The position numbers were made by a program, and so were the translations under genes. A DNA stretch of 33,463 bases from Pseudobdellovibrionaceae bacterium (GTDB taxonomy: Bacteria; Bdellovibrionota; Bdellovibrionia; Bdellovibrionales; Bdellovibrionaceae): NCBI GenBank assembly GCA_947449255.1, contig CANFQX010000025.1, positions 1 to 33,463 of the forward strand. Direction: 5' to 3'. Positions 1 through 33,463 of the stretch are shown here, one piece after another (within the stretch, counting starts at the first letter, position 1; every line of letters starts with the position of its first letter). The notes under the pieces are model-generated. The model saw nothing but the letters and a program-made list of their open reading frames with translations, made no database searches and was not told the origin of the DNA.

Positions 1-2
1 GA

Positions 3-104
3 AAATCAAAATTAAATCCGTTCGAACTTAAGACCGGACTTGAGCAAAAACTTAAAGATTTTTTCGAAATACAACGAAGAGACACCATAAGAAAGGCAGC
101 ATGA
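3..104 (+). CDS. 3' end of an unidentified rightward gene (partial)
   Basis: An open frame enters from the left edge and runs 33 codons to a TGA at 102-104. The visible tail is polar and helical, with residues such as KTGLEQKLKDFFEIQ and ending RKAA. Nothing identifies a family. Three things support a real gene: the protein-like composition, the ATGA overlap with the next small ORF at 101, and a two-way terminator at 271-303 placed just after that ORF. It is too short to rule out chance. Confidence 0.4.
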   Translation, partial: KSKLNPFELKTGLEQKLKDFFEIQRRDTIRKAA

Positions 105-268
105 TGGATCATAAAAATACAGTGTCATCTACTTATGAGTTAATACGGACACAACTAAATACCATCTGTTTGATGCATTTTGAGTCGATTTTATTTTATT
201 TTTTTAAATCGCTGAGGCCAGTGGATCCGATAGAGAAGGGATGTTTCGATCTGAGTCACTTTGACTAA
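101..268 (+). CDS. Possible 55-residue protein overlapping the upstream gene
   Basis: The ORF starts at ATG 101 inside the stop of the preceding frame (ATGA overlap, typical of translational coupling). An AAGAAAGG ribosome-site-like stretch lies 4-5 bases upstream. It runs to TAA at 266-268. The product is hydrophilic at the N-terminus, has an aromatic/aliphatic patch (FESILFYFF, about residues 27-35) and a charged end. No family is recognised. A terminator follows within 3 bases. Real status is uncertain because of its length. Conservation in a relative would decide it. Confidence 0.35.
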   Translation: MMDHKNTVSSTYELIRTQLNTICLMHFESILFYFFKSLRPVDPIEKGCFDLSHFD

Positions 269-270
269 AA

Positions 271-303
271 TTCAAAAACCCCTTCATGGATGGAGTTTTT
301 GAA
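271..303. terminator. Two-way intrinsic terminator
   Basis: The arms TTCAAAAACCCC (271-282) and GGAGTTTTTGAA (292-303) pair with one mismatch around a 9-base loop. Each arm ends in an A5/T5 run, so the hairpin can end rightward transcripts from the small ORF at 101-268 and leftward transcripts from the mannosyltransferase at 426-1916. Confidence 0.6.
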
Positions 304-425
304 AAATTAAAATTCTAAATAAGCCAATTGAGTGGAATAAAAAATGTTCACTTTAATTGCTGATGAGGATAGGAGCCGCAATCTGTGTGCCAGCTCGATC
401 AAAAATATCCTGAAAGGCAAGTTTT

Positions 426-1916
426 TTATAATTTACCAATTTCATTTTGATGAACCTTAAACCATTCCGCCTCAGCACACATTGTGTACCAAGTGGGCCG
501 GCGCCGCTCATTTCTTCGTGGATTCATCTTATAGATCAAAGCATCAATCAACGAAGACTCCTCGTTGATTGATGTGCATTGAATGCCCGGATGACTGTGA
601 TCGGAATATAGTGTTTTAAGTTCCTGCAAGAGATCGCTTTGCGAAGTGATGACCGCAACAGCTTCGTATTCTTTTGCTTGAATCAGATCAGAAATCTGCT
701 CGGGCGTAACGGCAGCAGGTTGCTTGATCAACTTTGCTCCAGATCGCACAAAAAACTCCCACATCTCTCCCTGCCCAACCAAGGACTCGCGATCAATATA
801 CAAAACATGAGAGGAAATGCGACTCACTTTAGCCAACACACCAATCTCACCGACTTGGGTGTTTACAAAACAGCCCACACACAAAATCATTGAATTCAAA
901 GTGATAACCACAGGTCTGACAAATCGCCTAAAAGATTTTTCTTCTTTTGAATAAACCCATAAAGCGGCCCACAGCCAAATTGAAATTCCAAATACGGGAT
1001 ACATAAAGCGCTCTTCTTTATGGGAAATCAAACTGTGCACCAAGACAAAGAACAAAACAAAACAGAGAACCTCTCGGAATCCCTTTTGACCCAGGTGTTT
1101 AACTTTTTTTAGCAACGGAGCGGAGAAAGGAAATAGGCCAATAGCCAACCATGCTAACCAAGTCGAATACCAGGGCTCTGATCCATAGCTAGAGACATCT
1201 TTGTTGACCATAAAATAAGCGAACAAAGTTGAAAACGCGGCTCGGTGATCTGCTAAGTCTATTCCTGCATTCACAGCGGCAATCGCCAGGCTCGTCCAAA
1301 CCACCTCTCTCCACCATTTACGATGAAACACAAAGATCCACCCAACGGCCGCAACATAAATCAAACCCACTTGAAATCGAATCAGGGTTGCAAAACCAAT
1401 TAAACAAAAGCCTGCAATCAGTAAATGGCGTTTATCTTTAAACACGGAATAAATTAACAGTCCAACACCCAAGGTCAATGGGCCCATGGATATGCTTTCT
1501 AAAAATATACGAGTCGACACAAAGGGCATCAGACCATGAAGAGCGGTAAAATAAAGAGCCACTTTGCCAATTTCAATTTCATCAATGGCAGAAAAAAAAT
1601 AGTAACATCCAATCATTGATGATAAGGATAGAATCCCAAGAAAGACTCCGACGCTTTGAACTTGTCCCATGGGACTCAAAATCCCAAACCATTTTACCAA
1701 TTGAAGGACCGCGGATAAAATCCAAACGATCAAGGGAGATCGCCACGCGGGTAAAAGATGAACACCCGTCTCAGCAAATTTAAAGGAAGGAATCAATTGA
1801 TTGAGGTAATCATCTAAAGCTTGCGGTCCAAAAACAAAGTGAGCTGAAAACATTCGAAAAATAAACCCAATGAATAAAGCAATCCAGAAATGCTTGAGAA
1901 GTTCCTTCTTATTCAC
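426..1916 (-). CDS. GT-C mannosyltransferase-like membrane protein (GT22/Alg9-PIG-B type)
   Basis: A 496-residue polytopic membrane protein with about ten hydrophobic segments between residues 10 and 345, followed by a soluble C-terminal region. An acidic pair (DD, residues 35-36) lies in the first extracytoplasmic loop, where GT-C enzymes keep their catalytic Asp. The HKEERF motif (299-304) is the hallmark of the Alg9/PIG-B/PIG-Z mannosyltransferase family (GT22). By family, it would move a sugar from a lipid-phosphate donor to a glycan or glycolipid on the outer face of the inner membrane; the acceptor is unknown. The start is a GTG with AAAGG 7 bases upstream. It is the last gene of the leftward run, 66 bp after the lipoprotein gene. 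The C-terminal 130 residues are not diagnostic. Family membership is fairly secure, substrate is not. Confidence 0.75.
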   Translation of the reverse strand: MNKKELLKHFWIALFIGFIFRMFSAHFVFGPQALDDYLNQLIPSFKFAETGVHLLPAWRSPLIVWILSAVLQLVKWFGILSPMGQVQSVGVFLGILSLSSMIGCYYFFSAIDEIEIGKVALYFTALHGLMPFVSTRIFLESISMGPLTLGVGLLIYSVFKDKRHLLIAGFCLIGFATLIRFQVGLIYVAAVGWIFVFHRKWWREVVWTSLAIAAVNAGIDLADHRAAFSTLFAYFMVNKDVSSYGSEPWYSTWLAWLAIGLFPFSAPLLKKVKHLGQKGFREVLCFVLFFVLVHSLISHKEERFMYPVFGISIWLWAALWVYSKEEKSFRRFVRPVVITLNSMILCVGCFVNTQVGEIGVLAKVSRISSHVLYIDRESLVGQGEMWEFFVRSGAKLIKQPAAVTPEQISDLIQAKEYEAVAVITSQSDLLQELKTLYSDHSHPGIQCTSINEESSLIDALIYKMNPRRNERRRPTWYTMCAEAEWFKVHQNEIGKL

Positions 1917-1982
1917 GATAAATCCTTTAACTTTAAATTTAACTTTTAAGCCATCACTAAAAAATGCACTTGAATGCTAAAA

Positions 1983-2909
1983 TTAATAAATTTCAACTCT
2001 GTCATTCTCTTTAAATCCAGAGCCCGAATGAATCACAGCAATGGAACCATCCGTTCCAAAATAACTGATCAGCTCAAGAGTTCCCTTTAATCTTCCAGGG
2101 ACCCGACCCACATGGCTGCCGCTCTCGGGATCATAGATATCATCACCATCATCCAAGACTTTTAATAAATCACCAACCTGCAGCCCTGAGATCTTCCCCA
2201 CATTGAGATAAATTCGGTCCCCATTGATTGCCGCTATTCGACCTTCCCAAGACACTTTCTCTAGAGAGGCTAAAACTTGCGGCGTAAAATCAAAAAATGT
2301 ATCTTTTAAAATAACTTCAATCAACTGCGGATTGCTCTGCAAATACCGATCGGTTTCAACTCGTTCAGCAACTCGAACCCCTTGTTCTTCGACTGTCACT
2401 GTCTTGATCGTGTTAAAAACTTCTTGCCCCGTTCTTGTCATAACGACACGAACTTGGGCTACAACCTCAAAGACTGTTGTCAATTGACGTACAATCCCTA
2501 CTTTATCGCTTTTTCTTTTGATTTGAATATCATTGATCTTAGCTTCCAAAACAGCATTAAAGCCTAGGGCCTGAGCTGCCTTTGTAATTTCAGCCAGCTT
2601 GTATTTGCCGCCCTCTTTCATCTTTGAAAGGTCCATATTTAGATCATGGCTATCTACAGCTAGAACCTCACCAGAGCGATTCAGATCATAAATAAAAGAA
2701 GCCCTTGCCTTATCGCGAAACTCTTGAGGACGCTTCTCTGAGACATCTAAAAAAGGCAAGACCATCAAACGCTTGCGAGGTGAATAGTCGTCCTTGCGAA
2801 CAATCTGATTTTCATCTCTAATATCGCGTTTGAGTCCCGGTTGAGACCGATCCATTGTCGCACAACCTAGGCTTATAGAAATAACAAGAAAACACCAAAT
2901 AGATTTCAA
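1983..2909 (-). CDS. Lipoprotein with CsgG/TolB-like and FlgT C-terminal-like domains
   Basis: A 308-residue exported lipoprotein. A short signal peptide ends in a lipobox SLGC with the acylated Cys at residue 16. Residues about 47-200 look like the TolB/CsgG-type fold used in FlgT middle domains (RLMVLPFLDVSE, then an alternating alpha/beta pattern). Residues about 220-308 resemble the small beta-barrel FlgT C-terminal domain (repeating 'GD.iylnvGk.sGlqvGD' pattern). FlgT family proteins surround the flagellar motor in Vibrio, but no flagellar gene is near, so an outer-membrane-associated structural role is only inferred. The start is TTG at 2907-2909: AGGAG sits 6 bases upstream and the signal peptide begins exactly there. 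It lies 51 bp downstream of the gene at 2961-4166, probably in the same operon. Confidence 0.7.
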   Translation of the reverse strand: MKSIWCFLVISISLGCATMDRSQPGLKRDIRDENQIVRKDDYSPRKRLMVLPFLDVSEKRPQEFRDKARASFIYDLNRSGEVLAVDSHDLNMDLSKMKEGGKYKLAEITKAAQALGFNAVLEAKINDIQIKRKSDKVGIVRQLTTVFEVVAQVRVVMTRTGQEVFNTIKTVTVEEQGVRVAERVETDRYLQSNPQLIEVILKDTFFDFTPQVLASLEKVSWEGRIAAINGDRIYLNVGKISGLQVGDLLKVLDDGDDIYDPESGSHVGRVPGRLKGTLELISYFGTDGSIAVIHSGSGFKENDRVEIY

Positions 2910-2960
2910 TTCAAACTCCTGTCAAAAGCATTTCAACAAAATGCTTTTATGGTTCTTTGC

Positions 2961-4166
2961 TTACTTCACTAGTTTAAAAACCACTTCATCGTGTTCAGCA
3001 GAAATTTTTGAAAGCCTCACGCCATTAAAATCAGAGCTCTCAATTTTTTGTGCCAATTCTTGCATTGAAACAGAAGTGTCAATTTCGTAACTCATAGAGT
3101 CCGCTGCCACAATGCGCTCTCTCATATTTTTTACTTGGGTGATTTGAGAACGGATCTTTTCTTTCAAAGTTTCTAAATAGGGCAAGCTTGGAGCCCCTTG
3201 GATGGTCAAACGAATCACCGAAGTTCCCAAAGAACCCTTTTGAGAAACTTCAAAGACTTGAGAAGCTAAATCACTCGAAGTGCTCTCTAAAACCTCTCTG
3301 AGTTTTTTATCAACAGCCATTTCCAAAGTGCCCATTTCTGTTGTAAAATGCCTAGAGACATCGGCAATGGGACGCGAATTACTCACTTGGATTGCTGTCA
3401 TTCGCAGGTCTATTCTGTAGGCTCCACCTTTTTCTTCTTTGCTTATAACAACCTGACCATCAATGATGACTGGGGCATTAAAGAATTGTGCAAAAAACTC
3501 CATATCCTCTCCACCATTTTTTTCAGCTTGAAAAACACGAGGGACACTCACGCCGAGCCCAGCTTCAATAGGTTTTAGGACATAAAAATTTTTAGTCTGA
3601 AAAGAAGCTCGCAAAGAGCTTTCTACGGCCCGACCTTGCTTTAATAAAAAGACCAGGCGACTTTTTTCCGCCGGCATCCACCACTGAAACGAGCGCCCTT
3701 GAACTTTGTCAATCAGTGTGATCATGGGAAGCACCACCGGGATGGTGTCATGCTCACTGAGCAAGGACTGATCCTGCAGCATTTGCTTTAAATCCTTCAC
3801 CGAAACCCTCAGGGTCACAGACATCTTATAGCCTTCGCCCTCCGGAAGAATATTGGAGGGCTTAGAGAAGGGCAAATATCGTGCAGAGTTCTTAATGATC
3901 TTGTTTTGTATCTGATTTTTATTTTTTATAAATCTATCTTCGCCAATAAATTCTTTAATCAATTCTTCAGATATTTTTTGAGCTGCTTGATTTTGAATGT
4001 CATTTTTTGCAGCCTGTGGTGTTGCTTCTTTTGAGGACCCAGAATAAATCCTCTCAAGCAAATCTACTGGCTGAGCCAATAATGTCACTGAAAAAATGCA
4101 ATTCAAGGCAAAAACCAAACTGACTATACAAAAAAAACTATTTTTTCTCTTCATGACCTGATTCAT
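2961..4166 (-). CDS. Exported protein, FlgT N-terminal-like; partner of the next lipoprotein
   Basis: About 401 residues. A basic N-terminus (KRKNS) is followed by a hydrophobic stretch to about residue 31 ending LLAQ, a signal peptide. The next region (about 45-130) has the pattern of FlgT/LPP20-like domains (AKNDIQNQAAQKISEELIK, then 'sv.v.v.dLk..l'). The central part (150-300) is alpha/beta and again resembles a CsgG-like module. The last 85 residues look like a second small domain. The function is not known; an envelope structural role with the adjacent FlgT-like lipoprotein is inferred. dnaE ends at 4170, so the genes abut. GAGGAG lies 7 bases before ATG 4166, making it a better start than the GTG at 4169. 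The ATG at 4154 is also possible. Confidence 0.6.
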   Translation of the reverse strand: MNQVMKRKNSFFCIVSLVFALNCIFSVTLLAQPVDLLERIYSGSSKEATPQAAKNDIQNQAAQKISEELIKEFIGEDRFIKNKNQIQNKIIKNSARYLPFSKPSNILPEGEGYKMSVTLRVSVKDLKQMLQDQSLLSEHDTIPVVLPMITLIDKVQGRSFQWWMPAEKSRLVFLLKQGRAVESSLRASFQTKNFYVLKPIEAGLGVSVPRVFQAEKNGGEDMEFFAQFFNAPVIIDGQVVISKEEKGGAYRIDLRMTAIQVSNSRPIADVSRHFTTEMGTLEMAVDKKLREVLESTSSDLASQVFEVSQKGSLGTSVIRLTIQGAPSLPYLETLKEKIRSQITQVKNMRERIVAADSMSYEIDTSVSMQELAQKIESSDFNGVRLSKISAEHDEVVFKLVK

Positions 4167-4169
4167 CAC

Positions 4170-7100
4170 TTAACTCCTCAACTCAATAAAATCAGTTCGT
4201 CCAAAAACTGAATGAATACCCTCAAAGAAATCATTTTCCATACTAATCCCCTTGAGACCAGGAACTTCTATCATCACACGTCGACCTAGCTCTGGCACCT
4301 CAATTTCCAAACTCACTGCTGTGGTGCCTGGAAAAGCCATTAATATGGATTCTAAGCGGGCATAATCATCGAGGGGAACCCGGTCCAGCCTAAGAACGAT
4401 GTGTTTTGTCTTTTTTAAAATGTCTTCCATCAAAGACACCGAATCGACCATGATTTTTGCCACACCTTCCTCGACTTCAAGAGCACCTGCTATTAAAACA
4501 GGCCGTTCATCTTTGAGTTGCACCTCATTTTTTGCATAGGCATCAGGAAAAATAACCAATTCAACGGACATCCCCAAATCTTCTATCCGGGCGAAGGCCA
4601 TGCGCGTGCCTTTTTTGGTGATCAACTCTCGCAAATCAGAAATAAGGCCTGCAACAACCACGCGTTTCTTGCCCGCCTCGCGATTTTTCCAATCTTTTTT
4701 TGCAGCTTTTAAGGCCTCAGCTTCTGGAGACCCCGGTGGTGGCATTTGTTTGGGCAAGTCCACCAATTTGCAGGTGATCCACATATCTGACAGGGAATCA
4801 TAACCCTTCAAGGGGTGATCACTTAAATAGAAACCCAACACTTCTTTCTCATAAGCCAAGGCGGCAGTTCGGCTCCAATTTTTTGTTTTTTCTAGAACCA
4901 CCACTGTTTCTGCCGATGGTCCCAAATCAAACAATGAGGATTGGCCGACTTCGCGATCTTTCTGAAGGCCTTGGGCACGATCTAAAAATTTCTGATAACC
5001 AGCCATAATCTGGGCTCGGTGAGCACCGAAACCATCAAAGGCACCTGCTTTAATTAAACACTCAATCACTTTTTTATTTACACGTCTTAGATCGATCGAA
5101 TTAAAAAACTCATCCATGGAGGTGAATTTTTTTTCAGGCAGATGGCTGCGCGCTTCGGTGATTGCATCAACGGCACTGTTTCCAACCCCCTTGATAGCAC
5201 CCAGACCAAAATAAATCTCATCGCCATGAACATCAAAAAGATAATCCGAAAAATTAATATGTGGAGATTTTACGGTCAAACCCCGTTTGGCTGCATCTTT
5301 GGAGTATTTGACAATTTTATCTGTATCAGACAATTCCGTTGACAGCAGTGCTGCAAAAAACTCTGCTGGGTAGTGGCACTTTAACCACGCCGTCTGTAAG
5401 GTCACGACCGAATAAGCCGCAGCATGAGACTTATTAAATCCATAGTCCGCAAACTTATACATCAAATCAAACAATTCGGTCGATCGCTCTTTGTTATGAC
5501 CCCTCTCGATCGCACCTTTCATGAAGCGCTCTCGGTGCTGATCCATCTCCTCTTTGATTTTCTTACCCATTGCACGTCGAAGCATATCCGCTTCACCCAA
5601 AGAATAACCCGCGATCTTAGAGGCAATACCCATAACCTGTTCTTGATAGACCATAATTCCATAGGTCTCTGACAGCACTTCGCGAGTGTCTTCTAAAAGA
5701 TATTCAACCGGCGCTTTGCCATGCTTTCGATCTGTAAAATCTGGAATATTGGCCATGGGACCCGGACGATACAAGGAAGTAATTGCCGTCACATCACCAA
5801 ACGAAGAGGGTCTAATTCTTCGCGTGGCATCGGAAATGCCTTCACCCTCAAACTGAAAAACTCCCGCTGTGTCCCCGCGTGACATCAATTCAAAAGTGGC
5901 CGGATCATTCATGGGAATTTGTGGGGTTATTATTGTTTTTCCCCGATTTTTTCGAATCAATTTTAAAGCCATATTGATATGGGTCAAAGTTTTTAGACCC
6001 AAGAAATCGAATTTAATCAATCCCATCTTCTCAGCATGTTTCATATCATACTGAACAACTTGTTCGCCCTCAGCACCTCGATACAAGGGTGCATGCTTAA
6101 CAAGCTCACCATCACCAATAATCACACCCGCCGCATGAATGCCGGCATTGCGAACCATTCCCTCCACTTTTTGTGCAAGCTCCATCAAGGTTGCAACTGT
6201 GGGATTCATCTCCATCATCTCTACAAGTCGGGGCTCCATTTCGAGGGATTCTTTGAGACTTACGCCCAGCTTATCGGGAATCAACTTAGTCACAGCATCA
6301 ACCTCGGCAAAAAGCATTCCCAATACCCTGCCGACATCTTTCAGTGCTGCTCGAGTTTGCAACTTGCCATAGGTGATAATTTGAGAGACGGATCCTTGCC
6401 CATATTTTTGGGTCACGTACCGGATCACTTCCTGTCGTCGATCTTGACAAAAATCGATATCAAAATCCGGCATCGAAATCCGCTCTGGATTTAAAAATCG
6501 CTCAAAAAGTAAAAAATTAGGTATCGGATCCAAGTCCGTGATTTTTAATGAATAAGCCACCAGGGATCCCGCACCAGATCCCCGACCAGGGCCCACCGGG
6601 ATGTCATTTTTTTTAGCCCAACCAATAAAATCTTGGACAATCAAAAAGTAGCCATTAAAACCCATTCGATCAATAACACCCAGCTCAAATTTGAGCCGAT
6701 CAAAATATTGTGGCTTTTTTTCCTCTGAAATTTCTTCGTTGCGCAGACTCGCTTCGGCAAAGCGTTCAATCAAGCCTGCTTCAGCGTTGGCGGCTATCTC
6801 CTCCGCTAGGGTTGCCCCATTGCTTGTTGGGAAGGTGGGCAGATGATAGATGGGCTTTCCCTGTTCATCCTTAATTTTAAACTTCACATCACAACGCTCA
6901 GCGATTTGCAGGGTGTTACTCAACGCCTCTGGAATGTCTGCAAAAAGCTCTTGCATCTGTTCCGGTTTTTTAAAATAAAATTGATCAGTCCCCAAGCGAT
7001 AGCGGGACTCATCACTCAACGTTTTATTTGTACCAATACAGATCAACACCTCTTGGGCAATTTGATCATCTTGATTCATATAATGAACATCATTGCTGGC

Positions 7101-7709
7101 CACAACGGGAACTCCAACAATTTTTGAAGCCTCAAGCAGAAAAGGATTGATTTGATTCCACTCAGCGAGCCCGGTGCGACACAATTCCAAATACAATCGG
7201 TCATCAAAAATTTCTTTTAAATGTCGAATCTTTAGTAGTGCCGCTTCAGGTCCTTCGCGTAAAAATGTATCAACGACTTCTCCACGAAGTCCCCCTGTTA
7301 AACAGATCAAGTCTGAATTATATTCTTTGATCACTTCATAATCTATACGAGGTTTCCAATAAAAACCCTCTTGATATCCAATTGTAGAAAGCTTGCAGAG
7401 ATTCTGATAGCCCTGAATATTTTGCGCTAAAAAAACCAAGCGACGTGGAGCTGAAGCGATCTGATCTCGATCTTGCTTTTTTTCGTGCCTGGAACCAGGC
7501 GCGAGATATGAATCAAGGCCGATCAGAGGCTTGACGTTATTATCCTTACAAGCAAAATAAAATTCAACAGCCCCAAACATATTCCCATTGTCAGTCAAGG
7601 CTACAGCAGGCATCTGCATTGCTGCGGCCTTCTTAGCTATAGCTTTAACTCGGCAGGCCGCTTCAAGCAGAGAGTATTCAGAATGAACATGAAGATGAAC
7701 AAAAGACAT
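4170..7709 (-). CDS. dnaE: DNA polymerase III alpha subunit
   Basis: Replicative polymerase subunit, 1179 residues, the usual DnaE length. An N-terminal PHP domain opens with HLHVHSEYSLL. The polymerase core has PGRGSGAGSLVAY (about 374-386) and the catalytic PDFDIDF (414-420), followed by HAAGVII and KFDFLGLKTL. Next come the fingers region with YRPGPM and MVYQEQVM, a helix-hairpin-helix region and a C-terminal OB fold around VVVAGLISDLRE. An in-frame extension to 7760 exists, but it overlaps guaA. The start at 7709 gives the conserved MSFVHLHVHSEYS N-terminus and lies 7 bases after the guaA stop, with GGGAA upstream. It is co-directional with guaB and guaA and is followed without gap by FlgT-like genes. 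No proofreading domain is present, as expected for DnaE1-type enzymes. Confidence 0.97.
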   Translation of the reverse strand: MSFVHLHVHSEYSLLEAACRVKAIAKKAAAMQMPAVALTDNGNMFGAVEFYFACKDNNVKPLIGLDSYLAPGSRHEKKQDRDQIASAPRRLVFLAQNIQGYQNLCKLSTIGYQEGFYWKPRIDYEVIKEYNSDLICLTGGLRGEVVDTFLREGPEAALLKIRHLKEIFDDRLYLELCRTGLAEWNQINPFLLEASKIVGVPVVASNDVHYMNQDDQIAQEVLICIGTNKTLSDESRYRLGTDQFYFKKPEQMQELFADIPEALSNTLQIAERCDVKFKIKDEQGKPIYHLPTFPTSNGATLAEEIAANAEAGLIERFAEASLRNEEISEEKKPQYFDRLKFELGVIDRMGFNGYFLIVQDFIGWAKKNDIPVGPGRGSGAGSLVAYSLKITDLDPIPNFLLFERFLNPERISMPDFDIDFCQDRRQEVIRYVTQKYGQGSVSQIITYGKLQTRAALKDVGRVLGMLFAEVDAVTKLIPDKLGVSLKESLEMEPRLVEMMEMNPTVATLMELAQKVEGMVRNAGIHAAGVIIGDGELVKHAPLYRGAEGEQVVQYDMKHAEKMGLIKFDFLGLKTLTHINMALKLIRKNRGKTIITPQIPMNDPATFELMSRGDTAGVFQFEGEGISDATRRIRPSSFGDVTAITSLYRPGPMANIPDFTDRKHGKAPVEYLLEDTREVLSETYGIMVYQEQVMGIASKIAGYSLGEADMLRRAMGKKIKEEMDQHRERFMKGAIERGHNKERSTELFDLMYKFADYGFNKSHAAAYSVVTLQTAWLKCHYPAEFFAALLSTELSDTDKIVKYSKDAAKRGLTVKSPHINFSDYLFDVHGDEIYFGLGAIKGVGNSAVDAITEARSHLPEKKFTSMDEFFNSIDLRRVNKKVIECLIKAGAFDGFGAHRAQIMAGYQKFLDRAQGLQKDREVGQSSLFDLGPSAETVVVLEKTKNWSRTAALAYEKEVLGFYLSDHPLKGYDSLSDMWITCKLVDLPKQMPPPGSPEAEALKAAKKDWKNREAGKKRVVVAGLISDLRELITKKGTRMAFARIEDLGMSVELVIFPDAYAKNEVQLKDERPVLIAGALEVEEGVAKIMVDSVSLMEDILKKTKHIVLRLDRVPLDDYARLESILMAFPGTTAVSLEIEVPELGRRVMIEVPGLKGISMENDFFEGIHSVFGRTDFIELRS

Positions 7710-7716
7710 AATTAAC

Positions 7717-9237
7717 TTATTCCCATTCAATTGTTCCAGGGGGCTTGCTAGTGACATCATAAACGATGCGATTAACGCCTTTTACTTTGTTCGTAATTAA
7801 ATTGGAAACATCTCTTAAAAATTGAAATTCAAAGGGATACCAATCTGCAGTCATCCCGTCACTCGAGGTCACTGCTCGCAAGGCCAAGACATGATCATAG
7901 GTTCTAGAGTCCCCCTGAACACCCACCGTTTTCACAGGCAATAACACACAAAAAGCCTGCCATATTTTTTCGTACAACCCATGGCGGCGAAGTTCTGAAA
8001 TATAAATATCGTCGCATTCTTTTAAGATCCGCAGTTTTTCTTCATTGATTTCGCCCATAATGCGAATGGCAAGACCCGGCCCAGGGAATGGATGACGCCA
8101 TAGCAATTCATGAGGCAGCCCTAATTGAGCACCCAAGGCTCGCACTTCATCCTTGAACAGCTCCCGAACAGGCTCAACCAAGCCCAGCTTCATTTTCTCT
8201 GGCAATCCGCCAACATTATGATGGGATTTAATCGTCACACTGCCACCCACTGAGGACACGCTTTCAATAACATCAGGATAAAGTGTCCCCTGCGCCAGCC
8301 ATTTAATCGGCAAGGATTTATCATAGCTTTTATCAAAAATTTCGATAAAAACCCGTCCGATGATTTTACGTTTTTCCTCTGGATCGGACTTGCCGCTTAA
8401 GGCCGATAAAAACTCTTGCGAGGCATCAACCCCACGCACATTCAAACCAATTTTTTTATAATTTTCCAAAACATTTTCATACTCATTTTTACGCAGCAAT
8501 CCATTGTCCACAAACACACAATGAACCCGTTCATGACCTAAAGTCTGAGTCAGCAATGTTGCCACCACTGTTGAATCCACACCACCGCTCAAGCCCACGA
8601 TCACATGATCTGTTTGACCCACTTGCTTTCGCACTTCTTGCATTAAATGGTCTTTAATATGTGGAGCATCCCAATCAGCCGGCGCCTTGCACATATCCTG
8701 AGAAAAATATCGAATTAAGTCCAAGCCATGATCCGTGTGCGCAACCTCGGGATGAAATTGCACAGCCAAAATATTTGCAGACCTCATCGCTGCTGGATGA
8801 TGACCATCAGAATTTGCAATGATCTCAAAACCAGCAGGTGCAGCCTCGACGACATCCCCATGACTCATCCAAACTTTTTGTTTTAAAGGAACGCCGTGAA
8901 TCTGAGTGGTCCATGTCACATAGTTCAGGCCATACTCACGATGCTGCGCTTTGGTTACTTTACCACCCAAAGAATGAGTCAAAAGCTGCATGCCATAGCA
9001 GACGGCAAACATCGGACAAATTGTCAGAAGTTCAGATAAATTCCGCTGCGGAGATCCCTCTTCATAAACCGAATTTGGGCCACCACTAAGAATAATCCCA
9101 TAGGGATTTCTTTTAATAATCTCTTCAGTAGGAAATTTATAAGAATGTATTTCAGAATAAAAACCCAACTCCCGCAATCGGCGAGCAATAAGTTGAGTGA
9201 ACTGTGAACCAAAATCTAAAATAATAAAACCACGCAT
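7717..9237 (-). CDS. guaA: GMP synthase (glutamine-hydrolysing)
   Basis: Converts XMP to GMP using ATP and glutamine, the last step of guanine nucleotide synthesis. The protein has 506 residues. The class I glutamine amidotransferase domain carries the nucleophile Cys80 (FAVCYGMQ) and the His162/Glu164 pair (VQFHPEVAHTDHG). The ATP-pyrophosphatase domain has the P-loop SGGVDS (217-222). The C-terminal dimerisation domain carries RTYDHVLALRAV and ends in the conserved GTIEWE. It follows guaB after 73 bp and precedes dnaE by 7 bp, so co-transcription is likely. All catalytic residues are present and the length is normal. Confidence 0.97.
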   Translation of the reverse strand: MRGFIILDFGSQFTQLIARRLRELGFYSEIHSYKFPTEEIIKRNPYGIILSGGPNSVYEEGSPQRNLSELLTICPMFAVCYGMQLLTHSLGGKVTKAQHREYGLNYVTWTTQIHGVPLKQKVWMSHGDVVEAAPAGFEIIANSDGHHPAAMRSANILAVQFHPEVAHTDHGLDLIRYFSQDMCKAPADWDAPHIKDHLMQEVRKQVGQTDHVIVGLSGGVDSTVVATLLTQTLGHERVHCVFVDNGLLRKNEYENVLENYKKIGLNVRGVDASQEFLSALSGKSDPEEKRKIIGRVFIEIFDKSYDKSLPIKWLAQGTLYPDVIESVSSVGGSVTIKSHHNVGGLPEKMKLGLVEPVRELFKDEVRALGAQLGLPHELLWRHPFPGPGLAIRIMGEINEEKLRILKECDDIYISELRRHGLYEKIWQAFCVLLPVKTVGVQGDSRTYDHVLALRAVTSSDGMTADWYPFEFQFLRDVSNLITNKVKGVNRIVYDVTSKPPGTIEWE

Positions 9238-9310
9238 CTTAAAATTTTTCCTTTGCTTATGCTATGAGCTCGATCAATACATTTTTCTGCAGCAATACTT
9301 TTTATTTCAA

Positions 9311-10771
9311 CTATTCAGCTCGGTAATTTGGCGCCTCTTTAGTGATGCTGACATCATGAACATGAGACTCCCTCAGACCTTGAGCACTGATCTGAACAAA
9401 CTTTGCTTTGAGCTGCAAATCATCAATATTTTTTGCACCCACATAGCCCATCCCTGATTTAAGGCCACCCACGAGTTGATGAATAATTCCACCTGCAGAG
9501 CCCTTGTAAGCGACTTTCCCCTCGATGCCTTCGGGGACTAATTTATCATTGTCTTCAACATCCATTTGCCCATAGCGATCTTTAGAACCTTTGGCCATGG
9601 CACCAATGCTGCCCATTCCTCGATAGGCTTTATAGCTTCGACCTTGAAATAGAATGGTTTCCCCTGGAGACTCTTCAGCCCCCGCCAATAAATTTCCAAT
9701 CATCACGGTATTTGCCCCAAGAGCCAGAGCTTTTGTGATATCTCCAGAAAATTTAATTCCACCATCGGCTATAATGGTCTTCCCAAGATTTTTCGCAGCC
9801 TTTGAACATTCCATAACCGCTGAAATTTGTGGCATCCCGACGCCAGCAACAACACGAGTTGTGCAGATGCTTCCAGGACCAACACCTATTTTTACAACAT
9901 CAGCGCCGGCTTCAATCAATGCAAGGGTGCCCTCTGAAGTCACAACATTTCCTGCAATAATAATAATGTCTTTGTGCTTTTGAGCTACATACTTAACCAT
10001 CTCAAGAACATTTTTAGAATGACCATGAGCTGTATCAATACAAATAACATCGGCCTTGGCTGCCACCAAACCTTCAACTCGATCTCTCGAATCAGCACCA
10101 ACACCAACAGCAGCTCCAACGAACAATCGGCCGTGTTGATCTTTTGTTGCTTGCGGATAATTTTTAGCTTTTTCAATATCTTTGATGGTAATGAGTCCCT
10201 TTAACTTCCCGTGATCATCGACAACTGGAAGTTTTTCAATTCGATATTGTTGAAGAATTTTTTTTGCTTCTTCTAGAGTGGTGCCCATTTTTGCAGTGAC
10301 TAAATTTTCTTTAGTCATAAGTTTACGAATGGGTTGATTAAAGTTTTCTTCAAATCGTAAATCTCGATTAGTCAAAATACCAACCAGAGTTCCATCGACA
10401 GTGATTGGCAAGCCACTGATTGAAAACCTTTCCATAATATTTACTGCTTCTTGCACTAAATGATCTGGCCCCAGAGTTAGCGGGTCCATAATCATCCCAC
10501 TTTCATATTTTTTTACCTTTTCAACTTCCAGAGCTTGTTGCTCTATGATGAGATTTTTATGGATAATTCCCAAACCACCAAATTGCGCTATCACACGCGC
10601 CGTTCGATTCTCAGTCACGGTGTCCATGGCCGCAGAAAGGATAGGGATATTCAAATATTTATCCCGCGCGAAGTAGGTTCTTGGAATCACTTCCGTGGGA
10701 GTTATTTCAGAGTACTGTGGAAGAAGAAGAATATCGTCAAATGTCAGAGCGTAAGGAATATTGCGTTCCAT
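9311..10771 (-). CDS. guaB: Inosine-5'-monophosphate dehydrogenase
   Basis: Oxidises IMP to XMP with NAD+, the committed step to GMP; its product feeds GuaA encoded next door. The protein has 486 residues. The TIM-barrel start is LTFDDILLLP, and two CBS domains are inserted at about 95-145 and 155-205 (GLPITVDGTLVGILTNRD, then LPVVDDHGKLKGLITIKD). The catalytic loop GPGSICTTR carries Cys303, and the flap contains YRGMGSIGAM. AGGAG lies 9 bases before the ATG, and a plausible promoter is found 30-58 bases upstream. The gene follows the gamma-carbonic-anhydrase-like gene after about 120 bp. Confidence 0.97.
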   Translation of the reverse strand: MERNIPYALTFDDILLLPQYSEITPTEVIPRTYFARDKYLNIPILSAAMDTVTENRTARVIAQFGGLGIIHKNLIIEQQALEVEKVKKYESGMIMDPLTLGPDHLVQEAVNIMERFSISGLPITVDGTLVGILTNRDLRFEENFNQPIRKLMTKENLVTAKMGTTLEEAKKILQQYRIEKLPVVDDHGKLKGLITIKDIEKAKNYPQATKDQHGRLFVGAAVGVGADSRDRVEGLVAAKADVICIDTAHGHSKNVLEMVKYVAQKHKDIIIIAGNVVTSEGTLALIEAGADVVKIGVGPGSICTTRVVAGVGMPQISAVMECSKAAKNLGKTIIADGGIKFSGDITKALALGANTVMIGNLLAGAEESPGETILFQGRSYKAYRGMGSIGAMAKGSKDRYGQMDVEDNDKLVPEGIEGKVAYKGSAGGIIHQLVGGLKSGMGYVGAKNIDDLQLKAKFVQISAQGLRESHVHDVSITKEAPNYRAE

Positions 10772-10800
10772 AATAAATAACTCCTGGAAGATTTTTTCTA

Positions 10801-10829
10801 ATTCTGAGGGGAATCAGCTCAGAGATCAA
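10801..10829 (-). promoter_or_regulatory. Candidate promoter of guaB
   Basis: Read on the minus strand, TTGATC (10829-10824) and CAGAAT (10806-10801) are 17 bp apart. This would start transcription near 10794, upstream of the AGGAG ribosome site at 10785-10781. Each hexamer matches the consensus at four of six positions. If used, it would give guaB-guaA-dnaE their own promoter besides that of miaB. Confidence 0.4.
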
Positions 10830-10892
10830 CCAGAAGTCTTTCAAAAAAACAATTTTAGCGCAGTGAAAGATAACTTCTTTCACATCATTTTT

Positions 10893-11402
10893 TTATTCGT
10901 ACCAAGTTTTATAGAGAAGATAGTTGTCTGCAGATTTCTCGAGCAGATCAACCTCTTGCTCGGTCAGCTCTCTTTTGATCTTTGCAGGTCGTCCCACAAC
11001 TAGACTTCGTGGCGGAATGACAGTGCCCTCAGTGATCAATGTGCCCGCTCCAATGAGGCAATGCTCTCCGATTCGAACTCCATCCATCAAAATACTACCC
11101 ATTCCAACCAGACTACCACGACCCACTTCACAGCCATGAAGCATCACGAGGTGACCAATCGTAACTCGGTCATGCAAGGTTGTTCCAAATTTTTTATAGG
11201 TTCCATGAATCACGGTTCCATCCTGGACGTTGACCTCTTTGCCAATACGAATTGGCATCACATCTCCACGAATGCAGACATTGTACCAAATGGAGGATCC
11301 TTCAGAAACAACAACATCACCAATAATTCGGGAATTATCAGCAATGAACACATTTTTCTCAATTTGCGGAGTGATTCCACGAATTGTAACCAAGGAACTC
11401 AT
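10893..11402 (-). CDS. Gamma-carbonic-anhydrase-like left-handed beta-helix protein (YrdA/PaaY family)
   Basis: A 169-residue hexapeptide-repeat protein. Repeats run from about residue 15 to 145 (for example NSRIIGDVVVSEGSSI and GCEVGRGSLVGMGSILM), forming a left-handed beta helix. The three zinc-ligand histidines of gamma carbonic anhydrases are seen at 66, 84 and 89 (VIHGTY, TIGHLVMLHGC). YrdA/PaaY family members bind metal and are usually trimeric. Some have weak carbonic anhydrase or thioesterase activity, so the true reaction is unknown. A GAGGG site precedes the ATG by 9 bases. It sits 25 bp downstream of the DUF151 gene in the leftward unit. Confidence 0.88.
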   Translation of the reverse strand: MSSLVTIRGITPQIEKNVFIADNSRIIGDVVVSEGSSIWYNVCIRGDVMPIRIGKEVNVQDGTVIHGTYKKFGTTLHDRVTIGHLVMLHGCEVGRGSLVGMGSILMDGVRIGEHCLIGAGTLITEGTVIPPRSLVVGRPAKIKRELTEQEVDLLEKSADNYLLYKTWYE

Positions 11403-11427
11403 GCTTTAGACCCTCTTAAAAAATCAC

Positions 11428-11985
11428 TTAATTTAAATAGCCTGGCTTATCCATAATAAAGCCCAGTGTCGCCTGCTTTTGCTCCCGGGCTTCCATCGCC
11501 GCGTTCATCACGCGAGATCGCCCAATGTAAGCTTTTGTCGCAAAAAGGGGCACGTTTAGATGTAAACACAAGGACATCACTTCATCAGCCCTCAATTTGA
11601 TCGAGTTCATCTCTTTATGACCACTCAAATAAAGGCGCAAATATTGATGAGAACCCCGAATCTCCACAAAAACGGCTTGCTTGATTTCCATATCCAAAGA
11701 CTGAAGCAGATTTTCTGTAAATCGATGCGGCGTGGACATGACCTTAGATTTATTATTTTGCGACATTGCGACACCCGCTTCAATGGGACTGATGGCTACT
11801 GGCAAAGTGTACTGATAGGTTTCATCTTTTAAAAGAAGCAATGGTCGTGCTGCATCCGTCGCCAAGGAGAGACCGTAAGGAAACAACTGCACCAGATTTT
11901 CTTGATGGAAAATCTCTTCTTCAAAGGACTCGTCAGCAAAAACGATCTGAGCATGCAAATGTTTAAAATCAAAAGTTTCTTTCAT
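11428..11985 (-). CDS. Bifunctional nuclease-fold (BFN/DUF151) family protein
   Basis: 185 residues. The central region matches the BFN/DUF151 pattern: 'ATDAARPLLLLKDE....LPVAISPIEAGVA' at about 45-75, and later a motif corresponding to the family's 'D.RPSDAi.LAl...PIy' (IKLRADEVMSLCLHLNVPLF, about 128-147). A plant member is a bifunctional nuclease and a Thermotoga structure is known, but in bacteria the role is not settled. It is cytoplasmic, with no signal peptide. The ATG overlaps the miaB stop by one base (TAATG), showing tight translational coupling. The variable C-terminal helix contains the string EAREQKQATLGF. Confidence 0.82.
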   Translation of the reverse strand: MKETFDFKHLHAQIVFADESFEEEIFHQENLVQLFPYGLSLATDAARPLLLLKDETYQYTLPVAISPIEAGVAMSQNNKSKVMSTPHRFTENLLQSLDMEIKQAVFVEIRGSHQYLRLYLSGHKEMNSIKLRADEVMSLCLHLNVPLFATKAYIGRSRVMNAAMEAREQKQATLGFIMDKPGYLN

Positions 11986-13439
11986 TATTGAACCAATTCT
12001 CCCCGGAATACTGCGGGAAACGCTTTCGTTATCTTAACATCTACGGTTTTTCCAATGAGATCCGGAGAACCCAAGAAATGAACCAGCTTATTGCTCGTGC
12101 TTCGGCCTTGGACTTTGCCAAATTCGCGATCAGCTTTTTCGACCAGTATTTTTAATATCTGCCCCTCGTAAGACTTCACCATTTCAAAGGCCATCGCATC
12201 GTGGGAATCAAATAAACGATTCAACCGCTCTGTTTTGACAGCCTCATCAATCTGATCTTCAAACTTAGCCGCTTTGGTGAATGGACGAGGCGAGTATTTA
12301 AATGCAAATATAGTCTCAAAACCAACTTCATGAACCAAATTGACAGTTTCCATAAAATCTTCCTCAGTTTCCCCAGGAAAGCCTACGATGATGTCCGTCG
12401 AAAGCACCAAGTTGGGAATGCTCTTTTTAAGCATTGCGATCTTTTCGAGATAATGTTCCCGCGTGTAATTGCGATTCATTCGATCAAGAACTCGAGAACT
12501 CCCACTTTGACATGGCAAATGGACATATTCCATAATTTTAGTGTTATGCAAAGCCATGGTGTCTGCTAATTTTTGATTGAAATCCTTAGGATGAGAAGTA
12601 GTAAAACGAATTCTTTCAATATCTGTTTCTGTGGCGACGGCAGCCATCAAATCAGCAAAATCAATCCCACTGTCTTTGTAGGAATTCACATTCTGACCCA
12701 ACAGTGTCACTTCTTTTACACCACGCTGAATGAGGGTTCGAACGTCAGCTAAAATATGTTGCAAGGGACGGGATTTTTCTCGGCCTCGAGTGTAAGGCAC
12801 AACACAAAAAGTACAAAAATTATCACAGCCTTTAGCAATATTCACGAAAGTTGCCACTCCAGGATTTCTAACCAAGGTTTCAACATGATAAGGCGCTCTG
12901 TGTTCAAACTTTGCGCTGATGCGTTTTGTTTTATCTGTGTAAATTTGTGCCACTAACTGGGGAAGATTATCAATTTGATCCGTGCCAAAAACAAAATCAA
13001 TCATGGGCTGAGTTTTAATTAGATTTTCTTTCTCTTGTTGACCTACGCAGCCACCAACACCAATTTTTAGATCTGGTTTTTTATCTTTCAGTTTTCGAAA
13101 AGTACCCACTTCAGAATAAACCTTGTGGACAGCCTTTTCCCGAATGCTGCAAGAATTGACCAAAATCAAATCCGCTTCTTCTGGCGTCTGCACTGGTACA
13201 AAATTCTGCATCTCCAAGAGAGAGTACATTCTTTCAGAATCGTTCACATTCATCTGACAGCCGTAAGTTGAAATGTAAACACCTCGGCCTGCGCCGACAT
13301 CCTGATTGACCTTTTCTGCGGGCTCAGCACCTAGATTTTCTTCAATGAGGGATTGAAAACTGTCCTCTGAAGAATGATGATGTTCGTTTAAATTTGAATC
13401 TTGCATTAGATCTTCATTCTGTGAGCTTTGATCAACCAC
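11985..13439 (-). CDS. miaB: tRNA-2-methylthio-N6-dimethylallyladenosine synthase
   Basis: Radical SAM methylthiotransferase that turns i6A37 into ms2i6A37 in tRNAs reading U-starting codons. The N-terminal UPF0004 domain has the cluster-binding cysteines in YGCQMN, VNSCSIRE and GGCVGQQ (Cys61, 97 and 131 from the start used here). The radical SAM motif CDNFCTFC supplies Cys205, 209 and 212. A C-terminal TRAM domain (about 415-484) binds RNA. The frame extends to an ATG at 13467-13469, but a near-consensus promoter at 13472-13500 would start the mRNA at about 13465, downstream of that ATG. The GTG at 13437-13439 has AGAGG exactly 7 bases upstream and is preferred, giving 484 residues. An Asp/Glu/His-rich N-terminal extension of about 50 residues precedes the usual MiaB start. 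Confidence 0.95.
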   Translation of the reverse strand: MVDQSSQNEDLMQDSNLNEHHHSSEDSFQSLIEENLGAEPAEKVNQDVGAGRGVYISTYGCQMNVNDSERMYSLLEMQNFVPVQTPEEADLILVNSCSIREKAVHKVYSEVGTFRKLKDKKPDLKIGVGGCVGQQEKENLIKTQPMIDFVFGTDQIDNLPQLVAQIYTDKTKRISAKFEHRAPYHVETLVRNPGVATFVNIAKGCDNFCTFCVVPYTRGREKSRPLQHILADVRTLIQRGVKEVTLLGQNVNSYKDSGIDFADLMAAVATETDIERIRFTTSHPKDFNQKLADTMALHNTKIMEYVHLPCQSGSSRVLDRMNRNYTREHYLEKIAMLKKSIPNLVLSTDIIVGFPGETEEDFMETVNLVHEVGFETIFAFKYSPRPFTKAAKFEDQIDEAVKTERLNRLFDSHDAMAFEMVKSYEGQILKILVEKADREFGKVQGRSTSNKLVHFLGSPDLIGKTVDVKITKAFPAVFRGELVQ

Positions 13440-13471
13440 GACTTTACCTCTTGTGTCCTTAAAGATCATGA

Positions 13472-13500
13472 GTTATAAACAGAAGCCTTAAAAATGTCAA
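13472..13500 (-). promoter_or_regulatory. Strong sigma-70-type promoter of the miaB operon
   Basis: On the minus strand, TTGACA (13500-13495) and TATAAC (13477-13472) are separated by exactly 17 bp. Transcription would begin near 13465, giving a leader of about 26 bases before the GTG start of miaB at 13439. This promoter rules out the upstream ATG at 13469 as the start on this transcript. It lies in the 52-82 bp gap between miaB and the divergent gene at 13522. Confidence 0.75.
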
Positions 13501-13521
13501 AGTTCGAGGAAGGCCTCAGAG

Positions 13522-14157
13522 ATGAATCCAAGACTAAAATCCTCTAAAAAGTGGACTAACTTTCCTAAAGATTACTCAGATCAAATACAAGCGGTTTTCA
13601 AAGAGAACTTCGGGTCCTATTTTGATGAAACAACTGCTGAATTGCTCGTTGAGGGTCGAATTTATCCCGAAGAAATTATGCTTCGCATTGAGTTTTGCGA
13701 AAAAGGGCGCCTAGCGCATGCTAATTTTGAAGTTTCAATCAACTATTCCCAGGAAACTGAAGAGGCTATCGCCCGCATTCACAGCTGCGTAGATGCCGCT
13801 GCAAGCATGATGATGGAGTATTTTGAACAAGAGGGTGACGTGGACTTCCCTTACTCCTGGAAGGATTTTACCTTCCAGGGCAAAAAAGTATACCTCAGAT
13901 TCTCTTCAGCAAACGCAAACCTAGAGGCTGAGGCCAACAAGCTCTTGGGACTTCACTCTGAAGGCCTTCTCAACGAAGAAGATGAAGCTGCTGATGATGC
14001 GCTTGCTTATGCTGAACACAGCGAAGAGCTGTCTCCTCCTCGAGATGAGGAGGAGGATGAAGAGAGCGAAGAGTCTGACCTTGATGACGAAGATGACAAT
14101 TCTGATTCCAATGAACCTAGAATGTTTGGTGGAAATAAAAAACGTCGGCTTCAGTAG
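13522..14157 (+). CDS. Unknown protein with long acidic C-terminal tail
   Basis: 211 residues, no signal peptide. Residues 1-145 form a compact-looking domain with two clear strands (EEIMLRIEFCE, ANFEVSINYS) and an amphipathic helix (IARIHSCVDAAASMMMEYFEQ, split here by family-neutral composition). A conserved-looking FPYSWKDFTFQGKKVYLRFS segment follows. Residues 160-205 are almost entirely Asp, Glu and Ser, and the end is basic (KKRRLQ). I do not recognise the family. Acidic tails of this kind occur in proteins that bind basic partners; that is only suggestive. A purine-rich GAGGAAGG lies 11-18 bases before the ATG. It is divergent from miaB, and the long hairpin element begins 36 bases after its stop. 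Confidence 0.7.
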   Translation: MNPRLKSSKKWTNFPKDYSDQIQAVFKENFGSYFDETTAELLVEGRIYPEEIMLRIEFCEKGRLAHANFEVSINYSQETEEAIARIHSCVDAAASMMMEYFEQEGDVDFPYSWKDFTFQGKKVYLRFSSANANLEAEANKLLGLHSEGLLNEEDEAADDALAYAEHSEELSPPRDEEEDEESEESDLDDEDDNSDSNEPRMFGGNKKRRLQ

Positions 14158-14192
14158 GGATTTGTTTAAAACATACCGCCATTTGTTATTCT

Positions 14193-14282
14193 GATTTTAT
14201 TCAGCTGCTCTGGGGTTATTCGGCCGTCTGGCCATCCTGAGCGGCCAGATGATGTCATACCGAGAGCAGCTGTAATAAAATC
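14193..14282. ncRNA. Long imperfect hairpin, candidate structured RNA or small repeat element
   Basis: The outer arms GATTTTATTCAGCTGCTCT (14193-14211) and its complement at 14263-14282 pair over 19 bp with a single bulged T. Inside, TCTGGCC (14227-14233) pairs with GGCCAGA (14243-14249) around a 9-base loop, extendable by a G-T and a C-G pair. GG at 14213-14214 can also pair with CC at 14260-14261. It is not an intrinsic terminator: no T-run follows on either strand. A weak promoter-like TTGTTT / TGTTAT pair (14162-14189, 16 bp spacing) would start a rightward RNA near 14196, at the base of the stem, and the terminator at 14346-14380 would end it at about 185 bases. No second copy is seen in the window. 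It may instead be a palindromic repeat or MITE-like relic. Confidence 0.45.
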
Positions 14283-14345
14283 CAAACAAGAGACCTGATC
14301 TAAAACCCTTAAAGAAACTTCAATGACCAGGCATATAAATCAAAT

Positions 14346-14380
14346 AAAAAAAAGGATGCTTCTTGAAGCATCCTTTTTTT
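14346..14380. terminator. Two-way intrinsic terminator
   Basis: A perfect 8-bp stem, GGATGCTT (14354-14361) with AAGCATCC (14366-14373), has a 4-base loop CTTG and is flanked by an A-run on the left and a T-run on the right. It ends leftward transcription of the nuclease gene (stop at 14409) and rightward transcription from 13522 or from the hairpin element. Confidence 0.85.
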
Positions 14381-14408
14381 AAATTTAATTAAGTTCAAAC
14401 TTTAAAGA

Positions 14409-14906
14409 TTAAAGCGACTCAACCTTAGCAATAATCGCTGGCACTTGATCAAGATGGGCTTTACCTTGCATGATCAACTCAACAGCTGTTTTTTGAAGGA
14501 GTTTCCCTTCGCTCATTTTCAGACAAAGAAGTGGTTCGAGAGGATCTGTGATTTTATAAACGCTCTCATGTTGTGGCCAAAGATTTTTAAAATCATTTGA
14601 TCCACCCATGCACAATGGAATGTAATGATCAATTTTGAAAGACATACGATTCATAGATCGTGTTCGGAAGCCCAATTGATCATAGGCCACGAAAATATCT
14701 TTTTTCAAATCAGTGCTTACATTGCGATTGCAATATTTGATTTGCTCAGGATATCGAAGTGCGTCCGGAGTTGAGCACAAAACCCCTGGAGTTAGAGTTG
14801 CATCGGGCCCCTTAGGAAAGGCATCATTTGCCTGAGCCAAGAAGGCGCTAAAAGATACTAAGGAAACAAGGATTAAAGACGTGATTCGCTTCAAGTTCTG
14901 ATTCAT
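14409..14906 (-). CDS. Exported HNH-type nuclease-like protein
   Basis: 165 residues. A clear signal peptide (basic NLKRI, hydrophobic core, cut after about AQA at residue 27) sends it to the periplasm or outside. The motif DHYIPLCMGGSND followed by KNLWPQH (about residues 103-125) is the HNH/beta-beta-alpha metal pattern seen in small secreted HNH proteins: D-H, then G-G, then N-L-W-P-x-H. Four cysteines in the mature part could form disulfides. Cutting of DNA is inferred; the protein could be degenerate. GGAG lies 6 bases before ATG 14906, which fits the signal peptide better than the ATG at 14930. Terminators flank the gene on both sides, so it is a single-gene unit. Confidence 0.75.
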   Translation of the reverse strand: MNQNLKRITSLILVSLVSFSAFLAQANDAFPKGPDATLTPGVLCSTPDALRYPEQIKYCNRNVSTDLKKDIFVAYDQLGFRTRSMNRMSFKIDHYIPLCMGGSNDFKNLWPQHESVYKITDPLEPLLCLKMSEGKLLQKTAVELIMQGKAHLDQVPAIIAKVESL

Positions 14907-15024
14907 TTTTTTCTCCAAATAGTCCGTCATTTATGGCGACGGGTAGAAACTTCGGACCTTATCTCCGATATATATTTGATAACTGGGCTTACAGGTATCA
15001 GGGCCTTTTCCTTTTTTCAACGGT

Positions 15025-15060
15025 AAAAAAAAGCCTGCAAATTTAACGCAGGCTTTTTTA
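15025..15060 (-). terminator. Intrinsic terminator after the H1-like gene
   Basis: The stem AAGCCTGC (15031-15038) with GCAGGCTT (15048-15055) has a 9-base loop and A/T runs on both sides. It lies 42 bases past the stop of the leftward gene at 15102-16058. The structure is symmetrical and could act both ways. Confidence 0.8.
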
Positions 15061-15101
15061 AAAACTTACTTTTATTTATAATAATCTACAATGCCAGCGA
15101 A

Positions 15102-16058
15102 TTAATATTCATCCTCATCGACAGAACCAGTGCTTTCTCCAACACCACGAACTTCTTCAATAAATGCACTATTATCCTCTTCGAAGTCGTTCTCATTTGC
15201 AGATTCATCGATTTCAAGCTCCTGAATTGCAGACAAAAAGTCCTTTTCAGTGCGCAAATCACGGCGAATCATCTCCAAGAACTTATCTGGATACCGAGCT
15301 GTCAACTCTTCAACATAGCGTTCCAGCTTTCCATCCACGAGAATTTTCTTCCGAACCTGAATTTTTTTCCAAAACATCAGATAATGGAATCGGCAGTAAA
15401 TATCAACAATCGCAATTTGATCGCAATCCCGAGCTCTGCAGTAGCGTCGCCCTTCAGCATCAGTCAGAACGATCTCTTCATCAGCCTTATTTTTTTCTTC
15501 TGATGTCCACTCTTCAATGACTTCGATATCTTCATCAGCTTCCTCGACAGCCTTGAGTTCTTCCTCATACTCGCCGATTTCATCGCCCATCATATCTTCT
15601 TCATCAGCAATAAAAGAATCTTCAAGGTCTGTTTCGTCCTTTTCTTTTTCTTTCACTTTGCCTTTAATTTTCTTTATTGGTTTTGCATCTTTTTTAAGGG
15701 CTGATTTGTCTTCCAACAAAACCGGAGCTGCAACGACCTTTTCAGGGGCCTTTTTTACAGACTGCTCTTTGATGGGCTCGACACTGACTGGCTTAGAAGT
15801 TTTTTGAACCAAGGGTTTGCTGACTTTGACCTCAGGCTTGGATACAACTTTCTTCTTAATGTCAGGTTTTTTCATGACCTTCAGAGGAGTGGCCTTTTCA
15901 GCCTTAGTCTTAACTATAGTCTTTGAAGCTGCCTTCTTAACAGGAGCAGGTTTAGCTGCCGCCTTGAAGGGAGACTTCTTTGCATTTTTATCTGCAGATT
16001 TCCTTGAAGTTTTAACGACAGGCTTTGCTGCGGATTTCTTTTTTACGATTTTTGCCAT
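15102..16058 (-). CDS. Histone H1-like basic tail protein with acidic linker and zinc-finger-like motif
   Basis: 318 residues in three zones. Residues 1-140 are Lys/Ala/Pro/Val-rich, very like histone H1 C-terminal tails (repeated KKP, KAA, KPV). Residues 141-200 are strongly acidic. At 207-225 the spacing C-x4-C-x9-C-x2-H (YCRARDC, then YCRFHY) matches a small zinc-binding motif common in DNA-processing and HNH-associated proteins. It is followed by a helical region to about 280 (basic KKIQVRKK, then ELTARYPDKFLEMIRRDL) and an acidic end. A nucleoid or RNA-binding role is inferred from the tail; no named family is certain. The ribosome site is weak (TAGGT about 7 bases upstream). It has its own terminator and is 73 bp downstream of the DUF4097-like gene. 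Confidence 0.72.
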   Translation of the reverse strand: MAKIVKKKSAAKPVVKTSRKSADKNAKKSPFKAAAKPAPVKKAASKTIVKTKAEKATPLKVMKKPDIKKKVVSKPEVKVSKPLVQKTSKPVSVEPIKEQSVKKAPEKVVAAPVLLEDKSALKKDAKPIKKIKGKVKEKEKDETDLEDSFIADEEDMMGDEIGEYEEELKAVEEADEDIEVIEEWTSEEKNKADEEIVLTDAEGRRYCRARDCDQIAIVDIYCRFHYLMFWKKIQVRKKILVDGKLERYVEELTARYPDKFLEMIRRDLRTEKDFLSAIQELEIDESANENDFEEDNSAFIEEVRGVGESTGSVDEDEY

Positions 16059-16131
16059 AATTCTACCTAGCTGCTATTAAGAGACAACTTACAAGCTGTG
16101 AATCATTTAAGATACAGTGTCAACTCATTAT

Positions 16132-17139
16132 TTACTTTACAAGAATGACACCCTCTTGACTGCTTACAGTAATAGTTCCACGTTGAGCCTCACCTCTGAG
16201 GCGGCCTTTGACATTTTTTTCTGAACTTTGCTTGTTTACACGGAGTTCACTGGGTACAAAAATATCACCATCTAAATTTGACAAATTGACGCTCGACCCC
16301 GAACCCGGCGAAGTCTGAATTTGAATGCGACCAGCTTTTGATTTCACATCCAACTCTGTATCCAAAGCCAACTGTATATTCACGCTGCCTTCCTGATTTT
16401 GACCATCGATCCGTCCAAGAAATTCCTGAATGTTCAAGGCCCCTTTTCCATTTTCGAAAGCAAGCGCGCCCCCACTTTGGATGATTTTGACTGGCCCACT
16501 GCGGCTATTCACTGAGCAAAAACCTTGGGCCTTCTCGACATTCAAAGGACCGGCGAACAGGCTGGCCTCAATATCTCCCTGAATATTTTTAAGGCTTGAA
16601 ATCCCCGTGTAGGAATCCAAATGAATCTTACCAATATGATCTTGAATGTTCACATCGCCTTTTTGAATAAAAACAAAGAGCCCTCCAGCGCCACCTGTCG
16701 AGGAAAATCGCCCTCGCGACAAAGCAACTTTCAAATCTTTGCTCCATTTTTGAGCAACAACAGCACCATTTTGCAGGTGAATTTCCGCTGGGATAGCTAA
16801 GCTCGTGATTTCAATTTTTTTGGCGGGACCGCTATTTTTTAAGATGGCAGCCATCCACTCTTTTTTTCCTTCAAATTCGTTCATTTGAATTTCAATCACA
16901 TTGTCCTTTTTGGTCAACACGAACTGCCCTTCCGCGGGAGTTCCTTCTATCCCAGTGATTTTCAATGTGCGAGCGCCGGGGCTGGAGATCAACTGCACTT
17001 GCGCTTCGACGCCTTTAATCAAGAGACGATCCCCTTCTTGAACGGGTGTCGCAAAAGTTCCAGCGCTGGCAGGAACGATCATTAATTGAAGCAATCTTGG
17101 CAAACTCAAAGAAGCAAGAACCATTGTGAACGCTGACAT
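16132..17139 (-). CDS. Exported DUF4097-like beta-solenoid protein
   Basis: 335 residues with an N-terminal hydrophobic export signal (to about residue 28, ASA|GTFA). The rest is repetitive beta structure with short rungs such as IQDHIGKIHLDSYTG, SLKNIQGDIEASLFAG and VNSRSGPVKIIQSGG, the pattern of DUF4097/putative adhesin domains that form right-handed beta helices. Function of this family is mostly unknown; some members are envelope-stress linked. There is a single Cys near residue 208. AGGAG lies 7 bases upstream of the ATG. It is divergent from the thiolase operon with 141 bp between. Confidence 0.68.
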   Translation of the reverse strand: MSAFTMVLASLSLPRLLQLMIVPASAGTFATPVQEGDRLLIKGVEAQVQLISSPGARTLKITGIEGTPAEGQFVLTKKDNVIEIQMNEFEGKKEWMAAILKNSGPAKKIEITSLAIPAEIHLQNGAVVAQKWSKDLKVALSRGRFSSTGGAGGLFVFIQKGDVNIQDHIGKIHLDSYTGISSLKNIQGDIEASLFAGPLNVEKAQGFCSVNSRSGPVKIIQSGGALAFENGKGALNIQEFLGRIDGQNQEGSVNIQLALDTELDVKSKAGRIQIQTSPGSGSSVNLSNLDGDIFVPSELRVNKQSSEKNVKGRLRGEAQRGTITVSSQEGVILVK

Positions 17140-17280
17140 GTGTTGTCTCCTGATGGCGTATGACTTGACTCAGATCCCAATTAAGTAAATCTTTTTATGG
17201 TTTTCAATACAACATTTAAGCGCAATTTTTAGACGTTTAATGTTTGTTAGAATTTAATTTAAATAAAATAGAGGTGATTT

Positions 17281-18468
17281 ATGAAAAATACTACTCAATC
17301 CGTCGTTATTGTAAGCAGCTGCCGAACTCCAGTGGCCTCTTTTCAGGGTGGATTTAGCTCCGTCCCTGCTCCAAAACTTGGCGCCGTGGCCATTAAAGAG
17401 GCCCTCTTGCGTGCACAAGTTTCAGAAAATGACATTGACGAGGTCATCATGGGCGAAGTCCTGACTGCGGGCGTAGGTCAAGCTCCGGCGAGACAAGCGG
17501 CCCTGCTTGCAGGATTGAGCAACAGCACTCCGTGCTTAACGATCAATAAGGTTTGCGGCTCTGGGCTTAAAGCCGTTATGCTGGCCGCTGATAATATCGC
17601 TCTTGGAAACACCAAGATAGCCATTGCTGGTGGTCAAGAAAACATGACACTAGCACCCCATTTGCTCGAGAACTCTCGAGCTGGATTCCGCATGGGTTCG
17701 ACTCAAATGACCGACTCTATGGTGAAGGACGGACTTTGGGATCCTTACAATAACTTTCACATGGGAACTGCCGCAGAAATCTGCGTCAAAGAGCATCATT
17801 TTACACGCGAAGAGCAAGATTCCTTCGCCATCGAGTCTTACAAAAAAGCACAAAAAGCTTGGGAGCTCGGCTATTTTAAAAATGAAATTGCCTCCGTTGC
17901 TGTTGAAGGTCGCAAAGGCGCTGTGACAATTGATAAAGATGAAGAGCCCTTCAATTCAAATTTTGATAAAATTCCAAGCTTAAAACCAGCCTTTGATAAA
18001 GCGGGAACTATAACTGCCGCCAATGCCTCTAAAATAAATGATGGAGCTGCGGCTCACTTATTGATGTCTGTTGAAGAAGCAGAAAAAAGAGGCCTCAAGC
18101 CTCTTGTAAAAATCATTGCCCATGGCACCTTTGCCCATGACCCAAAATACTTTACGACGGCCCCGGTGGGAGCCATCAAAAAAGCTCTCGCTAAAGCTGG
18201 ACTCAATGTGGCCGATATCGACCTTTGGGAAATCAATGAGGCCTTCGCCGTTGTGACTCAAATAGCGATGAAGGAATTAGAGATTCCCGCCGCTAAGGTC
18301 AATGTACATGGTGGCGCGGTTGCCATTGGTCACCCTATCGGAGCCTCCGGCGCAAGAATCCTAACCACTTTAATATACGCTCTGCACACTCATAATAAAC
18401 GCTATGGTTTAGCAACTCTCTGCATTGGTGGCGGCGAAGCCGTCGCAATTATCGTGGAGAAAATCTAA
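17281..18468 (+). CDS. atoB: Acetyl-CoA acetyltransferase (thiolase)
   Basis: Condenses two acetyl-CoA to acetoacetyl-CoA, or splits it in the reverse direction. 395 residues, normal for biosynthetic-type thiolases. The acyl-accepting Cys92 is in [11 protein letters not shown], His351 in [12 protein letters not shown], and the acid/base Cys381 in [14 protein letters not shown] is also present. GAGGTG lies 4 bases before the ATG. Its stop overlaps the ATG of the CoA-transferase A subunit by one base (TAATG). With the next two genes it makes an acetoacetate-using pathway: acetoacetate to acetoacetyl-CoA to acetyl-CoA. A polyhydroxybutyrate role (PhaA) is possible but no phaB or phaC is near. 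Confidence 0.95.
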
Positions 18469-19166
18469 TGAGCTCTAAGGTTTATGACAACGCGGCTTTA
18501 GCTCTAAAAGGAGTTCAAGACGGAATGACTTTAATTCTTGGTGGCTTTGGCCTTTGTGGAATTCCAGAAAATTCAATCACCATGTTGAGTGAGATGGGTG
18601 TAAAAAATCTGACCTGTGTTTCAAATAATGCTGGAGTGGATGACTTTGGCTTAGGAATTTTACTGCAAAAGCGTCAAATTAAAAAGATGATTTCATCTTA
18701 CGTTGGTGAAAATGCACTTTTTGAAAAACTCTACATGAGCGGAGAGCTTGAAGTTGAATTTTGCCCTCAAGGCACGATTGCCGAGCGGATTCGAGCCGGT
18801 GGCGCTGGCATCCCGGGATTTTATACTCCGACTGGAGTTGGGACCCTGGTTGCAGAGGGAAAAGAAGTCAAAAATTTTGATGGGAGGGATTACATTCTTG
18901 AGCGCGGCATTCGCGGTGACTTCGCTTTTGTCAAAGCCTGGAAAGGCGATAAATTTGGAAACCTCATTTACCGCAAAACAGCGCGCAATTTTAACCCCAT
19001 GGCAGCCATGGCAGGCAAAATCACCATTGCCGAAGTCGAAGAGCTCGTTGAAGTTGGTCAATTAGATCCAGACCATATTCATACGCCCGGAGTCTATGTT
19101 CAACGCATATTCAAAGGCGTTAATTATCAAAATCGCATCGAACAAAAAACCGTAAGCAAGGGGTAA
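18468..19166 (+). CDS. scoA: 3-oxoacid CoA-transferase subunit A
   Basis: Alpha subunit of a family I CoA transferase that moves CoA from succinyl-CoA (or another acyl-CoA) to acetoacetate. 232 residues, the usual subunit size. The motif [13 protein letters not shown] (about 25-37) is the glycine-rich CoA-transferase signature. Further conserved blocks are [45 protein letters not shown] (split by position, about 96-120) and [19 protein letters not shown]. Translation is coupled to the thiolase gene upstream. Subunit B follows after 3 bp. Symbols atoD or lpsI-type names are equally usable; the CoA donor cannot be told from sequence. Confidence 0.94.
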
Positions 19167-19169
19167 ATC

Positions 19170-19826
19170 ATGCCATTAACAAGAGAACAAATTGCGCAAA
19201 GAATTGCTCAAGAAGTTGAAAGCGGTTTTTGCGTGAACTTAGGAATCGGCATCCCAACTCTGGTTGCCAATTATATTCCCATTGAAAAAAATATTATGTT
19301 ACAGAGCGAGAATGGCCTTTTAGGAATGGGTCCTTTTCCCAGAGAATCTGAAGTGGATGCTGATCTGATCAATGCGGGCAAGCAAACTATCACGGCCGCG
19401 CCAGGAGCCAGTTTTTTTTCCAGTGCTGAAAGTTTTGCGATGATTCGCGGTGGGCACGTGGACCTCACCGTCCTGGGCGCCATGGAAGTGGACGAACAGG
19501 GCTCCATCGCAAACTGGATGGTTCCAGGCAAGATGGTCAAAGGTATGGGTGGCGCTATGGACCTGGTCGCTGGAGCTCGCAACGTGATCGTTGCGATGCA
19601 ACACACTGACAAAGATGGTAAATCAAAACTGCGAACTCGCTGCACGCTTCCTCTGACGGGAATAAAATGCATCAAGAAAATAGTCAGCGACTTCGGTGTG
19701 ATTGAAATTACATCTGAAGGATTTTTACTTGTTGAGCATGCACCAGATTTGACCCCAGAAAAAGTAAAGGCTGCAACGGAAGGAAAAATGACAATTTCTC
19801 CAAACTGCCGACCGATGAAATTTTAA
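19170..19826 (+). CDS. scoB: 3-oxoacid CoA-transferase subunit B
   Basis: Beta subunit, 218 residues, carrying the catalytic glutamate (Glu47 in QSENGLLGMGP) that forms the glutamyl-CoA thioester. Other family blocks are VNLGIGIPTLVANY, DLINAGKQT, GGHVDLTVLGAMEVD and NWMVPGKMVKGMGGAMDLV. It works as a heterotetramer with subunit A just upstream. It is the last gene of the rightward operon and a strong terminator begins about 45 bases after its stop. Confidence 0.95.
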   Translation: MPLTREQIAQRIAQEVESGFCVNLGIGIPTLVANYIPIEKNIMLQSENGLLGMGPFPRESEVDADLINAGKQTITAAPGASFFSSAESFAMIRGGHVDLTVLGAMEVDEQGSIANWMVPGKMVKGMGGAMDLVAGARNVIVAMQHTDKDGKSKLRTRCTLPLTGIKCIKKIVSDFGVIEITSEGFLLVEHAPDLTPEKVKAATEGKMTISPNCRPMKF

Positions 19827-19868
19827 GCTCGAAAATTAAAAGCTGATTCTCTCATGGTCGCAAATATG

Positions 19869-19903
19869 AAAAAAGACCCTCCTTTAATAGAGGGTCTTTT
19901 TTT
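19869..19903. terminator. Two-way intrinsic terminator
   Basis: GACCCTC (19875-19881) pairs with GAGGGTC (19890-19896) around an 8-base loop. An A-run lies before and a T7 run after. It serves the thiolase/CoA-transferase operon and the convergent gene at 19944-20963. Confidence 0.88.
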
Positions 19904-19943
19904 GAGATGAACGCGCAAAAGAAATTGCCTGTGATGTTTTTTC

Positions 19944-20963
19944 CTAGCCACCAAAAGGATACAAATAAACTGACATCTGGTAGGGCTCGTTCAAATTACC
20001 AGCCAGCTCATTCTCAAAACGACAGATTGCACTTATAACTCTATGCCCCTGACTTTTATGCTGATCAATCACTCTTGATTTATCACGGTTGCACTCATTG
20101 TAGTCTGAATAAGTATAAGGGTCATAAGAATCATAAATCATCAAAAAATGATTCCAAACAGATTGAAGGATCGCAATTCCTTTGCCTTCGACAAAAAAAT
20201 GATTGCATCCAAAAACTGCATCTTTTTTTCCAAAGACATCCAAAATCTTTTTCATTTCAGGAATCTGATCTGTGCACGCGGCTTCATTCATAGTGCCAAA
20301 CCGATGACTTTGGGGTTCCACCGCAATCTCGGCAAAATAAAGAATAAACTCAGAGGACCGGGCCACGATGTGTCCGTTATTCATCTCGATGATTTTTTCA
20401 ACAGAAGTTTTGAAAAAGGGTTCTTTAAACTGAAAAGCCATATCTCTGGTTGAAAAGAGGCTAATTTTTGGTTTTCCAACAGTGTCAATTCGGGTCACAT
20501 AGGTTGGAAATATTATTGAAGTCGCCTTTTCACAGGTTGACGCCAGGATAGGATATTTTGAGTGTTCTTGAAACTCTTTGGTTCTTGCTGACAATTCCTT
20601 CAAGCAATCACCCATAGTCGCGTATAGACCTTCTCTGTTGCTCATTTCATTCTCAAAACTAGAAACGCCGTAATAAAAGGTTTGAATCTGCTCGCGATCG
20701 CTGACGGTAGGGTCTGGATAGATCATATCCAAAACATAGAGCGGATATTCTTTTTTCTCGTTGATAATTTTTGATGTTCCAGAGCAATTCACCTTGATGG
20801 CCGATTTTTTTGCCAATTGCGCATACCGTTGACCGATGAGAACAGCCTCTTCTTCGCAAGATAAAGAACTTACGGGAATTTTTATTCGATAGAAAGCATC
20901 TGCGGCTGTCGCAACTTTAACATTAATGGAAAAAATAAAATTCAATAGGATCAAAAAAAGCAT
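19944..20963 (-). CDS. Cysteine-containing exported protein of unknown function
   Basis: 339 residues. The N-terminal hydrophobic stretch ends about residue 20 (ATA|ADAF), a signal peptide. The mature part has eight cysteines (for example LSCEEE, VNCSG, GDCLKE, FGCNHF, YNECNR, AICRFE), suggesting disulfides in the periplasm. No catalytic motif or family is recognised. Aromatic-rich segments (YDSYDPYTYSDYNE) occur late in the protein. GAGG lies 5 bases before the ATG. It shares the terminator at 19869-19903 with the convergent CoA-transferase operon and is divergent from the squalene synthase gene. Not annotated further for lack of evidence. Confidence 0.65.
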   Translation of the reverse strand: MLFLILLNFIFSINVKVATAADAFYRIKIPVSSLSCEEEAVLIGQRYAQLAKKSAIKVNCSGTSKIINEKKEYPLYVLDMIYPDPTVSDREQIQTFYYGVSSFENEMSNREGLYATMGDCLKELSARTKEFQEHSKYPILASTCEKATSIIFPTYVTRIDTVGKPKISLFSTRDMAFQFKEPFFKTSVEKIIEMNNGHIVARSSEFILYFAEIAVEPQSHRFGTMNEAACTDQIPEMKKILDVFGKKDAVFGCNHFFVEGKGIAILQSVWNHFLMIYDSYDPYTYSDYNECNRDKSRVIDQHKSQGHRVISAICRFENELAGNLNEPYQMSVYLYPFGG

Positions 20964-21057
20964 AAGAGCCTCACTCAGAACGTCACAGTGTTTGCCAAAA
21001 CATACCCGAACAAAAGGACACTCAACTTGGGTACAAGCTAATTAATGCCCCCCATAA

Positions 21058-21082
21058 TTGACCAACCTGCCACTGTGGTCAA
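21058..21082. promoter_or_regulatory. Dyad in divergent promoter region (possible operator)
   Basis: Perfect 7-bp inverted repeat TTGACCA / TGGTCAA with an 11-base centre, located between the divergent genes at 20963 and 21235. Its size suits a dimeric regulator, but there is no independent evidence. No matching repeat is seen at other promoters in the window. Confidence 0.25.
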
Positions 21083-21178
21083 GGGAGATACTGAATCCTA
21101 ATTTGTGACGCACCTTAATTAATAAGAAAGAAAGATATTTATAGAGTTGGCAAGAGCTGAATTCTCTAAATATATTCT

Positions 21179-21208
21179 TTGTTTGGACGCCTGAAATGTA
21201 TTTATATT
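21179..21208 (+). promoter_or_regulatory. Candidate promoter of the squalene/phytoene synthase gene
   Basis: TTGTTT (21179-21184) and TATATT (21203-21208) are 18 bp apart, predicting a transcript start near 21215. That is only about 20 bases before the ATT proposed as the start codon and leaves room for the AGGT at 21227-21230 as ribosome site. Moderate consensus match. Confidence 0.45.
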
Positions 21209-21234
21209 AACTCTCATTTGCTTTGTAGGTCTCT

Positions 21235-22305
21235 ATTAAAAAAAATAAGATAGAAAACAAAAAAAACCACCTCGACATTGAACAGCTCAAGAGCTCCTCC
21301 GATGAAGATTTTCAAATTCTACTGCTTTCGGCGGTCTCAAGAACTTTTGCACTAACAATCCCTGAACTGCCTGAAAAAATCAACCTGGCCGTGGCAAACG
21401 CCTATCTTTTATGCCGAGTCATTGACACGATCGAGGATGAAGTTTCGCTCTCACCTGAACAAAAAAAATATTTTTGCACTGGCTTTATTGAAGTCGTAAA
21501 AAACAACCAGAAGGCCGATGATTTTTCATTGGAACTTACCCCCTTGCTGTCCGAGCAAACGATTCGTGCTGAGCATGTTTTAATTCATTTTTTACCTCGA
21601 GTTGTTCAAATCACACACAAACTGGACTTGAAGCAGATGGAGGCAATTTTTACCTGTGTCGAAACGATGACCGAAGGCATGGCCAGTTTTCAATCTCAGG
21701 AACTGAAGCATGGCCTTCCAACCCTTGTGGATTTGAATAAATATTGCTATTGCGTCGCTGGCTGTGTGGGCGAAATGCTCACACAAATATTTTGCCATTA
21801 TTCAACCCAGATTGACCTTCACAGCCAAGAGCTGATGTCACTTTCTGCTTCCTTTGGACAAGGCCTGCAGATGACCAATATTCTGAAAGACATCTGGGAG
21901 GACGCAGGTCGTGGAGTTTGCTGGTTGCCTCAAGATATTTTCACTCAGACAGGATTTAACCTTCAGCTATTGAATCAAAAGACCAGTGATGAAACTTTTA
22001 AAAAAGGCTTGGAGCAATTAATCCAAATAACTCAAGGGCATTTAGATAATGCTCTCAAGTACACACAATTGATTCCAGCTCAAGAAAAGGGGATAAGAAA
22101 TTTTTGTCTCTGGGCGATAGGCATGGCTCTCTTGACTTTAAAAAAAATTAAAAAAAATATAGATTTTAAAAATTCACAAACAGTTAAAATAAGTCGCAAA
22201 AGTGTAGCTGCGATAATGTATGGAACCCAAATCATCAGAGGCAATAACACGCTATTGAGCTTAGCTTTTCAAGTCCTTAGTAAAGATTTGAAAGTGCCCT
22301 ACTAG
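21235..22305 (+). CDS. Squalene/phytoene synthase family protein with non-standard start
   Basis: Head-to-head prenyl transferase joining two farnesyl (or geranylgeranyl) diphosphates, leading to squalene/hopanoids or carotenoids. The two aspartate-rich motifs are visible: DTIED in LCRVIDTIEDE, and DIWED in MTNILKDIWEDAGRG. Homology clearly begins upstream of the first standard start codon (GTG 21391): in-frame codons 21301-21390 encode DEDFQ, SAVSRTFALTIPELPEKINLA, the conserved N-terminus with the substrate-binding SRTFAL. Between the in-frame stop at 21226 and 21391 there is no ATG, GTG or TTG. An ATT at 21235 with AGGT 4 bases upstream is the best candidate, giving 356 residues. A frameshift in the A8 run at 21238-21245, or a sequencing error, are alternatives. 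No other isoprenoid gene is nearby. Confidence 0.85.
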   Translation: MKKNKIENKKNHLDIEQLKSSSDEDFQILLLSAVSRTFALTIPELPEKINLAVANAYLLCRVIDTIEDEVSLSPEQKKYFCTGFIEVVKNNQKADDFSLELTPLLSEQTIRAEHVLIHFLPRVVQITHKLDLKQMEAIFTCVETMTEGMASFQSQELKHGLPTLVDLNKYCYCVAGCVGEMLTQIFCHYSTQIDLHSQELMSLSASFGQGLQMTNILKDIWEDAGRGVCWLPQDIFTQTGFNLQLLNQKTSDETFKKGLEQLIQITQGHLDNALKYTQLIPAQEKGIRNFCLWAIGMALLTLKKIKKNIDFKNSQTVKISRKSVAAIMYGTQIIRGNNTLLSLAFQVLSKDLKVPY

Positions 22306-22619
22306 AATTAATATCGCCCCAACCACAAAGAACAGAGGGTTCGATTTTTTCATTAGGCCTCACAAAGAAATTCTAATATAATATTTCAGCTATTTCTTTT
22401 AATTTAAAAATTTTTCCCCAAGGCAGATCAATTTTTCAGCAAAAATTAAAGCTCTATTTTGAGACAGACAGTAAATATTTTTCATTCCCATCCAGAGATT
22501 GGACTTTTTTTTGTTAATCAGTTCCTCAGATTCAATTTACAAAAACCAACTCCAACGCTCACTCAATTCATAAAATTCGTATTTATCTTAGACCTTGATC
22601 TAGACGACCCCTACCTTCG
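22306..22619. other. Non-coding stretch between synthase and regulator genes
   Basis: About 310 AT-rich bases with no convincing gene. A weak 4-bp hairpin followed by a T8 run (about 22492-22514) could end the synthase transcript. Near 22591-22606 two TAGAC copies lie close together (TTAGACCTTGATCTAGAC), forming a small partial palindrome that might be a regulatory site for the cyclic-nucleotide regulator. Neither is well supported. Confidence 0.3.
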
Positions 22620-22648
22620 TTGCACCTGTGAGTAATTCCAGCAATAAT
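22620..22648 (+). promoter_or_regulatory. Candidate promoter of the cyclic-nucleotide-binding regulator
   Basis: TTGCAC (22620-22625) and AATAAT (22643-22648) are 17 bp apart. The predicted start near 22655 gives a leader of about 24 bases containing AGAGGGG. It supports GTG 22679 over the in-frame GTG at 22628. The -35 box is weak. Confidence 0.35.
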
Positions 22649-22678
22649 CTCTTATCAACCGTTAGAGGGGAAAACTCT

Positions 22679-23662
22679 GTGGCCGAAGAAAAAAAAATTG
22701 CAAAAAATGTTTATCTTTTTAGAGAGGGCGATGCCCCCGACGCTATGTACATCGTTAAGTCCGGTGAATTTGTCGTAACTAAGACCAAAGGAAACAGCGA
22801 AGTCGTTTTAGCAGATATCCAAGCTGGCTCTATGGTTGGTGAAATGGCCTTGTTTGACAGCAAACCAAGAAGTGCTAACGTTAAAGCCCTCAAGGATTCT
22901 GAAGTGATGATTCTCCCCTACGAATCCCTAAATAAGCAGCTTGAGCAATTACCTGTTTGGGTAAAATCTATCATAAAAAAACTCAACGAAAATATTCGTG
23001 AAGCCAATAAAAAAATAAAGATTCTTGAGACTGTTCAAAATGAAGAAGATCGCTTTCCTCCACATATCGTGAACAAATACATTTCAATCCTTAATTTAGT
23101 TTGCAATAAATATGGCAAACCAGAAGCCAATGGAGCTATCGGGGTCTCCTCCGTTATACTTCGCAATTACACGATTCAAATATTTCAAGAGGCCACGAAT
23201 AAAATGCAATCGGTTGTGACCGCACTCACTGAATTGGGTTACCTCATACAAGAAGACCGTGGTGATGGCTCACAAAAAATAATAAATACTAAACCTAGTG
23301 AACTTTTTGAATTTGTTGATTGGTACAATGAGTGGCTCTTCGAACTAGAAAAAAAGCGCCTACAATCTCTGACCGACACTGAAGTTAAAATTCTCAATGG
23401 TTTACTTCATTTTGCAAAGAAAACTGAGCCCAACAGCAAAGGCCTTCATAAAGTTAACCTGACAGATGTTCAGAATGACTCCATGAGAGATCTTGGCTTT
23501 CTCTTAAAGATAGACGACGTGAATCCCCTCGCCACTAAAGAGTACATTAGCGAGAGAATCCTGGACGATAAAGGCACTTACCTTATGGTTGAGATTGCAA
23601 AGGTCGAGCCCATGGCTAGAAACTGGACTCTTATAAACAACCTTAAGAAGAAACTGAGATAA
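22679..23662 (+). CDS. Cyclic-nucleotide-binding regulator with unusual C-terminal region
   Basis: About 327 residues. The N-terminal cNMP-binding domain (about 5-110) has the jelly-roll pattern YLFREGDAPDAMYIVKSGEF and a near-perfect phosphate-binding cassette GEMALFDSKPRSANVKAL (split, about 62-80) with the Arg and Glu needed to hold cAMP or cGMP. A long helix (about 95-125) follows, as in CRP. The C-terminus is not the usual Crp HTH: a winged-helix-like unit (about 130-200; TALTELGYLIQEDRGDGSQKI as helix plus wing) is followed by about 120 unassigned residues. GTG 22679 is preferred: AGAGGGG lies 8 bases upstream. An in-frame GTG at 22628 lacks a ribosome site. The gene converges with pyk, 9 bp apart. 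Confidence 0.8.
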   Translation: MAEEKKIAKNVYLFREGDAPDAMYIVKSGEFVVTKTKGNSEVVLADIQAGSMVGEMALFDSKPRSANVKALKDSEVMILPYESLNKQLEQLPVWVKSIIKKLNENIREANKKIKILETVQNEEDRFPPHIVNKYISILNLVCNKYGKPEANGAIGVSSVILRNYTIQIFQEATNKMQSVVTALTELGYLIQEDRGDGSQKIINTKPSELFEFVDWYNEWLFELEKKRLQSLTDTEVKILNGLLHFAKKTEPNSKGLHKVNLTDVQNDSMRDLGFLLKIDDVNPLATKEYISERILDDKGTYLMVEIAKVEPMARNWTLINNLKKKLR

Positions 23663-23689
23663 GGTAACTTCTTATCTAATCTCAGTTTC
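23650..23689. terminator. Inverted repeat spanning both convergent gene ends
   Basis: GAAACTGAGAT (23650-23660) pairs perfectly with ATCTCAGTTTC (23679-23689). An alternative inner pairing is GATAAG with CTTATC. The repeat contains the last codons and stops of both the regulator and pyruvate kinase. No strong T-run follows, so it is a terminator-like or RNA-stabilising hairpin rather than a classic terminator. Confidence 0.5.
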
Positions 23690-25159
23690 GACCTGACAAC
23701 GCAATGGCAACTGATCATCTGATAGCTTTGTGTAAGACTCCCCACCCACTGTATGTACATAAATACAGTTGGTCTTTGCGCCTTGAGCTATGGGTTGACC
23801 CAAAGTCAAAATCACTCGATCACCCGTCTTAGCTAGACCATGAGTCACCAAAAGCTCATCAGCCTGAACCAGAATGTCTTCCATTGTCTGATAGGGCTTA
23901 ATCAAATGAGTTTGAATACCCCAAGCAAGCTCCATTGAGTTCAAAACCTCAATATGCTGAGTAACTGATATAATTCGTGCCTTGGGCCTAAAGCCAGAAA
24001 TAATACTGGCTGTTTTACCGGACGTCGTTAGACACAAAATAGCAGTGGCATTTAACTTCAAGGCGCTCAGTGAGGCACTGGCTGCAATAGCAGCAGGAGT
24101 ACTTAAAAACTCATTCTCCAATGAGATCCTGTAGTACTCTTCTTCATTGCGCTCAACTTCACATATTATTTCATGCATTGTTCGAATACATTTAAAAGGA
24201 TATTTACCGCTTGCTGATTCAGCGGAAAGCATTAAAGCATCCGTGCCATCCAAAACAGCATTGGCCACATCTGTGATCTCAGCTCTCGTCGGACGTGGAT
24301 TTTCAACCATGCTGTCTAACATTTGCGTGGCAGTGATAACAGGGCGACCTAATTCATTGCACAAGGATATGATTCTTTTTTGAAAACCAGGCAATCGGCT
24401 CTGCCCAACTTCGACAGCCAAATCCCCACGCGCCACCATCACAGCATCGCTCAAACGACAGATTTCTTCCAAATTTTCGATAGCTTCAATCATTTCAATT
24501 TTTGCTATAATTTTTGCGGAAGAGTTTCTCGACTCAACAATCTCTCTCAATTTGCGTATATCTCTAGCATGACGCACAAAGCTCAAAGCAATGTAGTCCA
24601 CTTTATTAACAATTCCAAATTCAAGATCGATAAGATCTTTTTCAGTCATACATTCTACTGGCAAATTAACACCTGGCAGATTCATTCCTTTACGATCTTT
24701 TAAGATGCCGCCATAAATAACTTCAACGTCAAGCAATGCACCTCGAACAGCAAGAACTTTAAGCTCCATCAAGCCATCATCCAAAAGAATCTTAGTTCCT
24801 ATGCTACAGGCCAAAGGCAATTCTTTAAAATCGGAGGGAATCATTCCTGCCTTACCAAGGACAGCCTCTGTCGTAACCACTAGTTTTTCGCCAGGCGTGA
24901 TTACAATCGAACCACCCTCAAATTTTCCAACGCGAATCTTAGGGCCTTGAAGATCCTGCAAAATAGCAACTGGAGCTTTCAACTCAAGAGAAAGCTTCCG
25001 AAGTGAATGGATCACCTTGAGATGATTTTCATGAGTTCCATGAGAAAAATTCAAGCGCGCGACATTCATCCCTGCCTGAATCGCTTTTTTTAAATTTTCT
25101 TCATCTTGAGTTGCGGGTCCGATAGTCGCTACAATTTTTGCTCTTCGATCTGCTAACAT
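23672..25159 (-). CDS. pyk: Pyruvate kinase
   Basis: Makes ATP and pyruvate from phosphoenolpyruvate and ADP at the end of glycolysis. 495 residues, usual length. The TIM-barrel start is AKIVATIGPAT with MNVARLNFSHG. ILQDLQGPKIRVGKFEGG precedes the B domain. The catalytic Lys/Glu segment is IAKIEMIEAIENLEEI, followed by MVARGDLAVEVG. The potassium/ADP region shows TATQMLDSMVENPRPTRAE and DVANAVLDGTDALMLSAE. The C-terminal regulatory domain (about 350-480) contains LCLTTSGKTASIIS. The ATG has GGAAGG about 10 bases upstream and lies 5 bases after the stop of the coiled-coil gene, so the two are probably co-transcribed. Confidence 0.97.
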   Translation of the reverse strand: MLADRRAKIVATIGPATQDEENLKKAIQAGMNVARLNFSHGTHENHLKVIHSLRKLSLELKAPVAILQDLQGPKIRVGKFEGGSIVITPGEKLVVTTEAVLGKAGMIPSDFKELPLACSIGTKILLDDGLMELKVLAVRGALLDVEVIYGGILKDRKGMNLPGVNLPVECMTEKDLIDLEFGIVNKVDYIALSFVRHARDIRKLREIVESRNSSAKIIAKIEMIEAIENLEEICRLSDAVMVARGDLAVEVGQSRLPGFQKRIISLCNELGRPVITATQMLDSMVENPRPTRAEITDVANAVLDGTDALMLSAESASGKYPFKCIRTMHEIICEVERNEEEYYRISLENEFLSTPAAIAASASLSALKLNATAILCLTTSGKTASIISGFRPKARIISVTQHIEVLNSMELAWGIQTHLIKPYQTMEDILVQADELLVTHGLAKTGDRVILTLGQPIAQGAKTNCIYVHTVGGESYTKLSDDQLPLRCQVETEIR

Positions 25160-25164
25160 GGATT

Positions 25165-26841
25165 CTATGCCTTCCGAGAATAGGTGCTCATCTTTGCTGT
25201 CAAGTTTTGCATATCTTCTTGATGACGTCTATTCATTCTATCAAGCTGATCTTGATGTGACTCGTTGAGCTGAGCGAGTTTTGATTCATACCTTATTTCC
25301 ATCGTCTCTTTTTCCAGCTTCGAAAGCTTCCCTTTTTCTTCAAAACGCTGATTGTACTTGCTTTCGATGGATTTTATCTCTTTTTGCTGATTTTCTTTTA
25401 GCTTGGCTATTGCATCTTCGTAGGAACTTTTTGTATTCTCTAACTTCGTATTAAAACTTCCTTCGATTCCCCTAAATTTCTCAGTCATCACTTTATTCAA
25501 GGCTACGCGATCCATTACAGATTTTTCTATTTGACGATCTACATGATCATTATAGTTTTCGCTCATTTGCTCCATCGACTCTGAATAATATTTTTCAAGA
25601 TTTCTTCCAGTCTTATGGCTTAGATCTAAAATTTTCTTAACTCTAGATTCTGCTGAATTACTTACTTGTTCAATTTGATCTTTATGTTGCTGCCCAGTCA
25701 GTTCACGCTCTTGCCTTCGGCTTGTTTTTTCCTGCTGAACCTGAGACTTATGAGTTCGATCATTTCGATGTAAAACTGCCTCACTTTTTTCGTTTACTTT
25801 TTCTACACGCTCTTGATTGACGTCTTTGAGATGAACCATCACGTCTTCCTGCTGATCTTTCATCAAAGCAATTCTCTTCTCGTAGTCATTGATGATTTCT
25901 TTTCTTTCAACGCCACGAAGTCTTTCGCCTTTGGCCATTTCATTTTTTAAATGGTTTGTGAGGCTTTGAATCTTAGCATCACGAGCACCGATCTGAGAAT
26001 TCACCCTTCCGGTCACTGAATCTCTAAATTGCTGCCCGACATCGTCCATCTCTTGCGTTTTTTTATTGAGGACTTTATCGAATTTCTCTCGGATAACCTT
26101 TCGTTCGCTATCCAAAAGCTCTTGCTTAACAGACAGATCTTCAGCGTAACTATCTGCATCGTTTGTAATTGTATCCCTCAATTTTTGCGACCATCGTGAT
26201 TTTTCGCCTTCTTGCTTTCTTTGATTGTCTTTGATTAAACCCTCATAGGATTTGCGCATTTCTGATGCATTGTGTTTTTGATTTAGCAATTCTTCCTCGT
26301 GACTTGCAACAAGTGCATTTCGCTCTTTTGCGTGGGAAGAGTTGAGCTTTTGCACATTAGCATGAACGTCTTGTTTAGATTGCTTGCGATTTTCTAAAAT
26401 GTCTTTTGCAAACCGCTCATCATAAGATTTTAATTCATCCTTAAAATGACTGGCCTGATTTTCTCTTTGAATTTTGCTAATATCTTTTTGTTTGCCTAGT
26501 TCTCCGTCAAAAGTTGCTTTCTGGACTTCCTTTTGTCGAGTGGACTCCTCCATTTTGTTTCGCAATGAGTCGCGAAACACCTGTCGCACTTCATCAATTT
26601 TTTGATTGTTAGATAAATCCTTCTCCGACATGACTTGACGATTATGATCTTTCACTTCGTTGAGTCGTTGATCATATTCCTCTGCCAAGTTTTTTATTTC
26701 TTCGACTTGATGACTTTGCTGCCGCTTAGCTTCAGCCGCACGCCGCTTGGCTGCATCGACCTCTCGGCCTTCATATTCTTCTCGCGTTTGGCGCAATTTA
26801 TCTTCTGCGCGCATTCGATCTGATGACGTAATAGAAGACAT
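25165..26841 (-). CDS. Long coiled-coil protein of unknown function
   Basis: 558 residues, nearly all charged helix: dense Glu, Lys, Gln, Arg and Asn with heptad-like hydrophobic spacing from about residue 10 to the end, few aromatic residues, no signal peptide and no membrane segment. Recurrent local patterns such as 'Y.qR..e.k..n', 'D.vn', 'sHk.q..q' suggest it grew from short repeats. No domain is recognised; a cytoplasmic scaffold, filament or spacer is an inference from composition. ATG 26841 has GGAGG 5 bases upstream and is better than the GTG at 26859. A TATAAT box at 26904-26909 (minus strand) would give a 56-base leader. Pyruvate kinase follows after 5 bp. Confidence 0.75.
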   Translation of the reverse strand: MSSITSSDRMRAEDKLRQTREEYEGREVDAAKRRAAEAKRQQSHQVEEIKNLAEEYDQRLNEVKDHNRQVMSEKDLSNNQKIDEVRQVFRDSLRNKMEESTRQKEVQKATFDGELGKQKDISKIQRENQASHFKDELKSYDERFAKDILENRKQSKQDVHANVQKLNSSHAKERNALVASHEEELLNQKHNASEMRKSYEGLIKDNQRKQEGEKSRWSQKLRDTITNDADSYAEDLSVKQELLDSERKVIREKFDKVLNKKTQEMDDVGQQFRDSVTGRVNSQIGARDAKIQSLTNHLKNEMAKGERLRGVERKEIINDYEKRIALMKDQQEDVMVHLKDVNQERVEKVNEKSEAVLHRNDRTHKSQVQQEKTSRRQERELTGQQHKDQIEQVSNSAESRVKKILDLSHKTGRNLEKYYSESMEQMSENYNDHVDRQIEKSVMDRVALNKVMTEKFRGIEGSFNTKLENTKSSYEDAIAKLKENQQKEIKSIESKYNQRFEEKGKLSKLEKETMEIRYESKLAQLNESHQDQLDRMNRRHQEDMQNLTAKMSTYSRKA

Positions 26842-26973
26842 CCTATCCTCCGAGCTCACAGATTAGCATGAGACCTGGATTCGGAATTAGTCTTCCGCAC
26901 TTAATTATATAAAATCACGACCAATATCTAGGATTTAACTCATATGAGGAAGAGAAGTCCTCCTGCGAAAGAC

Positions 26974-27720
26974 CTATCTCTCAAAGGTCCTTTGGTAAAA
27001 AATCTTTTGTTCCCGCTGACGGCGCTCGACTTCAGCATTTTTTACTTCAATCTTTTTATTATTTGCAAGAGTTGCATTTGCAACCTTTCGATCGCGCTCC
27101 TGCCGGTAAATATGGTTGCTTTTTTCAACCAAATCACCCCAGGATTTATATAATGTTTTCACTTCATCTGAAAATTTTCTTCTGCCACCTAAATATAAAC
27201 TTCCCCAGAGCTGCAAATGCTGTTTCAGCACGATGGGCTGAATCATCCCAAATTCATTTTGACCTTTGGAATTAATCCCTGACACCCAAAACTCAAATCC
27301 TGCTGGGACCTCTAACCTCTTCCCATCAGCCAGCATTACAGATATATCGGCATCAATATTTCTAATCACCAACTTCTTATCTTTTTGTATAAGCCAGAAC
27401 TGGCCCGCAGGAGCTTGAACTGTAGCATAAGGTGTCTCAAATTCTACACTGGAAGCCTTTTCAACCCAAAGTGTGCCTTCAATCAATCGCCAGCTCCCTG
27501 AATCGAGTCTCATTAGAGTTGAGCCCTCTGGAGCATGCAGACGCAAGTTTTCCTTTATTAAATGAAAGGGTGATCCAGCAACCTGCACAGCACAAACACC
27601 ACTTTGGCCTTTAGCGCAATTGTCGGGCTGCTGCAGCAAACTTCCTGAGGCGCGAACTCTCACTTCCATTTGGAATGAAACTAAAAAAAGTGCTAGACGC
27701 AATAATTTATTTAAATTCAC
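26974..27720 (-). CDS. Exported FecR-like protein
   Basis: 248 residues. A signal peptide ends about residue 24 (VRAS). Residues 50-150 follow the FecR-domain beta pattern: STLMRLDSGSWRLIEGTLWV, VEFETPYATVQAPAGQFWL, ISVMLADGKRLEVPAGFEFWV. In FecR regulators this periplasmic domain passes a signal to a sigma factor; here there is no membrane-anchored N-terminal regulator part, so it is more like the stand-alone FecR proteins found beside TPR proteins. The C-terminal 90 residues are charged helix (YKSWGDLVEKSNHIYRQERD). The GTG start overlaps the stop of the TPR gene by four bases (GTGA), showing translational coupling. Confidence 0.7.
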   Translation of the reverse strand: MNLNKLLRLALFLVSFQMEVRVRASGSLLQQPDNCAKGQSGVCAVQVAGSPFHLIKENLRLHAPEGSTLMRLDSGSWRLIEGTLWVEKASSVEFETPYATVQAPAGQFWLIQKDKKLVIRNIDADISVMLADGKRLEVPAGFEFWVSGINSKGQNEFGMIQPIVLKQHLQLWGSLYLGGRRKFSDEVKTLYKSWGDLVEKSNHIYRQERDRKVANATLANNKKIEVKNAEVERRQREQKIFYQRTFER

Positions 27721-28391
27721 TGCACACCCTGAAGGAGTTCGTAGGCTTGCTTTTTAATCTTTTCATTTTTAAAACTTTGCCAGGCGGCTTTATAAATTTC
27801 TTTAGCTTCATCGGGCTGATTATTCTGCTCGCTAATTTGACCCATTCTTAACAAAATAAATCCCGTCAAATCGTTATCAGGATACTGAGCAACCATAATA
27901 TCTATTTCTTCCAGACAGTTTTTATAATCTTTCTTTAGAAAGTGACTCTCCGCAGAAAAAAATCGCGCCTCGACTTCATGTTTTGAAAGTGGGTACCTTT
28001 CAATCAATTCATGAAATTGCTGGACTGCCTTTTCATAATTTCTTGAATTGAAAAACTTCATTCCTCGCTCAAAGATAGCCGAAGACAGATCCAAGGCCTC
28101 CTCACTGGCGGGAATTCTTAATGCGGAGGCCAAGTTCTGAAGCCCAAAATTAGACTGAAGTTTTTCATTTGCTGGCAACAATTGCGCCACGGCTTGCTGA
28201 AAATCTTTAAGCTGGTAGGACAAAAGTGTGCTTTTTAGCTTTTCTTTTTCAACAATATTTTGCAAATTTGAGAGTTGAATTTCATAGGCTTTGTGACCAT
28301 CAAAATAGCCAACAAAAACATTATAGACGCACATAAATGCTAGAGTAAGACTGAGGCAAAATATGATAAAAAATGTACTTTGCTTTTTCAT
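27717..28391 (-). CDS. Membrane-anchored TPR protein (YbgF/BamD-like)
   Basis: 224 residues. One N-terminal membrane segment or uncleaved signal (about 7-27) is followed by a helical linker (30-70) and a set of tetratricopeptide repeats from about 105 to 215: FERGMKFFNSRNYEKAVQQF, AESHFLKKDYKNCLEEID and MGQISEQNNQPDEAKEIYKA. This layout resembles YbgF/CpoB and related periplasmic TPR proteins that hold envelope machines together. The partner is unknown; translational coupling to the FecR-like gene makes that protein the first candidate. A very strong AAGGAGG lies just before the ATG, although only one base away. Confidence 0.72.
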   Translation of the reverse strand: MKKQSTFFIIFCLSLTLAFMCVYNVFVGYFDGHKAYEIQLSNLQNIVEKEKLKSTLLSYQLKDFQQAVAQLLPANEKLQSNFGLQNLASALRIPASEEALDLSSAIFERGMKFFNSRNYEKAVQQFHELIERYPLSKHEVEARFFSAESHFLKKDYKNCLEEIDIMVAQYPDNDLTGFILLRMGQISEQNNQPDEAKEIYKAAWQSFKNEKIKKQAYELLQGVQ

Positions 28392-28645
28392 ACCTCCTTC
28401 ATCGGCACAATGCGGGAAACATTGAGACTCCTTTGAAGGGCTTGACTAAAGTCCAAAAGCGGAAAGAAAATCAAAAAAACACACGGCTCCCACGAAACTC
28501 TATATCCTGAGATTGCCTCAAAATGAAGCGATCGGCGTCATAGGTTCAAGGCATAAGCGCTGACAACGAACTGCATAAGTTTCAAGTCCATCTCCAGATT
28601 GCGCTAAAAAGATAGCAGGTAAGCATTGATTTTTCGTTGCCACGA
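28392..28645. other. Divergent gap between the TPR gene and tatA
   Basis: About 250 bases before the tatA promoter, with no assigned gene. On the minus strand an open frame reaches from the tatA start region to a TGA at 28518; its last 43 codons look protein-like (KNQCLPAIFLAQSGDGLETY), but no good start with a ribosome site is present. The promoter of the TPR/FecR pair must lie in this stretch but no convincing hexamer pair is seen. Confidence 0.3.
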
Positions 28646-28651
28646 TATAAT
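28646..28651 (+). promoter_or_regulatory. -10 box of tatA (candidate)
   Basis: A perfect TATAAT at 28646-28651 predicts a start near 28658 and a 42-base leader. No good -35 hexamer lies 16-18 bp upstream; TTGATT is only 14 bp away. The leader contains an excellent AGGAGG at 28690-28695, 5 bases before the tatA ATG. Confidence 0.4.
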
Positions 28652-28700
28652 ACTGGGTGTTAAATCGAAATGGTTTTTTATCTTTTTCTAGGAGGAACCC

Positions 28701-29000
28701 ATGGGCGAATTCAGCCTCACGCATCTTTTGCTACTATCTTTAATATTTTTGGTGTTTTTTGGACCGAGCCGCTTACCTCAGTTGGGCCAATCCCTAGGCA
28801 AGGCTATTCGTGGATTTAAGCAAGGGTTAAATGAAATTGATGTCGACGTTAAAGACATTCAAGATAAACCTCTAAATCAAGCACAACAAATGCCACAAGC
28901 ACAGCAGCAAATGCCTCACACGCAAGCTCATGCTCAAACATCAGGCCAAGAGCAAACTGCAACTCAGGAACACAAGCAATCTGTAAAAGGTGATGCTTAA
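28701..29000 (+). CDS. tatA: Twin-arginine translocase subunit TatA/TatE
   Basis: A 99-residue membrane protein that forms the pore-like element of the Tat system, which exports folded proteins with RR signal peptides. One N-terminal hydrophobic helix (about 6-20) is followed by the conserved FGPSRLPQLG hinge, an amphipathic helix (GKAIRGFKQGLNE) and a Gln/Ala/His-rich polar tail (about 55-95) with repeated QAQQMPQ-like units. It lies alone: no tatB or tatC is adjacent, which is common. AGGAGG sits 5 bases before the ATG. A strong terminator follows at 29026-29080. Confidence 0.93.
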   Translation: MGEFSLTHLLLLSLIFLVFFGPSRLPQLGQSLGKAIRGFKQGLNEIDVDVKDIQDKPLNQAQQMPQAQQQMPHTQAHAQTSGQEQTATQEHKQSVKGDA

Positions 29001-29025
29001 CGACTCCCAATCTCTAAAAACACAC

Positions 29026-29080
29026 TTCCCTCTCTTTTCTTGTACTCAACACTTAAAAAGCGAGGGAACTGGAATTTTTT
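29026..29080 (+). terminator. Intrinsic terminator of tatA
   Basis: TTCCCTCTCTTTT (29026-29038) pairs with AAAAGCGAGGGAA (29056-29068) at 12 of 13 positions around a 17-base loop, followed six bases later by T6 (29075-29080). It may also protect the end of the convergent GYF_2 gene, whose stop lies at 29089. Confidence 0.65.
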
Positions 29081-29088
29081 GCCGTATC

Positions 29089-29553
29089 TTATCTAAAATC
29101 CACAGACATCATTCGCTCTGAAGTGATTGCAGAAGCAAATTCAGATCGGTCCTTCACTTGGCACCAGCCGCTCAGTCCATTCTTCCAAACATATTGATAG
29201 GGGGACACAACTCCACCCTCAATTTTAGATATAAGCTCACGAACTGTAAAAGGTCCTTCTTGAAGAATCTGCTCACCTTGGGACGACTCTGCTAAATTTT
29301 GCACCAATAAAACCCATTCCTTGAGGTCTAAATGACTCTTCCCCTCCACGGCCAGACCCTGTTTGGCTGGGAATATTTGAAACTCGAAAACACTCCACTC
29401 TGCTGCAGCCTTCCAACAACCTGCTTCATCAGAAACCAAATCCTCGGGACCAACTTCTCCTCGAATTATTTTAGCCCGCATCTCCTCTTCACTTACAGGA
29501 CCCTGTGGTTTTAGATTGTGATGAAAGTACCAATGTGAAATCTTCTTCTTCAT
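29089..29553 (-). CDS. Protein with two GYF_2 domains
   Basis: 154 residues, no signal peptide. Two GYF_2 (DUF4339) modules are seen. The first, at about 5-50, has WYFHHNLKPQGPVSEEEM, then 'GEVGPEDLVSDEAGCWK'. The second, at about 95-145, has EGPFTVRELISKIEGGVVS followed by 'YVWKNGLSGWCQV'. The shared pattern is a W-Y start, a G-P turn, then 'lv...g...W'. GYF_2 domains are small protein-interaction modules, often reading proline-rich or membrane partners. Its ATG overlaps the stop of the ChaN-like gene by four bases (ATGA), so the two are translated together and may interact. Confidence 0.8.
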   Translation of the reverse strand: MKKKISHWYFHHNLKPQGPVSEEEMRAKIIRGEVGPEDLVSDEAGCWKAAAEWSVFEFQIFPAKQGLAVEGKSHLDLKEWVLLVQNLAESSQGEQILQEGPFTVRELISKIEGGVVSPYQYVWKNGLSGWCQVKDRSEFASAITSERMMSVDFR

Positions 29554-31316
29554 AGCTTCTCTTTCTTACTTTGAAAGGGTGCTGGCAGTGCCTCTATAAC
29601 TTCTAATATTGCAAAATAAGCGACTTCAAAATTTTCATTGCTAATAGGCTTCTTAAGAAAATTTAAAATATTTTCAGCACTCACCAATTTTTTTCTGTAG
29701 CCACCATAAAGCCTCTCACCCATCATACCGCCTAGCAAACTCGCGGCAACCACATAACTCCATTTGCGTCTTGGCTGCGCTTGCAACTGATGCTGAGGCG
29801 ACCCTGTAATCACAACCAACTCATGCATCTTCTGCGCAAGAGCTAACTGCAGGGACTCCTTGCCAATATCTGTGGGTGATCGTGAACTTAAACTCGCCTT
29901 AATATCAACAATGGTGTCGGCTTTTCTTTTATGATTTATCATTTTGGATCCAAAGTATGAAACGGCTTCTATCCAAATTAACCTTAAAAAATCCTTCGGG
30001 ACCTCTTTAAATATATTCTTATAGCCACTCAATTGTGCATGAACAAACTGCATGGCAAGGGAAGATGCATGATTCACTGTGGCCCGTGCAAGATAGGCTC
30101 CCTCAATCTCAGGCAAATAAAAAGACACTTCGTCAGCAATCAAATCTTCAATCCATTTTAATTTTTTAGCATCACACTTTAGACGGACCTGCGCCCAAAA
30201 AGCTGTATCTTGAGCTGTGTAGACTGATAAATTTGAAATCGAAAGGGGCTCACCGAGCTCTTCCGAGATGATATGTACATAGCGCCCTACGTGCTCAGTA
30301 TAATCGATGACATCATCATCTCCTTCAAGTCCAACATCAAAAGTCTGCTCTAAGTACATCAGGTAATTCTGCCACTTTACCCAAGGCGGCACACTCATCA
30401 GACAGTAGGTGTTTTGATCCATCCGCACAATATCAGTGGAGCTTTCTAATTCTTTCCTTAATAACTGAAAATAGATTTTTTCAGCATTTTGAAAAACTCT
30501 CAGAATTCGCTTTTTGTAGGAAGCCCCTAAGCAATTCAATAACTCCGCTGGAATATGTGAAGAGGCCAAATGCAGATCCCCATAAATAACAAAGACTAGA
30601 CTCTCTGAATTCATTTTAACTAACTCAGCGATCTTTTTCCCCGCAAAAACATCCCGAGACTTCAATGTCGTCGCATTTCTCTTTTTGTAAGTTTTGTTAA
30701 TCCCATAAACTGGAACTTTATTTTTTTGCGCCCAGTGCAGCAACGGTCGATAATGCTCCCAAGGAAAACCCCAAAAATTGTTCCACTGAATTCCTTGCAA
30801 AAAATCTCTTTCTGAAATTTTACCACTCAAATATTGATCCAACACTTCCTGATCTGCGGATTCAATAAACTCGACGGCTAAAACAACCTTTCGCTCTCGT
30901 GGAATACCTCTTAAAACACGCAACTGGGCTTTTTGTGCTTGGTGAAGGGCATGAAAATCCCCCATCAACACTACTCTTGAATTAGAAATTTGCGCCCAAA
31001 GCTCTTCTTTAGTCGTGGCTGCCCATTTTTTTGAAAATTCTCGGTCATAAACTTTTTGATATTGCAAAATTTCAGGAGTGTCCTCACCGAGACGGTGCTG
31101 GACTTGCTTCTGCATTTGCAGAAAGAGGTCTTTGCGAATACGAATCCATTTATCTAAATCCTGGTTGATGAGGGACTTCGGCCCTGAATCCATGGGAATA
31201 AATGGTTCCTCTTTCAAGGCCTTTTGAACCTCGTCGGCCGAAACAAAATTAGACTTCGACTTCGATCTCGATTTCTTGGCCTTTAAGTCTTTGTTTCCTG
31301 AATCTTTTTTTACCAA
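29550..31316 (-). CDS. ChaN/Tiki-like (Cofac_haem_bdg) protein with extended ends
   Basis: 588 residues, about twice the usual ChaN length. The ChaN-like core (about 105-285) shows SRVVLMGDFHALHQAQ with His122 and His125, matching the family's 'vvlLGE.H....H' motif, then VLAVEFIESADQEVLDQYLSG, WEHYRPLLHWAQKNKVPVYGIN and YGDLHLASSHIP. Known ChaN is a haem-binding lipoprotein; TIKI relatives are proteases. Here the N-terminus is Lys/Ser-rich with no signal peptide or lipobox, so a cytoplasmic location is implied. Residues 320-588 are unassigned and include a short hydrophobic Gly/Met-rich stretch (VVAASLLGGMMG). The start is TTG with GGGG 8 bases upstream. It is coupled to the GYF_2 gene. Confidence 0.78.
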   Translation of the reverse strand: MVKKDSGNKDLKAKKSRSKSKSNFVSADEVQKALKEEPFIPMDSGPKSLINQDLDKWIRIRKDLFLQMQKQVQHRLGEDTPEILQYQKVYDREFSKKWAATTKEELWAQISNSRVVLMGDFHALHQAQKAQLRVLRGIPRERKVVLAVEFIESADQEVLDQYLSGKISERDFLQGIQWNNFWGFPWEHYRPLLHWAQKNKVPVYGINKTYKKRNATTLKSRDVFAGKKIAELVKMNSESLVFVIYGDLHLASSHIPAELLNCLGASYKKRILRVFQNAEKIYFQLLRKELESSTDIVRMDQNTYCLMSVPPWVKWQNYLMYLEQTFDVGLEGDDDVIDYTEHVGRYVHIISEELGEPLSISNLSVYTAQDTAFWAQVRLKCDAKKLKWIEDLIADEVSFYLPEIEGAYLARATVNHASSLAMQFVHAQLSGYKNIFKEVPKDFLRLIWIEAVSYFGSKMINHKRKADTIVDIKASLSSRSPTDIGKESLQLALAQKMHELVVITGSPQHQLQAQPRRKWSYVVAASLLGGMMGERLYGGYRKKLVSAENILNFLKKPISNENFEVAYFAILEVIEALPAPFQSKKEKL

Positions 31317-31396
31317 GCAACGAGCCCCTTCAAAAAAGTATGTTGGGCTTGATTATTAAATTAAATAAATTTCACCCGATGAATTATTGTGAGTTA

Positions 31397-31424
31397 TTGA
31401 TTTAATTTTTACACAATTTAGATT
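31397..31424 (+). promoter_or_regulatory. Candidate promoter of the VKOR-DsbA gene
   Basis: TTGATT (31397-31402) and TAGATT (31419-31424) are 16 bp apart, with a predicted transcript start near 31431. This excludes the in-frame TTG at 31423 as start and leaves a leader of about 28 bases before ATG 31459. Moderate match. Confidence 0.4.
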
Positions 31425-31458
31425 GATTTCAAGCGACAAACTACTGTTGAATAGAGTT

Positions 31459-32667
31459 ATGAATACTTCAAGTAAAAATAAAAAGAATTTCCTTCTACTT
31501 GCTATAATCGCGACATTGGCCGCCGTTGGTATACATATTTATCTTACACTCCATTTTTATGAGGTTAAATTCGGCCTTGGCGAAGGTGGGTCCATTTGCA
31601 ATATTAACGCTTTATTCAACTGTGATGCTGTGACAGCAAGTCAGTTTTCAAGTTTCCTGGGTCTTCCTATAGCTCTCTGGGGAGTCTTTACGAACCTGAT
31701 TTTAGCTTACTTCATGTTCATAACCCATAAAAACCTCACTCAGGATTCTGAAAAAACATCACGCTATACATTTCTAATAGCAAGCATCACCCTGCTTGCA
31801 TCCTTAGTGATGGGACTTATATCATTGACTGCCATGAAAAACCTATGCCTTTTCTGCATAGCTACCTATGGACTCTCAATCATTAGTTTTATCGGCGGAC
31901 TCACCTCAGCTAAAGATCTCAGCTTTAATCAGCTAAAAAATGACATCCTTGACCTTTTTATTACTGAACGCTGGGTTTTAGGCCTCCTCCTTATTATTCC
32001 TGTCTTTTCCTTTGGATCAAATTTAATTTATTTAGATACTCATGGCCTAGGAGAGGTCGAAAAAATTGCAGCTGAAAAATTTGCCAACTGGCAAGCTGCT
32101 CCCGTTGAAAAATTCGACGTGAACACCGGGCTTTCATTTCAATCTGAAGCCATAAATCCAGTCATGACCATTGTTGAGTTTGCTGATTTTCGGTGCCCAC
32201 ATTGCAAACACGCGGCCCCCAGCCTTCATGCCTTTGCCAAAAGTCATTCGGATGTAAGATTTATTTTTAAACCCTATCCGCTGGATGGGACCTGCAATGA
32301 TGGAATCCATGGTGGTGGTGATGGGATCTCTTGCGGCCTCGCCTTTGCCGTCATTTGCGCCGAGAAGGTAAATAAAAGCGGTTGGGCCGCTCATGATTAT
32401 TTATTTGAAACTCAGAATCAAATTATTCAAGCACAAAGCTTGGATAAAAACATTGATTCCCTTTCTACTGCACTGAGCATAGATAGAGACGATCTCAAGA
32501 AATGCATAGATTCAGAAGAAATAAAAAATCAAGTCAAATCCATGGCGAAAGAGGGTTCTGATGCTAAAATTCATGGCACACCCTCTGTCTTTGTTAATGG
32601 AAAAATCCTCAGTGGTGGCCAGATGCTTCCCATTCTTGAAGCGACTTACAGAAATATTAAATATTAA
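31459..32667 (+). CDS. VKOR-DsbA fusion: self-contained disulfide-forming enzyme
   Basis: About 402 residues. The N-terminal vitamin K epoxide reductase domain (about 10-185) is polytopic with the loop cysteines Cys47 and Cys55 (ICNINALFNCDAV) and the active CLFC pair (Cys130/133). The C-terminal thioredoxin/DsbA domain (about 235-400) is periplasmic with CPHC (Cys246/249) and the cis-proline loop GTPSVFVNGK. In such fusions the DsbA part oxidises substrate cysteines and the VKOR part re-oxidises it using quinone, replacing DsbB. The domain order (VKOR then thioredoxin) is the common bacterial one. ATG 31459 is preferred to TTG 31423 because of the promoter position; no strong ribosome site is seen. 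Insertions GTCNDGIHGGGDGISCG carry two more cysteines. Confidence 0.9.
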   Translation: MNTSSKNKKNFLLLAIIATLAAVGIHIYLTLHFYEVKFGLGEGGSICNINALFNCDAVTASQFSSFLGLPIALWGVFTNLILAYFMFITHKNLTQDSEKTSRYTFLIASITLLASLVMGLISLTAMKNLCLFCIATYGLSIISFIGGLTSAKDLSFNQLKNDILDLFITERWVLGLLLIIPVFSFGSNLIYLDTHGLGEVEKIAAEKFANWQAAPVEKFDVNTGLSFQSEAINPVMTIVEFADFRCPHCKHAAPSLHAFAKSHSDVRFIFKPYPLDGTCNDGIHGGGDGISCGLAFAVICAEKVNKSGWAAHDYLFETQNQIIQAQSLDKNIDSLSTALSIDRDDLKKCIDSEEIKNQVKSMAKEGSDAKIHGTPSVFVNGKILSGGQMLPILEATYRNIKY

Positions 32668-32683
32668 TATTATAATTCTATCT

Positions 32684-33253
32684 TCAGAAGCCTATCTTTG
32701 TGGCAACAAAGTGGGCTAGATCCCCCATAAAACCGTCTCCCGCAGTCAGACCAGTGTTCAAAAGCCCGAAGACACAATCAAGAACAAAGGCAAAAACAAC
32801 AACAGTCAAAAGGGCATACCAGAAGGCACTCACGACATAAATTGTTGAGCGAACATCTTGCACACGCAGATCTCCCTCAATTTTCTCTATGCTTTTAAGT
32901 GTATGTTGCAACGACTTTATCTGCCCCTTAAACTGATCAATCAATTCCTGCTGCTTAGTGCTTGTCAACGAGTCCATGCCTGAAAATCCTCGTTTTGCTT
33001 TGATGGATTGGATCAGCTCAATGGAATGCTGAATATATCGGGAAGCTTTAAACTTATAGTCTGGATATTCGGAAGGCTCAGACTGAAAATCGGTGAGCAT
33101 CTGCAGTGCAGCCTCATATTTTTCGGTCATAACGTTAGAAAGAACATTAAAACGAAAAGAATCAGGGACTCCAAAATCGATAGTCTCTCCCCTCATCGTG
33201 AAGAGCGCTTTATTTTTTTTATCAGAATTATTGACCATGACAGGAAGTCCCAT
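32684..33253 (-). CDS. Unknown protein with C-terminal membrane segment(s)
   Basis: 189 residues. Residues 1-135 are soluble and mostly helical (TEKYEAALQMLTDFQSE, then a coiled-coil-like QELIDQFKGQIKSLQHTLKS). Residues about 137-160 form a strong hydrophobic helix (TIYVVSAFWYALLTVVVFAF), followed by a milder hydrophobic end. There is no signal peptide, so a C-terminal-anchored protein facing the cytoplasm is likely. No family is recognised. Start choice is uncertain: ATG 33253 with a weak GTGAG, or ATG 33238. It converges with the VKOR-DsbA gene, 16 bp apart, with no terminator between. Confidence 0.6.
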   Translation of the reverse strand: MGLPVMVNNSDKKNKALFTMRGETIDFGVPDSFRFNVLSNVMTEKYEAALQMLTDFQSEPSEYPDYKFKASRYIQHSIELIQSIKAKRGFSGMDSLTSTKQQELIDQFKGQIKSLQHTLKSIEKIEGDLRVQDVRSTIYVVSAFWYALLTVVVFAFVLDCVFGLLNTGLTAGDGFMGDLAHFVATKIGF

Positions 33254-33333
33254 ATCTCACTTTTCGGCTAAAACTCATTGTAGATAAATTAAAATTTTCT
33301 ACCCCCCCCACTACCCGCATTTATTCATTATTT

Positions 33334-33463
33334 ATGACACCAAGACACGGTGTGGCTATTTTGAGGAACGGTCTGGTTGATTCATTATTCCAACACCTTC
33401 TAAAATTGAGACGCTTTTTGACGAAAGTACGTTTCAAAATTAGACAGGATCGAAATCACAACA
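33334..33463 (+). CDS. Possible 5' part of a rightward gene, cut by the window edge
   Basis: From ATG 33334 a frame stays open for 43 codons to the end of the window. It is rich in Leu, Arg and Phe (LFQHLLKLRRFLTKVRFK). No ribosome site precedes the ATG. The opposite strand also has an open tail ending at a TAG at 33400-33402, so the true coding strand is undecided. A C8 run lies at 33302-33309. Confidence 0.2.
   Translation, partial: MTPRHGVAILRNGLVDSLFQHLLKLRRFLTKVRFKIRQDRNHN

Follow-up and report, generated by a model that had tools for sequence, protein, structure and literature searches.

The window, that is, the whole stretch of 33,463 nucleotides analysed here (contig CANFQX010000025.1 of the Pseudobdellovibrionaceae assembly GCA_947449255.1), contains a squalene/phytoene synthase gene whose conserved N-terminus is encoded upstream of every standard start codon in its open frame (Table 1). 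The frame is open from 21229 to 22302, with TAG 21226 as its upstream closure, and reading it agreed with the initial annotation in that ATG, GTG and TTG are all absent between this TAG and GTG 21391, which lies downstream of the SRTFAL block. The AGGT, the ATT and the run of eight A were likewise found where they had been placed. The conserved block had been said to begin at 21301; this holds approximately when the preceding acidic residues are counted with it, but SRTFAL proper, presumably the active-site helix, begins at 21337. The start-free run of 54 codons arose in 2.0% of 20,000 shuffles of the gene's own codons, so its length is not striking by itself; the run is significant because an ATG stands close to the place of the window's AAG in 59 of 63 distinct orthologous loci of methanotrophs.

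Table 1. Features of the synthase locus and its surroundings, in window coordinates
Feature	Position	Strand	Basis or remark
Left neighbour, 3-oxoacid CoA-transferase subunit B, conserved	19170..19826	+	NCBIfam, genus comparison
Insertion segment, 2801 bases	19827..22627		Splits two genes that are close in 23/23 genus relatives; synthase and one other ORF inside
Companion ORF	19944..20963	-	Match at 1e-10 in 1/24 genus genomes (own)
Promoter-like pair TTGGCA-18-TATATT	21147..21176	+	10 of 12; about chance level
In-frame TAG	21226..21228	+	37 codons before SRTFAL
AGGT, weak Shine-Dalgarno-like	21227..21230	+	Within Methylobacter-like leader
ATT, near-cognate start candidate	21235..21237	+	4 nt after AGGT
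A8 run	21238..21245	+	Sequence
AAG where methanotrophs have ATG	21247..21249	+	Motif distance in 59/63 loci; leader similarity
Squalene synthase coding region	21247..22305	+	Counted from codon aligned with methanotroph ATG; Pfam SQS_PSY, identity, model
ATA, near-cognate start candidate	21250..21252	+	One codon after the presumed ancestral start
SRTFAL block	21337..21354	+	Sequence, alignment
GTG, first standard in-frame start	21391..21393	+	Downstream of SRTFAL
Right neighbour, cyclic-nucleotide-binding protein, conserved	22628..23662	+	Pfam, genus comparison

The claim of a family member lacking a standard start before its conserved N-terminus stands on this frame reading and on Pfam, in which SQS_PSY (PF00494) matches open-frame residues 34-323 with 186.7 bits against a cut-off of 26. 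In the alignment, the two aspartate-rich motifs DTIED and NILKDIWED as well as SRTF are all kept in the window protein; these are taken here to be the catalytic motifs of the PF00494 family. The squalene synthase equivalog TIGR01559 is the best of six NCBIfam models, with a score of 133.2 bits that is under its cut-off of 286.75. With a structure model built from 15 aligned sequences (pLDDT 88), Foldseek returned squalene synthases at all of ranks 1-41 (TM by query 0.64-0.76), the best solved-structure matches being the human and Trypanosoma squalene synthases. Squalene synthases were also at the top of a sequence search of solved structures, among the best 10 of 18 sequences.

The closest relatives of the gene are found outside the phylum of its host. 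A scan of species genomes using six peptide patterns gave 26 loci, to which the window synthase is 59-66% identical; 24 of them carry names of methanotrophic gammaproteobacteria, and two (L044, L051) of uncultured proteobacteria that group with Methylomonas. Among 201 genomes sampled from the Methylococcales, the order to which Methylobacter tundripaludum SV96 belongs, 177 match with E <= 1e-60 and a top identity of 66%. A search of 24 genomes of the host genus at E 1e-20 found the synthase in the host's own genome only, while 31 of 140 genomes of the host order match at 1e-15 (own included), the best other one with 37% identity, and a search of the phylum (368 genomes) gave 32% identity for the best non-self match (E 8e-36). 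An earlier tree took distant family members from the phylum as outgroup and omitted nine remoter Methylococcales rows; in it, the window sequence stands beside, not within, the 26 rows of methanotrophs, a placement of weak support (87/54). This tree had very long branches, and the placement is unsure. A midpoint-rooted tree was then built within the Methylococcales (39 rows picked by the author from 70 sequences), and here the window sequence falls inside a methanotroph group of 30 rows (support 99/96), the nine other Methylococcales rows lying outside. It sits on a long branch, of length 0.79 where the median is 0.088. By these comparisons, the window gene is by descent a lone copy of the Methylococcales squalene synthase, and it was probably acquired by horizontal transfer, the donor presumably being Methylobacter-like. 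Among the listed papers on Bdellovibrio and squalene, and on Bdellovibrio, methanotrophs and horizontal gene transfer, none mentions such a gene in its title or abstract opening.

The insertion site agrees with acquisition. In 21 of 23 genus relatives, 53-195 bases separate the CoA-transferase and cyclic-nucleotide-binding genes, measured between the ends of the alignments, against 2801 bases in the window; of the remaining two relatives, L080 has a gap of 972 bases and L089 one of 515, the latter because its match is split. The gap in L080 suggests that this junction may be a recurrent insertion site. Contamination or a chimeric contig is rejected, since both flanks of the insertion neighbour each other in all 23 genus relatives, and the segment is for this reason read as a horizontal transfer. 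GC content is uninformative on origin (0.40 for the synthase, 0.445 for the methanotroph locus L031 and 0.39-0.48 for nine other window genes). No family of Pfam or NCBIfam matched the companion ORF at E 0.001 (one Pfam match, E 0.083, is under its cut-off), and the 26 methanotroph loci gave nothing better than E 0.39 for it. It has a 45% identical paralog in the same genome, on the 6 kb contig C34 (L092:3332-4345), the match to which contains one in-frame TAA; both proteins are possibly exported. The pair has no known family and was absent at E 1e-10 from the other 23 genus genomes.

An ATG is present 28-31 codons ahead of the SRTFAL-type motif in the 59 methanotroph loci, exactly 30 codons ahead in 54 of them (the 63 distinct loci are 69 minus six duplicates; counting the duplicates, 65 of 69 have the ATG). 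The other four loci (L127, L129, L130, L132) have ATG, GTG or TTG elsewhere before the motif. Their constant position suggests that translation begins at these ATGs; additional standard codons occur upstream of them in some loci. In the window, the codon 30 before the motif is AAG 21247. As a check, the initial annotation had proposed looking in close relatives for a conserved ATT; what the methanotroph loci have is this ATG. The other possibility it named, a one-base indel restoring the upstream frame, was rejected: the sole start reachable in this way is TTG 21218, which has no Shine-Dalgarno sequence and lies before the position of the relatives' ATG.

The bases preceding the AAG also resemble those of methanotrophs. 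When the 28 bases preceding the ATG are compared without gaps, the window shares 15-19 of them with 11 of the first 26 loci, and the register of the AAG is better than all 80 slid registers in 10 of these 26, not in the other 16 (slid means 7.3-8.8). Over the 59 loci, placing AAG on the ATG gives a mean identity of 11.2 of 28, as against 9.1 for ATA and 6.8 for ATT; six of 66,870 window registers on both strands reach 11.15 (duplicates counted, the mean is 11.6 and the number four of 66,870), and one A-rich place, 21268, outscores 21247 with 11.9 (duplicates counted). The leader just upstream in the window resembles that of one Methylobacter group. The codon of TAG 21226 is TAG in L033, L034 and L035 and TAA in L037, L041, L046 and L056, seven of the 63 distinct loci; in the three with TAG, a TAGG precedes an ordinary ATG with equal spacing, and L033 shares the position of the ATT as well. 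In a MAFFT alignment with the frame given from the ATT, the residue it encodes was placed, with a gap, against the methanotroph Met, in a variable N-terminus; this speaks against the AAG as the ancestral start position. Farther upstream, about 40-110 bases before the start, loci L031-L056 contain by eye a strongly conserved block, e.g. CAACAAACAGTCTATTATTG, with an A-rich stretch preceding it. The block has the look of a conserved promoter or operator, and the window shows no evident counterpart. From the constancy of the ATG, the resemblance of the leader and the shared TAG or TAA, it is concluded that the leader probably came with the gene and that the ATG was lost later. The loss of the ancestral ATG thus probably took place in the window lineage, or else arose in this assembly; ATT 21235 with AGGT 21227 probably represents inherited methanotroph leader and not a purpose-built start.

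The signals near the candidate codons are weak. AGGT does stand 4 nt before ATT 21235, as had been indicated, and the ATT is still a live candidate; however, the pairing is weak, and the leader appears inherited. Predicted Shine-Dalgarno pairing is -3.9 kcal/mol for the ATT (AGGT) and -4.1 kcal/mol for ATA 21250 (overlapping GGTC), a second near-cognate candidate absent from the initial annotation, and the spacing fits for the ATT only; AAG 21247 has the same AGGT, but far upstream. As a yardstick, 19 other window genes, chosen by the author from 27, have a mean of -6.5 kcal/mol, while the median over random places is -2.6, their best quarter lies at or below -4.7, and more than a quarter of them match -3.9. 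One 16S tail with a canonical anti-Shine-Dalgarno is present in the genome. The promoter pair proposed at 21179-21208 was not returned by a promoter scan of 20960-21400, which gave the pair at 21147-21176 and one opposite-strand site, with 0.9 expected by chance.

The protein itself shows constraint. Identity to L031 over 322 codons is 0.76, 0.86 and 0.43 at the first, second and third codon positions, and 162 of the 191 residues invariant among 14 methanotroph proteins, chosen from the 26, are kept in the window. Stops, frameshifts and lost catalytic motifs, which would mark a pseudogene, were looked for in the 352 synthase codons and none was found, though 155 single substitutions would make a stop. 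These codon-position identities, the kept residues and the intact frame argue that protein-level selection acted for much of the branch. This constraint does not date the loss of the start, and the long branch could mean relaxed constraint.

The relatives' ATG is lost in the window while near-cognate codons stand nearby, and here it is tentatively proposed, at a little less than an even chance, that the transferred synthase is still made by weak near-cognate initiation. A squalene synthase would have been acquired from Methylococcales, apparently with part of its leader, and long kept as a working enzyme; the ancestral ATG would then have been lost in the window lineage, with AAG 21247 in its place. 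Translation would begin with low efficiency at a near-cognate codon of the A-rich leader, either ATT 21235, four codons upstream, or ATA 21250, and from either of them would give a full-length enzyme including the SRTFAL helix. The weak pairing, the rarity of switches from AUG to AUU, the long branch, a leader resemblance confined to some loci and the placement in the outgroup tree speak against this proposal.

A recent silencing, in which the gene lost its start codon before anything else and is now hardly or not translated, is possible but the less probable of the two. It is favoured by the replaced ATG with no strong new start nearby, by the long branch, and by the host, in which squalene would have no evident use: a squalene/oxidosqualene cyclase domain (PF13243) was not found in the genome by a search that was positive in two of 14 control genomes. 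Against it, the 352 codons contain no other lesion despite those 155 possible stop substitutions and eight runs of at least six equal bases, and SRTF, DTIED and NILKDIWED are kept; by the author's estimate, lesions falling at random would strike the start first in about 4% of cases (7 substitutions that destroy the start against 155 that create a stop, indels excluded). The acquired enzyme would presumably convert farnesyl diphosphate to squalene. A separate carotenoid cluster is present on contig C3 of the same genome (L093, G000:C3:238000-254000). Its lycopene cyclase and CrtI-family desaturase score over their cut-offs, its phytoene-synthase-like and prenyl-diphosphate-synthase-like genes under theirs.

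Weak initiation may also have been selected as such, the ATG being exchanged for a near-cognate start as deliberate low expression in the new host, dependent on the stringency of initiation factor 3; this is unlikely. A base error of the draft assembly at or near 21247, the true start being a normal ATG, is likewise unlikely. The single assembly in 34 contigs, the A-rich homopolymer stretch at the site and the ATG of the relatives all speak for such an error. The difference, however, looks like an in-register substitution rather than an indel, assemblies seldom contain substitution errors, and the adjacent codons differ from those of the relatives too, so the site has diverged anyway. A shortened protein of 304 aa from GTG 21391, the first standard start in the frame, is improbable, since it would lose SRTFAL, which is identical in all 14 aligned methanotrophs and within the Pfam domain (from residue 34), and the pairing upstream of this GTG is only -1.3 kcal/mol. 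Least credible of all is the slip from TTG 21218 suggested in the initial annotation, a short frame that would pass into that of the synthase by a -1 shift on A AAA AAA: the A8 run is a slippery heptamer in the right frame, but the TTG has no Shine-Dalgarno (pairing +0.2 kcal/mol) and would begin within a stretch that is pre-ATG leader in the methanotrophs.

If the gene is translated, it would be a well-bracketed natural case of an AUG lost after horizontal transfer with selection retained, and, if deliberate down-tuning were true, a rare natural one of start-codon down-tuning following gene transfer. If it is silent, it would exemplify a gene in which the loss of the start precedes all other damage. 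In both cases, it would represent a between-phyla transfer of squalene synthase into a recipient genome whose search revealed no squalene cyclase domain. A start finder restricted to ATG, GTG and TTG picks GTG 21391 and so cuts off the SRTFAL helix.

With the squalene synthase of Methylococcales (single-enzyme route), the window gene shares the motifs, the distance from motif to start position and, for some loci, a related leader, whereas those genes start with ATG and the window gene has AAG there. In Methylomonas, the squalene synthase gene is described as clustered with squalene-hopene cyclase (PMC10745290), the enzyme whose domain the PF13243 search did not find in the window genome.

Genes with non-standard starts include pcnB, with AUU, and Streptomyces sigR, with GTC. 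Together with infC, cvfC1 and ccpN, they resemble the window gene in having no AUG, GUG or UUG at the likely start and a near-cognate codon available. In Staphylococcus aureus, the AUU start of cvfC1 and the AUA start of ccpN are reported to have extended Shine-Dalgarno motifs, and the non-standard codon and strong Shine-Dalgarno of cvfC1 to be conserved among staphylococci (PMC13009471), whereas the relatives of the window gene have ATG and its own Shine-Dalgarno is weak. Switches from AUG to AUU are described as very rare, with one among 61,358 reconstructed AUG starts (PMC5622118). The AUU start of infC serves autoregulation (PMC5472188), while no regulatory logic is apparent in the window gene as compared with that account. 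The parallel to infC drawn in the initial annotation, an ATT kept for autoregulation, is unsupported because the relatives have ATG and the ATT and AGGT sit in a methanotroph-like leader; in place of a non-standard start kept in relatives there is ATG in 59 of the 63 distinct loci, and in place of a strong Shine-Dalgarno a pairing of -3.9 kcal/mol against the window-gene mean of -6.5. Pseudogenes by start loss, as generally known, share with the window gene the missing ATG of the relatives, but the window gene differs from them in its frame free of stops and frameshifts, its kept motifs and the visible constraint on its protein.
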